64,000 nt of DNA from Paracoccaceae bacterium (GTDB taxonomy: Bacteria > Pseudomonadota > Alphaproteobacteria > Rhodobacterales > Rhodobacteraceae): contig JANQRE010000020.1 in assembly GCA_028284705.1 (NCBI GenBank), positions 56,372 through 120,371 on the forward strand, read 5' to 3'. The notes under the pieces are model-generated. The model saw only the letters and a list, made by a program, of their open reading frames with translations, ran no database searches and was not told the origin of the DNA. Below are positions 1 through 64,000 of the stretch, one piece after another. Numbering within the stretch: position 1 is the stretch's first letter; each line of letters begins with the position of its first letter. A program made the position numbers and the translations under genes.

Positions 1-1
1 G

Positions 2-481
2 GTTCTGCCGCATATGCGCGAGCAGCGCTGGGGCAAGATCGTCAATGTCTCCTCAGGCGAGGGCAAAGTCCACGCGCCGCTGGCCGCCTGGTATGTGGCC
101 AGCAAATTCGCACTCGAAGGGTTCAGCGATTGCCTGCGCGCGGAGACGGCGCAGTTCAACATCGACGTTGTGATCATCGAGCCAGGCGCGATCGACACGC
201 CGATCACGGGCGGATTTATTGATCCGCTGCTCGACTACTCCGGCAGCGGTCCTTACGGGCAAATCGCGCATAAGATGGCGGACTGGTTTCGCAATATGAG
301 CGCCCAAAAAGGCACGGCGTCTCCTGCTAGCCTGATGGGCGAGACGATCCTGGAAGCGATCAAAGCTCCCCGACCGAAAACCCGATATGCCGCAGGTGTC
401 GGCGTCAGACGCGCCATCTTCTTTCGAAGATGGCTCAGTGACCGCATGTTCGACCGATTCATGATGCGCATGTTGGGATAG
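2..481 (+). CDS. SDR family oxidoreductase, C-terminal part (5' truncated by window)
   Basis: This is a NAD(P)-dependent short-chain dehydrogenase/reductase cut by the left edge of the window. The frame is open from base 2 and reads VLPHM before the first ATG at 14, so the true start lies outside. Visible family marks are the strand NVSS (catalytic Ser region), the YVASK active-site motif (Tyr and Lys of YxxxK), and IEPGAIDTPI, the PG motif after strand 6. The Rossmann TGxxxGxG motif must lie upstream of the window. Substrate cannot be told. It ends 48 bases before a small membrane protein gene on the same strand. Confidence 0.85.
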   Translation, partial: VLPHMREQRWGKIVNVSSGEGKVHAPLAAWYVASKFALEGFSDCLRAETAQFNIDVVIIEPGAIDTPITGGFIDPLLDYSGSGPYGQIAHKMADWFRNMSAQKGTASPASLMGETILEAIKAPRPKTRYAAGVGVRRAIFFRRWLSDRMFDRFMMRMLG

Positions 482-529
482 CGGGGCTGCGCCGCCCGAC
501 CAAAACCCCCAGAGAAACGGAGAAGTTCA

Positions 530-985
530 ATGCCCAGAGTCTGGCAAGTGTTGTCGCAAGGCTTCAGCTATCTGATCGTATTTGCGTCGATCATCATGCT
601 TGGGTGGGGGCTTCTTGGGTTTCTGGAATATTTCACAGGGCTGGCCCCGCTGATGCCTTTGCAGAACCCGACCTTTCCGGGCGGCACTCAGGTCGTTCAC
701 TGGGTCTTGATCACGTTATCTGGTGCTACGTTCTTAGCCGGGTATTTTCTGCGTTGGCGCTATACACCCATCGCGATGCTTGTTCTGTTTGCGTCGCTGG
801 CCACGATGTGCGCGATCCAGACCTTCGACTTTCTTGAGAACCCGGACCGGTACAGGAACTTTGTGATGGAATGCATCAACTACATCATCGTTTCGACCTA
901 CCTCTTCCGCTCAAATCGGATGCGCGACCGGTTTGGGCAGGTCGCAATGGTCGGAGCGGTGCCATCGTCTCCGCAGATCGTCTAA
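530..985 (+). CDS. small four-helix membrane protein, unknown function
   Basis: The 151-residue product has four hydrophobic stretches at about residues 10-35, 54-74, 78-99 and 111-127, typical of an inner-membrane protein with short loops. A purine-rich ribosome site (GAAACGGAGAAG) precedes the ATG. I do not recognise the family. It follows the SDR gene closely on the same strand and may be co-transcribed. No catalytic motif is visible. Confidence 0.7.
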   Translation: MPRVWQVLSQGFSYLIVFASIIMLGWGLLGFLEYFTGLAPLMPLQNPTFPGGTQVVHWVLITLSGATFLAGYFLRWRYTPIAMLVLFASLATMCAIQTFDFLENPDRYRNFVMECINYIIVSTYLFRSNRMRDRFGQVAMVGAVPSSPQIV

Positions 986-1040
986 TGCGAAACCAAAGGG
1001 CTGAGCGGGTTCTTCTGCTTCCAGAGACGTCTTCATTCAG

Positions 1041-1889
1041 TTAGATATCAAAGACTTCCAGATCTTCGACGATGGCAGTGTCCGGACCGAAATGCTCGGC
1101 CAGTGAGTGTTTTGCCGCCTGTGTCGGCGCATCCGCATCCATATGCGCACGGAAATGGGTGAGAAGGAGGCGTTTCACACCAGTTTCGCTCGCGAACTTG
1201 GCGATCTGCCCTGGCGTTGGGGACAGGCGATCTAGATCGGGATGCACGCTTTCCCCGTCGGCGCGATAGCACCAATGGAGCAACAGATCGGCATTCTGGC
1301 AAAGCGCGCCCAAGTCATCGCATATTCCGGCATCGCCTGAATACACGAAGCTCTTTCCCCCTGCCTCAACGCGAAATGCCATGCACTCCAGATGGGGTTG
1401 GGCGTGTGGGACCTCGCAGGATGTGAGCTTCCAGATGCCGCCGTCCACATGGAAGCCCGGTTGAACTTCGGTGATGTCGGGCGATGGCCAGGGTCGAGGC
1501 ACTGTGCCTCCCCGTGCGCGCCAGACCTCTTGGCTGGGGACAAACTCGGTTCGGGCCCTCAGATCATGCGCAAGGGCGCCATCGGACCCGAACAGGCGGT
1601 CGTGAATATGTGCAAGCGGCGGAGGTCCGAAGACCTTGATCCGCTTGTCGCCTGTTTCCCAAGCCGCATGGATGAGACGTGCGTAATCGATCATGTGGTC
1701 GGAGTGGAGGTGACTGAAAAACAGGTAATCGATCTCCGTTGGGTCAATCCCGGCCTCCAGCATCCGGCTGACAACGCCGCCGCCGCAATCGAACAGGAGT
1801 TTTTCGCCGCCGATGTCCAACAGATAGCCCGACGACGCGCGCCGCGCATAAGGTTCAGGAGAGCCGGACCCGAGAACTGTCAGTTTCAT
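1041..1889 (-). CDS. MBL-fold metal-dependent hydrolase (RNase Z / AtsA-like arylsulfatase subgroup)
   Basis: This 282-residue metallo-beta-lactamase-fold hydrolase carries the metal-binding HLHSDH motif at residues 60-65. Later ligands fit VPHAQPH, YSGDAG and the terminal LLLTHFRAH. The N-terminus (VLGSGSPEP...SGYLLDIGG) is that of the RNase Z / AtsA-like branch, which includes type III alkylsulfatase and arylsulfatase relatives. Its start overlaps the stop of the sulfatase gene by 4 bases (1886-1889), so the two are translationally coupled. That coupling makes hydrolysis of a sulfate ester, or of an ester or lactone produced from one, more likely than tRNA processing. The exact substrate is not determinable. 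Confidence 0.85.
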   Translation of the reverse strand: MKLTVLGSGSPEPYARRASSGYLLDIGGEKLLFDCGGGVVSRMLEAGIDPTEIDYLFFSHLHSDHMIDYARLIHAAWETGDKRIKVFGPPPLAHIHDRLFGSDGALAHDLRARTEFVPSQEVWRARGGTVPRPWPSPDITEVQPGFHVDGGIWKLTSCEVPHAQPHLECMAFRVEAGGKSFVYSGDAGICDDLGALCQNADLLLHWCYRADGESVHPDLDRLSPTPGQIAKFASETGVKRLLLTHFRAHMDADAPTQAAKHSLAEHFGPDTAIVEDLEVFDI

Positions 1890-3316
1890 GGGGATATCTC
1901 CGGCGGGGGCGTCGCGCCCGATGCCCCCAAAGCGAGGGCCGCGTCGCGTCCGCCATGGCGCGCAATCAGGGCGTCCTGATCGGCGAAAGCCTGCGCGTCG
2001 ACGGCGTCGGGGTCGCAGATATCAAGAAGTGCCGCATGCATCTCCGCCAATTTGAGGGTATGAGAGGGATCGCTCGCAAGGTTCGCGACCTCTTCGGGAT
2101 CGCTTTCCAGATCGAATAGTTCGGGATCGAACCCGACATAGTGGATATATTTCCAGCGGCCTTTGCGGATCATGAACCCGCCCGAAACAGCTCCCGCGGC
2201 GTGATACTCACTGAAGATGGTCCGCTCCGGGTTGTCCGGTTCAGCCGCGATCTGACTGAGCGAGCGCCCAGGGCCGTCAATGGAGGTGTGAAAAAACTCG
2301 GCGATGGTGGATGAAAGGTCGAGAAGGCTGACCGGGGTCGCACAGGTCTCAGCAACCCCACCGGGTTTCGCCATGATTATGGGAATAGCGACGCTTTCTT
2401 CATAGAAATTAGATTTTCCCCAAAGCCCGCGGGCACCGACATTGTCGCCATGATCGGATGTGTAGATGATGGTGGTGTCATCGGCGAAACCGGCCGCCTC
2501 CAACGCCCCCAAGATCGCGCCAATATTGTGATCCAGCAGCGTACACAGCCCATAGTAAGCGGACAATGCGCGCAGACGTTCGTCAGCGTCTTTGAACAGC
2601 GCTTCGCTGTCAAAATTGGCGTTCTGCCTCTCAATCCACGGGTGGCGTTCGTAGCCCGTTGATGGGTGCAGTTTTGGCTCCGGCAGAGAACCCGGAGGGT
2701 AGAGATCAAAGTAGTGTTGCGGCACAACCAGCGGGAAATGCGGCGCAACGAGGCCCACGTAAAGACACCAGGGACGCCCGTCAGATTGGTTTGCGCGATC
2801 TGCAAACCACTGCCGGGTGCGGCTGACGACGGCGGCGTCATATTCGGTGTATTTGCTGTCTCCCGGACCTATATAGTCGCCCAGCATGCGCCCGCGACCG
2901 GAGACACGCTCGTCTTCACGGCGGATCGAGGCCCAGACCATGCCGACGCCGCCCGCGACCATCATGGGCAAGTGTTCAACATCGAACCCTGCCGGGTCTT
3001 CTTCAGAGCGGTAATGCAGTTTGCCGATGGATTCGACCGCCACACCCTTGGCTTGCAAAGCATGTCCCCACCCCGGAATACTGCCGTCATAGGGCATCGC
3101 GTTGTCCCAGAGACGAATGTCGTGAACCGGGCGACCGGTCGCAAATGCGGCGCGCGCCGGAACGCAGATGGGCGAGGGGGTGTAGGCATTCGTAAACCGT
3201 GTGCCGCGCGCAGCCAGCGCATCGAGGTTGGGCGTCTGCACGAACGGATGTCCGGCGCATCCCATGGCGCGGGCCTGATGCTCGTCGGACATCAACACCA
3301 GAAGGTTCTTGCTCAC
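1886..3316 (-). CDS. type I sulfatase, formylglycine-dependent
   Basis: This 476-residue alkaline-phosphatase-superfamily sulfatase has its CVPAR motif at residues 51-55. Cys51 is the residue converted to formylglycine in the CxPxR family. Metal-ligand regions are MSDEHQ near the N-terminus and TSDHGDN in the C-terminal half. There is no signal peptide, so the enzyme should act in the cytoplasm on imported substrate. The start is GTG at 3316, overlapping the MarR stop (GTGA, 3313-3316). It forms an operon with marR upstream and the MBL hydrolase downstream. No sulfatase-maturating enzyme is encoded in the window, so maturation must be supplied elsewhere. Choline-sulfatase-like or phosphonate monoester hydrolase activity is possible. 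Confidence 0.88.
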   Translation of the reverse strand: MSKNLLVLMSDEHQARAMGCAGHPFVQTPNLDALAARGTRFTNAYTPSPICVPARAAFATGRPVHDIRLWDNAMPYDGSIPGWGHALQAKGVAVESIGKLHYRSEEDPAGFDVEHLPMMVAGGVGMVWASIRREDERVSGRGRMLGDYIGPGDSKYTEYDAAVVSRTRQWFADRANQSDGRPWCLYVGLVAPHFPLVVPQHYFDLYPPGSLPEPKLHPSTGYERHPWIERQNANFDSEALFKDADERLRALSAYYGLCTLLDHNIGAILGALEAAGFADDTTIIYTSDHGDNVGARGLWGKSNFYEESVAIPIIMAKPGGVAETCATPVSLLDLSSTIAEFFHTSIDGPGRSLSQIAAEPDNPERTIFSEYHAAGAVSGGFMIRKGRWKYIHYVGFDPELFDLESDPEEVANLASDPSHTLKLAEMHAALLDICDPDAVDAQAFADQDALIARHGGRDAALALGASGATPPPEISP

Positions 3317-3792
3317 AACGCCGCGTCCATGTCGTCGATCGCGCTTTCAAGCTTTGCAAGCGTCTCAAAGAACTGATCGAGCTCCGCCGTCTCGATCCCT
3401 GCAACCAGGGTATTCTGGCGTGCGAGCATGTGCGGCCAGGCGGCGTTGAAGGTTTCAAATCCCTTTGGCGTGAACGTGATCAAATGCGTGCGCTGATCGT
3501 CTTTGCTGGTGCCAACCTTAATCATGCCATCCGCAACGAGGCTCTTGATCGTGCGGCTCACCAGAGCTTTGTCGATCTTGGTGCGGCGTACAATTTCACT
3601 GGCCGAAATCTCGCCCGTGCGTTCGATCATGACCATGACCCGCCATTGCGATAGCGAGATATTTGCCGAGTCCTTGAGGATGCGCGCCGCCTGAGCGTTC
3701 AGGCGCGCGTGGATACGGCTGATCCTATAGGACACGCGCTGACTGAGCGGCGGGCTGTCGGGTTGTTTGAGTGGTGTCTGGTCTGTGGCCAT
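3313..3792 (-). CDS. MarR family transcriptional regulator
   Basis: This 159-residue winged-helix regulator has the MarR fold: a helical dimerisation N-terminus, then LSQWRVMVMIERTGEISASE and the recognition helix region KIDKALVSRTIKSL, then the wing DDQRTHLITFT. I chose ATG 3792 because it has a good ribosome site (GGAAAGGGAGAG). The longer frame from 3876 would run through two palindromes that look like operators. It heads the sulfatase/MBL operon and is divergent from tctC, so it most likely represses both directions and is relieved by a pathway ligand. Confidence 0.88.
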   Translation of the reverse strand: MATDQTPLKQPDSPPLSQRVSYRISRIHARLNAQAARILKDSANISLSQWRVMVMIERTGEISASEIVRRTKIDKALVSRTIKSLVADGMIKVGTSKDDQRTHLITFTPKGFETFNAAWPHMLARQNTLVAGIETAELDQFFETLAKLESAIDDMDAAL

Positions 3793-3825
3793 GGCGCTCT
3801 CCCTTTCCAGAGGATTGCAGAGATC

Positions 3826-3863
3826 AGTTGACTCGTCAACTTTTTTAGTTGACCCATCAACTA
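3826..3863. promoter_or_regulatory. twin palindromes, probable MarR operators between divergent operons
   Basis: Two inverted repeats share the half-site AGTTGA. The first is AGTTGAC-TC-GTCAACT at 3826-3841 and the second is TAGTTGA-N4-TCAACTA at 3846-3863. Their centres are 21 bp apart, two helical turns, so two dimers would bind the same face of the DNA. They sit between the marR start (3792) and the tctC start (3906), the expected place for a regulator of both operons. The palindromes are seen directly; MarR binding is inferred. Confidence 0.75.
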
Positions 3864-3905
3864 AATTATGGCTCACTACAGAAAACGGTCAATAGGGAGG
3901 AGACC

Positions 3906-4844
3906 ATGAAAAGATTTCTGCTGGCGGCAGCTATGAGCTTCGTAGGATTTGCAGCCCATGCTGCGGATTGGACGCCACCTGGCCCGATCAAACTGATGAT
4001 TGCCTTTGCAGCAGGGGGCGGGGCCGATACCCAGGCCCGCCTGATTGCCGAGGATTTGGAAGCGAAACTGGGGTGGCAGTTCATTCCCGAACAGGTCACT
4101 GGCAAAGGTGGCTTGAACCTCGCCGCTGCGATCAAGGACATGCCGAATGATGGCACGGCCATCGGCATGGTGGTCACGGAATCGCTCGGGTACAACATGC
4201 GCGCCGCCGATGCGGGCATGACGCCTGACATGTTCACACCGATTGTGACAACAGCGGGTTTCCAGATGGCTGTTGTGTCGCTGTCGTCGAAGGGTTGGAG
4301 CAGCTTTGACGATATGATCGCCGCTGCAAAAGCCGGCGAAGAGTTGCGTTTTGGCACGATGAGCCCGAAACTGTCCGATCTTGCATATCTGATCGGTAAG
4401 GCGAATGGCGTTGACTTCAACATTGTGCAGGTTCGCGGCGGTCGTGCTGTAATGGATGGCGTGAATGCGGGCGATATGGACCTTGGGTTCATGGCCGGCA
4501 TCCAGGCAAAGGGCGTCGCTGCGGGCGATCTTGTGAACCTTGCTTCCGCCTTGTCTGAGCCACTGAAACAAACGCCGGAAGCGCCGAAGATGTCCGATAT
4601 CGGCGTGGAGTTCACGGCAGATGGCTATTTCCTCTTCATCGGCCCGGCGGGCATGCCTGAAGATGCGCGCACGGCGATTGCCGATGCCATTGCCGAAGTT
4701 GCATCCGACGAAAACTCCAAGGCCGGCGGCATCATCCAGAAGGCATTTGGCGGTGCCAGTGTCTTCAAGGGCGCGGAACTCGATGCCCTGATCGCAGGTG
4801 ATTACGAGGCGGCTGGCGCACTTCTGGACGCGGCTTCCGAATAA
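3906..4844 (+). CDS. tctC: tripartite tricarboxylate transporter substrate-binding protein (TctC family)
   Basis: This 312-residue periplasmic solute-binding protein has a signal peptide at residues 1-19, ending FAAHA before ADWTP. The family pattern follows: PIKLMIAFAAGGGADTQAR near the N-terminus (binding-site loop), then the conserved region around GTMSPKLSDLA. Start 3906 is supported by the ribosome site AGGGAGGAG; the longer frame from 3849 reaches into the operator. It should capture an organic anion and deliver it to the TctA/TctB membrane pair encoded next. Given the flanking sulfatases, a sulfated or carboxylated organic ligand is a fair guess. Confidence 0.88.
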   Translation: MKRFLLAAAMSFVGFAAHAADWTPPGPIKLMIAFAAGGGADTQARLIAEDLEAKLGWQFIPEQVTGKGGLNLAAAIKDMPNDGTAIGMVVTESLGYNMRAADAGMTPDMFTPIVTTAGFQMAVVSLSSKGWSSFDDMIAAAKAGEELRFGTMSPKLSDLAYLIGKANGVDFNIVQVRGGRAVMDGVNAGDMDLGFMAGIQAKGVAAGDLVNLASALSEPLKQTPEAPKMSDIGVEFTADGYFLFIGPAGMPEDARTAIADAIAEVASDENSKAGGIIQKAFGGASVFKGAELDALIAGDYEAAGALLDAASE

Positions 4845-4920
4845 GCCCTGCGCGCGGCCTCTGACCGGGGAGCGGAGGCCGTGCCTCTCATCTTGTCTCT
4901 AGCAGTGGGAGGCGTCTGCC

Positions 4921-5475
4921 ATGACGTCGAAGACACGTGCCAATCTGTTCATCGGGCTTGGCTGCCTTGCTCTCGGCCTCGTCGTGGCTTTCATCTGGGT
5001 CCCGCTCGACACCGACACCGGCCTGATCGAGAAAGTTCGGCGCCGGGTCAGCATCGGGGATGCTTTGGCCCCGACGATCGCAGCCGCTTTTGTGGGTTTG
5101 GGCGGATTACTCCTGCTCCTCTCAGAGCGCAACGCTGAAGTTCAGCCCTTCCCCTCGCGCAACAATCTGCGCTTTGTTCTCTTCTTTCTGGTGATGTTGG
5201 TCATCGTCTTTGGAGTGATGCGGTGGGCCGGGCCCTTCGCGGTTCAACTGACCGGATCGGATGAGCCCTATCGCACGTTGCGTGACACCGCTCCGTGGAA
5301 GTGGATCGGCTTCGCGCTTGGTGGGTTTGGCCTGGTTGTGTCACTTATTTCCGCCGTTGAACGACGGTTGCGCCTGCGCACAGTCATCATCGGTGTCGCG
5401 GCTGTCATCGCGCTGATCGCGATCTTTGATCTGCCTTTCGATGATCTGCTCTTGCCACCGAACGGAGACGTCTGA
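4921..5475 (+). CDS. tctB: tripartite tricarboxylate transporter small membrane subunit (TctB family)
   Basis: This 184-residue protein has about five hydrophobic segments (near residues 9-27, 47-66, 83-105, 126-145 and 151-170), the size and layout of TctB. It lies 76 bases after tctC and its stop overlaps the tctA start by one base (TGATG at 5473-5477), so it is coupled to tctA. It is the small permease subunit of a sodium- or proton-driven TTT importer. TctB sequences are poorly conserved, so the call rests on topology and gene order. Confidence 0.8.
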   Translation: MTSKTRANLFIGLGCLALGLVVAFIWVPLDTDTGLIEKVRRRVSIGDALAPTIAAAFVGLGGLLLLLSERNAEVQPFPSRNNLRFVLFFLVMLVIVFGVMRWAGPFAVQLTGSDEPYRTLRDTAPWKWIGFALGGFGLVVSLISAVERRLRLRTVIIGVAAVIALIAIFDLPFDDLLLPPNGDV

Positions 5476-7067
5476 TGGATGTTGCAGGCTATATCTGGCT
5501 GGGCATCCTGGCAGTGTTCCAAGGTCCGGAACTTTCCTTTCTTGGCTTTAGTTTGCCTGCGACGCCGGTCATGGTGCTCTGCGGGTTTCTGCTCGGGATC
5601 ATGGTGGGCGCAACACCCGGTCTTGCCGGACCCATGGCGATGGCGATCTCCCTGCCGATCCTCATCTCCAGCTTCGGATACAACCCGGACGCGCTTCTTC
5701 CGGTCATGGGTTTTCTCATCGGCGTCATGAAGGGCTCGACCATCGGCGGCGCAGTCCCGGCGATCCTGTTCAACACGCCGGGCACGCCCGATGCCTACAT
5801 GACCACCTTGGATGGCTACCCGATGACGAGGCGGGGCAAGGCCAGAAAGGCGCTTCGGGTCGCACATTTTTCCTCGGCCAGTGGCGATACGTTTTCTGAT
5901 GTCGTGCTGATCCTCTGCGCACCCTTTCTGGCCGTTTTAGTTGAGGCCTATCTCGATCTACCTGAGAAAACGGCCCTTCTGATCCTGTCTCTGGCGTTCA
6001 TTGCCGCCGTCATCGGGGGGTCGATTGGCAAGGGCCTGATTGCCACCGGTCTCGGCCTCCTTGCTGCCTATGTTGGAACCGGCGATGATTTCTATCCCCG
6101 CCTGAGCATGGGCACGCAGGAACTGGCGCAAGGGTTTCCCATCACAACTGCCGTATTGGGCGTTCTGATTCTCGGCGAAGTCTTCAAGGGCATCGAGGAT
6201 TCCTTGCGCCATGCGACATCGCCCGGGGCGTTGCAGGAGGTGCGGGAGGAGGGGGACCAGTCGCTGCGCGCGACCGATATCCGCCGAATCCTTCCATTTA
6301 TCGGGCGCTCCGCCGTCATTGGCACGGCCATCGGTGCTTTGCCCGGCGTCGGCTCAACGCTGGCCGCGACCCTTGGCTATACCGTTGGCCGCAACCGGCA
6401 TGCGCGCCGAAAAGCACCTGATCACAAGGATTTCGGCGAAGGCGCGATGGAGGGGATCGCCTCCACCGAGGCCGCAAATTCCTCGGTCTCAGGCGCAAAC
6501 CTCATCCCGGTCCTCTCGCTGGGTATTCCCGGAAACGCGGCTGCGGTGTTCCTGATCCTTGCTGCTGAGAGCATCGGTGGGTTCAACCCCGGGCCTACAG
6601 TGTTCAAGTTCACAACCGACAGCGTGAACCCCGAACTGGTTGTGGCCTTTGGCCTTTTCACAACGATGTTCATCGCCAATGCGCTAAACTGGACGGTGGG
6701 TGGCGTTTTCATGCGCACGATGAGTGTCATGATCCGCATCCCCAAACATATCCTGCTGCCTTGCGTTTTGCTGCTGACGCTCACGGCAATCTATGTGCAG
6801 GAAACCCGACTTGTCGCGATTTGGTTCGCCATCGGGTTTGGTGTGCTTGGATACCTGATGCGGCGCACCGGTATATCGCCACTGCCCTTTGTGATCGCCT
6901 TCATTCTGGGTGGAAAGCTGGAGGAGACAGCGCGGCAAGCCTTTGCGGCCACCGGTGGTGATCCGTTCTTCCTTTTCTCCAGCCCGGTCGCTCTTTTGCT
7001 GATGGCGCTGACGCTGGTGGTCATCCTGACCTCTCTGCGTCCCAAGAAGGAACCAGCCAGCCCATGA
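5475..7067 (+). CDS. tctA: tripartite tricarboxylate transporter large permease (TctA family)
   Basis: This 530-residue polytopic permease has the TctA hallmarks: an early G-rich segment with MVGATPGL (residues about 44-51) and GSTIGGAVPAILFNTPGTPDA near residue 95. The matching second-half repeat reads GALPGVGS and NLIPVLSLGIPGNAAAVF. These two conserved loops are the pseudo-twofold signature of the family. The start overlaps tctB and the end overlaps the second sulfatase (ATGA at 7064-7067), so uptake and sulfatase synthesis are translationally linked. Confidence 0.93.
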   Translation: MDVAGYIWLGILAVFQGPELSFLGFSLPATPVMVLCGFLLGIMVGATPGLAGPMAMAISLPILISSFGYNPDALLPVMGFLIGVMKGSTIGGAVPAILFNTPGTPDAYMTTLDGYPMTRRGKARKALRVAHFSSASGDTFSDVVLILCAPFLAVLVEAYLDLPEKTALLILSLAFIAAVIGGSIGKGLIATGLGLLAAYVGTGDDFYPRLSMGTQELAQGFPITTAVLGVLILGEVFKGIEDSLRHATSPGALQEVREEGDQSLRATDIRRILPFIGRSAVIGTAIGALPGVGSTLAATLGYTVGRNRHARRKAPDHKDFGEGAMEGIASTEAANSSVSGANLIPVLSLGIPGNAAAVFLILAAESIGGFNPGPTVFKFTTDSVNPELVVAFGLFTTMFIANALNWTVGGVFMRTMSVMIRIPKHILLPCVLLLTLTAIYVQETRLVAIWFAIGFGVLGYLMRRTGISPLPFVIAFILGGKLEETARQAFAATGGDPFFLFSSPVALLLMALTLVVILTSLRPKKEPASP

Positions 7068-8590
7068 AACGCCCCAATATTCTGTTGATTTCTGCTGACC
7101 AGCATCGCGCCGATTGCTTCGGTTTTGAGGGGCGCAAGATCAAGACACCGCATCTGGATCAGCTGGCCGCTGACGGCACGCGGTTTTCCAATTGCATTAC
7201 GCCGACGGTGGTCTGTCAGCCCGCGCGCGCTTCAATCCTGACAGGCCAGCTTTGCAGGACGCATGGCGTGCATGACAACGGGATCGATCTCGATCCGGGG
7301 ATCGGTGCCAAAGGGTTTGCAGGGTCCCTCGCGGCTGCGGGGTATGACACGGCCTATTTCGGCAAAGCTCATTTCTCAACCTTTCACACCTTCGCGCCAA
7401 CCGGCACACCGGAATGTTTGCGCTCATCTGCCTCCTATCCCGACGACTGGTATGGGCCTTACATGGGCTTTGACCATGTCGAGTTGATGCTCGTGGGTCA
7501 CAATTGGTTCCTGCCGGAAAAGCCTCCGGCCGGTCAGCACTATGAGCGTTGGTTTTATGCCGATGGCCGTGGGGATGAGAAAAACGATCTCTACAACGAG
7601 AACGCCGGCGATACGCGTGGTGCGGCGCAGACATGGCATTCCAAACTCCCTGTGGCCTGGCACAACACGACCTGGACCGCGGATCGGGCGATTGACTGGC
7701 TCAAGAGCGCCGATCACGAAAAGCCCTTCTGCACATGGGTCAGTTTCCCCGATCCCCATCATCCCTTCGATTGCCCGGAGCCATGGTCACGGCTGCACGA
7801 TCCGGCGGAGGTTGATTTGCCCGCGGACCGGACGCGCAATTTCGAGGGGCGTCCCTGGTGGCATGAGGCCGTTCTGACCAACGAGCCAACCGGGCCGAAA
7901 GAAAACGCTGAGGTCCGGAAGGCCTATAGCCGGATTCCGGAACAATCGGACGCGCAGCTTCGCGAGATTATCGCAAACACATACGGCCAGATCGCTCTGA
8001 TCGATCATAATGTCGGGCGCATATTGATTGCACTGGAAGACGCAGGGCTCGCTGACGATACAATCGTGATTTACATCTCCGATCACGGAGATTGGCTGGG
8101 CGACCATGGCCTTATCCTAAAAGGCCCGATGCATTACGAAGGCCTGCTCCGAGTGCCCATGATTTTCAGAGGTCCCGGCATTCCGAAGGGAAAGGTCGTT
8201 GACGAACCTGTGTCGACGCTGGATCTCTCGGCGACCTTCGCAGATTACGGCAAATGTGATCCGCTGTTGCCCCAGCATGGTGCATCCCTCCGAGACCTGA
8301 TCGAAACGGATACCGCGACGCGTGACTACGCGCTGAGCGAATGGGAACTCCTGCCGACACGTGCGGGTGTCGGATTGAGCCTTCGGACTGTTCGAACCAA
8401 GAGCCATAAGATGACCGTCGATCTGGTGTCGGGTGCCGGGGAGCTTTACGACATGATCGCCGACCCGGGCGAGGCGAGAAATGTCTTCGACGATCCTGAC
8501 TACATGGATGTGAGGCAGTCTCTCGAAGGCTATCTGGCGCGGCGACCGAGTGACATTGCGCCAAATGGCGTTCAGGTCGGCATGGCGTGA
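7064..8590 (+). CDS. type I sulfatase, second of the locus
   Basis: This 508-residue sulfatase has CQPAR at residues 51-55, Cys51 being the formylglycine site. Metal-ligand sections are LISADQHRAD at the N-terminus and SDHGDWLGDHG in the C-terminal half. There is no signal peptide, implying cytoplasmic action on substrate brought in by the upstream TTT importer, with whose permease gene it overlaps by 4 bases. It differs clearly from the sulfatase at 1886-3316, so the two probably act on different sulfate positions or on successive intermediates. The substrate is unknown. Confidence 0.9.
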   Translation: MKRPNILLISADQHRADCFGFEGRKIKTPHLDQLAADGTRFSNCITPTVVCQPARASILTGQLCRTHGVHDNGIDLDPGIGAKGFAGSLAAAGYDTAYFGKAHFSTFHTFAPTGTPECLRSSASYPDDWYGPYMGFDHVELMLVGHNWFLPEKPPAGQHYERWFYADGRGDEKNDLYNENAGDTRGAAQTWHSKLPVAWHNTTWTADRAIDWLKSADHEKPFCTWVSFPDPHHPFDCPEPWSRLHDPAEVDLPADRTRNFEGRPWWHEAVLTNEPTGPKENAEVRKAYSRIPEQSDAQLREIIANTYGQIALIDHNVGRILIALEDAGLADDTIVIYISDHGDWLGDHGLILKGPMHYEGLLRVPMIFRGPGIPKGKVVDEPVSTLDLSATFADYGKCDPLLPQHGASLRDLIETDTATRDYALSEWELLPTRAGVGLSLRTVRTKSHKMTVDLVSGAGELYDMIADPGEARNVFDDPDYMDVRQSLEGYLARRPSDIAPNGVQVGMA

Positions 8591-8984
8591 GTGCCTCCCT
8601 ACAGGCCCTCAAAGCGAACACTGGTCGGGAAGCGACCCTTCACACCGCCGCATCGGTGGGCAGGATTACGTGATCGCTGCCCTGATCTCATCCGATCTCC
8701 GCCGCAATAACGTCTCATTTTTGCATAAAATTGGCGGTGTATTCGGCTGGTGATGTCGGGCCTTGTTAAAGCCTGACGCCTAGACAGCCGGCGTGATTGA
8801 AGAATTCGCTCACGCCGAACTCGTCCTGGCTCATCCCGAGAGACGCTCGTTGTGGTTCTTCATGCGTCTCTCTTTGTAAGGCCGAAGGTCGCGGATCGTC
8901 ACAACTGGGGTGACGCTCGCGATGCACATCCCGTGACGGGGTGCGAACGAGTACAGCGGGGGCGCGGTTTAGGAGACCCGTGTT
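8591..8984. other. 394-base intergenic region with one clear hairpin
   Basis: No convincing gene is seen on either strand. A 9-bp perfect stem, GAGAGACGC (8838-8846) with GCGTCTCTC (8864-8872), encloses a 17-base loop and is followed by TTTGT. It could end the tctCBA-sulfatase transcript or be part of a small RNA. The ribosome site of the next gene (AGGAGA, 8971-8976) is at the right end. Confidence 0.4.
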
Positions 8985-9308
8985 GTGACGTTAGGTTCGG
9001 TGCTGCGCAATATTCAGGTGTTTATCTACGCGTTCAGTTTCGCGGTGCTCACATGCATGGGCGGCGCGATGATGGCTGGACGGCTCGACAGCACGGACGC
9101 TCTGGGCTGGATGGCGGAGAATATGATCCGCGACGCGATGGCCGGCTCACCGGTTCGGGATCGCAGCTTTGACGGCTCCAAGCGACCGACATTGAATGAG
9201 ATCAAAACACTCCTTGGTCAGGATGATCGCGATCTCTCCAGTCTGGATCGCCTCAAACTTCGGCGTCATGCTGAGATCGCGGCATCGCGCATCCAGATTG
9301 CCCAGTAA
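8985..9308 (+). CDS. small protein with one N-terminal membrane segment, unknown
   Basis: The 107-residue product starts at GTG 8985, eight bases after AGGAGA. Residues about 7-28 (VLRNIQVFIYAFSFAVLTCM) form one hydrophobic segment, an anchor or uncleaved signal. The rest is charged and includes a run of Arg/Lys/Asp near LSSLDRLKLRRH. It ends 13 bases before the mipZ stop on the opposite strand. The family is not recognised. Confidence 0.55.
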   Translation: MTLGSVLRNIQVFIYAFSFAVLTCMGGAMMAGRLDSTDALGWMAENMIRDAMAGSPVRDRSFDGSKRPTLNEIKTLLGQDDRDLSSLDRLKLRRHAEIAASRIQIAQ

Positions 9309-9321
9309 GCTTTCGCGGGTT

Positions 9322-10134
9322 TCAGAAGTCGATCTCGACCCTCGGCAGGTTCAACGCCTTCACCAAATCTCTCAGCTCCTGACGTGCTGCGACATTGGAG
9401 ATATTGAGGTTTTTTACCCCGATATCGCCCAAATCGAGCAGGGTCAGGCCACGCGGAAACAATTCCCGAAAAATCACGCGCTCTGAAAAGCCGGGTGCAA
9501 TGCGGAACCCGATCCGGGAGGCCAGAGCCTCCACCGCATCGGTGATCTTTTTCTTGTTATGCATACGCTGGGTGCCGACGCGGTTGCGCACGACCACCCA
9601 ATCGATCGGGTCCAGCCCGGCTTGCGCACGCAATTGCCGCGCGTGCCAGACCATGTCGGAGTAAACCGACGGTCCAATGATCTCCCGCGTTTCGGGGTCG
9701 GTTTCTGCCAGCAGATCGAAATCGATGAAACTGTCATTGAGCGGCGTGACCAGCGTATCGGCGAGCGAATGCGCCACCTGGCTTAGCCGGGTGTGGGAGC
9801 CGGGGCAGTCGATGACAATGAAATCAAAGCGCCCCTCCATGCCTGCCACGGCTTCGGTCAGGCGGCGGTCGTAGATGTTTTCGCCCGGCGCGAGGCTTGC
9901 GCGATCAATCTCCGGCAACTCCACCACATCGGGGCTTCTCAGGCCAAGCTTGTTCTTCTGGCTGAAACGCTCACGGTTCTGCACGTAGCGGGTGAAACTC
10001 TTCTGGCGCAGGTCGAGATCGAGCGCACCGACCTTGAACCCCAGACGCGCCAAAGCGGTCGCCACATGCATGCAATTGGTCGACTTGCCCGAGCCGCCCT
10101 TTTCATTGCCGAATACGATAATATGCGCGGCCAT
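9322..10134 (-). CDS. mipZ: division plane positioning ATPase MipZ
   Basis: This 270-residue ParA/MinD-family ATPase has the deviant Walker A GNEKGGSGKST at residues 9-19, the LDLDLRQKSF switch region and FDFIVIDCPG as Walker B. The length and the EKGGSGKSTN...DLRQKSFTRYV pattern match MipZ of alphaproteobacteria. In Caulobacter, MipZ forms a bipolar gradient through ParB and inhibits FtsZ polymerisation, so that division occurs at midcell. No parB or ftsZ gene lies in the window. Confidence 0.9.
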   Translation of the reverse strand: MAAHIIVFGNEKGGSGKSTNCMHVATALARLGFKVGALDLDLRQKSFTRYVQNRERFSQKNKLGLRSPDVVELPEIDRASLAPGENIYDRRLTEAVAGMEGRFDFIVIDCPGSHTRLSQVAHSLADTLVTPLNDSFIDFDLLAETDPETREIIGPSVYSDMVWHARQLRAQAGLDPIDWVVVRNRVGTQRMHNKKKITDAVEALASRIGFRIAPGFSERVIFRELFPRGLTLLDLGDIGVKNLNISNVAARQELRDLVKALNLPRVEIDF

Positions 10135-10248
10135 CTGCCCGTCCCTTGCCCGGAATGCTCTCTCAGCGGAGCGTGGCGCAACTATAGGTCCAAGCGGGTC
10201 CCATGGAAAGGTGAAGCTTTAGGGTCGATTTGCGACTGTGGCTTGGTG

Positions 10249-11301
10249 TCAAACCGGAAACGGGTCGATCGGGAAATGAGTGGAAAACTCAGGCCGCACC
10301 CGCGCGATTTCAAGTGTCTTTCGGAGGATCGTCCGCACCTTGTCGCTCGTCTCTCCACGGATTTCCTCGACCCGTAGCGGTGACTGTCCCAAATGGGCAG
10401 TGTCAGAGGTCAGCAGGGCCTCCGCATTGCCCCCGAGATGTTCCTTCGCGAGGGTTTCAAGCTGTGGCTGCGATTTGCGCTGAATATTGGCCACTTGGGA
10501 ATCTGACAGCCCGTTAAACGCCCTTGTCTCCTCCGACGCCACGGTTTCAACCAACCGATCGGACATCCAGTCCTTTGCGCCGCGCGTCGGGGCCGTCTCC
10601 AAACCCGCCATGGCGCGCTTGAGGTGGTACGTGCACAGCACACCCAGCTCACCAATCGAGTTGTTCTTGCGCTTTGCCGATTTGAACGCGGATTTCGGGA
10701 GTTTCTCATCCAACCCAAAAAGTGACATCACTTGTCGCGGACTGTCCGTCTTCTCGGGATCATAGACGCCGATTTGCGGGTTAAGTCCAAGCTCGGTCAA
10801 TCTGCGCACCCGCAAGGGCCAGTGCCCGCGTTTCAGGTAGAAGAACTCTTCAAGGTATTCGTCGAAATCTTCCCCTAATCTCAATGTTTTACAACGTTGC
10901 GCATAGGCCGAGTTGATCAGGTCTATCGGGTTGCGCAGCACCAACCCCGCCTGTGGCTCGAGCCCAAAGCGGCGCAGTCGTTTGATCGCGGTTTTGAAAC
11001 CCGGCTGGGTCAGGATCAGGGAGAAATACTCCGCCGAGATCAGGAAATCCTCCTCCGGATTGGCTCTGACCTCTCGCCGAAATGCACGGCGCAAATCCGC
11101 AAATCCGGGATGCCCCTCACCACGTGGCATCGCGAGCGCCATCGCCAATGATCGAAAGTTTGCCTGGGATGTGTTCCGTCCGGCCTTCGGAAGATGCACG
11201 CCGATCTTGGTCAGCGCACCCTCGTTGTCATGCAGCCAGGATTGAACAGCCGTCGTACCGGTTTTGTGGCTGCCCAGATGCAGAAAAATGCGTTGTGCCA
11301 A
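10249..11301 (-). CDS. sulfotransferase-fold protein
   Basis: The 350-residue product opens with FLHLGSHKTGTTAVQSW, a P-loop-like 5'-phosphosulfate-binding motif (residues 6-22) found in PAPS-dependent sulfotransferases and their relatives. A later LISAEYFS and RNPIDLINSAYAQR segment fits the 3'-phosphate-binding region, with the Arg-x-Pro seen as RNP. Its substrate is unknown. It lies 97 bases downstream of the tail sheath gene on the same strand and may share its transcript. Confidence 0.7.
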   Translation of the reverse strand: MAQRIFLHLGSHKTGTTAVQSWLHDNEGALTKIGVHLPKAGRNTSQANFRSLAMALAMPRGEGHPGFADLRRAFRREVRANPEEDFLISAEYFSLILTQPGFKTAIKRLRRFGLEPQAGLVLRNPIDLINSAYAQRCKTLRLGEDFDEYLEEFFYLKRGHWPLRVRRLTELGLNPQIGVYDPEKTDSPRQVMSLFGLDEKLPKSAFKSAKRKNNSIGELGVLCTYHLKRAMAGLETAPTRGAKDWMSDRLVETVASEETRAFNGLSDSQVANIQRKSQPQLETLAKEHLGGNAEALLTSDTAHLGQSPLRVEEIRGETSDKVRTILRKTLEIARVRPEFSTHFPIDPFPV

Positions 11302-11398
11302 ATGCCCGCCTCACCAATATGTCCGCCTCTTTTCGGGCGGTGCGCTACATGTAGCCTGCGTGAGGGCGTGGGAGCAAGCCACCTGCAAGTGAATTCGG

Positions 11399-13042
11399 TC
11401 AGCTCTTCTGCATCTGTTGTTGAAATGTAATCTCGATGAACTCGGCGGGACGGGCGACGGCAACCAGAACGGTGACGCGCAGGAGACCTTCCAATATGTC
11501 CTCTGGGGTCATCGTCTCGCCCAACCCTAGTTGAACGGAAAACGCGTCCTCGGGCACCGCACCGGCCAGCCCGCCTGCTTTCCAGACGTTTGTCAGGAAG
11601 TTTGTGATCATCGATTTCATCGTGACCCAGGTGTTTGCCGTGTTGGGCTCGAACACATAGGCCCTGCAGGCGAGCCGGATGCTCTCTTCAATCATGATCA
11701 TTGTGCGGCGCACATTGATGTAGCGCCAGTCGAGCGAGTTGCCGTCCAACGTGCGCGCGCCCCAGACCAGTGTGCCTTCGCCCACGAAGGGTCGGATCGC
11801 GTTGATCGATTTGCCGGTGGTCGAGACGTTCAGGTTTTCTTGTTCTCCATGCGACACGTTGACTGCAGGTGCCGTCACGGGACCGACCGAGACATTGGCT
11901 GGCGCTTTCCAGACCCCGCGCGAATTGTCGATGGCGGTGTAGAGGCCCGCCATCGCAGCGCCGGGGCTCATCGTGTTCTGATGCGCAGTGATCGTATTCA
12001 TGACGTCGACATAGAGCGGCGAGATCGCGCGCAGGGTTTTGTCGATTGTCTCGGGCGTGGGCACGGGCGTAGGGGCGGGATCGGGTGACGGGCTGGGTTT
12101 GTCCTCCTCCGACGCTTCGTCCTCCTCCGCAAGTTTGGAGGGAGGCTCGAGATCCACGAGCGGCATGAGGAGCGGTCGTAGGTTGTTGATTTCTTCCAGC
12201 ACGCTTTGATCCTCAATGCCTGCCGAGAGCTGGTCGGCCAACAGGTTGCGACTCTCGGGTGCAATCGCTTCGAAACTGAAGTCCCTCGACTGGAACACGG
12301 TGCTGTTCAGCCAAGGATAATAGGCCGCGCCGAAATCGAGGTTATTGATGCCGATCCCGTTGCGAAAGCCGCTGACCGGCTCAAATTGCGGATCGTCCAG
12401 CGGGCGAAACCCGTGATGTATGTCGAGGATCGCGAAGCGGTTCTTCATCTCCGCGCCGCAATGGGTGAGCATCTTTTGCTGGACCTCGAAGGCATCGGCG
12501 ATCCTGAGACGGGTCGTCTCCGGGATCACCAACATGGTCGGCTCTTGCTCTTTCTTCAGAAGCTCGATGGCGGCCAGAAAGGCGTCCTTGGCGGGGCCTG
12601 TCGGGTCGAACGGGTTGTCCCCCTCATAGCTGCCGACCGAGACGATGTGACACGCGTCGCCGCCGTTGAAGAAAAACATCCGCATGGCGCCGTAGAGGCA
12701 AAAGCCGGGAGTCGTCTGGCGCAATTCGAACTTTTCCGCGCCGGTTTGGTAGATCGCGCGGGGCAGGGGGTCGGGTTCCGGCGGGTCGCCGGTTTCCAGC
12801 TCAGACGGCGTGTCCTCCGGGACGATCTCATATTGTGGCCAGGCCATCGCCCCGAAGAAGTTATGATACTCGCTGAGCGACGTGATCCGCTTGGGCACCA
12901 TATGCAGCGAGTTTTTCCCATCCGTCGCCCGCTCGGTGAAGCCGATAAAGGCCGGAACCGCGGTCGCTACCTGCACGACTGAGTTGGGAAAGGCGTTTTT
13001 CTCAACGATGTAGACGCCGGGGGTTTTTATCTGCTTGGCCAA
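11399..13042 (-). CDS. phage-type contractile tail sheath protein, isolated
   Basis: This 547-residue sheath protein has the N-terminus KTPGVYIVEKNAFPNSV, the conserved start of contractile sheath proteins in tailed phages and extracellular contractile injection systems. The C-terminal domain near RYINVRRTMIMIEESI and RVTVLVAVARPAEFI completes the fold. A Pro/Glu-rich linker (about DEASEEDKPSPSPDP) lies mid-protein. There is no in-frame ATG near the start. I prefer TTG 13042 because GGCGGAG lies eight bases before it and the protein then begins at the family's usual point; TTG 13108 is the alternative. No tube, baseplate, ATPase or spike gene is adjacent, so this is either an orphan or works with a distant locus. 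Confidence 0.8.
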   Translation of the reverse strand: MAKQIKTPGVYIVEKNAFPNSVVQVATAVPAFIGFTERATDGKNSLHMVPKRITSLSEYHNFFGAMAWPQYEIVPEDTPSELETGDPPEPDPLPRAIYQTGAEKFELRQTTPGFCLYGAMRMFFFNGGDACHIVSVGSYEGDNPFDPTGPAKDAFLAAIELLKKEQEPTMLVIPETTRLRIADAFEVQQKMLTHCGAEMKNRFAILDIHHGFRPLDDPQFEPVSGFRNGIGINNLDFGAAYYPWLNSTVFQSRDFSFEAIAPESRNLLADQLSAGIEDQSVLEEINNLRPLLMPLVDLEPPSKLAEEDEASEEDKPSPSPDPAPTPVPTPETIDKTLRAISPLYVDVMNTITAHQNTMSPGAAMAGLYTAIDNSRGVWKAPANVSVGPVTAPAVNVSHGEQENLNVSTTGKSINAIRPFVGEGTLVWGARTLDGNSLDWRYINVRRTMIMIEESIRLACRAYVFEPNTANTWVTMKSMITNFLTNVWKAGGLAGAVPEDAFSVQLGLGETMTPEDILEGLLRVTVLVAVARPAEFIEITFQQQMQKS

Positions 13043-13120
13043 AAAACGTGCTCCGCCCACGGGATTGAAAGCGTTTCTCAGAATTTGGGTTAGCCTACGC
13101 CGTGCCAAGCGATACGCAAA

Positions 13121-13150
13121 GAAAAAGGCCGCTCCAGATGGAGCGGCCTT
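13121..13150 (-). terminator. intrinsic terminator after rpmE
   Basis: On the minus strand GGCCGCTCC-ATCT-GGAGCGGCC forms a perfect 9-bp stem followed by TTTTTC. It lies 25 bases past the rpmE stop and ends the rplS-rpmE transcript. The tail sheath reading frame begins just beyond it, so that gene needs its own promoter or read-through. Confidence 0.85.
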
Positions 13151-13174
13151 GAACTGTCCCAGAGGTCAGGTGCC

Positions 13175-13396
13175 TTAGAAGCCCAAACCTTCGTATTTAT
13201 TTTTGAACTTGGAGACGCGTCCGCCGGTATCCATCAGCTTCTGGTTGCCGCCGGTCCAGGCCGGATGCGCCGATGGGTCGATGTCGAGTGCGAGCGTGTC
13301 GCCCTCCGACCCCCAGGTGGATTTCATTTGCACCACGGTGCCATCGGTCATTTTGACGTCGATGATGTGGTAATCGGGATGGGTATCTTTTTTCAT
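13175..13396 (-). CDS. rpmE: 50S ribosomal protein L31
   Basis: This 73-residue protein has the L31 signatures KKDTHPDYH at the start and [21 protein letters not shown] near the end. It lacks the CxxC zinc ligands, so it is the zinc-independent (C-) form. It lies 11 bases after rplS and precedes a strong terminator. Confidence 0.95.
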
Positions 13397-13407
13397 CAGG
13401 CCGCTCC

Positions 13408-13791
13408 TTACGCGTCAGCGCCAGCTTTGGGCTTGTAGTTGGTCTGTTCAGCGATACGCGCGGATTTACCACGACGCGAGCGCAGGTAGTAGAGTTTCGC
13501 GCGGCGCACACGGCCCCGGCGCACAACGGTGATGCTGTCGATATTGGTCGAATGCAGCGGGAAGACACGCTCCACGCCTTCACCGAAGGAAATCTTGCGA
13601 ACCGTGAACGAGCCGGCAATGCCGTCGCCGTTCTTGCGGGCGATGCAGACGCCTTCGTAGTTCTGAACGCGGGTGCGCGTGCCTTCGGTCACTTTGTAAC
13701 CGACACGAACGGTGTCACCCGCTTTGAAATCGGGGATGTCTTTCCCCAGGGCGGCAACTTGTTCCGCCTCGAGCTGTGCGATCAGGTCCAT
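13408..13791 (-). CDS. rplS: 50S ribosomal protein L19
   Basis: This 127-residue L19 shows the family's [22 protein letters not shown] segment, [17 protein letters not shown] and [13 protein letters not shown]. It bridges the large and small subunits at the ribosome interface. It follows trmD by 51 bases in the usual trmD-rplS order and is followed by rpmE. Confidence 0.96.
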
Positions 13792-13842
13792 TGACCCATC
13801 TCCTATTTTACTCGTGGTTGGTCCACGAAGTTAATGCCGTCC

Positions 13843-14667
13843 TCAGAGCTCTTGGTCTTCATCCGGGTCCCTATCGTGAAGCTCACAATAAGCCCGCCAG
13901 AGGTCAGGTCGTCGTTCCTTTGTCAGCCTTTCGGCCATCTGCCTTTGCCACTTCGCGATATTCCCATGATGCCCTGAGAGAAGAACTTCGGGCGTGTCAC
14001 GGTCGCGCCATTGGCTGGGCTTTGTATATTGGGGATGCTCAAGCAACCCGTGCTGGAAACTTTCGTCCTCGGTCGAGGCCTGATTCCCAAGCACGCGGGG
14101 TATAAGACGGACTGTTGCATCAATCAAGGCCTGAGCGGCGATCTCTCCCCCGGTGAGGACAAAATCCCCAAGCGAAACCTCTTCGATGGCGTATTCTTCG
14201 AGGACACGTTCATCGACACCCTCGAAACGCCCACAAATCATGGTGATCCCATCGGCTTCTGACCATGCTTTCGCTTTGGCTTGCGTGAAGGGCGTGCCGC
14301 GGGGAGAGAGATAGATTACGGGCCAGGATTTGCCTTTGGTGCCGATCGCGGCTTGATCGAGTGCCTTGGCCATGACATCGGGTCTCAGAACCATGCCAGC
14401 ACCACCACCGGAAGGCGTGTCGTCCACATTCTTGTGTTTGCCGATGCCAAACGGGCGCAGGTCGATGGTCTCCAGCGCCCAAAGCCCTTGTTGCAGGGCC
14501 TTTCCGGTGAGCGATGCGTCAAGCACACCGGGAAAGGTTTCCGGGAACAGCGTGATCACCCGCGCCGTCCACGCGCCCTTCAGTCGAGGTGTCTCGCCCA
14601 TCAGATCGCGCGGCTGAAGGCTGGCGCTGATCGACAAGCGGCCATGGGATTTGGGTGTATCGCTCAT
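13843..14667 (-). CDS. trmD: tRNA (guanine37-N1)-methyltransferase
   Basis: This enzyme methylates G37 of tRNAs with SAM, preventing +1 frameshifts. The knotted SPOUT fold is recognised by GGGAGMVLRPDV, YLSPRGTPFTQ, MICGRFEGVDERV and EVSLGDFVLTGGE, and by the C-terminal HPQYTKPSQW. The 274-residue protein has about 30 extra N-terminal residues (to GAWTARVITLFPE) compared with E. coli TrmD, so a shorter start is possible, although MGETPRLKGAW looks like real coding. It sits between the iron alcohol dehydrogenase and rplS. Confidence 0.95.
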   Translation of the reverse strand: MSDTPKSHGRLSISASLQPRDLMGETPRLKGAWTARVITLFPETFPGVLDASLTGKALQQGLWALETIDLRPFGIGKHKNVDDTPSGGGAGMVLRPDVMAKALDQAAIGTKGKSWPVIYLSPRGTPFTQAKAKAWSEADGITMICGRFEGVDERVLEEYAIEEVSLGDFVLTGGEIAAQALIDATVRLIPRVLGNQASTEDESFQHGLLEHPQYTKPSQWRDRDTPEVLLSGHHGNIAKWQRQMAERLTKERRPDLWRAYCELHDRDPDEDQEL

Positions 14668-14743
14668 GCGTGGGTCTTTAGGTCAGATGTTGGATCATGG
14701 CAAACGGGGGCTTTCGCCGTCGCTTGCGCGACGAGCGACCCGG

Positions 14744-14795
14744 CTGGAGGGGCCAGCCCCTCCAGACCACCCCGGAGTATTTTCACCAGAATGAA
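14744..14795. repeat. palindromic intergenic element between the alcohol dehydrogenase and trmD genes
   Basis: CTGGAGGGGC-CA-GCCCCTCCAG (14744-14765) is a perfect 10-bp inverted repeat. It is followed by a tail reading CCCCGGAGTATTTTCACCAG. I recall similar palindrome-plus-tail sequences dispersed in roseobacter genomes, but only one copy is visible here. There is no U-run on either side, so it is not a standard terminator. Confidence 0.5.
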
Positions 14796-14796
14796 G

Positions 14797-15951
14797 TCAC
14801 CAGACCTGATCATACAGGGCGATGATTTCGCCTACCGTCGGGACGCGCGGGTTGTTTTGTGGCGAGCCGGAGGCGAGAGCCTGCTCTGCCATCTTGGCGC
14901 GAAGATCAAAAAACATCTGTTTATCATGGCCTTGGGTGGACATGGACGGCACTTCGAGATCGGCGCTCAGCCGGGTGAGTTCTTCGACCAGTTTGGTGCA
15001 GGCTGCCGCGTCGGTATCCGCGTCTTCTGCCCAGCCCATCACCCGCGCGCAAGCGGCGTAGCGGGCGGGTGCCGCGTCGATAGAGAAGGCAGTCACGGCA
15101 GGCAGGAGCATCGCGTTGGAAAGGCCGTGGGCGACATGGAAAAACGCGCCGATCGGGCGCGACATGCCGTGCACAAGCGCCACGGAGGCGTTGGAAAACG
15201 CCATGCCGGCCTGAGCGGCGGCCAGCATGAGGGCCTCGCGGGCGGCGGCGTTTTCGGGGTCACGATAAGCGGTGCGCACATGAGTGGCGATGGCAGGCAT
15301 GGCGGCGAGCGCGAAGGCGTCTGTATAGGCGAAGGCGCGGCGGGAGACATAGGCCTCGATCGCGTGAGTCAGGCTGTCGATGGCGGTGTCGGCGGTGGTG
15401 CGCGGTGGCACGGTCACCGACAATTCCCAGTCGATCAGCGCGGCGGTGGCGACACAGGCGAGGCCGGAGAGGTTGTATTTCTCGGTTTTCTCAGTGTCGG
15501 TGATCACGCACCAGCGCGTCAGTTCCGACCCCGTGCCCCCGGTGGTCGGCACGCAAATCACCGGCGGGCCGCATTTGTCGATTTGAGCAGGTGCCCTATA
15601 GTCCCGCACATGGCCGGGGTTTACGCTCATGAAACTGATCGCCTTGGCGGTATCCATGGGCGAGCCGCCGCCAAAGCCGATCACGCAGTCATAGTCACCG
15701 GAATTTAGTGCAATCAGGCCTTCGTTAACGCAAGTGTCTGTTGGGTCGGGGATCACGCCGTCATAGAGGCCCCATTTAAGACCGGCCCGATCCAGCGGAT
15801 CGGTAAGTTTGCTCAGATGCAACCCGGCAACGCGCTTGTCGGTCACGATCAGAGGGCGTGACAGGCCAAGCTGTTCCATGACTTCTGGCACTTCCCGCAC
15901 CACCCCGCCGCCAATGCGGATCAGACGCGGAGATTGCACACGACCGATCAT
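14797..15951 (-). CDS. iron-containing alcohol dehydrogenase
   Basis: This 384-residue group III (Fe-dependent) alcohol dehydrogenase has the NAD-binding [13 protein letters not shown] at residues 92-104. Metal ligands fit [14 protein letters not shown] (Asp and His), [16 protein letters not shown] (two His) and the later His-rich strand. Its start overlaps the rimM stop by 4 bases (15948-15951). An alcohol dehydrogenase inside the trmD block is unusual and its substrate cannot be told. The conserved TGGTGSELT and [13 protein letters not shown] segments fit the maleylacetate reductase/1,3-propanediol dehydrogenase branch. Confidence 0.92.
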
Positions 15952-16460
15952 TCGGGCTCCGGAAAGACGCCGTCGGGCGGGTCGACGATGATGCGACCCG
16001 CGGCGAGGTCCACTGTTGGAACGGCTGCCTTGGTGAACGGCAAGAGGGCCGACGATTTCAGCCCCGGTCCGCGAATTTCGAGGATATCGCCCGCGCCGTG
16101 GTTGTCGATGGCCGCGACTTTGCCCAAGGCTTCGCCGCCCGTGTCGAGCACGTCCAATCCGATCAGATCGGAATAGTAATACTCATCGTCGGGCAAGTTC
16201 GGCAGGAGATCACGATCGGCAAAAAGCTCCTTACCGCGCATTGCATCGGCTTGATCTTTATAACGAATTCCGGATAGCCGCGCGGCAAAGCCACCTTTCA
16301 CCGAACGGGTGATCTTGACGGTGTATTCCATGCCCTCAGCATCATAGAGCGGGGAATAGGTGACGATATCCTCGGGCTCCGCACAGAAGGATTTCAGGCG
16401 CACCTCGCCCTTGACGCCGAAGGCGCCTGTGACCGCTCCGACCACGATGCGATCCCTCAT
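15948..16460 (-). CDS. rimM: ribosome maturation factor RimM
   Basis: RimM helps 16S rRNA processing and assembly of the 30S head through binding S19. The 170-residue protein has [21 protein letters not shown] at the N-terminus and the PRC-barrel C-terminal domain beginning [14 protein letters not shown] place the start at ATG 16460 (MRDRIVVG); it overlaps the TGA of the 48-codon ORF upstream as ATGA, so the two are translationally coupled. Upstream residues in the longer frame do not match the family. Confidence 0.93.
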
Positions 16461-16603
16461 TCCAAGGGTGCTCCGCGACAGAGGCCGCGCGCATCGACCA
16501 CGCCACCCGCATTCTGACAACGCCCTTCATTCATGAACGCCTGCACTTTCATGCCGCCGATCAGTGAGACGCCCATGAGCACCAGGGTGATCAGTTTCCG
16601 CAT
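16457..16603 (-). CDS. 48-residue secreted or anchored peptide between EVE gene and rimM
   Basis: This short ORF starts at ATG 16603, sharing its first base with the TGA of the EVE gene (TGATG), and ends at TGA 16457-16459, overlapping the rimM ATG. The product begins [20 protein letters not shown], a positively charged start and hydrophobic stretch like a signal or anchor. A short Cys-containing tail follows (GRCQ and GLCRG, two Cys). Perfect overlaps on both sides strongly suggest it is translated. The function is unknown. Confidence 0.6.
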
Positions 16604-17016
16604 CAGGCGACACCCATGGCGTTTGCGATCAGGCGGTAATCGCCCTCGGGGATCGAGAACTTGCCCATCCGGAACGCCATGCCCCAGTGTTTGGGGTTCT
16701 TGATGAAGGACAGCTCTTCCAGCATCGGTTTGACCGGTACTTCGCGGACCTCATCGAACTTGGCATCGCGCACGAACCCGCGGGCACCGGCCATGAATTC
16801 GATCTCATAGGGCGCCTCACCGGTGACCGTTGCATGGGCTGTGAAGGCGCGGACGGGCTCTCCGTCGAAATCGGATTTTGGTGAGTAAAACAGGACCCTA
16901 TCACCGATGTCGAGGTTGCGCACCGCCGCCTCTCGGCCCTTCGAGAAGGCGACAATGCCCTTCGATTTGGCGATTTCCATCTGGGCTGCGTGGATGACGC
17001 CGATGAGATATGCCAT
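16603..17016 (-). CDS. EVE domain-containing protein
   Basis: The 137-residue product is a single EVE (PUA-like) domain, with AYLIGVIHAAQMEIAKSKG at the start, GDRVLFYSPKSDFDGEPV in the middle and FIKNPKHWGMAFRMG near the end. EVE domains are thought to read modified bases in DNA or RNA. It sits between rpsP and rimM, surrounded by tRNA- and ribosome-modifying genes, so an RNA-linked role is reasonable but unproven. Confidence 0.85.
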   Translation of the reverse strand: MAYLIGVIHAAQMEIAKSKGIVAFSKGREAAVRNLDIGDRVLFYSPKSDFDGEPVRAFTAHATVTGEAPYEIEFMAGARGFVRDAKFDEVREVPVKPMLEELSFIKNPKHWGMAFRMGKFSIPEGDYRLIANAMGVA

Positions 17017-17079
17017 GGGCCGAACTCCTCTCGAACGGGTGGGAAGGCCAGCAGGTCCGGCCTTCCGCTATCCAAGAGT

Positions 17080-17562
17080 TTACTCGGCTTTTTCTTCTTC
17101 TGCAGCTTCTTCCGCTGGAGCGTCCTCAGCCGCAGCTTCCTCGGCAGGTGCCTCCTCGGCGGGCGCTTCTTCAACCGCGGCTTCTTCGACGGGTGCTTCT
17201 TCCTCAGCCGGAGCTTCAGCAGCCGTTTTCGCCTTCTCGGCTTTCTCTTCAGCGCGGTCTTTGGCCTTTTGACCGGGTTCACCTTTTTGCGGGTTGTTGC
17301 GCTCTTTCTTGTCGAGCACGCCTGCGGCTTCGAGGAAGCGGCTCACGCGGTCGGAGGGCTGAGCGCCTTCGCCGAGCCAGTATTGGATGCGTTCCATGTT
17401 CAGCTTCACACGCTCTTCGCTGTCTTTCGGCAGAAGCGGGTTATAGGTGCCCAGTTTCTCAATGTAGCGACCGTCGCGCGGCATGCGCGAGTCCGCTGCA
17501 ACAACGCGATAGAAGGGGCGTTTCTTCGACCCACCGCGGGCCAGTCTGATTTTCATTGCCAT
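17080..17562 (-). CDS. rpsP: 30S ribosomal protein S16 with acidic C-terminal tail
   Basis: Residues 1 to about 85 are standard S16 ([43 protein letters not shown]). From about residue 95 the protein continues into a Lys/Ala then Ala/Glu/Pro-rich repeat tail (APAEEA-type units), making 160 residues against 80-90 in E. coli. ATG 17562 follows AAGGAGAAAACG. The tail is probably disordered and highly acidic at the end. Confidence 0.95.
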
Positions 17563-17622
17563 TTTCGTTTTCTCCTTGGATGGCGTTGGAAGGTGCGTGC
17601 GAGCACACACCCTACATCTTTG

Positions 17623-17919
17623 TTATTTCTGTACTTTCTTGTGGTTTTGAATGACTTCCCGAATGATGAAATTCAGGAAGGATTTGGCGAATTCGGGGTC
17701 GAGATCGGCGCGTTTGGCCAGGTCCTCGAGGCGGGCGATTTGAGCCGCTTCCCGCGTTGGATCTGAAGGCGGCAGATCGTGTTCGGCCTTCAGTTTTCCG
17801 ACCGCTTGGGTGTGCTTGAACCGCTCGCCGAGCGTGTAGACGAGGATGGCATCGAGCCGGTCGATGCTGTCGCGATGCTCCTTGAGAAGCTCGGCGGCTC
17901 GGGTTACCGGATCACTCAT
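17623..17919 (-). CDS. monofunctional chorismate mutase (AroQ class)
   Basis: This 98-residue all-helical chorismate mutase converts chorismate to prephenate for Phe/Tyr synthesis. The AroQ pattern is visible: an N-terminal helix with RDSIDRLDAILVYTLGERF, the basic patch TQAVGKLKAEH, the REAAQIARLEDLA segment and the last helix SFLNFIIREVIQNHKKVQ. It lies 60 bases upstream of rpsP. Tandem 11-bp repeats lie just upstream of its start. Confidence 0.88.
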   Translation of the reverse strand: MSDPVTRAAELLKEHRDSIDRLDAILVYTLGERFKHTQAVGKLKAEHDLPPSDPTREAAQIARLEDLAKRADLDPEFAKSFLNFIIREVIQNHKKVQK

Positions 17920-17942
17920 TTAGCCCCCCAAAACGGTGTATG

Positions 17943-17975
17943 GTTTCCGTACAGCATCCGTATGGCATCCGTACC
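17943..17975. repeat. three tandem 11-bp repeats upstream of chorismate mutase
   Basis: The units GTTTCCGTACA, GCATCCGTATG and GCATCCGTACC lie end to end; the core TCCGTA is invariant. An 11-bp period puts each copy on one DNA face, as for cooperative regulator binding. The array is 23 bases before the chorismate mutase ATG (17919) and 28 bases beyond the GNAT stop. Confidence 0.6.
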
Positions 17976-18003
17976 GACATTTCGGCGGGTCTTTTGCGCA
18001 GGG

Positions 18004-18609
18004 CTAATCAAGGGGGAAGCCTTTCGGTTTGTAGCCCGGATCGGCGTAGTGGGCGATTTCCATGGCGATGCCGTCGGCGAGCTGACTGTTCTTCAGCGCG
18101 TTCGGGGCAGGGTGGCGATAGACGGCATCATCATCGCCGATGGTTTTGGCTTCTTTGTCTTTGGTGCAGCCGAGCCGTTCGCAGAGACGGACCGAGTCAA
18201 GATCATAGGGATCGACGTAAGTCACGACCGTGTCCCAGTTGAGCACGTCATAGACATGGCGCCGCACGGCACTGACAGCTTCAAGCGCGATGCCCCGACC
18301 GGCGACTTCCGGCCAGATGATCCAGGCGATCTCGCGCTCGGGCCACATGGCAGGATACCAGGCACCGGCCATGCCATAGGTCTCGTCGCTCTCCTTGTCA
18401 TGGATCATCCACATGCCGTAGCCGCGAATTTCCCAATGGCCGATCTCGGCGGCATAGAGCATCCAGGCCTCGTAGGGGTTCAGTGGCCCGCCCATATAGC
18501 GGGCGCGGAAGCTGGTGAAAGTGGCTTTGAAGTTCGGATAATCCTCGGGCTGCGGACCTTTCAGGAGCAGCCGGTTGGTTTCCAGCACGGGGATGTCACG
18601 ATGTCCCAT
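18004..18609 (-). CDS. GNAT acetyltransferase 1 of 4 (RimJ/RimL type)
   Basis: This 201-residue acetyl-CoA-dependent N-acetyltransferase begins VLETNRLLLKGPQPEDYPNF, the RimJ/RimL-type (Acetyltransf_3) start. It has EIAWIIWPEVAGRGIALEA with the acetyl-CoA pyrophosphate-binding Rxx-G-x-A type loop (GRGIA) and the conserved SVRLCERLGC helix. Its ATG shares one base with the preceding stop (TGATG at 18607-18611). It is the last of four coupled GNAT genes downstream of ffh. The acceptor is unknown. Confidence 0.88.
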   Translation of the reverse strand: MGHRDIPVLETNRLLLKGPQPEDYPNFKATFTSFRARYMGGPLNPYEAWMLYAAEIGHWEIRGYGMWMIHDKESDETYGMAGAWYPAMWPEREIAWIIWPEVAGRGIALEAVSAVRRHVYDVLNWDTVVTYVDPYDLDSVRLCERLGCTKDKEAKTIGDDDAVYRHPAPNALKNSQLADGIAMEIAHYADPGYKPKGFPLD

Positions 18610-19148
18610 CAGAGCGCCTCCGATATCTGGTCGGGGCCGGGGTGACGGAAGAGCCGGTCGAGACCCATATGCGGGTTCTCATAAGTCCGCTCATGCACGG
18701 CGCCCATGCGGGTCGCCAGCGCGGCGGAGCGGTCATTTCCGGGCACGATATTGCTGGTCAGCGTCGTGAAACCGAGTTCGGCATAGGCGTAGCGGCGCAC
18801 TTCCATTGCGGCCTCGTAAGCGATGCCCTTGCCTTCGGAGCCTTCGAACATCACCCAGCCGATCTCCGGTTCCGGCCAGCCATCGGGGTTCCAGATGCCG
18901 ACGATGCCAAGTGGGGTATCGTTGCCGGTTTCGGTCACGGTCCAGTAGCTGTAGCCGCGGACCACCCAATGGCCGATCATCAGACCCCACCAGCGCCAGG
19001 CGTCTTGACGTGAAAGCGGCCCGCCAAAGCCTTCCGAGCGTTCCGCATCGGCGAAGAACGCGATCACGGCTTCCGCATCGCTTTCTTTGGGGCCGCGCAA
19101 GGTCAGGCGCTCGGTGGTCAGAACCGGGATATCGAGGTCGATCTTCAT
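18609..19148 (-). CDS. GNAT acetyltransferase 2 of 4
   Basis: The 179-residue product (from ATG 19148) opens VLTTERLTLRGPKESDAEAV and has EIGWVMFEGSEGKGIAYEA as the acetyl-CoA loop, then NDRSAALATRMGA. The longer frame up to 19301 is spurious because the start overlaps the previous stop as ATGA (19145-19148). It is most similar by eye to the next gene (ERLTLRGPK in both), indicating tandem duplication. Confidence 0.88.
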   Translation of the reverse strand: MKIDLDIPVLTTERLTLRGPKESDAEAVIAFFADAERSEGFGGPLSRQDAWRWWGLMIGHWVVRGYSYWTVTETGNDTPLGIVGIWNPDGWPEPEIGWVMFEGSEGKGIAYEAAMEVRRYAYAELGFTTLTSNIVPGNDRSAALATRMGAVHERTYENPHMGLDRLFRHPGPDQISEAL

Positions 19149-19678
19149 GCGGCCATCTCCGGTTTCGGGTGGCGATAGACGAGCCCCTGCTTGTCCGGCT
19201 TGCAGTATTCCGCATCTGGGTCGAGCACTGCGCCGAGCCGTTCGGCCAATCGGATCGAGGGCGCGTTTTCGGGGTTGATATAGCTGACAATGGTGTCCCA
19301 TTTCAGCACGTTCCAGGCATGATCGATACAGGCCTCAGCCGCTTCGCGTGCGATGCCTTGGCCTTCCATCTTGGGATCAAACAGAACCCAGCCGATCTCT
19401 GTCTCCGGCCAGCCTTGGGGATACCAGTGGCCGACAATGCCCAAAGCCGTATCATCGCCTTTCAGCGTCACCACGAACATCCCATAACCGCGTATGATCC
19501 AATGGCCCATCTCGGTGCCGAAGAAGCCCCAGGCCTGCCAAGGCTCCATCGGTCCTCCGACGAATTTCGCCCGGTCGGTGGCGTAGAAGGCCATGAATAT
19601 CTCTGCATCGGCTGGCTTCGGTCCGCGCAGGGTCAGGCGCTCGGTTTCGAGCGTTGGGGTCGAGAAGGTGACGCTCAT
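19145..19678 (-). CDS. GNAT acetyltransferase 3 of 4
   Basis: This 177-residue paralogue has TLETERLTLRGPKPADAEIF, the TEIGWVLFDPKMEGQGIAREA acetyl-CoA segment and NAPSIRLAERLGA. It overlaps the preceding GNAT by 4 bases (ATGA, 19675-19678). Each copy keeps the W-x-F/P-rich region (GPMEPWQAWGFF here), which may shape the acceptor site. Confidence 0.88.
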   Translation of the reverse strand: MSVTFSTPTLETERLTLRGPKPADAEIFMAFYATDRAKFVGGPMEPWQAWGFFGTEMGHWIIRGYGMFVVTLKGDDTALGIVGHWYPQGWPETEIGWVLFDPKMEGQGIAREAAEACIDHAWNVLKWDTIVSYINPENAPSIRLAERLGAVLDPDAEYCKPDKQGLVYRHPKPEMAA

Positions 19679-20250
19679 GCCGACACCCCGTGACGCCAGA
19701 CCTGATCATCCCCGTCGCCAAGACGGGCCTCCGCCTCGGCGTCGCGCTCAGCCCCGAGGCGTTTGGCGAGGCGCTGAGAGGGCGCATTGCCCGAAGAGAT
19801 GTAGCTGACCACGCCCCCCGAGCCGTAGAGAGACAACGCGTGTTTCAGCGCCGCCTCCGCCGCTTCATGGGCAAACCCCTGTCCATGCGCGCTTTCGTCG
19901 AAGAGATAGCCAAGCTCCGGTTCCTGATCGCCCCATTCCAGGCCGAATGTGATGAACCCGATCAACTGGCCGGTATCTTTGCGTTCGACCGACCAGAGGC
20001 CGTGGCCATGCAACATCCAACCCGCGGTATAGACGCAGAAGTCCGAATAACAATCGGCATCGCTATGCGGGCCCCCAAGGAATTCGGGTTCACCGGTCTG
20101 GTTGATCTTGGTCCAAAGTGCCACGTCCTCCATCTGCGGTGCGCGCAAGACAAGGCGCGCGGTCTCGATCACCGGCACTGACGCGCGCTGAGCGAGAGCG
20201 GCATCCGCCGCCGCCCCTTTGGGCGGTTGGAGGCAACGCATGGCCGTCAT
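19675..20250 (-). CDS. GNAT acetyltransferase 4 of 4, coupled to ffh
   Basis: The 191-residue product has VIETARLVLRAPQMEDVALW and the acetyl-CoA segment ELGYLFDESAHGQGFAHEA, then NAPSQRLAKRLGA. Its ATG at 20250 overlaps the ffh stop (ATGA, 20247-20250); a second ATG at 20241 is possible. It has about 15 more N-terminal residues than its paralogues. It is the first of four GNATs translated in the wake of the SRP protein. Confidence 0.87.
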   Translation of the reverse strand: MTAMRCLQPPKGAAADAALAQRASVPVIETARLVLRAPQMEDVALWTKINQTGEPEFLGGPHSDADCYSDFCVYTAGWMLHGHGLWSVERKDTGQLIGFITFGLEWGDQEPELGYLFDESAHGQGFAHEAAEAALKHALSLYGSGGVVSYISSGNAPSQRLAKRLGAERDAEAEARLGDGDDQVWRHGVSA

Positions 20251-21746
20251 TTTTTCTTGCCAAACCCGGAGAGGCCGGGCGGGAGGGCACCCCCACCGAG
20301 ACCCGGCAGGTTGCCCGCACCGGGAGGCACGTTTATGCCCATCTGCTTGGCAGCCTCGGCCATGGCTTTGGGGTCGTTCATGTCGGGCATACCCTTGCCG
20401 AACATGCCTTTCATGGCCTGTTTCAGCATGCCGCCTTTGCCCATCTTGCCCATTTTCTTCATCATGTCGGACATCTGGCGCTGCATTTTCAGGAGTTTGT
20501 TGAGGTCAGACACCTCCATGCCGGCGCCGGCGGCGATGCGTTTCTTGCGGGACGCCTGCAGGATTTGCGGATTGGCGCGCTCACGCTTGGTCATGGACTG
20601 GATCAGCGCGACCTGCTGTTTGAGGATTTTGTCATCTAGGCCGGCATCCTCGACCTGTTTGGCCATCTTCTTCATGCCGGGCATCATCCCCATGATGCCC
20701 TCCATGCCGCCCATCTTCATCATCTGTTCGAGCTGGGATTTCAGGTCGTTCATATTGAACTGACCCTTCTGGAAGCGCTTCATCATGCGCTCAGCCTGTT
20801 CGGCCTCGATGGTTTCCTGCGCTTTCTCGACGAGGGCCACGATATCGCCCATGCCAAGGATGCGGCCTGCGATACGGTCGGGCTCGAAAGTCTCGAGCGC
20901 GTCCATCTTCTCGCCGAGACCGACGAATTTGATCGGCTTGCCGGTCACCGCGCGCATGGACAGGGCGGCGCCGCCGCGCCCGTCGCCATCCATCCGGGTC
21001 AGGACCACGCCGGAGATGCCGATCTTGTCGTCAAACTCTTCGGCGACCTCGACGGCGACCTGACCGGTGAGGCCATCCACCACAAGAAGCGTTTCGCGGG
21101 GTTTGACGACGTCGCGGACGTCCTCGACCTCCTGCATGAGCACTTCGTCAATTTGAAGCCGCCCCGCGGTGTCGAGCATGTAGACGTCGTAGCCGCCCAG
21201 CGTCGCCTGCTGCTTGGCGCGTTTGGCGATGTCGACGGGCTTTTCGCCCGGCACGATGGGCAACGTGTCGACGCCGATTTGCGCGGCGAGGATTGCAAGC
21301 TGGTCCATCGCGGCAGGGCGGTAGACGTCGAGGGAGGCCATCAGCACGCGCTTGCCGTTCTTCTCCGTCAGTCGCTTGGCGAGTTTGCCGGTGGTGGTGG
21401 TCTTACCGCCGCCCTGCAGGCCGACCATCAGGATCGGGGCGGGCGGGTTGTCGATTTTCAGCTCACCGGGTTCTTCGTTGTCCCCGGCGAGGACGTGTTT
21501 CAGCTCGTCATGGACGATTTTGACGACCTGTTGGCCAGGGGTGACGGATTTGGTGACCGCCTGACCGGTGGCCTTTTCCTGCACCGCCTTGACGAAAGAG
21601 CGGGCGACGGGCAGCGAGACGTCGGCCTCCAGTAGCGCCACGCGCACCTCGCGGAGCGCGGTTTTGACGTCATCCTCCGACAGCGCGCCTTGTTTGGTGA
21701 GACGATCAAAGACGCCGGAGAGGCGTTCGGACAGATTTTCAAACAT
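20247..21746 (-). CDS. ffh: signal recognition particle protein Ffh
   Basis: Ffh is the SRP54 GTPase that binds signal sequences and 4.5S RNA and targets ribosomes to FtsY. N-domain: FENLSERLSGVFDRLTKQG. G-domain: GLQGGGKTTTTGKLAKRL (P-loop, about residues 107-124), DTAGRLQIDEVLM and GLGEKMDALETFEPDRIAGRILGMGD. The Met-rich M-domain has MMKMGGMEGIMGMMPGMKKM and a long Met/Gly C-terminus. I choose ATG 21746 (AGGAG nine bases before) over the TTG two codons upstream, giving 499 residues. It heads a coupled run of four GNAT genes. Confidence 0.97.
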   Translation of the reverse strand: MFENLSERLSGVFDRLTKQGALSEDDVKTALREVRVALLEADVSLPVARSFVKAVQEKATGQAVTKSVTPGQQVVKIVHDELKHVLAGDNEEPGELKIDNPPAPILMVGLQGGGKTTTTGKLAKRLTEKNGKRVLMASLDVYRPAAMDQLAILAAQIGVDTLPIVPGEKPVDIAKRAKQQATLGGYDVYMLDTAGRLQIDEVLMQEVEDVRDVVKPRETLLVVDGLTGQVAVEVAEEFDDKIGISGVVLTRMDGDGRGGAALSMRAVTGKPIKFVGLGEKMDALETFEPDRIAGRILGMGDIVALVEKAQETIEAEQAERMMKRFQKGQFNMNDLKSQLEQMMKMGGMEGIMGMMPGMKKMAKQVEDAGLDDKILKQQVALIQSMTKRERANPQILQASRKKRIAAGAGMEVSDLNKLLKMQRQMSDMMKKMGKMGKGGMLKQAMKGMFGKGMPDMNDPKAMAEAAKQMGINVPPGAGNLPGLGGGALPPGLSGFGKKK

Positions 21747-21812
21747 CTCCAAAGGCTCCTTTGCCTTGTTGTTTCACCAAACCCATATAGGGCCGTTGCA
21801 AATGCAGTTTGA

Positions 21813-21938
21813 CCCCCACGGGCGAAACTCGCTGGTGGGGGGCGATCCTGCATAGAGTCAGGACCGGAAGGCAGATGCTTCCGGATGTTGCGCGCGATCT
21901 ACGCGCGCGAAGGGTTTGAGTCAAGCGCCCGGCTTTTT
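21813..21938 (+). ncRNA. candidate structured RNA upstream of ffh, with SRP-RNA-like motif
   Basis: Three strong hairpins follow one another: CCCCCAC/GTGGGGG with inner GCGA/TCGC (21813-21841), CCGGAAG/CTTCCGG (21864-21884) and TTGCGCGCG/CGCGCGCGAA (21888-21910). A T5 run ends at 21937. GTCAGG-A-CCGGAAGG at 21857-21871 matches the conserved apical part of SRP RNA (GTCAGGTCCGGAAGG in E. coli). The 3' AGCAG segment that Ffh contacts is replaced by CAGATGC, so I do not call it ffs. It may be a diverged SRP RNA, a decoy or an unrelated RNA. A short ORF frame overlaps it. Confidence 0.3.
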
Positions 21939-22092
21939 GCACATCGCGAAACTAATTCGACGGAAGCGCGCAGACCACACGTGTGCTGATGAAACCCATC
22001 TTTCGGTTTCGCAAGACCAACAGGCCGCTTTGATCGCCTTTCTCGAAGGCCAGGTGATCTACCAAGCGGACGGTAATGAGGAAGATCATTAA
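21916..22092 (+). pseudogene. possible 58-codon ORF or C-terminal gene remnant
   Basis: The frame is open from 21856 to TAA 22090-22092, with TTG 21916 as the only plausible start and no good ribosome site. The end reads HLSVSQDQQAALIAFLEGQV, which resembles the last helix of di-haem cytochrome c peroxidase-like proteins by pattern, but no haem motif remains. It could be a degraded gene end or chance coding. It ends 19 bases before a strong hairpin. Confidence 0.25.
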
Positions 22093-22110
22093 CTAGTCGT
22101 CTTGCGAGCA

Positions 22111-22144
22111 GGTTGGGGCCGTCTGGCCATGGACGGCCCCAACC
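22111..22144. repeat. 13-bp perfect hairpin before the VOC gene
   Basis: GGTTGGGGCCGTC (22111-22123) pairs perfectly with GACGGCCCCAACC (22132-22144) around an 8-base loop. It ends 14 bases before the ATG at 22159, and no U-run follows in either direction. In RNA it would be very stable and could block the ribosome site of the VOC gene. Confidence 0.6.
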
Positions 22145-22158
22145 GGTATTCTAGGGCC

Positions 22159-22533
22159 ATGTCCTATATCGGCCTCGATCATATTGTGCTCAGCTGCCAT
22201 GACGTACCGGCGATGCTCGACTTCTATCAGAACGTGCTCGGCGCGCGCGTAGGAGAGGAGCGCCCGGGTAAATGGGCGATCTGGTTCGGACCCCATAAGA
22301 TCAGCTTGCAGAACGAGGCGTCGAAACCGGCTCTGGCAGAGGCCACGACGCCCGGGAGCGGTAATTTCTGCGTTGTGACTGAGACGCCAGTGGCCGAGAT
22401 GTCCAAGAAAATCCGGCTAAGCGGGGTTTATATCCTGGAATCGGGTGAAAAGCAGGGCGCCCAGGGCAAGCTCAATTCGATCTATTTCCGCGATCCGGAA
22501 GGCAATCTGGTGGAGATTTCAAACCGCCTTTGA
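22159..22533 (+). CDS. VOC (glyoxalase/dioxygenase superfamily) protein
   Basis: This 124-residue vicinal-oxygen-chelate protein has the paired beta-alpha-beta-beta-beta modules: GLDHIVLSCHDVPAMLDFYQNVLG (metal His at HIV) and IYFRDPEGNLVEIS (metal Glu in the last strand). I start at ATG 22159 (MSYIGLDHIV), since upstream residues of the longer frame come from the hairpin. It is related to small glyoxalase/fosfomycin-resistance-like proteins; the substrate is unknown. Its end overlaps the convergent gene by 15 bases. Confidence 0.85.
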   Translation: MSYIGLDHIVLSCHDVPAMLDFYQNVLGARVGEERPGKWAIWFGPHKISLQNEASKPALAEATTPGSGNFCVVTETPVAEMSKKIRLSGVYILESGEKQGAQGKLNSIYFRDPEGNLVEISNRL

Positions 22534-22989
22534 GGCGCGTGCAGCTTCTAGCCAGTCATTGATCGCTTTGGCCACGCCATGGTGATCGCCGACATTGGAA
22601 TAGGCCTGCGTGATTGGATGCCGTCCAGCGCTTTGCCCGGTCAGGACCAGTGCGACGCGCAGCATATTGCCATTGCCTTCGAGTTCCGCCCCTTTGACTT
22701 CCTCCAGCGGGTGAACGACCTGTTTCGCCCGGTTGAGGTTCTTGCGCTGGATCGTCAGCGTTCCGGCTTGGCGATCAAAGATCAGTTGCACCCGGCGGAC
22801 AAAGACATACATTGTCAACAGCCCGACAAATGTGCCGATGAAGAACATCGCGCCGAACCATTCGCCCGCCATGATCAAGCCGACGCCGATGGCTGTGAAG
22901 AGGAAGGCCAGACCACCAGTCAGCACCGCGACCCAGATCGGGTTTTCGCCGACAATCAGGTGCTCCGGCGTATTTCGGGTGACTTTCAT
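22519..22989 (-). CDS. small membrane protein with two helices and C-terminal beta domain, unknown
   Basis: The 156-residue product has two hydrophobic helices at about residues 18-40 and 46-64. A soluble part follows beginning RRVQLIFDRQAGTLTIQRK, a pattern like bacterial PH-like membrane proteins. No family can be named with confidence. It is convergent with and overlaps the VOC gene. Confidence 0.65.
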   Translation of the reverse strand: MKVTRNTPEHLIVGENPIWVAVLTGGLAFLFTAIGVGLIMAGEWFGAMFFIGTFVGLLTMYVFVRRVQLIFDRQAGTLTIQRKNLNRAKQVVHPLEEVKGAELEGNGNMLRVALVLTGQSAGRHPITQAYSNVGDHHGVAKAINDWLEAARASKAV

Positions 22990-23027
22990 GGGAGCGACGA
23001 TAGCCGCCCCCAGGGGTTCGGGTCCAG

Positions 23028-23600
23028 TCAGGCGGCGAGCGCGTCGATCTGTGGGGCCAGGCTTGCGAGTTTCGCCTCCGCACCCGACCCCAACTGGTCG
23101 GCAGCAATCACCGTCACGTCATGAATGCCGATGAAACCCAGCACATGGCGCAGATAAGGCGTGGCGAAGTCGATATCGGATCCCGCAGCGGTTCCGCCGG
23201 AGGCCACGGCGATGATCGCGCGCTTGCCTTCCAGCAACCCGAGCGGGCCGTTTTCGCCATATTTGAATGTGCGCCCGGCCCGCGCCACCATATCGACCCA
23301 GGCTTTCAGATTGGCCGGAACCCCGAAATTATAGATCGGCAGCCCAATGACCACGGTGTCGGCAGCTTCAAGCTCTTCCACCAGCTTGTCAGACACCGCT
23401 AACGTCTCCAGCTGCTCGGCACTGCGTTTGTCGGCAGGCGTGAAATTTGCAGCCACCCAGGCCTCATGCACGATGGGAAGCGGCTCGGACAGGTCCCGGC
23501 GGATCACCTCGCCGCCCAGTTTTTCAACGATGCGCGCGGTCAGATCGCGGGAGACAGAGCCCTGCAGGCGGGCTGAGGTGTCGATATGCAGAATGGTCAT
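23028..23600 (-). CDS. azoR: FMN-dependent NADH-azoreductase (NAD(P)H quinone oxidoreductase family)
   Basis: This 190-residue flavodoxin-like reductase has HIDTSARLQGSVSRDL at the start (FMN phosphate loop), GLPIYNFGVPANLKAWVDMVARAGRTF as the FMN isoalloxazine region, and ATPYLRHVLGFIGI near the end, the AzoR pattern. ATG 23600 has AAGGAG before it; the longer frame is not coding. It lies divergent to a LysR gene 105 bases away, a common arrangement in which the LysR protein controls the reductase. Confidence 0.9.
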   Translation of the reverse strand: MTILHIDTSARLQGSVSRDLTARIVEKLGGEVIRRDLSEPLPIVHEAWVAANFTPADKRSAEQLETLAVSDKLVEELEAADTVVIGLPIYNFGVPANLKAWVDMVARAGRTFKYGENGPLGLLEGKRAIIAVASGGTAAGSDIDFATPYLRHVLGFIGIHDVTVIAADQLGSGAEAKLASLAPQIDALAA

Positions 23601-23705
23601 GTGATGCTCCTTCGAGGTGAAAGTTGAGATTGCATCGACACGTAGTTTCTGCATTGTTGAACGCAACTGAGTTTGAGAAACACAAGCTGTGGATGAGCGC
23701 ACATT

Positions 23706-24593
23706 ATGAATATTGACAACTGGGATGAATTCCGAACAGCCTATCAGGTCGCCCGCCTGCGCACGGTCTCCGCCGCGGCGGAAGTGCTGGGCGTGCACCA
23801 CGCCACGGTGATCCGCCATATCGACAGTCTCGAAGGCAAGCTGGGCGCCAAGCTATTCCAGCGCCACGCGCGCGGCTACACGCCAACGGAAGCGGGCGAG
23901 GACCTGCTGACCGTGGCGGGCGCGACCGAAGATCAACTGACGCAACTGGCGGGTCGTATTCATGGCCGCGGTGCCTCGGTCTCTGGCGAGTTGATCATCA
24001 CCTGCCTGCCACAGATGTCGCCGCTGATGGCCAAAACGCTGACGAAATACCAGATCGAACACCCGGAGGTGCGGACCAATCTCATCGTCGATCTGCGGCC
24101 TTTGAAGCTGGAATATGGCGAGGCGCATGTGGCGTTGCGAGCCGGTGCCCCGGGCAATGATCTCGACAATATCGTGCAGGAGCTTGGCAAGCTCCCAATG
24201 TCGCTCTTTGCTCATCGCGACTACATTTTCCGCCACGGGCCGCTGAACGGCATCGAGGATATCCCCAATCACCGCTTCTGTCGCGTGGCTACGCTGAACA
24301 CCCGCGTACCGTTTATGAAATGGATCGGCGACAACGTGCCGGAAGAGAATGTCGTCTATAAATGCTCTGACACAAACACCGTGCAAGACGCGGTTCTGGC
24401 TGGCGCGGGCATCGGGTTCCTGCCGCGCTATATGGGCAATGCCGCGCCCGATATGGTCGAAGTGATGGACCCCAATCCCGAATGGTTTGTCACTTTCTGG
24501 TGCGTCACCCATGTGGATTTGCACCGCACGGCGAAAGTGTCGAGCTTCGTGAGTTTCCTCAAGGAAGAGGCCAAGACCTGGCCGGAACTCTGA
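23706..24593 (+). CDS. LysR family transcriptional regulator, divergent from azoR
   Basis: The 295-residue protein has the N-terminal LysR helix-turn-helix (FRTAYQVARLRTVSAAAEVLGVHHATVIRHID) and a periplasmic-binding-protein-like effector domain from about residue 90. The ATG lies 105 bases from azoR, the usual setting for autoregulated divergent control. It is followed 21 bases later by a transporter gene on the same strand. Confidence 0.9.
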   Translation: MNIDNWDEFRTAYQVARLRTVSAAAEVLGVHHATVIRHIDSLEGKLGAKLFQRHARGYTPTEAGEDLLTVAGATEDQLTQLAGRIHGRGASVSGELIITCLPQMSPLMAKTLTKYQIEHPEVRTNLIVDLRPLKLEYGEAHVALRAGAPGNDLDNIVQELGKLPMSLFAHRDYIFRHGPLNGIEDIPNHRFCRVATLNTRVPFMKWIGDNVPEENVVYKCSDTNTVQDAVLAGAGIGFLPRYMGNAAPDMVEVMDPNPEWFVTFWCVTHVDLHRTAKVSSFVSFLKEEAKTWPEL

Positions 24594-24614
24594 CGCCATT
24601 TTGGACCTCCAACC

Positions 24615-25496
24615 ATGACCGATGAGCGCAAAGGCCATTTGGCCATGCTCGCCTTTTCGATGCTCGTGGCGGGCTCGTTTTCGCTAGGCGTGCAGATCGC
24701 AAATGAAGTGACGCCCGCCGCGGTCACGGCCTTTCGCTTTGTGGTGTCTTTCTGCGTCATCGGCTCGCTGGCCTGGGTGATTTCCGGCTTTCGCCGTGCC
24801 TATCTCGTGGCACCGTGGCGATATCTGATCCTCGGCGGGCTCTTTGGCAGTTACTTCGTGCTGATGTTCGAGGGCCTGAGAACCGCGCCGCCGGTCAGCG
24901 CCGCGGCGGTTTTCACGCTGACGCCCCTGATCGCGGCCTTTGCGGGGTTCTTTCTGCTGGGCCAGATCACCACACGGCCCATGCGCTATGCGCTGTTCAT
25001 CGGGGCCATCGGAGCGCTCTGGGTGATCTTTCGCGCTGATCTGGCCCGCGCTCTGGCCTTCGATGTGGGCCGGGGCGAGGCGATCTATTTCGTCGGCTGC
25101 ATCGCCCATGCGATCTACGCGCCGATGGTGCGCAAGCTGAACCGGGGCGAGCCGGTGCTGGTCTTCACCACGGGTATGCTGGCGGGCGGAGCTTTGATTC
25201 TGCTGATCTATGGCTGGAACGACCTGCGGGGGACCGATTGGCTGAACCTGAGCCCGAAGAACTGGGGCATCCTGCTCTACCTGTCGCTGGGCGCCAGTTC
25301 GATGACTTTCGTGCTGCTGCAATTTGCGTCCCTGCGCCTGAAAGCTGCGAAAGTCATGGCCTATACCTATCTCACGCCCTCTTGGGTGCTGGTCTGGGAG
25401 GCGGTGCTCGGCAATGGCTTGCCGCCGGTCCTGATCCTTGTCGGAGTCGCACTAACCGTTGTCGCGCTTGTGATCCTGTTTCGATCCACCGACTGA
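24615..25496 (+). CDS. EamA/DMT family transporter
   Basis: This 293-residue membrane protein has ten predicted helices in two EamA repeats: LAMLAFSMLVAGSFSLGVQIANEVTPAAVTAFRF opens the first and GEAIYFVGCIAHAIYAPMVRKLNRGEPV the second. It belongs to the drug/metabolite exporter superfamily; the substrate is not predictable. It may be co-expressed with the upstream LysR gene. Confidence 0.88.
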   Translation: MTDERKGHLAMLAFSMLVAGSFSLGVQIANEVTPAAVTAFRFVVSFCVIGSLAWVISGFRRAYLVAPWRYLILGGLFGSYFVLMFEGLRTAPPVSAAAVFTLTPLIAAFAGFFLLGQITTRPMRYALFIGAIGALWVIFRADLARALAFDVGRGEAIYFVGCIAHAIYAPMVRKLNRGEPVLVFTTGMLAGGALILLIYGWNDLRGTDWLNLSPKNWGILLYLSLGASSMTFVLLQFASLRLKAAKVMAYTYLTPSWVLVWEAVLGNGLPPVLILVGVALTVVALVILFRSTD

Positions 25497-25551
25497 TAAC
25501 CGTAAGATGGCCACAACGGCTCGCGAAGCCTTTCGAGACAGGGGAGGTCGG

Positions 25552-26610
25552 ATGGACCAGATACGCGCGACATTGCCGGATGAACTCACGGGCCCATCGG
25601 CGTGGCTAGGCAAGGATATGGCGCGGAACCCTGACGTCTGGCTGTATCATCTGAGCGCCGAGGATATCGCCGATCTAGAGGCCGCGGCGATGCATTACCT
25701 GAGCCTTGGCCGCGATATCGGTGAGATCACCAAAGAGGCTTTTCCACTGACCCATTTCGCGCCGCATCTGGAGGCGCTGAAACACAAGCTCCTGCACGGG
25801 GTCGGGGTTGAGGTGCTGCGTGGGCTGCCGGTCGCGAGTTACAGCCAGGAGATGGCGGCGACGATCTTTTGTGGCATCGGCGCGCATATCGGCTCGGCCC
25901 GCTCGCAGAATGCGCAAGGCCATATTCTGGGCCATGTGCGCGATATCGGGGCCGACCCGAACGATCCCAACAGCCGGATTTACCAGACCAATGCGCGGCA
26001 GACCTTCCATACCGACAGCGCCGATGTCGTGGGGCTTCTTTGCATCCGCAAGGCGAAGGAGGGTGGGCTCTCGCTCCTCGTCAGCGCCGAGGCGATCTAC
26101 AACCGTATGATAGCCGAGCGGCCCGATCTGCTGGCGCTGCTCTTTGATCCGATTGCCACGGATCGGCGGGGCGAGGTGCCGGAAGGCGAGAAGCCGTTCA
26201 TGGATATCCCTGTCTTCTCCTGGCACGAGGGGTTTCTGACGGTGTTCTACCAGCGGCAATATATCGAAAGTGCGCAACGGTTTGAGGGGGCGATGCGCCT
26301 GACGCCGGATCATGTTGCCGCGCTCGACATGTTCGACGCATTGGCCAATGACCCCGAGATGTGTTTTGAGATGCAACTCGAACCCGGCGACATGCAGTTC
26401 GTCTACAACCATTCGCACCTGCATGACCGCACGGGATTTCTCGACTGGCCCGATCCGGCGGAGCGGCGGCATCTGATGCGGCTCTGGCTATCACCCGAAG
26501 GGGACCGCCCGCTGCCCGACAGCTTCAAACAGCGCTACGGCTCGATTAAGATCAGCAATCGCGGCGGGATCATCACCAAAGAGACGAAACTGCACGCGCC
26601 GCTGGACTGA
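25552..26610 (+). CDS. TauD/TfdA-like Fe(II)/2-oxoglutarate-dependent dioxygenase
   Basis: The 352-residue protein has the facial-triad HTDSADVVGLLC (His and Asp) and a distal NHSHLHDRTGF with His, followed by the arginine-containing ERRHLMRLWLS that binds 2-oxoglutarate. I start at ATG 25552 (GGGGAGG seven bases before) because the 15 residues in front of it in the open frame do not look like coding. The substrate is unknown; family members include sulfonate and aryloxyacetate dioxygenases. Confidence 0.87.
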   Translation: MDQIRATLPDELTGPSAWLGKDMARNPDVWLYHLSAEDIADLEAAAMHYLSLGRDIGEITKEAFPLTHFAPHLEALKHKLLHGVGVEVLRGLPVASYSQEMAATIFCGIGAHIGSARSQNAQGHILGHVRDIGADPNDPNSRIYQTNARQTFHTDSADVVGLLCIRKAKEGGLSLLVSAEAIYNRMIAERPDLLALLFDPIATDRRGEVPEGEKPFMDIPVFSWHEGFLTVFYQRQYIESAQRFEGAMRLTPDHVAALDMFDALANDPEMCFEMQLEPGDMQFVYNHSHLHDRTGFLDWPDPAERRHLMRLWLSPEGDRPLPDSFKQRYGSIKISNRGGIITKETKLHAPLD

Positions 26611-26628
26611 CTACGGCGCAGGTGCGGC

Positions 26629-26892
26629 CTATTTGACGGCGTATTTGTCGCTTTTTGGGTCCATCACGAAATAGACCGAGATGATCAGGCCTGCGCCCAT
26701 CAGGCCAAGGCCGGTCTTGAATGCGCCGAAATGGCTGATCAGCCCGTTGACCCACTCCTGCACGCGCGCCACGCGGCCAGGGTCGTTGAACTCATCCACG
26801 GGGATCAGGTGATAGGGAAACTCATCGAACCACACCATGTAGGCGAGGGTCGAAAAGACGCCCAGAAACAGGAATGCCGGTATGAATTTCAT
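26629..26892 (-). CDS. 87-residue two-helix membrane protein, unknown
   Basis: Two hydrophobic segments occur at about residues 4-20 and 57-76, joined by an acidic loop. The end is MDPKSDKYAVK. It is convergent with the dioxygenase gene. No family is recognised. Confidence 0.55.
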   Translation of the reverse strand: MKFIPAFLFLGVFSTLAYMVWFDEFPYHLIPVDEFNDPGRVARVQEWVNGLISHFGAFKTGLGLMGAGLIISVYFVMDPKSDKYAVK

Positions 26893-26973
26893 CTCGTGAC
26901 CTCAGCTTGTTTCGGTCCGGATAAGCGACATTTCTGTCAAAACTGTGCCGAAGACGTGGAATTTTGCCGGGGT

Positions 26974-27306
26974 TCAGGGCGCGTCGGGTGGGAGTTCCTG
27001 ATCGAGAAAACGTTCAAACGCATCTAGGTTCAGCGCTTCAAACTGACCAAAGCTCTCGATCCAGACAATCGCGTCCTTCATCGCTTGCGGTTCCAGCTTA
27101 CACCACTTCACACGTCCGCGTTTTTCCTGAGAGATCAGGCCGGAATTTGTCAACACTGTCAGATGCTTAGAGATCGCGGCAAGAGACATCTCAAAGGGCT
27201 CGGCGACGTCTGTGACGGCCATATCATCCTCAAGCAGCATCGTGAGAATGCGCCGACGCGTGCCATCGGCAAGGGCGGCAAACACCTGGTCGAGCGGATC
27301 AGTCAT
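26974..27306 (-). CDS. ArsR-type winged-helix regulator
   Basis: The 110-residue protein begins MTDPLDQVFAALADGTRRRI, typical of ArsR-family regulators, with VAEPFEMSLAAISKHLTVL as the recognition helix region and GRVKWCKLEP as the wing. There is no metal-binding CxC, so the signal is probably not arsenite. No target gene with a paired function (for example an SRPBCC protein) lies next to it. A small YjiS-like gene lies 39 bases upstream on the same strand. Confidence 0.88.
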   Translation of the reverse strand: MTDPLDQVFAALADGTRRRILTMLLEDDMAVTDVAEPFEMSLAAISKHLTVLTNSGLISQEKRGRVKWCKLEPQAMKDAIVWIESFGQFEALNLDAFERFLDQELPPDAP

Positions 27307-27345
27307 ACCCGCCTTTTATCGCGTGTTGCCACCCGGGAACAGCCG

Positions 27346-27555
27346 TCAGATCATCGGATGTTTCGTTGACTGCGAAGGCATCTCATGGCGCAGGATCTCC
27401 AGATCATGGGCGCTTAGGCCCACATCACGGGCCAGATGATCACTCAAATCCCTTGGAAAGCTGGGTTTCCGAGTGAAAGTATTTTTCACCAATGCCAGAA
27501 TTCTGGCAAAGTGGGAGCGGTCGCGCAAAGGCGCGTTTTCAGCGATATAGACCAT
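27346..27555 (-). CDS. small DUF1127/YjiS-like protein
   Basis: The 69-residue product ends with LSDHLARDVGLSAHDLEIL, resembling the LSDRxLxDIGL pattern of DUF1127 proteins. These are short proteins, some of which bind RNA. It is divergent from the LysR gene at 27662. The family call rests on this short motif only. Confidence 0.5.
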   Translation of the reverse strand: MVYIAENAPLRDRSHFARILALVKNTFTRKPSFPRDLSDHLARDVGLSAHDLEILRHEMPSQSTKHPMI

Positions 27556-27661
27556 GTTTTCATACCTTTTCGGGAGGATGTGGACCCTTATATCGTGCCG
27601 TGCCTCCAGCCTTCAATCACCTTCTCTTGACAGCACATGTTCCAAAAAGTCACATATCCGC

Positions 27662-28570
27662 ATGCCCCGTCGCTTACCACCGCTCAACGCTCTGCGCGCC
27701 TTCGAGGCCGCCGGTCGCCATGAGAGCTTCTCAGGTGCCGCGGATGAGCTCGGGGTGAGCCACTCGGCCATCTCGAAACATGTGCGCGGGCTGGAGGATC
27801 GCCTCGGTGCTCAGCTTTTTAGCGACCTGCCACGCGGCGTCGCGCTGACCGATCAGGGCCGGCGCTATCTCGACACACTGACACCGGCTTTCGATCGCAT
27901 CGCCGAAGCGACCGAAGAGTTTCGCGACAGACCAGCGGGAACAGTGCGGCTGAACGGGGAAACCGTGTTTGTCTACAAGTGGCTAATCCCGCATTTGCGT
28001 GATTTCTACGATCAGCACCCGGATATCGAGCTGGAAATCGACGCCTCCGCGCAATTTGCCAATATCGAGCGCTATGAGGCGGATATCGCGATCCGGTTCT
28101 TTCTCAGCGGTCGTCTGGAAGCCGGTGCGATCCTGTTGAGCAATGCGCCATGCTATCCGGTCGCGGCACCGGAGGTTGCGGCTCAGATCGGCGATGATCC
28201 GGCGAATATTCTGAAGTTTCGCCTGTTACGGGATCGCGGCGGGGAGCCCTGGTCGAGCTGGTTCACCCTCTCAGGGCGGCCTGATCTGGCGCAGAAGGTT
28301 CAACCGTCGCGCAGGTTGCGGGCGATGATCGCGATTGAAATGGTGTTGGCGGGGCAGGGTGTGCTTCTGGCCTCCTACGACAATGTCTCAGGCGATGTGG
28401 CTGCCGGTCGGCTGGTACAATGCTTCGACGTCGGATTGGAGCAGGGCTGTTATGGGCTGCTCTTTGGCGCTGGCGTTCTGCGGCGAAAACCGGTGCGGGT
28501 GTTCCGCGATTGGCTGCTGGAGCGGACCGCCGCGTTTCGGACGGAGGCGGAAAATCAACCGATTGGTTGA
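27662..28570 (+). CDS. LysR family regulator (GcvA-like branch)
   Basis: The 302-residue protein (from ATG 27662) begins PRRLPPLNALRAFEAAGRHES, the GcvA-type LysR start, and has LGVSHSAISKHVRGLEDRLG as the recognition helix. The 36 residues of the longer frame upstream are not family-like. The effector domain starts near residue 88. The next gene downstream is the atp operon promoter, so its target is not obvious. Confidence 0.88.
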   Translation: MPRRLPPLNALRAFEAAGRHESFSGAADELGVSHSAISKHVRGLEDRLGAQLFSDLPRGVALTDQGRRYLDTLTPAFDRIAEATEEFRDRPAGTVRLNGETVFVYKWLIPHLRDFYDQHPDIELEIDASAQFANIERYEADIAIRFFLSGRLEAGAILLSNAPCYPVAAPEVAAQIGDDPANILKFRLLRDRGGEPWSSWFTLSGRPDLAQKVQPSRRLRAMIAIEMVLAGQGVLLASYDNVSGDVAAGRLVQCFDVGLEQGCYGLLFGAGVLRRKPVRVFRDWLLERTAAFRTEAENQPIG

Positions 28571-28673
28571 ATATTGAAATGCCGTCAGATCGGCCTGCGA
28601 CGTCCTGTCATCAGTCAGTCTCGTGCAAATAAAAGTAAATTAAAACAGCAAGTTAAAGCACGCCTCCCGCACA

Positions 28674-28702
28674 TTGACTCTCTCTGACCGCCCGCCTATC
28701 AC
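28674..28702 (+). promoter_or_regulatory. sigma70-type promoter of the F0 ATP synthase operon
   Basis: TTGACT (28674-28679) and TATCAC (28697-28702) are separated by 17 bases. An A-rich stretch (AAATAAAAGTAAATTAAAAC) sits just upstream as a likely UP element. The site lies 27 bases before the atpI ATG at 28730. The match is convincing by eye but untested. Confidence 0.7.
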
Positions 28703-28729
28703 AACTCCAACATCCAAGGGGCGAAATTC

Positions 28730-29074
28730 ATGGAAAACGACCCGGACAAAGAGCGTCTGAACGCGCTTGAAGACCGGATCGAGGCCTTGAAGGGAACGCA
28801 AGGACCCGAGCCCCGCGGAGACGAGCATTATTCGCAACTGCAACTGGCATGGCGGATGGTGATCGAACTGGTCGCGGGGATCGCGATCGGGTTTGGAATG
28901 GGGTACGGGCTTGACTGGCTCTTTGGCACTTTGCCGATCTTTCTGGTCATCTTCGTACTTCTTGGCCTCGCGGCGGGCATCAATGTGATGCTTCGAACCG
29001 CCAAAGAGGTCGCAGAGGATCAAGCCGCACATGCCAAGCGCAGTGGGGCGGCGCGAGAAAAGAAGGACGACTAG
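28730..29074 (+). CDS. atpI: ATP synthase protein I (AtpI/AtpZ family)
   Basis: The 114-residue protein has a charged N-terminus and two helices near residues 41-63 and 67-86, with the [26 protein letters not shown] pattern of AtpI. AtpI helps assembly of the c-ring. It is first in the F0 operon and ends two bases before atpB, with AAGGACGAC serving atpB. Confidence 0.93.
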
Positions 29075-29076
29075 TC

Positions 29077-29853
29077 TTGGCAGACGAAGCAAAAGGCGGC
29101 GGCGAACTTTCCTTCCATCCGATGGACCAGTTCATCGTCAAACCTCTGTTCGGTGACGGGCCGGTGGGTCTGTTCACGATCACCAACGTGACGCTTTGGA
29201 TGGCGCTGACGGTGCTCTGCATCATCGGGCTGTTCGTTCTGGGCACACGCAGCCGGGCCATCGTCCCGAGCCGCACACAATCGGTGGCGGAGCTGGGCTA
29301 CGGCTTCATCTACAAGATGGTTGAGGACGTCTCCGGCAAGGATGGGGTGAAGTATTTCCCCTACATCATGACGCTGTTCCTTTTCATCGTTTTCTCGAAC
29401 TTCCTCGGCTTGCTGCCACGCTCCTTCACGACCACGTCCCATATTGCGGTCACCGCGGTCATGGCGATGGGCGTATTCCTGTTCGTGACGATCCTGGGTT
29501 TCGTCAAACATGGCGCGGGTTTCCTGAGCCTCTTCTGGATATCCTCCGCCCCGCTGGCCTTGCGTCCGATCCTGGCGTTGATTGAGGTGATTTCCTACTT
29601 TGTGCGCCCGGTCAGCCACTCCATTCGTCTCGCGGGCAACATGATGGCCGGCCACGCTGTGATCAAAGTTTTCGCATCCTTCGCGCCGCTGGTGCTGATC
29701 TCAACCGGGGTCGGCCTTGTGGTCACGCCGCTGTCGATCCTGGCGATCACCGCGATCTATGCGCTCGAGGTTCTGGTGTCCTTCATCCAGGCCTATGTCT
29801 TCGCAATTCTGACCTGTGTGTATCTGAAAGATGCGCTGCATCCGCATCACTAG
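29077..29853 (+). CDS. atpB: ATP synthase F0 subunit a
   Basis: This 258-residue proton-channel subunit has the essential Arg in [13 protein letters not shown]. The N-terminal [12 protein letters not shown] and the late [17 protein letters not shown] are also family marks. The start is TTG 29077, just after the atpI stop. It works against the c-ring encoded next. Confidence 0.96.
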
Positions 29854-29899
29854 GTCCTGAGCAAAATCAATCGAAATTCCATCGTAAGGAGAAAGAAAC

Positions 29900-30136
29900 A
29901 TGGAAGGCGATATCGTAGAAATGGGTAAATACATCGGTGCTGGTCTGGCCTGTACAGGCATGGGCGGTGCTGCTGTTGGTGTGGGCCACGTTGTTGGTAA
30001 CTACCTGTCCGGCGCTCTGCGCAACCCATCCGCTGCTGCTGGCCAGACGGCCACGATGTTCATCGGTATTGCGTTCTCGGAAGCTCTGGGGATCTTCTCG
30101 TTCCTCGTCGCCCTGCTTCTGATGTTCGCCGTCTAA
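29900..30136 (+). CDS. atpE: ATP synthase F0 subunit c
   Basis: This 78-residue hairpin protein of two membrane helices has the proton-carrying Glu in [11 protein letters not shown] and the polar loop LRNPSAA with Arg and Asn. AAGGAGAAAG precedes the ATG. Rings of this subunit couple proton flow to rotation. Confidence 0.97.
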
Positions 30137-30214
30137 GACAACTCGAACCATCCTTACGCTTGGGCGGACTGACCTTTTGGTCCGCCCTATGTAATCCGAG
30201 GTTTGGAGGCCGAT

Positions 30215-30763
30215 ATGGCAACGGAAACAAAGGAATCATTCAGCGCCTGTGTCGATGCCGGTGGCAGCGCGCTTGGCATGCCGCAGCTATGCGGTGAGTG
30301 GTTCGGCAACCAGATTGTCTGGCTGGTGATCACGCTTGTGGTGATCTACTTCATCCTGTCGCGCATTGCCTTGCCGCGGATCGCTGCAGTTCTGGCCGAG
30401 CGATCCGGTACGATCACCAATGACATTGCCGCGGCGGAAGACCTCAAGCAAAAGGCCGTGGAGGCAGAGGAAGCCTATCAGAAGGCGCTGGTGGATGCCC
30501 GCGCCGAGGCCAATCGGATCGTCGCCGAGACCAAAGCGGACATTCAGAAAGACCTCGACAAGGCGATTGCCGAGGCCGATGCCGAGATCGCGGCCCGTGC
30601 GGCTGAGGGCGAGAAAGCCATCGCCGAAATCCGCGAAGGTGCGAAAGAAGGCGCCGCCGCCGTGGCGAAAGACATCGCCAAGGATATCGTGGCCGCCGTC
30701 GCGCCGGGCAAGATCGACGCGAAATCGGTCACCGCGGCTGTGACCGCGAAGATGAAAGGGTGA
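30215..30763 (+). CDS. atpF': ATP synthase F0 subunit b' (atpF2 / atpG type)
   Basis: The 182-residue protein has one N-terminal helix ([20 protein letters not shown]) and a long Ala/Glu/Lys coiled coil, the b' stator subunit found in photosynthetic and many alphaproteobacteria. ATG 30215 follows TTTGGAGG; the TTG four codons upstream is less likely. It is paired with the b gene, whose start lies six bases past its stop. Confidence 0.93.
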
Positions 30764-30768
30764 GCCCC

Positions 30769-31323
30769 ATGCGTGCACTGACCATCATCCTCGCCCTGAT
30801 CCCCGCACCTGCGCTTGCGGCAAAGGGCCCGTTCTTCTCGCTTTTCAACACCGATTTCGTGGTGTTGATCGCCTTCCTGCTGTTCATCGGCGTGCTGGTC
30901 TATCTGAAAGTCCCGGGCCTTCTGGGCGGCATGCTCGACAAACGTGCCGAGACCATCCGCTCGGAACTGGACGAAGCCAAGAAGCTGCGTGAAGAGGCGC
31001 AGACGGTTCTGGCGGGTTACGAGCGCAAGCAGAAAGAGGTCGCTGAACAGGCTGAGCGCATCGTTGAGAACGCCAAGAAAGAAGCGCAAGCGGCTGCCGA
31101 ACAGGCCAAGGAAGACCTCAAGGTGAACATCGCGCGGCGTTTGCAGGCGGCGGAAGATCAGATCGCAAGTGCCGAGGCCTCTGCTGTGAAAGAGGTTCGG
31201 GATCGCGCGATCTCTGTCGCGATTGCCGCCGCTTCGGAAGTGGTCGCCTCGAAATCTGCGGCGGAAGATCAGGCGAAACTGATCGACGATTCTATCGCTG
31301 AAGTTCAGGCCAAGCTGCACTAA
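30769..31323 (+). CDS. atpF: ATP synthase F0 subunit b
   Basis: This 184-residue stator subunit has one N-terminal helix (FVVLIAFLLFIGVLVYLKV) preceded by a signal-like ALTIILALIPAPALA, then a long coiled coil. I use ATG 30769; GTG 30760 overlapping the b' stop is an alternative. It ends 20 bases before the operon terminator. Confidence 0.94.
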   Translation: MRALTIILALIPAPALAAKGPFFSLFNTDFVVLIAFLLFIGVLVYLKVPGLLGGMLDKRAETIRSELDEAKKLREEAQTVLAGYERKQKEVAEQAERIVENAKKEAQAAAEQAKEDLKVNIARRLQAAEDQIASAEASAVKEVRDRAISVAIAAASEVVASKSAAEDQAKLIDDSIAEVQAKLH

Positions 31324-31343
31324 GCGCAACGCAATCCAATTGA

Positions 31344-31387
31344 AAAAGCCTCGGGTGCCTAACGGCCCCGGTGCTTTTGTGTTTTTT
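31344..31387 (+). terminator. intrinsic terminator of the F0 operon
   Basis: AAAAGC-C-TCGGG pairs with CCCGG-T-GCTTTT (one mismatch) over an 11-base loop, and GTGTTTTTTG follows. It starts 20 bases after the atpF stop. Confidence 0.75.
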
Positions 31388-31430
31388 GTTGGCTCTGTTT
31401 GGCGGATGTGAGCCCTCTGGTTTGCGACAA

Positions 31431-31475
31431 GCCGGGAGCTTGCTCCCGGCCGGGTCGCTCCTGCGAAGCAGGGCG
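31431..31475. repeat. double palindrome between atpF and the VWA gene
   Basis: GCCGGGAGC-TT-GCTCCCGGC (31431-31450) is a perfect 9-bp hairpin. It is followed by CGC-T-CCTGC-GAA-GCAGG-GCG (31456-31475), a second hairpin. No U-run follows, so these look like REP-type elements or a bidirectional transcript end. Confidence 0.5.
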
Positions 31476-31486
31476 AAAACCCCCGC

Positions 31487-33490
31487 TTATTTCGACAGGC
31501 TCTCGGCCAGACGCATCAGCGAGATCGCTTCATTGCGATACCCGAACCGATCCTCGCCACGGGTCGCATTTGCCAGCGCGATGGCATCGCCAAAGCTCCA
31601 GCTGCCGTTATAATCCGAGCCCTGCAAAAGCTGACCGAAGCCCGCGATAGCGGCGGCAAAACCCGGCGCTGCGGGCGTCTCCGTTGCCGCAATCGGTGTC
31701 TCGATGAGCTGGCTCGTGGTCGCGCCCGGCACCTTGTAGCGCAAGCGCAGGAAGCCAAGCTCATCGCTCGCGGCATTCGCCACGACCGGCTCGCCATAGC
31801 GCAGCGGATCGTTCAGAAGGGCGGGAGAGCCCACCGGCGTCACCTCATAGAGTGCTGTAACCTGATGGCCCGCGCCAATCTCTCCGGCATCAACACGGTC
31901 ATTGTTGAAATCTTCGCGGTTCAGCGCGCGGGTTTCATAGCCGATCAGCCGATATTCCGCGATCACCGACGGGTTGAATTCCATCTGGATTTTCACGTCC
32001 TGGGCGATCGGGAAGAGCGCGCCGGACAGCTGATCCACCAGCACTTTGCGGGCCTCTGAGAGCGTGTCGATATAGGCCGCCTGACCATTGCCGTTCTGCG
32101 CCAGCGTCTGCATCAACGCATCGTTCAGATTGCCGCGTCCGAAGCCGAGGATCGAGAGATAGGTACCGCCCTCGCGCTTCTCCTCGATGAAACGTGTCAT
32201 CTCATCGATGCTCGAAAGACCGACGTTGAAATCGCCATCCGTGGCGAGCAACACGCGGGAGACATCGCCGTCTTCCGCCATCTGCGCGGCCAGCGCATAA
32301 GCGTCGCGCAGCCCCGCCGCTCCGGCGGTGGAGCCCCCGGCTTGCAGACGTTCGAGTGCAGCGGTGATCACGGCGCGCTCGGAGGCGGGCGTCGGGCGCA
32401 GGGCGATACCGGAGGTTCCCGCATAGGTCACAATTGCCACCTGATCCTCATCACGCAGTTCCGGCAACATCAGCCGAAAGCTCTGGATCAGCAACTGCAG
32501 CTTATCGGGCGATTGCATCGAGCCGGACGTGTCGATCAGGAAGACCAGATTGAGCGGCGGGCGATCTGCGATTTCGGGCAATGTGCCCTGAATGCCGATC
32601 TCCACCAGTTGCGTGTCCGTGTTCCAGGGCGTCTCGGTCACACGCACCTGTGTTGAAAACGGCGCGTCACCAGTCGGAGCGGGATAGTCGTAGGAGAAGT
32701 AATTCACCATCTCCTCGATCCGCACGGCCTCGGGCGCGGGCAATTGCCCGCTCTCTAGAGAGCGGCGGACCCAGGCGTAGGAGGCCGTGTCCACATCGAT
32801 GGAAAAGGTCGAGACCGGTTCTTCGGAGGTGATCTTCACCGCGGCGATATCCGCCTCCGCAAACCGGTCTCTCTGCTCGATCCGTTGGCCGGGGACGGGG
32901 TCTGGAACGGGAGCAGGTGCGATGAGGGCCTGTGGGGCGAATTCGTTGCTGACTGCGCCTGCCACTGCGTCGAGGTCGCGGGCGCGGTTTGTTGCGGTGG
33001 CCTGCAGACTGCGCTGCTCAAGGCGCCTGAGCGGAGCCTCTTCGCTCAACTCCATGGGAGCTTCGGCATCTGCAATGCTGAGTGTTTCTTCACGACGGTC
33101 GACGTCATCGACCTCCATCGCAACCTCAGCTTGTGCGGCTTTCGACGCTTCGGTCGTCACGCGGCTCAGGTTTTCCCCGACCACAGCCGGTTCGACCACC
33201 GGACCGGTCGGCGCAGAGTTTTGCACGAGCACCACGCCGATCCCGACGATCACGAGAGAGGAGGTGGCCAGAAGCGCGGGGCGGAGATTGTTTAAGAATG
33301 TCATCGCAAGTCCTTTCAGAAATCCGGGCCGGGTGCCCGGTTGCTGAGAAGGACGCATGACGGGGTCGCGTTCTTGGAGGCGTGCGAAATTTTCTTCTGC
33401 CATCCGCAAGGTGGTCTCCTTGCGTGCGGGATCAGGCGCGGGCGTGGCTTTCAGCGCCTCGGTGAGCTTTTTTAGATCATCGTCGGACAT
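31487..33490 (-). CDS. membrane-anchored VWA domain protein
   Basis: The 667-residue protein (ATG 33490) has a cytoplasmic N-terminus of about 70 residues, one membrane segment at about residues 72-90, a Pro/Ala/Glu linker, and a von Willebrand A domain with the metal-ion site DTSGSMQS (VFLIDTSGSM). The C-terminal region belongs to the YfbK-type VWA family. Its start overlaps the sigma-factor stop (TGATG). The soluble N-terminus could act as an anti-sigma domain, but no known anti-sigma motif is visible. Confidence 0.85.
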   Translation of the reverse strand: MSDDDLKKLTEALKATPAPDPARKETTLRMAEENFARLQERDPVMRPSQQPGTRPGFLKGLAMTFLNNLRPALLATSSLVIVGIGVVLVQNSAPTGPVVEPAVVGENLSRVTTEASKAAQAEVAMEVDDVDRREETLSIADAEAPMELSEEAPLRRLEQRSLQATATNRARDLDAVAGAVSNEFAPQALIAPAPVPDPVPGQRIEQRDRFAEADIAAVKITSEEPVSTFSIDVDTASYAWVRRSLESGQLPAPEAVRIEEMVNYFSYDYPAPTGDAPFSTQVRVTETPWNTDTQLVEIGIQGTLPEIADRPPLNLVFLIDTSGSMQSPDKLQLLIQSFRLMLPELRDEDQVAIVTYAGTSGIALRPTPASERAVITAALERLQAGGSTAGAAGLRDAYALAAQMAEDGDVSRVLLATDGDFNVGLSSIDEMTRFIEEKREGGTYLSILGFGRGNLNDALMQTLAQNGNGQAAYIDTLSEARKVLVDQLSGALFPIAQDVKIQMEFNPSVIAEYRLIGYETRALNREDFNNDRVDAGEIGAGHQVTALYEVTPVGSPALLNDPLRYGEPVVANAASDELGFLRLRYKVPGATTSQLIETPIAATETPAAPGFAAAIAGFGQLLQGSDYNGSWSFGDAIALANATRGEDRFGYRNEAISLMRLAESLSK

Positions 33491-34032
33491 CAGATGCCCT
33501 CCTTCTCGGCCAGCGCGCGGAGGTGTTTTTTCACTTCCGACATGCGCCAAGCGATTGTGCCTTCGCTGAGACCCAGCACCTTCGCGGCCTCAGCTTGTGT
33601 TAAATCTTCTCCGAGGGTTAGCGCGACCGTGTCGCGCAATTCCTCGGGCAATGTGGTCATGGCGCGTGTGAGCCAATCTTGCGCCTCGCGCGCCTCTTCC
33701 GCTTCTGCCTCGCGGCGTTTGAAATCCTCTCCCCAACTGGCCCGTGCCTTCGCGCGCCTTTGAGCTTTGCGGGCCCGGTCTGTATTGGCGTTCATCATCA
33801 CGCGGTAGACCCAGGTGGTGAATTTCGCGTCCCCCCGGAACGATCGCAGTTTCACGGGCAAGGCGGCGCAGATGTCGTGACAGAGATCCTCGGCCTCGTG
33901 CCGCGAGCCTGTCAGCCGCCAGGCGAAACGGAACATGAGATCGTAATGGCGTCGGATCAGAAGGCCAAAGGCCTCCCCATCCCCGGAAGCGGCGGCAAGC
34001 GCCAAAGCTTCATCACTGGTTCTCATGCGCAT
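33490..34032 (-). CDS. ECF-type RNA polymerase sigma factor
   Basis: This ECF sigma factor has region 2 (EAFGLLIRRHYDLMFRFAWRLTGSRHEAEDLCHDI) and region 4 (LPEELRDTVALTLGEDLTQAEAAKVLGLSEGTIAWRMSE). I give ATG 34032 (180 residues); 34026 or TTG 34062 are alternatives, as no clear ribosome site is seen. It is coupled to the VWA gene downstream. Confidence 0.88.
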   Translation of the reverse strand: MRMRTSDEALALAAASGDGEAFGLLIRRHYDLMFRFAWRLTGSRHEAEDLCHDICAALPVKLRSFRGDAKFTTWVYRVMMNANTDRARKAQRRAKARASWGEDFKRREAEAEEAREAQDWLTRAMTTLPEELRDTVALTLGEDLTQAEAAKVLGLSEGTIAWRMSEVKKHLRALAEKEGI

Positions 34033-34085
34033 AGTGATGGTAGGACGACGCGGAGGCGTCAATCCTTGGGAGAAAGATCGAAAAA

Positions 34086-34886
34086 ATGTCGAAAACGCAG
34101 GAAGCGCTTGATTTAGAATACGAAAATGGCGCGTTTATTCCCGGTGCGGATGCATATCGGGCCGCCTGGCCGCGGGATGCGGCAGCGTTTCGGGCCAAGG
34201 TATCGGGTGAGTTGGAGCTTTCATACGGGGATCATCCGCGTGAGGCTTATGATCTGTTTCTTCCGGATGGCGCGCCCAAGGGTTTGATGATTTTCATCCA
34301 TGGCGGCTACTGGCATCTGCTGGCGAAATCGGACTGGTCGCATCTGGCTTCAGGCGGCCTGGCGCGGGGTTGGGCGGTTGCGATGATCGGTTATCCGCTC
34401 GCCCCCGAGTGGCGCCTCTCGGAGATCACGCGGTCGGTAGCTGCCGGGATTGCAGCGGCCGCCGAGCGGGTCAATGGCCCTATCGCGATCACAGGTCATT
34501 CTGCCGGGGGTCATCTGACGGCGCGCATGTGTATGCCCGGCATTCTGACGGATGCGGTCGCGGCCAGGGTGACGCGTGCGGTGCCGATTTCTCCGCTGTC
34601 TGACCTCCGACCGTTCCTCAAGCTGACGATGAACGAGGCCTTGCGTCTGGATGCGGCGGAGGCGGCGGCGGAGAGCCCGGTGCTGGGCTCAAAGCGTGAT
34701 CATATCACGCTAACCACCGTGGTGGGTGCCGATGAACGGCCGGCCTTTCTGGATCAGGCGCGATGGCTGACCGAGGCCTGGGGTGGCGATCAGATCATCT
34801 TTCCGGGCATGCACCATTTCAGCGTCGTCGAAGGCCTACAGCCGCCTGAAAGCCCGTTGATGCGTGCGGTTCTGGGAGATCACTGA
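34086..34886 (+). CDS. alpha/beta hydrolase, kynurenine formamidase-like
   Basis: This 266-residue hydrolase has HGGYWHLLAKSDW (oxyanion loop of the arylformamidase/esterase branch), the nucleophile elbow GHSAGGHL and a final MHHFSVVEG containing the catalytic His. Close relatives include KynB-like arylformamidases, but no tryptophan-degradation gene is adjacent. The last 7 bases overlap the convergent gene. Confidence 0.82.
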   Translation: MSKTQEALDLEYENGAFIPGADAYRAAWPRDAAAFRAKVSGELELSYGDHPREAYDLFLPDGAPKGLMIFIHGGYWHLLAKSDWSHLASGGLARGWAVAMIGYPLAPEWRLSEITRSVAAGIAAAAERVNGPIAITGHSAGGHLTARMCMPGILTDAVAARVTRAVPISPLSDLRPFLKLTMNEALRLDAAEAAAESPVLGSKRDHITLTTVVGADERPAFLDQARWLTEAWGGDQIIFPGMHHFSVVEGLQPPESPLMRAVLGDH

Positions 34887-35431
34887 CCGAAGCTGCCGAG
34901 GCCCTTCATATCGATGGTTTTGATCACCTCGAGCATGGTCTCGGTATCCGCACCGGAGGCCTGAACCAGAACACGGTTGGCCACGAGCCCCATCAGATCT
35001 CCATCCTGCTCGGCAAACTTGGCGCGACCGACCCGGATCGGTTTGCCGCCCAGGGCGGGGTTGCCTATCATCGCGCCCATGGACATCACCATCGGGCTGT
35101 CGGCGATGAAGGTGATCGTGAAGTTCTCCGACCCGTTGTCATATTCGGCCTCTGCGCCTGATCCACCGCCAATCATCGCGAGGCCAGCTGCCATGTCGTC
35201 GCTGATCTCGCGGGTCCAGCCATCCGGCGCTTCGGGCAGGAATTGAGACAGCTCATCGCGTTTCAGGGCGGCGAGCAGTTGCTGGGCGAATTTCAACTCC
35301 TCCAGCGCGTAGGCATTGTCACCGTCCTGATAGGCCTGCAGGGCATTTTCGATGGCATCGGAAATCTCGTCGGCAGCGAGCGGGGTTATGCTGAGGGCAA
35401 GGGCAGCGGTGGCGGCATAGAGGCGTTTCAT
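34880..35431 (-). CDS. secreted protein of unknown function
   Basis: This 183-residue product has a signal peptide (MKRLYAATAALALSITPLAA) and a soluble part beginning DEISDAIENALQAYQDGDNAYA. No family is recognised. It is convergent with the hydrolase and may share a transcript with the P1 peptidase 39 bases upstream on the same strand. Confidence 0.6.
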   Translation of the reverse strand: MKRLYAATAALALSITPLAADEISDAIENALQAYQDGDNAYALEELKFAQQLLAALKRDELSQFLPEAPDGWTREISDDMAAGLAMIGGGSGAEAEYDNGSENFTITFIADSPMVMSMGAMIGNPALGGKPIRVGRAKFAEQDGDLMGLVANRVLVQASGADTETMLEVIKTIDMKGLGSFGQ

Positions 35432-35470
35432 GAGGGTACTCCGGGCAAAGATACGTGGGATCAGCCTATA

Positions 35471-36460
35471 TCAGCCGAATTTGTCTTGCCAGACCGGGAG
35501 CACATCGCCCTTGGCGGGGCGCGCCTCATAGATGCCCCGCGCGATGGCGCGGGAGACACAAAGCGCCGCCGCATGGCCAAGCAGCATCGGATCGAGGACT
35601 GGATCGGTGAGGGGTTTCGCGCCGGTCGAGAGGGCAAAGAGCAGATCGCCGTCAAAGGGCGTGTGGGCCGGGATAATCGCGCGGGCGATGCCGTCATGGG
35701 CGGAGATTGCGAGACGGTGCAGTGCGGCTTTGTCGAGAGTGGCGTCGGTGGCGACGATACCGATTGTGGTCGCCGTGCCGGGCGTGAGTTTGGTGGTCGG
35801 TAGGTCGTCTGAAGTATTTTTCGGGTCAGGGCCGAGATTGCCGAATTCACCCTTAAATTCAGAGCTTTGGGCGTGGAAATGCCCGTTTGGCCCGCAGACC
35901 GAGCCGACGGGATTGGCAGCGACCAGGGCGGCAACCATGTGGCCTGACGGCAAAAGCAGAGAGGCAGACCCGATCCCGCCTTTCACGGCCGCCGTTGTGG
36001 CACCTGCTCCGGCGCCAACGCTGCCAAGCGCGATTTCGTCGGAGGCCGCTTTGAAGGCAGCACGTCCAAGGTTCGCGTAGGGGTTTTCGGTCCAGGATTG
36101 ATCGCCACCCGCGGCCAGATCGAAGAGGATCGCGGCGGGGACAATCGGCACCTTGTGCCCGGCGGCTTCGAACCCGCGCCCGGCGGCGCGAAGGGCGCTC
36201 ACAGCGCCATCGGCGGCCGACAGCCCGAAGGCGGATCCGCCGGACAGCACCAACGCATCAACAGCTGCGACGGTTTTGTCGGGGGCCAGAAGATCGGTTT
36301 CCCGCGTGCCGGGCGCGCCACCCTGAACCGCCACCGAGGCCGTGAAAGGCGTGCTGGCGGTCAAAACGGTGGTGCCCGATTTCAGTGCGTCGTCCTGCGC
36401 ATGACCCACCAAAAGGCCATCAATATCGGTGATTTGGTTCTTTGGGCCCGGGGTCAGCAT
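35471..36460 (-). CDS. P1 family peptidase (DmpA/L-aminopeptidase-esterase type)
   Basis: This 329-residue peptidase (ATG 36460) shows the P1/DmpA family pattern: an ALVLSGGSAFGLSAADG segment and the autocleavage region KGGIGSASLLLPSGH (Gly-Ser bond), where the new N-terminal Ser becomes the nucleophile. The 15 residues upstream in the longer frame are not family-like. The family cleaves short peptides from D- or L-amino acids and some beta-peptides. Confidence 0.85.
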   Translation of the reverse strand: MLTPGPKNQITDIDGLLVGHAQDDALKSGTTVLTASTPFTASVAVQGGAPGTRETDLLAPDKTVAAVDALVLSGGSAFGLSAADGAVSALRAAGRGFEAAGHKVPIVPAAILFDLAAGGDQSWTENPYANLGRAAFKAASDEIALGSVGAGAGATTAAVKGGIGSASLLLPSGHMVAALVAANPVGSVCGPNGHFHAQSSEFKGEFGNLGPDPKNTSDDLPTTKLTPGTATTIGIVATDATLDKAALHRLAISAHDGIARAIIPAHTPFDGDLLFALSTGAKPLTDPVLDPMLLGHAAALCVSRAIARGIYEARPAKGDVLPVWQDKFG

Positions 36461-36646
36461 GGGGCCATCCTTTCGCGCGATTTTCCTGCGGTCAAGGCAA
36501 TCCAAAGGAGCGCTACCGCGCGTTACAAATCTGATATTTTCCGAGGTGACACGCCAATCCGAGCGAGCCCCAAAATTGCGCGCAAAAACCTGGGCACGCT
36601 GCGGATTGAACGTAGAAGCCCTTCAAAAAATCGCGTAAACTCCCAT

Positions 36647-36665
36647 ATGTAAATCATAGTTACAT
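36647..36665. promoter_or_regulatory. palindrome upstream of the ten-gene cluster
   Basis: ATGTAA (36647-36652) and TTACAT (36660-36665) form an inverted repeat with a 7-base spacer, 21 bases before the ATG at 36687. It could be an operator or a promoter element. No regulator gene is in the cluster. Confidence 0.4.
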
Positions 36666-36686
36666 TAAATCGAGGGATGGAAACAT

Positions 36687-37763
36687 ATGTCCGATTTTGA
36701 CGCTCAGGTGCGCGAAAGCCAGGCTCAGGTGGAGGAGGCGCAGGCCAAAATCCAGGAATTGACGAGCCGCATTGAAACCGCGCGCAGCAAGCTGAAAACC
36801 GGGGATGATATCTCCATCGACATCGAAAACGCCTCGCTTGAGGATGTGCATGCCCATACCAAGCTGATGGATGGCAATATCGCCGATCTGATCATGGGGT
36901 TGGACGAGGTGACCGCGGGTTTCTCGAAGGACTTCGACGAGATGCGCGACAAGACCGGCTGGGAAAGTTTTGTCGGGATTTTCTCGAACGCAAAGTCCGA
37001 GAGCATGCGTCAGGAACGCATGCGCACCGCCTCCGTAGATGACAAGCTACAGGATTTGATTTCGAAATCCGACACCATCGTGGCGCTTCTGCAAGGCCAA
37101 CTGACCATGCTGGAACAGCAGAAAGTCAAGGTTGAGGGAAATCTGACCGAGACGCTGGATGAGCGCGAACTGACGGTTGGTGAGCTGGAAACCCTGCGCG
37201 CGGACATTCTGGCCATGGACCCCAAGCTGATCGAGTTGGAGAACAAGATCTCCGTCGAACAGGATGCCGCGGCGCGCACAAAGCTAGAGACAGAACTGGC
37301 GGAGGCGAATGCGAAATACAACGAGATGGTCCAGCAGGAGCAGGTGAAGCTCGCCAAATCGCAAACGCTGGAGCGCTATATCGAGAAGGGTAAAACCTGG
37401 ATAGACTCGCTGCAGAACCAAGCCGCGACGCAGATGGTGCTGATCAACAAGCTGGAGACCGATACCAAGCAGCGGGTTGTTTTGTATGATGCGCTGACGA
37501 AATCGTTGAAAACGGCGCAGCAACAGGATGTGGCGCATAAGATCAACGAGATCGGCGTGCAGACCGACCAGGAGGCACAATCCGCTATGGCCGGGATCGG
37601 CGCGGCCACCAACAAGCGCATGGCCGAGATGATGGAAGCGCACGAAGACCAGATGGTCTTTGCCCGCAAGGTGCTGGAGCAAAAGGCGAAAGCCGATGAG
37701 CGCTTTGCCCGGCGGTTCCAGGAAATCGTCGAGAAGCACGACAAGAACCTCTACGGATCCTGA
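36687..37763 (+). CDS. coiled-coil protein, first gene of an unassigned cluster
   Basis: This 358-residue protein is almost entirely charged heptad helix (Glu/Lys/Gln-rich segments throughout), with no membrane helix or signal peptide. The start ATG 36687 follows GAGGGATGG. The end of the protein (QEIVEKHDKNLYGS) has no recognisable motif. It could be a scaffold or filament for the AAA+ ATPase two genes on, and resembles the toxic-anion-resistance type only in general shape. I could not assign a family. Confidence 0.7.
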   Translation: MSDFDAQVRESQAQVEEAQAKIQELTSRIETARSKLKTGDDISIDIENASLEDVHAHTKLMDGNIADLIMGLDEVTAGFSKDFDEMRDKTGWESFVGIFSNAKSESMRQERMRTASVDDKLQDLISKSDTIVALLQGQLTMLEQQKVKVEGNLTETLDERELTVGELETLRADILAMDPKLIELENKISVEQDAAARTKLETELAEANAKYNEMVQQEQVKLAKSQTLERYIEKGKTWIDSLQNQAATQMVLINKLETDTKQRVVLYDALTKSLKTAQQQDVAHKINEIGVQTDQEAQSAMAGIGAATNKRMAEMMEAHEDQMVFARKVLEQKAKADERFARRFQEIVEKHDKNLYGS

Positions 37764-37766
37764 TCT

Positions 37767-37970
37767 TTGGCCACGACGCTCAAGCCAAGGCATATCGTTC
37801 TGGCGGTCTGTGCGCTCGCCGTGCTGATCCCGAATGATGGCTGGCGCGCGCTGTTCGGCGAGGCGTGGCGCATGGCCATTTGGGTGCCGCTGGGGCTGGG
37901 TCTTTTGCTTCTGTCCTATGAGGTCTTTCTCGCCGGTCGTGCACGGGGTTGGTTCGGGAGCGGGAAGTGA
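37767..37970 (+). CDS. 67-residue membrane protein of the cluster
   Basis: Two hydrophobic segments lie near residues 7-20 and 31-50 (LRHIVLAV... and ...WVPLGLGLLLLSYEVFLAG). The start is TTG 37767, four bases past the coiled-coil stop. Its end overlaps the next start as GTGA (37967-37970). Confidence 0.6.
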   Translation: MATTLKPRHIVLAVCALAVLIPNDGWRALFGEAWRMAIWVPLGLGLLLLSYEVFLAGRARGWFGSGK

Positions 37971-39097
37971 CGGAAAAGGTTGATCTTACACGCGACCATG
38001 CGGGCATCACCGATGACCTCGCCGCCCGTCGCTATTTCGCGAAGTTCGAGCGGATCACCGGCCATCTCGCGCGTGTCGCCGCGGAGATGGAAAACGAAGG
38101 ATCGCTGTCGAAAACCGATGTCGGTATCATCGCGGATTACGTGCAGCGGATTGCCAATACGTTCCGCTCACTCTCCTACAAATATCTTCTGACGGGACGT
38201 GATACGGGCACGTTTTTCGGCTCGCTGGAGATCGACCGACATGAAAGCGGCTTTCCGGTCTTTCCCGAACTGATGCGGATGGCCAATGACGCGCAGCAAG
38301 CGGAGCGGCATCTGGACGGCATGCCGTCAAAAACGGCGCTGAAAGATCAGATGATTGGCCAGATCGTCGGTGATCTTACCATCCCGACAAAGCTGCAATT
38401 CGCGCTGTCGCAGCGTCTCTATTACGAGGCCATGGCGGCGGGGGAGTTGTTCTGGCCCACCAATGACGCGCAGGCGATCTGGCAGGGCAATTCCGAGGAG
38501 CGGCGCGCCTATCTCTTGCATTGGGCCGTCTATGACAGCCAGCAGAATATCCCGACGATTTACCTGATGGACGTCGAGGATTCCGGTGACACGGCGTTGC
38601 CCAAAGACCAGCGTCGTTGGCCCTTAGCGCAGGCGCATCTTACGGCGCAAGCATCGGGCGGGCTGAAGCTTCTGACCATCGCGCAAGGCTTTGATCGCGA
38701 TTTTGACGACCTGCATCCCAAGCGCCTGCGACGCCTACATGTGGGGCCGATGTATTCCTCGGCCTTCACCCGCCAAACCGGCCCGATCCGCGAGGTTCTG
38801 GAGGAGGCGCAAAGCCCGATGGGCGAGGATTGGACGCTGGCCTGGACCCATGAAGAGCTGGTCTCCGAACGGGTCGAGTTGGAAAAGAAGGGCTGGTTCT
38901 CTTCCGTCGAGCGCGAGATTTTTAAGCTTGATCCGTTCTCGGGCCGCGGGGCGGAGACAGGGGCAACGCGTATCTCTCGCTCGATGATCCTGCCGGAGCG
39001 TCCGTATCAGGTGATGGCAGAGAAGAACCCACCTGGGTTCGCTGGCGTTCGGAAATTTGTTGTCAGCCCGTCGGGTAGGGTGGTGAGCGCCCGCTGA
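37967..39097 (+). CDS. 376-residue soluble protein of the cluster, unknown
   Basis: The product begins MTEKVDLTRDHAG from GTG 37967, with GGGAGCGGG as ribosome site. It is mixed helix and strand with a Trp/Tyr-rich middle (FWPTNDAQAIWQG, AYLLHWAVYDSQQNIPTIYL). There is no signal peptide or clear motif. It lies directly upstream of the AAA+ gene and may be an adaptor or substrate-binding partner. Confidence 0.7.
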   Translation: MTEKVDLTRDHAGITDDLAARRYFAKFERITGHLARVAAEMENEGSLSKTDVGIIADYVQRIANTFRSLSYKYLLTGRDTGTFFGSLEIDRHESGFPVFPELMRMANDAQQAERHLDGMPSKTALKDQMIGQIVGDLTIPTKLQFALSQRLYYEAMAAGELFWPTNDAQAIWQGNSEERRAYLLHWAVYDSQQNIPTIYLMDVEDSGDTALPKDQRRWPLAQAHLTAQASGGLKLLTIAQGFDRDFDDLHPKRLRRLHVGPMYSSAFTRQTGPIREVLEEAQSPMGEDWTLAWTHEELVSERVELEKKGWFSSVEREIFKLDPFSGRGAETGATRISRSMILPERPYQVMAEKNPPGFAGVRKFVVSPSGRVVSAR

Positions 39098-39142
39098 TCT
39101 GTGCCCGAAACGGAACTTTTTTGATCAATAATGGAGTAAGAT

Positions 39143-41077
39143 GTGAGCCAATCCGCTGATTTCATGGAGCTGAAAGAGGACGACATTCGCGCCCATTACG
39201 AGGCGGCGGTGTCGATGCTGGACGGGCTCGACCACACGCCACGCATCGCGACACCGAAGGCGCCGGAAGCCACCGAACGCTCGGCGGGCGTCTCAACCGG
39301 CGCGCGGCGGTTTCGTTCCACCACGCGTGGGCTGGTGACGCGCTCCACGGCGCGGCCTGAGGGCGTGCGCTTGATCGACCGGGTCGAGGGCATTGGCGAG
39401 GATGCCCTGCCCACGGCGGGGCAGGCGGCGGTGTTGCAGAACCTTCGCCGCGCCTTGGCGATCGGGCTGGCGATTGGCGATCAGTTTTCCGAGGCCACGG
39501 GGCTGGTGGAACTGAAGAAGGAAAACCTCGAAGGGCGGCTCTCGGACGCGAAGAAATCGGAATTCGGCGAACTGCTGGCGGCGGAAGCCCTGGCTGTGCT
39601 CTACGCTTTCGGCAACGCGACGGCTTACTTGCTGGCCCCGTCGATGACCGAAGTCACCGTCGAGATCGGCGCTGTGGAGGAAATCCTCACCGACAACGCG
39701 CAACTGGCTTTGCACGGCGCGATGTGGGAGTTGGATCAGGAACTTGCGCTCTTCGCCACCGACGAGACCAAGATCGCCGCCACCGTCTCGGCCTATGTCG
39801 AGCAGCTGATGGAGAAGGTCTCGCTGCGCGCCCAGAACACGCCGCGGCTGGATGCCTTCACATCCGCCTCATACCGGATCGAGGCGGATGACTTGACGAT
39901 CAACGGCTTCACGCCCGCGGCGAAGGCCAAGGGCACGACGCTGACCATGACCTTCAAACAGCCCAACGAGGTCGTCGGCAACCACATCGCCAAATACCAG
40001 GCGATGCGGCTTTCCAAGATGATCATGGCCTATGATTTCGACCGCAAACTGAACCCGTTCGTCGATCTCGGCGGCTTCATCTTCACCTTCATGGGCGACG
40101 GCAAGCCGGGTACGGGGAAGACGACGCTCATCCAGATGATGGCGGGGATGATCAACGAGTATTGCTCAGTCGCGGGCTATCCGTTCCGCTACCAGAACCT
40201 CTCCACCGACAATATCGACAGCTATCAGGGTAAATCCGGCCAGAACGCAAAAGCGTTCATTAACAATGTGATAGACCCGTCTGTCATTGGGTTTGGCACG
40301 ATTGACGACATTGACCAATTGGCGGGCAAACGCGGCGATCGTCAATCCTCTGCCGGTCAGTTGGAGATCACGGCGGTGCTGATGGAAAGCTTCGCCGGGG
40401 CCAATACCGTGGTGCGCGGGAACTGCACGTTTGGGATGTTCTCCAACTATCCTGAGAACGTGGACGACGCGCTCCGCCAACGGGCCGGCGCGCGCTTCCT
40501 CGTGGACGGGCCGATCACGCGCGACGACTATATCGACATCCTCTACCTGCTGATGGGCAAGAACCACGACATCCCGCTGGGCGATCACGAGGCCTATGCG
40601 GCGCAGCAGATCCAGAAGGCCGTCGCGGCGTCGTTCGAGAGCCACAACAAGCCCCATGAAGAAGGGCTGATGAAGGTGTTCGACCGGGTGCATTCGGAGA
40701 TCGGCGAACTCGACACGATTGCCAAGATGGGCACCTATCTCAAGGGCATTCAGGAGGCCGATGAACGCTTCACGGGCCGCGCGATCAAGAACATCACCGA
40801 CGCCGTGAAGGTCCGCGCGATGGATTTCGAACTGCCGGACGAGTGGATGGAGAACCCGGAGTTGTTCCTCTTCAAAACCTACGACGAAAAGCGGGACATG
40901 ATCGCCGAGCTGCGCCAGCCGATCACGACCGAAATGGTGATCCAGGAGATCAACCGCTACGCGGATTCAGAGTTCCGCTACGCCGACAAGTCGGACGAGG
41001 TGGCGATTGACGCCATGGTGCGCGACTTCGGCCGTCAGGAGGAGGCGAAGCGGCGGTATTTGGAGAGTAAGGGGTGA
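39143..41077 (+). CDS. AAA+ ATPase of the unassigned cluster
   Basis: The 644-residue protein has an extended N-terminal region (to about residue 300) and a AAA+ module: Walker A GDGKPGTGKTTL at 318-329, Walker B-like VIGFGTIDDID at 381-391, sensor-like FSNYPENV at 433-440 and arginine-finger-like ALRQRAGAR at 443-451. The C-terminal part is helical. It is the only energy-using protein in the cluster. Its last bases overlap the next gene (GTGA). Function may be remodelling of membrane-bound partners; this is inference. Confidence 0.85.
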   Translation: MSQSADFMELKEDDIRAHYEAAVSMLDGLDHTPRIATPKAPEATERSAGVSTGARRFRSTTRGLVTRSTARPEGVRLIDRVEGIGEDALPTAGQAAVLQNLRRALAIGLAIGDQFSEATGLVELKKENLEGRLSDAKKSEFGELLAAEALAVLYAFGNATAYLLAPSMTEVTVEIGAVEEILTDNAQLALHGAMWELDQELALFATDETKIAATVSAYVEQLMEKVSLRAQNTPRLDAFTSASYRIEADDLTINGFTPAAKAKGTTLTMTFKQPNEVVGNHIAKYQAMRLSKMIMAYDFDRKLNPFVDLGGFIFTFMGDGKPGTGKTTLIQMMAGMINEYCSVAGYPFRYQNLSTDNIDSYQGKSGQNAKAFINNVIDPSVIGFGTIDDIDQLAGKRGDRQSSAGQLEITAVLMESFAGANTVVRGNCTFGMFSNYPENVDDALRQRAGARFLVDGPITRDDYIDILYLLMGKNHDIPLGDHEAYAAQQIQKAVAASFESHNKPHEEGLMKVFDRVHSEIGELDTIAKMGTYLKGIQEADERFTGRAIKNITDAVKVRAMDFELPDEWMENPELFLFKTYDEKRDMIAELRQPITTEMVIQEINRYADSEFRYADKSDEVAIDAMVRDFGRQEEAKRRYLESKG

Positions 41078-41613
41078 AGGATCGCGGCCCTTGGCATAGC
41101 GCTGATACCGTTGGCGGATGGACCAATCACTATTGGCGCATGAAACGCTGGAGTGAAGCTGCACGAAAGGCATCGTATATTCCTGCCCATGAAACAGATG
41201 AACATCTCCGCGCTGATGATTTGTTCCTGAGCTATTGTATCTGGGCGCACTCGCTTCTTGAGTGGATAGTCACGGACCATCCTGAGTTGGCCGAACAAAT
41301 CAAGAAACATGTTTATGGGCGACCCGAATGGGACATGGTTCGAAGCTTTGCAAATCGTACTCGGCACTTTGACCAGTCAAGAAATCCTATGCCCAAAGAC
41401 ACATACTGGCGATTGTTCAGAGTTGCGGTTCCTTTTTCAAAGCAATTGAAGGGGACCGACTTTGTCGAATGGGTTGTTTACTACGACGGCAAAAGGCACG
41501 AAGTCGCGAGCATTGTCCGAAATATAGATGAGATGTGGGACAATATCATCGAACAGATGGGCCTAGACCAAAATCAAATTCCCGATGAGTTGAAGGTCGA
41601 TGCGGAAGGTTGA
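41074..41613 (+). CDS. 179-residue protein, possible insertion into the cluster
   Basis: This gene has lower GC and different codon use from its neighbours, and the downstream DNA holds palindromes. The product has Trp-rich helices and NRTRHFDQSRN, reminiscent of the N..RHF pattern of some HEPN-like proteins, but I cannot confirm the domain. Start GTG 41074 overlaps the AAA+ stop. It could be a later passenger riding on the AAA+ transcript. Confidence 0.55.
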   Translation: MKDRGPWHSADTVGGWTNHYWRMKRWSEAARKASYIPAHETDEHLRADDLFLSYCIWAHSLLEWIVTDHPELAEQIKKHVYGRPEWDMVRSFANRTRHFDQSRNPMPKDTYWRLFRVAVPFSKQLKGTDFVEWVVYYDGKRHEVASIVRNIDEMWDNIIEQMGLDQNQIPDELKVDAEG

Positions 41614-41628
41614 TCTCCATTCCTGTTC

Positions 41629-41705
41629 CGCGGCGAAGCCGCGATGCGCCCGACCCGCCCCCACGGGCGGGCGCATTCTGCACCGACCCTCGGGCCGGGC
41701 GCATC
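41629..41705. repeat. palindrome cluster after the inserted gene
   Basis: A small hairpin, CGCGGC-GAA-GCCGCG (41629-41643), is followed by three copies of one motif: GATGCGCCCG (41643-41652), then in inverted form CGGGCGCAT (41668-41676) and CGGGCGCATC (41696-41705). The first and third form a bounding inverted repeat. It resembles a REP-type element marking the right end of an insertion. Confidence 0.55.
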
Positions 41706-41727
41706 ACGTCTTCTGTGAGACAACCGC

Positions 41728-42348
41728 TTGAATGAGCCTACCCACATAACCCGCGTGCCATGGGCGCTCCTCATCCTCGGCATGGCTGCGGCCTATGTCG
41801 CGGCGGGGCAGTTGCAGGATACCGGGCTGCTCTCGATCACGCCGCCGCCCTCTGAATTCCATCCGGTGAACCAACCGGACGCGATTGGCCGTGAGTTCTG
41901 GCTGCATCTCTCGGCCTACACGGCCTGGGTGACGACGCTCCTGATCATCCCGGCCTTCCTCTTTGTCTGGTTCGAGGACCGGGCCCCCGATTGGAAAGCC
42001 TTCTGGGCGGCGGGCTGGATTGCCTATCTCATCCATCTAGGCGTGGCCATGTTTGGGTTCTTCGAAAGTGACTACGAATGGATGACCACCTCCTCCCGCG
42101 TATCGGCCTTCTGGCCGGGGATGCTTCTGGCGGTCTGGTGGGGCCTTGATCTCGCGCTGGCAAACAAAACCCACCCTTGGGTCACGATCCAACGGTTCGG
42201 CGTGCATCTGATGGCTTTCGTCCTTTTCTTCGGCGGCTCAGCCATCAAGGGCGAACTTCTCACGATCCAGATCATCGGCTACGCTTTGCTCGCCGTCACG
42301 CTCATCGCCGCGATCCGCTGGCTTGCACAGAGGAGGGCTGCATCATGA
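41728..42348 (+). CDS. 206-residue polytopic membrane protein of the cluster
   Basis: About six hydrophobic segments (near residues 12-30, 66-87, 97-118, 129-145, 158-175 and 181-198) give an inner-membrane topology. The start is unclear: TTG 41728 or GTG 41755; no ATG fits and a stop lies just upstream at 41716. The end overlaps the next gene as ATGA (42345-42348). Confidence 0.65.
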   Translation: MNEPTHITRVPWALLILGMAAAYVAAGQLQDTGLLSITPPPSEFHPVNQPDAIGREFWLHLSAYTAWVTTLLIIPAFLFVWFEDRAPDWKAFWAAGWIAYLIHLGVAMFGFFESDYEWMTTSSRVSAFWPGMLLAVWWGLDLALANKTHPWVTIQRFGVHLMAFVLFFGGSAIKGELLTIQIIGYALLAVTLIAAIRWLAQRRAAS

Positions 42349-42659
42349 TCGCCACACTTCTCACCGTCTGGTGCCTGCCGATCCTGATCGGGATCTGGCT
42401 GGGCATGTGGCAAGGGCGCCGGCCCGCCATGACGCCGGGCGAGTTTTTCAAACATATCGGCACGGCGATCCTCTTCGCCGGCTGCATCATCTTCATGATC
42501 CAGATGATCCTTGTTGGTGCACTCATGGTCGGACTTGAAGGTGGCATGGTGGGCCTTGGTTCGGAGGCCTGGCGCTGGACCTTCTATACCGGCGCGCTGT
42601 GGCTTCCCTGCCTCGTCATCTCCTATATTGTCAAAGCGATGCAGGAGAAGCGCCGATGA
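42345..42659 (+). CDS. 104-residue membrane protein of the cluster
   Basis: The product has three hydrophobic segments near residues 2-20, 38-62 and 80-97. ATG 42345 overlaps the preceding stop and the end overlaps the next ATG (ATGA, 42656-42659). The longer frame upstream is the shadow of the previous gene. Confidence 0.65.
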   Translation: MIATLLTVWCLPILIGIWLGMWQGRRPAMTPGEFFKHIGTAILFAGCIIFMIQMILVGALMVGLEGGMVGLGSEAWRWTFYTGALWLPCLVISYIVKAMQEKRR

Positions 42660-44005
42660 TGCGGCTCATCGAAAAAGGGTTGATGTACGGCAACCTCTTT
42701 CATGTGAACTCCCCTGCCTTGGCGGAGCGCTATAACCGCGCGCTGAAGCATCTGACCGGTAAAGAGACGAAGCTGACGGACTTTCATATTGATATCTCCG
42801 GCTATGCGCCCGAGATCGGGGTGGAACTGGATGACCCGCTTTATCTCAATCCCAACGGTTGCAACCGGCAGTTCATCCTGCTGTCCACCGATCAGAAAAC
42901 CGCGCCGCTTCTGGAGGCGAAGTTTTCCACCTCCCGCTCGATCCTGCGGCACTTCATCGAAGAGAACGAAGCGCAGCTTTTTGCCCTGACGGCCCGCGAT
43001 GCGGTGGCGGGCGAATTGGTGAATTCTGTCTACACGGTCTCCAAGGCCGCGCATCTCTTCGACATCCGCAAAATCCGTATCGAGGCGGACACGACCGGCG
43101 GGCATGTGCGCGAAGCCAACAAGCTGGGCGACATGATCGAGGAGTTCCGCACCCGCGAGGATGCGTGGTGGGATGATGTGCTGATCGCCGACATGATTAC
43201 TCTGGCGAAGTCGACGGGCGATGTGATGCGGCAGCCGATTTCGCTAAAACAGACCACCTTCGATCAGGAGAATTTCTGGACCTCGCATTTCGGCGGGCTC
43301 TATGTCTTCCGCACCTTTGAAGAGCCGGCGACGATTGCGGTCACGGGCAAGTCCGATCTGGGAAAACTACCTACGAAACTGACGCTCGGGTTCCATGAGC
43401 GTAACAAAATCGCTCAGTTCCTCGACGAAAATGATCTGGTCGAACCCATCGTGAAAGCCAAGGGCGTGAATGCCGTGGCGATCCTGCGCCAGAAGCTGGA
43501 TTTCATCGTCGTCGATGTCGCGGCAACGATGGAGGCAACGGTCGAGAATGCCCGTCGGCAGGACTTGCGCCAACTGGCCCGGAAATATGCTGAGCTTCTG
43601 CCGCCGGAATTTCACACGCTCAACAAGCTGCTGCGGTGGGCGGAAGGCGGCGGCCCCTGGCCTCGGATCACCTCCAACGACCCGGCTTATTTCTACACTC
43701 TGCGCGCCAAACCGCACGAGGATCGCGACCTGATCAACATGTTGCTGGCGGAGCTGTCGCCGTTGGATGTGCGCCAGCTCTTCATTTGTCACAAAGAGCT
43801 CTTCTACGCGCTCTATCGCGGCTGGCCGGATCAGAAGAAGGCTTTCGTTGCCGATTTCCTTGAGCGGGAATATCAGGTGGACAAGGCAGGTGCGCGAAAG
43901 GCACTCTTTGGCGATGCGTCCATGGAAGAAGAGTTGGATGCAGACGGCCCGGACGATCTGGTGGATATTGTCGGGCCCTGGGGCGCGGTCAGGAGGGGAA
44001 GATGA
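42656..44005 (+). CDS. 449-residue soluble protein of the cluster, unknown
   Basis: The protein starts MMRLIEKGLMYGNLFHVNSP and is mixed alpha/beta, with several charged helices (RALKHLTGKETKLTDFHIDIS) and ERNKIAQFLDENDLVEP in the middle. No membrane helix, signal or known motif is seen. Overlaps on both sides couple it to the membrane proteins. With the AAA+ ATPase and the 376-residue protein it is one of the three large soluble parts of the cluster. Confidence 0.7.
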   Translation: MMRLIEKGLMYGNLFHVNSPALAERYNRALKHLTGKETKLTDFHIDISGYAPEIGVELDDPLYLNPNGCNRQFILLSTDQKTAPLLEAKFSTSRSILRHFIEENEAQLFALTARDAVAGELVNSVYTVSKAAHLFDIRKIRIEADTTGGHVREANKLGDMIEEFRTREDAWWDDVLIADMITLAKSTGDVMRQPISLKQTTFDQENFWTSHFGGLYVFRTFEEPATIAVTGKSDLGKLPTKLTLGFHERNKIAQFLDENDLVEPIVKAKGVNAVAILRQKLDFIVVDVAATMEATVENARRQDLRQLARKYAELLPPEFHTLNKLLRWAEGGGPWPRITSNDPAYFYTLRAKPHEDRDLINMLLAELSPLDVRQLFICHKELFYALYRGWPDQKKAFVADFLEREYQVDKAGARKALFGDASMEEELDADGPDDLVDIVGPWGAVRRGR

Positions 44006-44271
44006 TTTTTGGGATAATCCGGCTTGCGGTGTTTGCCTTTCTGGTGATGCTCATCGTCTATTTCGCGCTCTCCTGGTGGTCACGCTCGGTGCGCCGTTCG
44101 AAACTGGAGGACGAGTGGGACGAAGAAGGCATGACCGGTGACCGCGAAGCGTTCATCGAACAGGGGTTGGCGGATTATGATGGCTCGCTGCGCCGCAAGC
44201 TGATCTTCGGGGTTTTTGTGGTGCCCTATCTGGTGATCGGCGTGCTCATCTATGTTGTGAACTTTCAATAG
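44002..44271 (+). CDS. 89-residue membrane protein of the cluster
   Basis: It has two hydrophobic segments, near residues 4-22 and 68-86, with an acidic loop (KLEDEWDEEGMTGDREA) between them. ATG 44002 overlaps the preceding stop (ATGA) after AGGAGGGGAAG. Confidence 0.6.
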   Translation: MIFGIIRLAVFAFLVMLIVYFALSWWSRSVRRSKLEDEWDEEGMTGDREAFIEQGLADYDGSLRRKLIFGVFVVPYLVIGVLIYVVNFQ

Positions 44272-44284
44272 GTTAGGCTGAGAT

Positions 44285-44971
44285 ATGCTCTATGTGAAAC
44301 GCGCTTTCTGGACCCTCTTCTGGGTGCTTCTGATCGCTTTCCTGCACTATACTTTGCCGCAGCGCGATGTAGCGCGCGTGGTCGAGACAGAAGTGCGCCG
44401 GGTCGATTTCGGTGAGAACTCGATCTTCTGGGCGTCGCCGGATACCGGCCAGGAGGTGGGCGGCGCCAATCGCGATGTGCGGTTCATCAATGCGGTGCGC
44501 AAACAGACCTATTTCTTCACGCTGTGGCGCACGGATGCCGATGACGTGATGGTCTACCGCAACGAGGATACCGGCTGGGGCTGGCCGCCTTATTTCAAGC
44601 TGGATTCCTCGAACCTGCAGACCGAAGCGGCCGATCTGGTGAGCCCTGCGGCCGATCCGCAATGGGTCATCATCACCCATTATGGCTGGCGCAACGAATT
44701 CCTGTCGATCTTCCCGAATGCGGTCGGCATCCGTGCCATTGACGATCCGAATGTGCGACTGATCCCATGGTTCAATATCATCATTCTGGTCTGTCTGGCC
44801 GGGCTGATGCTTGGGTTCTATCGCCTAACTCAGTGGTTCCGGCGCGAGAAGATCGATCCGATCGTAGAAGGTGCCGGCGAGACCTGGGACAGCGTGGATG
44901 CCTATGCCGATGAGAAGCGCAAAGGGTTTCGCGGTTGGCTCGACACCTGGCGCGGGAAGCCGCGTAAGTAA
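44285..44971 (+). CDS. 228-residue membrane-anchored protein, last of the cluster
   Basis: One N-terminal helix (residues about 7-22) and one near residue 165 (WFNIIILVCLAGLMLGFYRL) bracket a domain with YGWRNEFLSIFPNAVGIRAID, probably periplasmic. It starts 13 bases after the preceding gene. The cluster ends here and the next gene runs the other way. Confidence 0.65.
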   Translation: MLYVKRAFWTLFWVLLIAFLHYTLPQRDVARVVETEVRRVDFGENSIFWASPDTGQEVGGANRDVRFINAVRKQTYFFTLWRTDADDVMVYRNEDTGWGWPPYFKLDSSNLQTEAADLVSPAADPQWVIITHYGWRNEFLSIFPNAVGIRAIDDPNVRLIPWFNIIILVCLAGLMLGFYRLTQWFRREKIDPIVEGAGETWDSVDAYADEKRKGFRGWLDTWRGKPRK

Positions 44972-45013
44972 CGCTGCTCATCACTCCCTCGCGGGACTGC
45001 CTCGTGCGGGGTG

Positions 45014-47323
45014 TCAGATCGCCTCGCCGTAGGGCACCCAGATCGTCTTGATCTCGGTCGCATGCTCCAACATCTCGCGAGGCGGGCCCGGTTCGGGCGC
45101 GATGAGCGTGCGTTTGAGGTTGCCAGCCGATTTTGCCTCAACGAGTTCGGCGTGGCCCGAGAAGGACCAGATCGCATCCACATCCATATGCGCGGCTAGG
45201 TGCGGCACCAGCTCTTCATGGCTGCCGGTCAGAATGTTGACCACGCCGCCCGGCACATCCGAGGTTTCCAGCACCTGATAGAAATCCGTTGCGGCCAGCG
45301 GGAAGGGCTCACAGGCCACCGCCACCACGCGGTTGCCCATGGCAATCGCGGGCGCGATGGTTTTAATCAATCCAAGAAGCGGGTTCGCGGCAGGGCACAA
45401 GGCACCGATCACACCCACCGGTTCGCGCATCGCCAGAGCGATGCCGCGGATTGGCACGCCCTTGGCCGCACCGTCCAGCTTGTCGGCCCAGGCAGCGGCG
45501 GTGAAGAGCGCCTCAATGCTGGCCGCGACCTCATCTTTGCCGTTCTTGCCGGTCATCTGCTTCAGGCGATCTGCGAACTCCTCGGCGCGCGCAGCGAGGT
45601 TTTCTGCGATGTAGTAGAGGATCTGCGCGCGCAAATGCCCCGTAGTCTTCGACCAGCTTTTTGCGCCCTGTGCCGCCTCAACGGCGTTACGTACATCCTT
45701 CCGATTGGCCAGACCGACCTCGCCAATCGCATCGCCCTTCGGTCCATAGACGACACGGGAGTAGTTTCCGTCGGGCCGCGCCTGCTTGCCGCCGATGTAA
45801 AGCTTCGCGGTGCGATCAATCGGATCGGTAAGGCCCCCGGCGCCATCAAAGGCTTCGATCAGTTTCGCAGCCTTGAGTTTGGTTTTTGGCTTGGTATAGG
45901 CCAGACAGCCCTCCCATCCGCCTTCGCGCCCAAAGCCGCTTTCGCGCACACCGCCAAAGCCCGCGGCGGCGTCAAAAAGGTTCGTAGCATTGACCCAAAC
46001 AACCCCCGCAGCCAGTTTCGGCGCGATATCGAGAGCGACATTTATGTTTTCCGTCCAAAGAGTTGCGGCCAAACCGTAGCGCGTATCATTCGCCAGTTGC
46101 ACCGCTTCGGCAGGGGTGCGGAAGGTGGTGGAGACAAGGACGGGGCCGAAGATTTCCTCCTGCATCAGTCTGGCGGAGGAGGAGAGCCCGGTGATCAGTG
46201 TGGGCGGGTAGAAACAGCCCTCAGGCGCGGGGCCCGGTTGATAGGTGTCACCGTCCTCGTTGCTGTCGACCATCTCGGTAATCGTCTGCAGTTGCACAGG
46301 ATCAACAACCGCACCGACATCAATGCACTTGTCCAGCGGATCGCCGATCCGCAGCGCATCCATGCGACGTTTGAGTTTTGCATATAAGGCATCGGCAATG
46401 CCTTCTTGCACGAGCAGACGCGAGCCCGCACAACAGACCTGGCCCTGGTTGAACCAAATCGCATCGACCAGACCTTCGATGGCGCTGTCGAGATCGGCAT
46501 CGTCGAAAACGATGTAAGGCGACTTGCCGCCAAGCTCGAGCGTGAGGGACTTGCCGGACCCCGCCGTGGCTTCGCGTATCCGGCGTCCCACGAAGGTCGA
46601 ACCCGTAAAGGCGATTTTATCGACGTCGGAATTCACGATCATCTCGCCAACCGCACCGTCGCCGGTGACGATGTTGACGACGCCCTTCGGCAAGCCAACT
46701 CGAACACTCAGCTCTGCAAAAAGCAGTGCGGTCAGCGATGTGTATTCAGCGGGTTTCAGTACAACGGTGTTGCCCATGGCGAGCGCGGGGGCGATTTTCC
46801 AGGCGAGCATCAGCAGCGGGAAGTTCCACGGGATGATCTGGCCGCACACGCCGAGCGGTGCCCGTTCAGACAACTCGTCTTCCATCAGTTGCGCGAGACC
46901 GGCATGGTAGTAGAAATGACGCTGCGCCAGAGGGATATCGATGTCGCGCGACTCGCGGATCGGTTTCCCGTTATCCATCGTCTCCAGTACCGCAAAGAGG
47001 CGGGAATGTTTCTGCAAGCCTCGGGCGAGGGCGTAGAGATATTTCGCGCGCTCATGACCCGAGAGCTTCGCCCATTTCGGCTGCGCTTTGCGGGCTGCGA
47101 TGACGGCAGCAGCAACGTCTTTAGAGGTGGCTTGAGTGATCTGCGCGAGGCTTTCGGACGAGGCCGGGTTGCGGCTTTCAAACGTCTTCGCAGGCTTGGT
47201 CCAGGCACCATCGATGAACAGCCCAAATTTGCGCTTGTGTCCATCGAGCCATTTCACCGCTTCCGAGGCATCCTCCGGCGCAGGGCCATATTCCATTGTC
47301 TCGAAGATCTCTTTTACGGTCAT
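45014..47323 (-). CDS. bidomain aldehyde dehydrogenase (ALDH16 type)
   Basis: The 769-residue protein contains a full ALDH domain: [13 protein letters not shown] with the general-base Glu, [11 protein letters not shown] with the nucleophile Cys, and an NAD-binding GSTFVGRR. A second, shorter ALDH-like domain follows it and lacks these residues. The double-domain layout and length match ALDH16; bacterial members keep the catalytic Cys. Start ATG 47323 lies four bases past the deoC stop. An oxidation of acetaldehyde from DeoC is likely; this is inference. Confidence 0.85.
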
Positions 47324-47327
47324 GGGC

Positions 47328-48320
47328 TTATCCAATCGGATGGCGGTAATTGGCGGAGTAGGCGCCGGTGAGGTGGTGTTCGAGTTGACGTTCGATGTCA
47401 CCCAGAAGCGAGGAGGCGCCGAAGCGAAAGAGGTCGGGTTGCAGCCAGCGGTGGCCCAACTCCTCCTTCATCAGCGCGAGGTACAGGATTGCATCCTTGG
47501 CCTTCGAAATGCCGCCCGCGGGTTTGTAGCCGACATGGAAGCCCGTGGCCTCGAAATACTCGCGAATGGCGCGGATCATCACGAGCGAGACGGGCAGGGT
47601 GGCGTTGACGTTTTCCTTGCCGGTGGAGGTCTTGATGAAATCGGCCCCCGCCATCATGCAAATGAGCGAGGCGCGGGCGACATTTCGCAGGCTGCCAAGC
47701 TCCCCCGTGGCAAGGATCGCCTTGACATGGGCATCGCCACAGGTCTGGCGGAAGGTCTTCATCTCGTCATAAAGCGCCTGCCAGTTTTGCGTGAGCACAT
47801 GGCGGCGGGAGATTACGATGTCGATCTCCTTGGCCCCGGCTATGACGCTTTCCTCGATTTCGGCGATGCGCAGGTGCAGGGGAGACAGCCCGGCGGGGAA
47901 ACCGGTGGAGACCGCCGCGACGGGGATGCCGGTGCCCTCCAAGGCCTCCAGAGCGGTCGGGATCATGTCGTGATAGACGCAGACGGCGCCTGTGGTGAGG
48001 CCCTCCATGCCGAGTTGCGCCAGCAGATCAGCGCGAACAGGTTGTTTGGCCTTGGCACAGAGGCGGCGGACGCGACCGGGCGTGTCGTCGCCGGAAAGTG
48101 TTGTGAGGTCGATGCAGGAGACCGCTTTGCAGAGCCAGGCGGCCTGATGGGTTTTCTTTACAGAACGACGACCACCCAAAGTCGCAGCGCGGCGCTCGAT
48201 GGCGGATTGGTTGGCCTGCACGCGGGCGACCCAGTCGAGGTCAAGCTCCGTCCCGGGATTGCGGGGCAGATGGACTTGCGGCAATTGCGCGGTGTCGAGT
48301 TTGGTCTGAGTGGCGGTCAT
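47328..48320 (-). CDS. deoC: deoxyribose-phosphate aldolase
   Basis: DeoC cleaves 2-deoxyribose-5-phosphate to acetaldehyde and glyceraldehyde-3-phosphate. The Schiff-base Lys is in FIKTSTGK, and the barrel segment [13 protein letters not shown] is also visible. At 330 residues it is longer than the E. coli enzyme, mainly at the N-terminus. It forms an operon with the ALDH. Confidence 0.93.
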
Positions 48321-48458
48321 GGGCAGATGTCCTGTGGCAGGCGCTCAAAATCGCATGAGCCGCAGAGCTTCGCAAGGCGCGACGCGGCGTTTCTTGGTTT
48401 TCCTTGGCAGCAATATCCAGTAGGTCCGTGGCATCTTCGCAAAAGAGGTCTGCCGCCA

Positions 48459-49136
48459 ATGTCTTTTGATCGATCCGTGAAAATCGCGCCATCCATTCTG
48501 GCAGCCGACTTTGCCGCCTTTGGCGCCGAGATCGAAGCGGTGGAAGCGCAAGGTGCCGATTGGATCCATGTGGATGTGATGGATGGGCATTTTGTGCCGA
48601 ACATCACCTTCGGGCCGGCGACCTGTGCGGCGATCAAACCCCATATCGGAACGGTCATGGATGTGCATCTGATGATCGCGCCGGTGGACCCCTATATCGA
48701 GGATTTCGCCAAGGCGGGCGCGGATATCCTGACTGCGCATGTGGAGGCGGGCCCGCATATTCACCGGACGCTACAGGCCATTCGCGGCGCGGGCATGAAG
48801 GCGGGTGTGGCGCTGAACCCGGGCACACCGGCCGAGGCTGTGGCGCATGTACTAGACCTCTGCGATCTGATCTGCGTGATGACGGTGAACCCAGGCTTCG
48901 GCGGGCAGAAATTCATCCCGATGCATGACAAGGTGCGCAAACTGCGCGAGATGATCGGGGATCGTGAGATCCATGTCGAGATCGATGGCGGTGTGGACCC
49001 CACCACGGCCGGCGATCTGGTGACGGCAGGGGCGGATGTTCTGGTGGCGGGCTCTGCGGTGTTTCGTGGCGGCTCGGTCAGCAATTCGGAGCCCTATGGC
49101 GAAAACATCCGAGCGATCCGTGCCGCTACAAGTTGA
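48459..49136 (+). CDS. rpe: ribulose-phosphate 3-epimerase
   Basis: This 225-residue pentose-phosphate/Calvin-cycle epimerase has [31 protein letters not shown] (catalytic His and Asp), [24 protein letters not shown] and [12 protein letters not shown] 48459 follows AGAGG. It is divergent from deoC. Confidence 0.96.
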
Positions 49137-49464
49137 GGAAAAAAGGATCGTGCTTGTCCCAATATTCCAGCAGCGCGTGGCCGTTGGCACGGGTCACACC
49201 AAGCTGTTCCAGCGCATAAAGATCGGTGCCGAGCAGCGCTGCCATCTTTAAGGTGCCTTCAGTATTTCCAATGCTTTTTCTGCCGTCGGGATAGACGCGT
49301 TCAATCGCATTCACCGCGCTGACCAGTACAAAAATCACCTGAAGACCGCTGGCTTCAGGCCAGCCCACCACCAGATCGCGAACCACGGTACGATATCCGT
49401 CGGGGTCACCGGAGATTTGCGCGATGGCAAAATCGACCATGGTATCGATTTGACCGAGACTCAC
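49126..49464 (-). CDS. 112-residue protein of unknown function
   Basis: The product has no signal or membrane helix; [19 protein letters not shown] is the most hydrophobic part. It is convergent with rpe, overlapping its last 11 bases. No family is recognised. Confidence 0.5.
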
Positions 49465-49665
49465 TGACCAATACTCATCTGAAAACTGCTACGCGGCACC
49501 CCAATACAGTTTTTCTTAACGGTCCCGTTTCTAACAGGAAACGCGAAAGTTCGCTTTGCCTCGAAATCGGCGGCAATTCACACAAACGCTCTGCGGAGAT
49601 GCACCAAGCCTTGGGTTTTCCTCATGCGCGCACGCAGATAAGGTCCGAGCCAAGGAGGCGCATTC

Positions 49666-50592
49666 ATGCCAGCCATCGTTTCAGCAAAAGATGTGACCAA
49701 GGTCTATGAGGGTGGATTTGAAGCCCTGAAAGGCGTGTCGCTGGACATCCAAGAGGGGGAAATCCTGGCCCTGCTCGGACCGAATGGTGCCGGGAAGACC
49801 ACTCTGATTTCAGTGATTTGCGGGATGGTGAGCCCCTCGGGCGGCAAGATCGAAGTGGGTGGGCACGACATCCTGACGGATTTTCGCGCGGCGCGACGGC
49901 TGATTGGACTGGTGCCGCAGGAGATCAATCTGGAACCCTTTGAAAAGGTGATGAACACGGTGCGGTTTTCGCGTGGGCTCTTCGGTAAGCCGAAGGATGA
50001 GGCCCTGCTGGAGAAAATCCTGCGCTCGCTATCGCTTTGGGACAAAAAGGACAACCGGATCATGGAGTTGTCCGGCGGCATGAAGCGGCGTGTGCTGATT
50101 GCGAAAGCGTTAAGCCACGAGCCGCGGGTGTTGTTTCTGGATGAACCGACGGCAGGCGTCGATGTCGAGCTGCGCAAGGATATGTGGGAGATCGTCGAGG
50201 GGCTGCGCCAGGACGGTGTGACGATCATCCTGACGACCCATTACATCGAAGAGGCCGAAGCCATTGCGGATCGTGTGGGGGTGATCACAGGTGGAGAAAT
50301 CCTGCTGGTGCGCAGGAAGGACGAGTTGATCCAGCAGATGGGCAAGAAGGAGCTGCGCATCGATCTGAGCGCGTCGCTGGAGGCGGTTCCCGACGCGCTG
50401 GGTGGTTACGAATTGCGGCTGGAGGATGAGGGGCAGACGCTTGTCTATCAATACGACACCAGCGGTGAGCGCACCGGGATCACCGGGCTTTTGAGTGATC
50501 TGGCGAAAGCCGGGATCACGCTGAAAGATGTCTCGACACGGCAAAGCTCGCTGGAGGAAATCTTCGTCGGCCTGGTGGGAGAAGGCTCATGA
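49666..50592 (+). CDS. ABC transporter ATP-binding protein (ABC-2/drug export type)
   Basis: This 308-residue ATPase has Walker [10 protein letters not shown], signature LSGGMKRR, Walker B VLFLDEP and the H-loop TTHYIEEAE. Type and partner gene indicate an ABC-2 exporter of the NodI/CcmA/drug class. The ATG follows a strong AAGGAGG and the last bases overlap the permease (ATGA). Confidence 0.93.
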
Positions 50593-51350
50593 ACTGGCAG
50601 GCGATCAAGGCGATTTATGTCTTTGAGATGGCACGGTTTTTTCGCACGTTGATGCAGTCTTTCCTGTCGCCGGTTCTGTCCACGTCGCTCTATTTCGTGG
50701 TCTTTGGCACCGCCATCGGATCGCGCATTCAGGAGGTGGATGGGGTGAGTTACGGGGCGTTTATCGTGCCAGGGCTGATCATGCTGTCGGTGATGACCCA
50801 AGCGACGGCGAACGCCTCGTTCGGCATCTATTTCCCGAAATTCATCGGCACGATTTACGAGTTGTTGTCGGCGCCGATCAGTTTCCTGGAGATCGTCATC
50901 GGTTATGTCGGCGCGGCGGCGACAAAAGCGCTGTTCATCGGCGTGGTGATCCTTGTAACGGCGAATTTCTTTGTCGATCTGCCGGTGGCGCATCCGGTGG
51001 CAATGGTGGCGTTTCTGGTGCTCACCTGTTTCAGCTTCGCGCTTTTGGGCTTCATCATCGGTATCTGGGCAGGCAATTTCGAACAATTGCAACTGATCCC
51101 GCTTCTGATCATTACCCCGCTCGTGTTTCTGGGTGGGTCGTTCTATTCGATCTCGATGCTGCCACCGGTCTGGCAGACGATCACCATGTTCAACCCGGTG
51201 GTCTATCTGATCTCGGGTTTCCGCTGGGCGTTCTTTGATGCAGCCGACGTGCCGGTGGGCGTGTCGTTGCTGGCGATTGGACTGTTCACGCTGATCTGCG
51301 TCGGGATCATCGGGTGGATCTTCAAGACCGGCTGGCGGATCAAACCCTAG
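50589..51350 (+). CDS. ABC-2 type permease
   Basis: This 253-residue permease has six predicted helices and the ABC-2 signature [18 protein letters not shown]. It is coupled to the ATPase gene. The substrate could be a drug, polysaccharide or lipid; nothing nearby tells. Its end overlaps the convergent pth gene. Confidence 0.92.
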
Positions 51351-52021
51351 CGGAACTTATCCATGAGCTTTTGCAGGGGCGAGCGGGTGTCTTCATCGCT
51401 CCCTTGCGGGACCGCCTCGGGTTTTGCAGCGGGCGAGGTCTTTGCTGGGCGTTGTGGGGTGGCGCGCTGGGCGATGGCGTTGAGGAACCGACCAGTGTCA
51501 CCTTCGGCAAGGTAAGACGCGCCATCTGAGATGCCGCGCAGCACGTCGTCGATCCAGTCCCAATCGACTTTCGCAAAATCGTGCAAGACGTAACCCGGCA
51601 CCTTGTCCTTGTGACCGGGGTGACCGACGCCGATGCGCACGCGGTCATAATGCGGGCCGATATGCTCATGCAGCGAACGCAGCCCGTTATGGCCCGCATG
51701 ACCGCCGCCCGCCTTGCAGCGGACTTTCGCAGGCGCGAGGTCGATCTCGTCCTGGAAGACGGTGATGTCTGTCGAGTCCAGTTTGAAGAACCGCATCGCC
51801 TCGCCAACGGATTGACCGGAGCGGTTCATGAAGGTCTCGGGCTTCAGGAGGACGATCTTTTCCGACCCCAGCCGACCTTCGCTGATCTGGCCCTGAAATT
51901 TCGAGCGCCAGGGGGAAAATCCATGATCCTCGGCAATGCGATCCACCGCCATGAACCCGATATTATGGCGGTTGCGGGCGTATTTCGCGCCGGGATTTCC
52001 GAGGCCGACAAAGAGTTTCAT
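51347..52021 (-). CDS. pth: peptidyl-tRNA hydrolase
   Basis: This 224-residue enzyme recycles peptidyl-tRNAs. It has [20 protein letters not shown] with the catalytic His, [13 protein letters not shown], and the end of the core [14 protein letters not shown]-terminal Ala/Pro-rich tail extends the usual 190 residues. It is convergent with the ABC permease. Confidence 0.95.
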
Positions 52022-52092
52022 GGCTTGCCAAAGATTTGTCTGTTTCGTCGGTTATCTGCTAGTTTTCGGGCCAGATAACAAGAGGCAGCCAG

Positions 52093-52767
52093 ATGGCGCA
52101 GTTCACGTTGAATGAGGTCGAGGTGGTGGTGCCCGACGCCTATCTGACGCCGAAGATCAGGCGGCAGCTGGAGCGTGGCGCCTATGAGGGGCAGGAGGCG
52201 CGCTCGGTTCTGCTCAGTGTCGATTATGGCGACAAGGTGCTCGAACTGGGGGCGGGGATCGGCTATATCGGTGCGCTGGCGGGCATGATCGCGGGGCCGG
52301 AGAATGTCACCTCGGTCGAGGCGAACCCGGATATGATCGAGATCATCGAGGCGAATTTCAAACGCAACGACTGTGGCAAGATCACCCTGCGCCACGGCGC
52401 GGTGATCGGCGATGATCATGAAGGGGAGACGATTTCCTTTCGGCAGGCGCGGGCCTTCTGGGCGTCCTCGCTGGAGAAAGGCGCGGGGCGGAGGATTGAC
52501 GTGCCCGCGTTGAAGTTCAGCGATCTGATGCGCGCCCACAAACCGAGCGTCGTGATCATGGATGTCGAAGGGGCGGAGGCGGCGTTTTTTGAGGCGCCCT
52601 GGCCGGAGCATGTGCGCGTGCTGTTGATGGAAATTCACCCAAGGCTTTACTCGGATACGGTGGTGCAGAAGATCTTCGACTGCCTGTCACAATCCGGGAT
52701 GATCTATTCCGCCGATCTGTCGAAGGGTAAGGCATTGGGGTTCCTGCGGCAGGGCGTGCTGATTTAA
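52093..52767 (+). CDS. FkbM family methyltransferase
   Basis: The 224-residue protein has the SAM-binding strand VLELGAGIGYIG and IMDVEGAE in the middle, the FkbM pattern. The acceptor is unknown. It is 71 bases from the divergent pth gene and no glycan or secondary-metabolite genes are near. Confidence 0.82.
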   Translation: MAQFTLNEVEVVVPDAYLTPKIRRQLERGAYEGQEARSVLLSVDYGDKVLELGAGIGYIGALAGMIAGPENVTSVEANPDMIEIIEANFKRNDCGKITLRHGAVIGDDHEGETISFRQARAFWASSLEKGAGRRIDVPALKFSDLMRAHKPSVVIMDVEGAEAAFFEAPWPEHVRVLLMEIHPRLYSDTVVQKIFDCLSQSGMIYSADLSKGKALGFLRQGVLI

Positions 52768-52951
52768 GCGGGCCAGGCCAAAGCAAAGAGGTGACGTCAT
52801 ACGTTTTGGTGAGTGTCCGCCTTGCGGGACTTTGCTGCCGTTCTCTGAGTTTGCGCCAGTGTCTGCTTGTGGAAAGCGGACGCGGTCATACGACCAAAAA
52901 CGGTCGCTTCCGCCGGTGACAGAAACGGTCGAGTTTTGGTACCTATTGAGG

Positions 52952-53389
52952 TTAGCTTGTTGGCATGCTGTCGATCAGTGAGTGGCCCACATAGACTGTT
53001 CCCAGCAGGCACACAGCTCCTAGAGCAATCCAGAAGATGTACCTGGTGGTCGAGTACCCTCCGGATGAGCTGCCTTTAATGGTGTCATAGTAATGAACAG
53101 TCCACCCTCCTCCCGGAGACAGGGATTTTTCAATCCCCTGCAAATACTCATCCAGCTTTCGAGCGTGGGCGCGAAGCTCCGTATAACGCCGTACACCGAT
53201 GAAAATGATGATCAAAGATAAACAAGATAGCACCAAACTGATCACGGATATCTCGGTCGAGAGGACAAAGGCGAAGATGGCTGAGACGGTCCCTGCGGAG
53301 AAGTTCTCGTTCCCATTCATCCGGTCTATGACCGAGTTTAGCTCGCCGCGAAGGGAGCCTAATTCTGCGAGATGCAACTCGTCAGACAT
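52952..53389 (-). CDS. 145-residue membrane protein in low-GC patch
   Basis: Two hydrophobic segments (about residues 34-65 and 121-137) bracket a charged coiled region. The base composition is lower in GC than the flanks. No family is recognised. It lies with the next gene between stretches sharing an AACGGTCG motif. Confidence 0.55.
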   Translation of the reverse strand: MSDELHLAELGSLRGELNSVIDRMNGNENFSAGTVSAIFAFVLSTEISVISLVLSCLSLIIIFIGVRRYTELRAHARKLDEYLQGIEKSLSPGGGWTVHYYDTIKGSSSGGYSTTRYIFWIALGAVCLLGTVYVGHSLIDSMPTS

Positions 53390-53540
53390 CTACCAATCCT
53401 GATAATCTCAAATCAGGCTAAGGTCGCGGGCATAGCCAGGTCAACCACGACAAAAAACCTTCTGCCAAAGCCTATGCGTCAAAAACGGTTGTTATCACCC
53501 AACTTCACGCACTCAACTTGGGGTCGATCTGATTGCCCGA

Positions 53541-53963
53541 CTAACCCCCCGGTGATGGTCCAGACCCGGGAAGACGTTGTTCCAGAAACCGTTGGATCGG
53601 GTAAGCTTGCATACTGATCAGGCCCACCTCAACAAGGAAGGAGAGATTCTCGGCGGCCTGGTCTGGCTCAGCTTTGATTGCTTCCATGACAAGAGACGCC
53701 TCAAATGAAGCTTGCTGCATCAATCGTTCTTGTTGGTTGTTGATGAGGGCCGGTACAGCCGTGATAACGGCAAGAGAAACTGGAACAAGAACCCCGGCCA
53801 AGATGGATCGTCGTCGTTCCGCACCTAGCTTGCCCCTTTCAATTTCCACCTCCGCCTCGCGCAAGGCAACTTCGCGTTCGAACTTCTCTTTTTCCCATGC
53901 GCTTGGCTGATTTCCGTGTTCAATCTCGCCCATCATTTGTCTCTCCGAAGCCGTTTGTCCCAA
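53541..53963 (-). CDS. 140-residue membrane-anchored coiled-coil protein in low-GC patch
   Basis: The N-terminal 45 residues are Glu/Lys/Arg helix, followed by one membrane segment at about residues 54-73 (LAGVLVPVSLAVITAVPALI). The start could also be ATG 53933 or 53930. No family is recognised. Confidence 0.5.
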   Translation of the reverse strand: MGQTASERQMMGEIEHGNQPSAWEKEKFEREVALREAEVEIERGKLGAERRRSILAGVLVPVSLAVITAVPALINNQQERLMQQASFEASLVMEAIKAEPDQAAENLSFLVEVGLISMQAYPIQRFLEQRLPGSGPSPGG

Positions 53964-54267
53964 TGTACCGTACTTTGGACCGGAGTGCTCAAGTACCGTG
54001 GGTTACAACGCAAAGGTTGTGTTGTTACTACATAGATGTGCCGATAACGGTCGTTTTTGTCACGAACAGCCTGACGACCGAAATCTCTAAAAAATGTTGC
54101 GCCACAAACCCTTGGCAAAACTCCATTTGATTTTGGCACGTTTTTGGCCGCCGTCAGAACACCGGACATTCGCCATCCCGCACCATTCCGGCACTTTGGG
54201 CTCAAAGCGGACATCCGAGTTATCCAGGGCGTTCGGGTTTGTTTTCTCTGGACTTATGCGTGATGAC
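53964..54267. other. 304-base intergenic region without a gene
   Basis: I see no gene. It contains AACGGTCG (54045-54052) and two copies of a CGGACAT motif (54163-54169 and 54207-54213) related to sequences left of the patch at 52.8-52.9 kb. The terminator of rplY lies at the right end. Confidence 0.4.
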
Positions 54268-54297
54268 AAAAAAGGCGCCCCGAATGGAGCGCCTTTT
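54268..54297 (-). terminator. intrinsic terminator of rplY
   Basis: On the minus strand GGCGCTCC-ATTC-GGGGCGCC forms an 8-bp stem (one G-U) followed by TTTTTT. It starts about 24 bases past the rplY stop. Confidence 0.85.
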
Positions 54298-54320
54298 CGA
54301 TAGCTTGCGAGGCGAGAGGT

Positions 54321-54998
54321 TTATTCCTCGGCGGCTTCGCCGTCTTCGGTGGCGTCTGCCTCTTCGGTGGCTTCGCCCTCTTCCGCACCTTCGGCGTCGT
54401 CCTCTGCCTCATCATCGGCGGATTTCAGGCTCGACGGTGCGGAGACCTGTGCGATCACGAAGTCACGGTCGATCGTCGGCTTGGCACCTTCCGGCAGAGT
54501 AACGTCGGAAATGGTGATGTTATCGCCAACCTCCAGCTCCGAGATGTCAATTGTGACGCTCTCAGGGATATCGCCGGCGGTGACGAGCAGCTCGACCTCC
54601 GGACGGATCAGCGTGAGAACGCCGCCTTTGCGGAGGCCGGGGCTGTTCTCTTCGCCAACAACTTCAACCGTGATGAAGAGGTTGATCTTCGTTGTCCGGC
54701 GCAGACGCATGAAATCGACATGGGTCGGCAGGTCTTTGACCACATCCCGCTGCACGTTCCGGCAGATGACGCGCACATCATCCTGGCCCTCGACCTTCAT
54801 GTTGAAGAGCGTCGACAGGAAGCGACCGTCTTTCAGCTTCTTGTAAAGCACGTTGTAGGGGAGGTTGATCGGCAGCGGGTCAACACCACCACCATAAACG
54901 ATACCGGGCACTTTGCCTTCACGGCGTGCTGAACGAGCGGCCCCCTTGCCTGTCCCCGTTCGTGCCTCGGCGACAAGATCAGGAATCTCACCAGCCAT
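54321..54998 (-). CDS. rplY: 50S ribosomal protein L25/general stress protein Ctc, acidic tail
   Basis: This 225-residue protein has [28 protein letters not shown] at the start and the CTC-type second domain. Its last 35 residues are Glu/Asp/Ala-rich, ending DGEAAEE. L25 binds 5S rRNA. ATG 54998 follows TTGGAGAAATGCA; the longer frame upstream is not coding. Confidence 0.93.
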
Positions 54999-55148
54999 TG
55001 CATTTCTCCAAATTGTGTAAGTGCGACTGCCTCCAAGGGTGTCGGGCCGCAACAGGAGGGCCGTATATGTCAGTGCCGTGAGTTTGGAAAGCAGTTTTTT
55101 GCCAAAGAGAAATTGCACCCTTCGCCGATCACGCGTAACGCGGAAACT

Positions 55149-56300
55149 ATGTCCGTTCTGAACGCCATACGTATCTCGCGCGCGCCCGCTTTTGCCTTCG
55201 CCACGGTGGGGTGGTTCTGGGGGACGTTCGCGGCCTATGTGCCGGAACTCAAAGCGGGAATTGGTGCGGATGATGCGACCTTCGGGTTGATCCTTCTCGG
55301 CACGTCCATCGGACTGATGACCACGATGCTCTTTGCGCCGATGCTGGACGAGCGGCTGGGATCAAAAGCCTTGCCGGTAGCGGCGATCTGTCTGTCGCTG
55401 GCATTTCTGCTGCCGGGGCTGATGACGGCGCCGATGCTTTTCTTTGGTGCGATGGCTCTCACGGGGTTGGCCTCAGGACTGCTCGATGTGGTGATGAATG
55501 CGCGCGTCTCCGAATTGGAGGCGCGACACAACAAACCGCTGATGAACGCCAATCACGGGGTGTTTTCGGTCTCTTATGCGTTCGGCGCGATCCTGACCGG
55601 GTTTGCGCGGGAAGCCGGTTGGCCGCCGGTGGCCATGTTTGCGGCCTTGGGGTGCCTCACTCTGGTGGCGACCGTTTTCATGCGCATGGAAGTGGAGCGG
55701 GCGGAGGAAGAGGAGATCACCGCCCGTTGGGCGTTTCCTTGGAACACCGTCATCTTGTGCGGTGTCGTCGTGATGATCGCCTTCATGGCGGAGGCTGCCG
55801 TGGAAAGCTGGTCAGCGCTGCATGTGGAGCGCACCCTTGGCGGACGCGCGGCGGAAGGCGCTTTGGGGCCTGCGATGCTGGGCCTGACCATGGCGGTTGG
55901 GCGGTTCTCGGGCCAGGCTGTGGCGGAGCGGTTCAACGACTACCATGTTATCACGGGGGCTGCGATTTTGGCGGTTCTGGGCAGCTTGATTGCAGCCACC
56001 GCACAGAGCCCGCTTTGGGCCTATGTGGGATTTGGCACGATTGGTCTGGGCGTGTCGGTGATCGGACCGCTTGGGCTGGCCATCACCGGGCGGCTGGTGC
56101 GCCCCAGTCAGCGCACGAAGGCGATCTCGCGTGCGGCGGTCATTGGCTTTTCCGGGTTTTTTGTGGCCCCGGCCATGATGGGGCTGATCAGTGGGGCCTA
56201 TGGTTTGCGCGTCGCCTTCGCATCCATCAGCATATTGGTTTTATTGCTTTTTGTTTTCGTTCCGCTTCTGCGGCGGCGGGAAATTTTGCGGTCTTCCTAA
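55149..56300 (+). CDS. MFS transporter
   Basis: This 383-residue membrane protein has twelve predicted helices. A loop with LDERLGSK after helix 2 matches the MFS motif A in position (LxxxxGxK type). The start ATG 55149 lies 150 bases from rplY, divergent. The substrate is unknown. It is followed by a TetR gene 164 bases on, which may regulate it. Confidence 0.85.
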
Positions 56301-56446
56301 AATTTGCCCCACCACCCGGCGAGGGCACTCGTTAATAAAATTTACTTACCACTTCCCTCTAACCAGGAGCGTTAACCTATTGAACAAAGCTCCATTGGCC
56401 GGTTAGGTAGTGAGGTCGCAAAATACCGCGCCTTCTACGCGAAATG

Positions 56447-56462
56447 TGAGAAAAGTTTCTCA
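56447..56462. promoter_or_regulatory. palindrome at the TetR start, possible operator
   Basis: TGAGAAA-AG-TTTCTCA is a perfect 7-bp-arm palindrome ending two bases before the ATG at 56465. No ribosome site is visible there, so the TetR message may be leaderless with the operator covering its start. Confidence 0.5.
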
Positions 56463-56464
56463 AT

Positions 56465-57130
56465 ATGTCAACTGGACCAAAGAAAAACAACAAGAAGAAG
56501 CCAGGGACTGTAGCGTCACAGAGACAGTTGCGAAAGATGGCGACGCGGGACAAACTTCTGACTGCTGCGCGAGAGATTTATTCCGAAGGTGAGAAACTGA
56601 GCATCGCGGCGGCGGCGGAGCGGGCGGGCATCTCGGTGGCGACGGCCTATCGCTACTATTCCGATCCCGACAAGATGCGCAGCGATGCGGCCCTAGGCGC
56701 AAAATTCGGGCCCAACCCGGAAGATTTCCTTGCGCGGTTCGATGTGCTTTGCGCCGGGTGTTCCGATCCGTTGGAACGCCTCGTTATCGCACAGCGCATG
56801 ATGTTTGATTTCGTGGTGGAGAATGAGCGTGAGTATCGCATGTTCATCTCCTCCAGCCATGAGCACATGATGCGCGCGAGCCCAAACCGCAAGAAAATCC
56901 CGGCGGGTGGGCGTCGGATCATCTTGCTGGAAGCCGCACTGGAGCCGTTGAAGGAAGATTTGGCAAATGGCTGTCTGCGCGAGCTTCTCTATCGTCTGAT
57001 GCTGGTTTGCGGACCTGAGCCCTATTTCATCCTGCACGACTTCACGTCGGAGAAAATCGAGGACATTTGGCGCGTCAACGAAACCGCGGTACGGGCGGTG
57101 TATCAGGATTTCATCGCCGCGCAGGCGTGA
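56465..57130 (+). CDS. TetR family transcriptional regulator
   Basis: This 221-residue protein has a Lys-rich N-terminus (about 24 residues) and the TetR helix-turn-helix (RDKLLTAAREIYSEGEKLSIAAAAERAGISVATAYRYYSD). The Lys-rich tail before it may help DNA binding. A later start at 56537 is possible. It is convergent with lldD (stop codons adjoin at 57130/57131). Confidence 0.88.
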   Translation: MSTGPKKNNKKKPGTVASQRQLRKMATRDKLLTAAREIYSEGEKLSIAAAAERAGISVATAYRYYSDPDKMRSDAALGAKFGPNPEDFLARFDVLCAGCSDPLERLVIAQRMMFDFVVENEREYRMFISSSHEHMMRASPNRKKIPAGGRRIILLEAALEPLKEDLANGCLRELLYRLMLVCGPEPYFILHDFTSEKIEDIWRVNETAVRAVYQDFIAAQA

Positions 57131-58297
57131 TCACTCTTGCCAGCGACCGCCAAAATCCTCCGGGATCAGCAGATTGTGCTTGCCCAGATTTTTAACATCC
57201 CGTTCACCACAGAGCGCCATAGTCGTATCAAGCTCCGTGTGGATCACGCGCAGCGCCTCTGACACGCCTTTCTCACCCATAGCACCCAGACCGTAGACGA
57301 ATGCGCGGCCGATATAGGTGCCTTTCGCCCCCATCGCGAGGGCCTTCAACACGTCCTGACCAGACCGGATACCGCTGTCGAGATGGACTTCGATCTTGTC
57401 GCCGACCGTATCCATGATGCGGGGCAGCATCGAAATGGAAGAGAGTGCGCCGTCCAACTGACGCCCTCCGTGGTTGGAGACGATGATCGCGTCCGCCCCG
57501 ACATTCAGGGCCTTCTTGGCATCCTCTTCATCGAGAATGCCCTTGAGGATGAACTTCTCGTCCCATTTCTTGCGATAATCCATCACCGTGTCCCAGTTCA
57601 GGCGGGGATCGAACTGTTGCGCGGTCCAGCTATGCAGGGATGAGAGGTCGTCAACATCCTTCGCGTGGCCGACAATGTTGCGGAAGGTGCGCCGATGGGT
57701 TTGCAGCATCTGCAGCCCCCACCGCCATTTGGTCATCAAGTCGAGGATCGTGTGGGGCGCGAGCCGGATCGGCACAGAGAGCCCGTTTTTAATGTCCTTG
57801 TGCCGCTGGCCGAGGATTTGCAGATCGAGCGTGAGGACCAATGCGTCGCATTTGGCGTCCTTGGCGCGCCCGATCAGGCTGTTGATGAAATCCACGTCGC
57901 GCATGACGTAGAGCTGGAACCAGAAGGGGGCGGAAGTGTTCTCGGCCACGTCTTCGATCGAGCAGACCGACATGGTGGAAAGCGTGAAGGGCACGCCGAA
58001 CTTCTCCGCCGCCTTGGCGGCCAGAATTTCGCCATCGGCGTGCTGCATGCCCGTGGAGCCGACGGGCGCGAGCGCCACCGGCATCGCGACTTCGCGTCCG
58101 ACCATTTCCGATTTGGTCGTGCGGCCTTCCATGTTAACCGCGACTTTCTGGCGGAGGCGGATTTTGTCGAAATCGGAGGTGTTCTCGCGGAAGGTCTGTT
58201 CCGTCCAGGACCCCGATTCCGCATAGTCGTAAAACATCTTCGGCGTGCGGCGTTTGTAGATGCGGCGGAGGTCTTCGATTTCGGTGATCACGGGCAT
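57131..58297 (-). CDS. lldD: L-lactate dehydrogenase / FMN-dependent 2-hydroxy-acid dehydrogenase
   Basis: The 388-residue FMN enzyme has YDYAESGSWTEQTF near the start, LAPVGSTGMQHADGE, and the active-site SNHGGRQLDG (catalytic His) and DSGIRSG. The close match to the LldD pattern suggests oxidation of L-lactate at the membrane; other alpha-hydroxy acids are possible. Confidence 0.9.
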   Translation of the reverse strand: MPVITEIEDLRRIYKRRTPKMFYDYAESGSWTEQTFRENTSDFDKIRLRQKVAVNMEGRTTKSEMVGREVAMPVALAPVGSTGMQHADGEILAAKAAEKFGVPFTLSTMSVCSIEDVAENTSAPFWFQLYVMRDVDFINSLIGRAKDAKCDALVLTLDLQILGQRHKDIKNGLSVPIRLAPHTILDLMTKWRWGLQMLQTHRRTFRNIVGHAKDVDDLSSLHSWTAQQFDPRLNWDTVMDYRKKWDEKFILKGILDEEDAKKALNVGADAIIVSNHGGRQLDGALSSISMLPRIMDTVGDKIEVHLDSGIRSGQDVLKALAMGAKGTYIGRAFVYGLGAMGEKGVSEALRVIHTELDTTMALCGERDVKNLGKHNLLIPEDFGGRWQE

Positions 58298-58318
58298 AGT
58301 CGAGTCGCTTTTCGTCAG

Positions 58319-58341
58319 ATTGGTTAAATTACTTTACCAAT
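58319..58341. promoter_or_regulatory. palindrome upstream of lldD
   Basis: ATTGGT (58319-58324) and ACCAAT (58336-58341) form an inverted repeat with an 11-base AT-rich spacer, 22 bases before the lldD ATG. The TGGT...ACCA form recalls GntR-family (LldR/PdhR) operators, but no GntR gene is nearby. Confidence 0.45.
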
Positions 58342-58449
58342 ATCGGCATTTTGAGGCAATCCGCACAAAATGTCACAGGCAATCATCCCCTTGAGAGGCC
58401 GACGTTGGAGAAACTGACCGATTTATACCAGCGAAGGCTGCGGTGGAGA

Positions 58450-59241
58450 TCAGGCGCGATGCGCACCATCCGCCAGCGATTTCACAAAACCCAGAATATC
58501 TGCGGGGCTGTCACCCCGTCCGACACGTTCGACAATGGCGGAGCCGACAACGGCGCCATCGGCGACGGAGGCAATCGCTTCCGCACTTTCGGGAGTTTTG
58601 ATGCCGAAACCCACAACAATCGGCAGATCGGTAGAAGCTTTGATCCGGGCGACCTCGGGGCCGACATCAGTCGCCTGTGCCGCCGCGGCACCCGTGATGC
58701 CGGTGATCGAGACGTAGTAGACGAAGCCAGAGGTGTTTTGCAGCACCTTGGGCAGACGCTTGTCATCGGTGGTTGGGGTCGCGAGGCGGATAAAGTTTAA
58801 ACCGGCTTTCTGCGCCGGGATGCAGAGCTCCTCATCCTCTTCCGGGGGCAGATCGACGATGATAAGACCGTCAACGCCAGCCTCCTTCGCATCCGAGAGA
58901 AACTGATCGACGCCGCGGGAATAGATCGGGTTGTAATAGCCCATCAGCACGATGGGCGTGGTGTTGTCCCCGGCCCGAAAGTCGCGCACCGTTTGCAGGG
59001 TTTTCTCCAGCGTCATGCCCGCCTCAAGCGCGCGCTGCCCGGCGAGTTGGATGGTCGGACCATCAGCCATGGGATCGGTGAAGGGCAGGCCAAGCTCAAT
59101 GATGTCGACACCCGCCGCGGGCAAGCCTTTCACCACTTCGAGCGCGGTGTCGTAATCGGGATCGCCTGCCATCACGTAGGTGACGAAGGCCTTTTTGCCC
59201 TCCGCCTGAAGCCGCGCGAATGTATCGTCGATCCGTGTCAT
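58450..59241 (-). CDS. trpA: tryptophan synthase alpha subunit
   Basis: The 263-residue TIM-barrel enzyme splits indole-3-glycerol phosphate. It has [32 protein letters not shown] with catalytic Glu and Asp, and [10 protein letters not shown] near the phosphate site. trpB is not adjacent. ATG 59241 is preferred over the longer frame. Confidence 0.95.
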
Positions 59242-59372
59242 GGCACCCGTTCCTGATCTTTGCCGAGCGGTTGTTACCGAAACGCAAGGCACTTGCAATG
59301 GTCAGCTTGACCTCTCGGGGGTTGAGACCCTACATGCGCCTGATCCAAGAGATGGAAAGAAGGTCGCCTGAT

Positions 59373-60470
59373 ATGGGTTTCAGAATGGGCATTGTGGGTT
59401 TGCCGAATGTCGGCAAATCGACACTTTTTAACGCGCTGACGAAGACGGCGGCGGCGCAGGCGGCGAATTTTCCGTTCTGCACGATTGAGCCCAATATCGG
59501 CGAAGTGGCAGTGCCGGATGCGCGGCTCGACAGACTTGCCGAGATTGCGAAATCCGCGACCAAAATCCCGACGCGTATGACGTTTGTGGATATCGCCGGG
59601 CTGGTGAAAGGCGCCTCCAAGGGCGAGGGGCTGGGCAACCAGTTTCTGGCCAATATCCGCGAGACTGACGCCATCGCCCATGTGCTGCGCTGCTTTGAGG
59701 ACAGTGATGTGACCCATGTGGATGGCCGGGTCGATCCGGTGGAAGATGCCGAGGTGATCGAGACGGAATTGATGCTCGCCGATCTGGAAAGCATCGAGAA
59801 GCGCCGCGCGAACCTTGTGCGCAAACTGAAGGGCAATGACAAAGAAGCGGCGCAGCAGGACCGTCTGCTGGCCGAGGCGCAGGCGATGCTGGACAGCGGC
59901 AAACCGGCCCGCATGGTTGAGGTGGACGAAGACGACCGCAAGGCCTGGGCGATGCTGCAGCTTCTGACCACCAAGCCGATCCTTTATGTCTGCAATGTGG
60001 ATGAAAGCTCGGCGGCGACGGGCAATGCGTTTTCTGAGAAAGTCGCGGCCATGGCGGCGGAGCAGGGCGCGGCGCATGTGGTGATCTCGGCCCAGATCGA
60101 GGAAGAGATCAGCCAGTTGGAACCCGACGAGGCCGAGATGTTCCTCGACGAGATGGGCCTGAAGGAGGCCGGGCTCGACCGGCTCATTCGCGCAGGCTAC
60201 GACCTTCTGCATCTGGAGACCTATTTCACCGCAGGCCCCAAAGAGGCCCGCGCCTGGACGATCAAATCCGGGACCTCCGCCCCGCAAGCCGCCGGTGTGA
60301 TCCATGGCGATTTCGAGAAAGCTTTCATCCGCGCTGAGACCATCGCTTATGACGATTACGTTGCGCATAATGGCGAGCAGGGCGCGAAAGAGGCAGGAAA
60401 AATGCGCGCGGAGGGCAAGGCCTATATCGTCAAGGATGGCGACGTGATGCACTTCCTCCACGGAGCCTAG
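59373..60470 (+). CDS. ychF: redox-regulated ATPase YchF
   Basis: This 365-residue Obg-family ATPase has the P-loop GLPNVGKST, the G2/G3 region [18 protein letters not shown] and the C-terminal TGS-like domain. YchF binds ATP rather than GTP and interacts with ribosomes. ATG 59373 gives the usual family length; the longer frame contains upstream noise. Confidence 0.95.
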
Positions 60471-60567
60471 ACGAGGCCTAAACCACTTTATTCCTTGCAG
60501 AAACTCCTCGGCGCGTGCATTCACATGGCGCGACCGTTAGCGCATGACATCGCAAGGGGAGTGCCGT

Positions 60568-61806
60568 ATGCTGTTGGGCTGTATTGGGGATGATTTCACC
60601 GGATCGAGCGATCTGGCCAATACGCTGGCAAAAGGCGGCATGCGGGTGACGCAATATAGCGGTGTGCCAGACGCGCCTGCTCAGGATCACGTTCAGGCCG
60701 GGGTTGTCGCGCTGAAATCGCGCTCGATTGCCCCAGAAGAGGCAGTTGCACAATCTTTAGGCGCTCTGGACTGGTTGAGAGCACAAGGCTGCGAACAGTT
60801 CTTTTTCAAATATTGCTCGACATTTGACTCGACGCCCGAGGGCAATATCGGCCCGGTCGCGGATGCCTTGGCGAAGGCTTTGGGCGCCCATAAAGTCATC
60901 GTCTGCCCGGCCTTTCCCGGCACCGGGCGGTCGATCTATCAGGGCCATCTCTTTGTAAACGATACGCTTTTGAGCGAGTCGGGCATGCGCAATCATCCTC
61001 TGACGCCGATGACGGATGCCGACATTCGTCGCTGGCTGACACCTCAAAGCAGATATTCCGTGGGCCATGTGACAGCAGCCGACGTGTTTGCCGGGGCCGA
61101 GGCGATCGCCTCTGCGCTTCAACGCGAACATGAGGCGGGTCATCGCCATATCGTCGTCGACGCGATCCGAGATGAGGACCTGACCGAGATTGGCCGCGCC
61201 GCCAAAGGGCTGCCGCTGATCACCGGCGGATCGGGGGTCGCTTTGGGGCTGCCGTCGAATTTTGGCTGCGTGGCCGCGCCGGCGCCATGGCAGGCTCAAG
61301 ACGGAAAATGTGTCGCCTTATCAGGGTCTTGTTCCATAGCGACGCGCGCCCAGGTGGCCTATCATGCCGCCCGGCATCCGGCGCGGGAGATCATTGCTGG
61401 GGATGTGATCGAGGGGCGGATTGGAGCGGCGGAGATCGTCGAGTGGCTGTCGGCGCAGGAGGGCATCCCGCTGGCCTATAGCTCCGCGGACCCGGATGTC
61501 GTGCGCGCGGTGCAGGAGGACTATGGCCGGGAGCGCTCGGCTGCGGCGATAGAATCGCTCTTTGCCGATGTCGCCAGACTGGTTGTAGAGGCGGGGGTTA
61601 CCCGGGTTCTGCCCGCGGGGGGCGAGACATCCGGCGCCGTGGTGGAGGGTTTGGGGTTACGTGCCCTGGAGATTGGACCGGAGATTGACCCCGGCGTGCC
61701 AGCGCTGCGCGCGGGTCCTGACCTGGCGCTTGCCCTGAAATCTGGCAATTTCGGCGCGGAGAATTATTTCGAAAAAGCCGCCGCGGTTCTGGGAGGCGAG
61801 GCGTGA
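60568..61806 (+). CDS. otnK: 3-oxo-tetronate 4-kinase OtnK
   Basis: The 412-residue four-carbon acid sugar kinase (DUF1537 type) has GCIGDDFTGSSDLANTLAKGG at the start, the phosphate-binding Arg/Lys patches, and GGETSGAVVEGLG near the C-terminus. ATG 60568 follows GGGGAG. Its stop overlaps the otnC start by 4 bases (GTGA at 61803-61806). The enzyme phosphorylates 3-oxo-tetronate in erythronate/threonate breakdown. Confidence 0.9.
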   Translation: MLLGCIGDDFTGSSDLANTLAKGGMRVTQYSGVPDAPAQDHVQAGVVALKSRSIAPEEAVAQSLGALDWLRAQGCEQFFFKYCSTFDSTPEGNIGPVADALAKALGAHKVIVCPAFPGTGRSIYQGHLFVNDTLLSESGMRNHPLTPMTDADIRRWLTPQSRYSVGHVTAADVFAGAEAIASALQREHEAGHRHIVVDAIRDEDLTEIGRAAKGLPLITGGSGVALGLPSNFGCVAAPAPWQAQDGKCVALSGSCSIATRAQVAYHAARHPAREIIAGDVIEGRIGAAEIVEWLSAQEGIPLAYSSADPDVVRAVQEDYGRERSAAAIESLFADVARLVVEAGVTRVLPAGGETSGAVVEGLGLRALEIGPEIDPGVPALRAGPDLALALKSGNFGAENYFEKAAAVLGGEA

Positions 61807-62450
61807 GCGAGACCGCCCTTCGCGAGCAGATTTGCCTGTTGGCCAAGTCACTCTTTGACCGTGGTCTGACCCATGGCAGCACCGGCAATATCTCTGCGCG
61901 GACAGCGGATGGCGGGCTTTTGGTCTCGCCGACGGGTACGAGTTTCGGGCGGCTGGACCCGGGCCGTTTGAGCCGGTTTGACGCCGCCGGGACCCTGATC
62001 GATGGCGATGCGCCAACGAAAGAAATGCCTTTACATTCAGCGTTTTATGACACGCGGTCGAGCGCCGGTGCAGTGGTGCATCTGCACTCCTGCCATGCGG
62101 TAGCACTTTCGATGATGCCCGATGTGGATGCCGATGATTTCCTTCCGCACCTGACGCCATATGGTTTGATGAAACTCGGTCGCGTGAAGCTGTTGCCGTT
62201 CTTCCTGCCAGGTGATCCGGCCATGGGAAAGGCGGTGCGCGGGTTGGCCGGCAAGCGTTCCGCCGTGATGCTGGCCAATCACGGACCGGTCGTGGCGGGT
62301 AAGGATGTCGAAGCCGCTTGCAATGCAATCGAAGAACTAGAGGACACCGCGCGGCTCGCGATGATGACCCGAGGCCTCGGCGCTCGGGCATTGAGCGAGG
62401 CCCAGGTGCAGGCGCTTGTCGACAAGTTTGACATCGCGTGGGACGATTGA
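61803..62450 (+). CDS. otnC: 3-oxo-tetronate 4-phosphate decarboxylase OtnC
   Basis: This 215-residue class II aldolase/adducin-fold enzyme has SLFDRGLTHGSTGNIS, the zinc-binding HLHSCHA and the later NHGPVVAG. In the otn pathway it decarboxylates 3-oxo-tetronate 4-phosphate to dihydroxyacetone phosphate. It is coupled to otnK and its stop shares one base with the otnI ATG (TGATG, 62448-62452). Confidence 0.9.
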   Translation: MSETALREQICLLAKSLFDRGLTHGSTGNISARTADGGLLVSPTGTSFGRLDPGRLSRFDAAGTLIDGDAPTKEMPLHSAFYDTRSSAGAVVHLHSCHAVALSMMPDVDADDFLPHLTPYGLMKLGRVKLLPFFLPGDPAMGKAVRGLAGKRSAVMLANHGPVVAGKDVEAACNAIEELEDTARLAMMTRGLGARALSEAQVQALVDKFDIAWDD

Positions 62451-63208
62451 TGCGGTTTTCGGCCAATCTTGGGTTTCTTTGGACAGAGCTCGATTTGCCC
62501 GACGCAATCCGCGCCGCGAAACGGGCGGGGTTTGACGCGGTGGAGCTGCATTGGCCCTATGCGACCCCTGCTGAGCAAGTACGGGATGCGTTGACAAAAA
62601 CCGAGCTGCCGCTTCTTGGATTGAATACAGATCGCGGTGATGTGTCGGCCGGGGAAAATGGTCTCTCTGCCTTGCCCGGGCGCGAGGCGGATGCGCGGGC
62701 GGCGATCGACCAGGCGCTTGATTATGCGGACGCCACAGACGCGCGTGCCGTGCATGTGATGGCTGGCTTCGCGAATGGTCCTGCGGCGCATGCCACTTTC
62801 GTTGAGAATTTGCGTTACGCCTGCGCGAAGGCGAGGGACCGCACCATTCTGATAGAACCGCTCAATAGGCACGATGCACCCGGTTATCTTCTACAAACCA
62901 CCGACCAAGCCCGAGCAATCATAGAAGAGGTTGATGCTGCCAATCTGCGACTGATGTTTGACTGCTACCATGTAGGCCGTACCGAGGGCGACGTGACGAC
63001 GCGACTTGAGAGTAATCTCGACATCATTGGACACATACAATTCGCATCCGTTCCTGATCGCGGCGCGCCGGATCACGGTGAATTACACTACACGGCAGTG
63101 TTCGAAGCGATCAAAGCTTTGGGTTACGGCAAGCCCTTGGGCGCAGAGTACAAACCGAAAGGCCTGACGAATGATACGCTCGGGTGGCTCGCCGATTTAG
63201 CGGACTAG
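62450..63208 (+). CDS. otnI: 2-oxo-tetronate isomerase OtnI (hydroxypyruvate isomerase family)
   Basis: The 252-residue TIM-barrel enzyme has SANLGFLWTELDLPDAIRAAKRAGFDAVELHWPY and late DHGELHYTAVF, with the metal-binding Glu in LIEPLN. It interconverts 2- and 3-oxo-tetronate. The operon lacks the dehydrogenase that makes the 2-oxo acid (DenD/LtnD type), which is not in the window. Confidence 0.9.
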   Translation: MRFSANLGFLWTELDLPDAIRAAKRAGFDAVELHWPYATPAEQVRDALTKTELPLLGLNTDRGDVSAGENGLSALPGREADARAAIDQALDYADATDARAVHVMAGFANGPAAHATFVENLRYACAKARDRTILIEPLNRHDAPGYLLQTTDQARAIIEEVDAANLRLMFDCYHVGRTEGDVTTRLESNLDIIGHIQFASVPDRGAPDHGELHYTAVFEAIKALGYGKPLGAEYKPKGLTNDTLGWLADLAD

Positions 63209-63708
63209 CGGGTCAAAACGGCGACGGTCGTCTCGAAATTGGACGCTTTCGCCCAGTCTTCATAAACATCCAAAAGGCCCATCTGTCGAGCGATCAGGAA
63301 CTCGCCAGCCTCACTGACCTTGGGCGCCGGTCGCCCAAATAGCGGGTGCCGGTTACCGCGTAACGCGTTCTGCCGTGCTTTTGCGAAGCCCTCTGTATTC
63401 ATGATGATAATCAACGATTTATACGCTGTAAGCCGCTCCAGATAGATGCGCGCCCGCTTTGACTCATAGGGGCTTATGCCGGGCCTTGTCGCCAGTCGGT
63501 GGAGCGCTGACTTACAGGAATCGGCCAACAACACGTCGAGCGACGCATCGGCCTGGCGCGGCTTAAAACGCGCTCTGTTAGAATAATGTGCGCAGGTTTT
63601 GCCGAATGCTGCATGGTCATAGGGCAAACGTGGGTCCGCATTGCCGAGGGCGGCGCCGGTGGTCACAACCAAAGCCGCGAGGCTCAAGAGAAGCGATTTT
63701 ACAGTCAT
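63205..63708 (-). CDS. secreted protein of unknown function
   Basis: The 167-residue product (ATG 63708, strong AGGAGG seven bases before) has a signal peptide (MTVKSLLLSLAALVVTTGAALG) and one pair of Cys (TCAHY and DSCKSA). It is convergent with otnI. No family is recognised. Confidence 0.6.
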   Translation of the reverse strand: MTVKSLLLSLAALVVTTGAALGNADPRLPYDHAAFGKTCAHYSNRARFKPRQADASLDVLLADSCKSALHRLATRPGISPYESKRARIYLERLTAYKSLIIIMNTEGFAKARQNALRGNRHPLFGRPAPKVSEAGEFLIARQMGLLDVYEDWAKASNFETTVAVLTR

Positions 63709-63881
63709 GTCTGGACCTCCTGTCCGAAGAAACCGAGGCAGCACGTGGTTTCAGGCTACCAGATGTCATGAAACTGTCAAAAAACTGTTACGTTTTCCTT
63801 TTTGGAAGGCGCCACCCGTGCTGAATTTGTGACCAAGCGACTTTGGCGTTGCGCGATTTTCGACGCATTTGCGAATTGGCC

Positions 63882-63910
63882 TTGTTCTTCCTCGGCCCAC
63901 GCCTCTATAC
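63882..63910 (+). promoter_or_regulatory. promoter of tRNA-Ser
   Basis: TTGTTC (63882-63887) and CTATAC (63905-63910) are 17 bases apart, nine bases before the tRNA 5' end. The -35 is a weaker match than the -10. Confidence 0.45.
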
Positions 63911-63918
63911 GGGTCGGT

Positions 63919-64000
63919 GGAGACGTGGCCGAGTGGTCGAAGGCGCTCCCCTGCTAAGGGAGTAGGCGGGAAACCGTCTCGAGGGTTCGAATCCCTTCGT
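63919..64000 (+). tRNA. tRNA-Ser(GCU), 3' truncated by window
   Basis: The 5' acceptor GGAGACG, a D-arm with GTGGCCGAGTGGTCGAAGGC, the anticodon arm CTCCC-CTGCTAA-GGGAG (anticodon GCU), the long variable arm typical of serine tRNA, and the T-arm GAGGGTTCGAATCCCTT are all visible. The sequence stops at CGT of the 3' acceptor CGTCTCC. Confidence 0.95.

Follow-up and report, generated by a model that had tools for sequence, protein, structure and literature searches.

A conserved six-gene AAA+ operon with two slots of unrelated genes, possibly an envelope-remodelling machine, in Rhodobacteraceae

Introduction

In a 64,000-nucleotide stretch of DNA from a Paracoccaceae bacterium (contig JANQRE010000020.1; hereafter the window), ten genes run in one direction and encode an AAA+ ATPase, a coiled-coil protein, other soluble proteins and several membrane proteins. 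Do they form one functional unit, and what could such a unit do? We found that the conserved operon comprises just six of these genes, while the other four occupy two slots whose contents turn over between close relatives.

Results

Arrangement of the cluster

The same-direction cluster that a preliminary description had placed at 36687..44971 was confirmed as ten open frames on one strand (+). It begins with g1 (36687..37763), encoding a 358-residue coiled coil predicted to be all-helical (AF2), followed by g2 (37767..37970), a small transmembrane (TM) orphan protein of 67 residues, and g3 (37967..39097), a soluble protein of 376 residues without a named family. The 644-residue AAA+ ATPase is encoded by g4 (39143..41077; PF00004, E 2.3e-12), and its Walker A had been correctly located at residues 318-328. 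Downstream lie g5 (41074..41613), a soluble protein of 179 residues, a low-copy multi-hairpin DNA element of 78 nt (41629..41706, +), and the genes of two membrane proteins, g6 (41728..42348; 206 residues, start codon uncertain) and g7 (42345..42659; 104 residues). The 449-residue product of g8 (42656..44005) matched DUF6638 (PF20343, E 6e-221) with 734 bits over positions 1-439 of 439, against a cut-off of 27. The cluster ends with two membrane proteins kept in Rhodobacteraceae, the 89-residue, two-TM g9 (44002..44271) and the 228-residue DUF1523 protein g10 (44285..44971; PF07509, E 6.6e-65). TM segments were called with a simple hydropathy window, which found none in the window proteins g1, g3, g4 and g8. 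The four-base overlaps reported earlier were seen at g2/g3, g4/g5, g7/g8 and g8/g9, and also at g6/g7 when the ATG at 42345 is taken as the start codon of g7. The one possible insert suspected earlier is the low-G+C g5, with 48.7% G+C and 51% GC3 versus 54-64% and 72-83%, respectively, in the other genes.

Six genes form the conserved unit

The conserved unit is the six-gene operon g1-g3-g4-g8-g9-g10. In Rhodobacteraceae, 73 of the 80 loci carry them in a constant order; of the remaining seven, five stop at contig edges, and two lie away from such edges, one with g1-g3-g4 without g8 (L100) and one with only g4 of the core (L101). Both g9 and g10 are present in 74/80 loci, exactly those with g8. 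The order g1-g3-g4-g8 was also found in 16/16 loci (the surroundings fetched for 16 of 20 DUF6638 matches), some of which belong to other families or to a second class of the phylum, and in both genomes of a further two-genome set. It was likewise present in S. meliloti and on two replicons of Vibrio, where the partner proteins aligned. The four large genes hold their order in Rhizobiaceae and Vibrio, and the set spans Alpha- to Gammaproteobacteria. Because the gene set recurs in order in other genomes, it exceeds chance. Across nine loci of the same family, g1 is 70.5-81.2% identical, and g4 is single copy in its own genome. Among 120 genera, the AAA+ gene was present in 50 and DUF6638 in 54, including 50/50 genomes with the AAA+ gene; the AAA+ gene is missing from the other 70 and is therefore no universal factor of the envelope. 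One genome-wise step scored three candidates per genome, so that its count of 7 of 385 may be an underestimate.

The neighbourhood survey suggested in the preliminary description thus gave strong co-occurrence, and the lack of it, named there as a refuting outcome, did not appear. The view of one functional set belonging to no named system was supported, since Pfam, NCBIfam and PADLOC placed the core genes in no known system, while the claim that all ten genes are one unit had to be given up, since g2, g5, g6 and g7 are occupants of the variable slots.

Two slots hold unrelated genes, many of membrane type

Slot 1 lies between g1 and g3 (here g2), and slot 2 between g4 and g8 (here g5-g7). Their contents differ between close species, and many occupants are predicted membrane proteins. 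Membrane-type ORFs of slot 1 paired in only 9/630 comparisons versus 630/630 for every core gene, including the similarly small g9. This turnover persists where the AAA+ proteins are 97-98% identical; slot 1 occupants were unrelated in 37 of the closest 40 pairs, whose g4 proteins are 95.5-98.3% identical. In the 80 related loci, g2 and g5 had no relatives, g6 had relatives in three and g7 in two (BLAST, E 0.001). In searches that depend on shared five-residue words, g2 matched nothing except itself among 5.77 billion proteins and g5 had one relative in 5.8 billion. Similarity to the locus of the nearest relative (L061) ends at the g4 stop codon. Nine pairs were chosen by hand for comparison; in one of the pairs (L089/L126), the flank identity at g3 was 0.25, which we took as a wrong start choice.

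In slot 1, an ORF abuts g3 in 42/78 loci, with a predicted TM segment in 36 of the 42 and an overlap with g3 of four bases in 14 and of eight bases in another 14, and slot 2 shows a four-base overlap with g8 in 32/58. At the g8-g9 and g9-g10 junctions, no insert of at least 150 nt was found across 74 loci. The dN/dS values were 0.05-0.30 in 21 of 23 slot gene pairs and undefined in two, indicating purifying selection; the 23 are the most similar pairs below 97% identity among 72 matching pairs, only two come from slot 1, and most come from one slot 2 family. Saturation affects several of the dS values. The slot ORF survey covered ORFs of at least 45 residues in slots of at least 120 nt; a later set (at least 60 or at least 75 residues, excluding TM-free frames over the g4 tail) gave 156 ORFs, 12 of which were removed by hand as likely spurious before family scans. 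The 144 slot ORFs include one member each of an Mrr-type restriction nuclease, a PIN-like gene and a Phd antitoxin, and slot 2 of S. meliloti holds a DUF559 endonuclease and ISRm16. The 78-nt multi-hairpin element also recurs within slots of other genera.

Exchange of unrelated ORFs at fixed seams, some beside a folded DNA element, resembles integron cassettes, but here there are two slots and they lie inside an operon. Integron boxes read GTTRRRY/RYYYAAC; none was seen by eye in 11 aligned slot elements, and no integrase gene was recognised within the cluster.

Core proteins and comparison with known systems

In g4, Walker A, Walker B, sensor 1 and the arginine fingers are intact, and G320, G323, K326, T327, D388, D389, N435, R445 and R447 are invariant in 94/94 aligned rows, an alignment that contains the window sequence twice. 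Every row has D at the second acidic position of Walker B (DD instead of DE), which could make ATP turnover slow. The AF2 model of g1 has helices at 4-38, 51-99, 103-190 and 194-352 at moderate confidence (mean pLDDT 68.9), and that of DUF6638 is confident (pLDDT 85.6); neither matched a PDB chain at E 0.001 or better. The literature search returned no paper on DUF6638.

Among the closest described likenesses are ESCRT-III/Vps4 and the operons that combine PspA or Snf7 with an AAA+ protein (PMC11237479). There, as here, a helical coiled coil is encoded beside small membrane proteins and an ATPase of the AAA family, and ATP-driven work on membranes is predicted; the description gives no counterpart of g3 or DUF6638. 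Neither Snf7 nor PspA_IM30 was among the 25 listed of 40 Pfam families matched by 19 g1 members at E 1, and g1 of the window matched three other weak families and nothing else. The MIT domain, which in Vps4 stands at the N-terminus of the AAA+ protein, gave no sequence match in 14 members of the g4 family at E 0.001. The Psp system carries PspA_IM30 in its operon, whereas none of the ten proteins here matches it, and the genome's own separate PspA sits on another contig (C35). The TelA/XpaC-type tellurite and envelope stress genes also encode a long helical protein with membrane-protein neighbours, as the g1 cluster does. As a candidate for g1, TelA found no support: PF05816 did not match, and the genome's true TelA lies elsewhere (contig C34). 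The profile-profile search once proposed for every protein was run for g1 against PspA and TelA, with hhalign probabilities from shallow alignments of 1.1 and 0.1, and supported neither kinship. With the g1 model at its present pLDDT, kinship with Snf7 or PspA/IM30 at the level of the fold is possible.

A palindrome upstream of the operon is shared with DUF2852

A putative operator, the 19-bp palindrome ATGTAA-N7-TTACAT, lies at 36647..36665, 40 to 22 nt 5' of the g1 start codon. It is exact in 35 of 78 regions upstream of g1 and absent in exact form from the other 43, and it never occurred in shuffles moving two-base blocks. A further 13 loci, all but one from outside the family, had no copy within two mismatches. 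The genome itself has four exact places. In 120 genomes, we found 60 places in 47 genomes, against two matches for the backward control; 25 precede DUF2852 and 15 this operon, accounting for 40/60, and only 4/120 genomes have the exact operator at both. We examined 11 of the other 20 places: three fall where a nitroreductase gene starts, and DUF4112, DUF4389 and DUF2807 genes account for a single place each. DUF2852 is present in 106/120 genera. Read by eye, its protein has a charged helix after a transmembrane segment.

Discussion

The invariant AAA+ motifs, the two membrane proteins in the conserved set and the operator shared with DUF2852 lead us to infer an ATP-driven membrane-associated machine. 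That the operon, with its two slots of unrelated genes, encodes a machine that remodels the envelope is a reading to which we give somewhat less than an even chance. In such a machine, g4 would form the usual AAA+ ring, with g3 and DUF6638 as its soluble adaptors, and would pull on or take apart g1 coiled-coil assemblies at the inner membrane, where g9 and g10 would anchor the complex. As exchangeable partners or clients, the small membrane proteins encoded in the slots may adapt the machine to each strain. A putative dimeric regulator would read ATGTAA-N7-TWACAT and co-control the operon and DUF2852 in some envelope or redox stress.

The slots could also be passive insertion spots, at junctions that tolerate or attract foreign genes irrelevant to the job of the core. 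The plainly foreign occupants (nucleases, PIN-like gene, antitoxin and ISRm16) and the recurrent folded element fit this reading, but the predominance of TM proteins next to g3, the frequent overlaps with g3 and g8, the purifying selection on occupants with relatives and the insert-free junctions on either side of g9 argue against it, and on balance we consider it doubtful, though a serious contender. An anti-phage or other conflict system, in which the core would be the sensor or effector while the slots supply fast-changing specificity or immunity parts, would account for the rapid replacement in slot 1 and the defence-like genes in some slots. PADLOC matched the g4 core weakly to TRIP13 (E 1.4e-5, residues 319-457), a likeness to Pch2/TRIP13 of CBASS, and g1 to a model of a type II restriction enzyme (E 4.6e-4), but gave nothing stronger for any of the ten proteins: against PADLOC-DB 2.0.0 the core matched no known anti-phage system, its best hit covering part of the AAA domain only, and at E 1 or better none of the ten hit a model for HORMA or CD-NTase. 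Moreover, a search of 50,697 phage records did not recover the g4 protein, which is single copy in its own genome, g1 is well conserved within the family, and the operator ties the operon to the widely held DUF2852, so a conflict system seems unlikely. Finally, the four genes kept outside Rhodobacteraceae encode proteins for which no TM segment was predicted in the window, as expected if the core were a soluble AAA+ chaperone or assembly factor maturing some other complex, with the membrane genes as passengers; we regard this as quite improbable, given that g9 and g10 accompany g8 in the same 74 loci and that co-regulation with DUF2852 is predicted from the operator.

Returning to the envelope machine, a more speculative extension, which we put forward with considerable reserve, is that the operon serves as a chassis. 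Orphan membrane-protein cassettes, interchangeable and swapped gene border to gene border at two fixed seams, would determine its partner or specificity, and the whole would be a cassette-programmed AAA+ system of a kind not yet described. The operator defines a concrete candidate regulon of this operon, DUF2852 and, in some genomes, nitroreductase. Of the four most widely kept core proteins, three are without any characterised family. What sets the locus apart is a rigid operon with two seams at which unrelated membrane-type genes replace each other between near-identical strains, and the turnover of its slots may serve as a natural experiment on the origin of new small genes and on the way they join a machine already in place.

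A conserved AAA+ operon in Rhodobacteraceae and beyond

The genome containing the window measures 4.04 Mb, and its nearest named relative by the cluster locus, among the best 80 of 459 loci, is an uncultured Litoreibacter with a g4 identity of 91%. Ten frames in the same direction (g1 to g10) span 36687-44971. Only three of their proteins passed Pfam cut-offs, namely g4 (AAA domain), g8 (DUF6638) and g10 (DUF1523), while none of the ten scored above any NCBIfam cut-off and PADLOC returned weak matches only, the best being TRIP13 to g4 (E 1.4e-5). The Walker B motif of the AAA+ protein (g4, 39143-41077) reads IDD or VDD in all 94 aligned rows, with aspartate at the usual place of the catalytic glutamate. 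The minus strand carries a gene pair at 31487-34062 whose products, named by eye, are vWA-type (687 aa) and ECF-sigma-like (190 aa); the pair stops about 2.6 kb ahead of the cluster.

Of 299 genomes surveyed across the phylum, 20 had DUF6638. Surroundings were fetched for 16 of these, covering the family itself, further families of the class and a second class, and the order g1 (coiled coil), g3 (376 aa), g4, g8 was identical in all 16. In these loci g10 was recognised in 11 and the two-TM protein g9 in 10, with neither recognised in the five f10 loci. The four genes also occurred together in two more genomes from other families, and g4 was found class-wide in at least 7 of 385 genomes. A protein search (10 records) placed g4 on plasmid records of Sinorhizobium, Rhizobium and Shinella and on large Vibrio replicons; g1, g3 and DUF6638 surrounded it in all three annotated regions examined, whose partner genes were aligned, and the Shinella record carries no annotation. 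The S. meliloti locus (L152) has a DUF2333 gene after DUF6638.

For Rhodobacteraceae, the best 80 of 459 loci from a scan of named genomes were compared, and g1-g3-g4-g8-g9-g10 stood in this order in 73. Five exceptions end at a contig edge (L074, L081, L110, L123, L125), L100 spans 19.9 kb with no g8, and L101 contains only g4 of the six. Among 120 genera, one genome each, g4 occurred in 50 and DUF6638 in 54, including all 50 with g4. The four genomes with DUF6638 and no g4 were G705, where it lies at contig base 529, G728 and G754, which are 76-77% complete, and G766.

Two slots with variable occupants

Variable genes were concentrated at two positions, slot 1 between g1 and g3 (median 267 nt; at least 150 nt in 51/78) and slot 2 between g4 and g8 (median 740 nt; at least 150 nt in 69/74). 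The corresponding values were 70 nt and 8/78 for g3-g4, 1.5 nt and 0/74 for g8-g9, and 11 nt and 0/74 for g9-g10. An ORF stop adjoined the g3 start in 42 of 78 slot 1 loci, and 36 of these 42 ORFs had a predicted TM segment. The 36 formed 30 groups at E 0.001, with matches in 9 of 630 pairs against 630 of 630 for each of the six core genes; g9 is similar in size to the slot 1 ORFs, yet matched in every pair. The 144 slot ORFs yielded nine Pfam and eleven PADLOC families with one member each, including restriction nucleases and toxin-antitoxin genes. In 5.77 billion sequences, searched by a method that requires shared five-residue words, the slot 1 gene g2 matched only itself and the slot 2 gene g5 had one relative; by this search the two window genes examined are orphans. 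In S. meliloti, slot 2 (L152:12106-13851) contains genes for a DUF559 endonuclease and an ISRm16 transposase.

Of the 40 closest pairs, whose g4 proteins are 95.5-98.3% identical, 37 had unrelated slot 1 proteins. In nine pairs picked by hand for DNA comparison, slot 1 showed no similarity in five, a 54-nt stretch in one and a homologous occupant in three. In four of the five dissimilar pairs (Ruegeria, Tateyamaria), g1 and g3 were 90-95% identical over the 300 nt bordering the slot, and in the fifth (L089/L126) g1 was 84% identical there. We read these differences as replacement rather than fast drift. Between the window and L061, similarity stops exactly at the g4 stop codon. Occupants having relatives look like real genes: of 23 pairs, only two of which came from slot 1, 21 had a dN/dS of 0.05-0.30.

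Slot 2 of the window also contains a GC-rich 78-nt element (41629-41706) folding into several hairpins (z -4.1). BLAST over 81 sequences, the window among them, found 12 copies; slots account for 5% of the bases and contained 10 of these copies. With 11 copies as its training set, a covariance model added five places at E 0.001, of which three lay in slots and two, in L069 and L102, elsewhere; covariation was slight (2/18 pairs). The element is low-copy and enriched in the slots of the operon (loci including the window, L087, L072, L129, L131, L064, L134 and L105), with one additional copy in the window's own genome (contig C43) and others on plasmids of Leisingera and Sulfitobacter. A role as a recombination or repeat element is possible, but we make no claim for it.

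A palindrome shared with DUF2852 genes

The regions upstream of g1 were compared for 77 loci and the window, 78 in all. The putative operator ATGTAA-N7-TWACAT occurred exactly in 35 of them and with at most one mismatch in 43, where shuffling gave an expectation of 0.08. It mostly lies about 60 nt ahead of the start codon, immediately upstream of a CCTATAT-like box; in the window (36647..36665) it lies 40 nt ahead and downstream of the box. It was absent near g1 in 12 loci outside the family, the best having 3 mismatches.

Across the 120 genera, ATGTAAA-N6-TWACAT was found at 60 places in 47 genomes, with 2 matches for the backward control. Twenty-five places lay within 500 nt upstream of a DUF2852 gene, 14 ahead of the AAA+ operon, one more ahead of a g1 truncated where its contig stops, and 20 elsewhere. 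Eleven of the last were examined: three, in L172, L184 and L190 from three genera, were at the start of nitroreductase genes that resemble one another, single places were at DUF4112, DUF4389, DUF2807 and chorismate synthase genes, and the others showed nothing clear. The DUF2852 palindrome is conserved (L156, L166, L167, L170 and the 120-genome survey), and DUF2852 in the window's own genome adjoins an RDD-family gene. Among 24 genomes with the DUF2852 site, 13 had the AAA+ operon and 11 had none; therefore the switch also exists in genomes lacking the operon. Exact sites stood at both places in 4 of the 120 genomes, and G067, from outside this set, was a fifth case. As the operon and the DUF2852 gene lie apart, a common trans-acting regulator would be the simple reading of these sites.

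Comparison with known systems and proposed mechanism

No paper on DUF6638 was found in the literature searched, nor any published description of the DUF2852 palindrome regulon that is present without the operon, and the papers found for DUF1523 concern other matters by their titles. Nor was any paper found there that combined at least four of the topics AAA ATPase, hypervariability, gene cassettes, small membrane proteins and Rhodobacteraceae. The closest published comparison, in PMC11237479, is PspA or Snf7 beside AAA+ ATPases; the sequence tests gave no support for placing the cluster among those systems.

The data show the operon's composition, conservation, motifs, slots and operator, and the mechanism beyond these is inferred. 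The most likely one is an envelope machine in which the g4 AAA+ ring would act on the coiled-coil g1 at the inner membrane, via g3 and DUF6638, with g9 and g10 holding it there. Exchangeable small membrane proteins from the slots would be fitted to this machine, and control of the operon would be joint with DUF2852.
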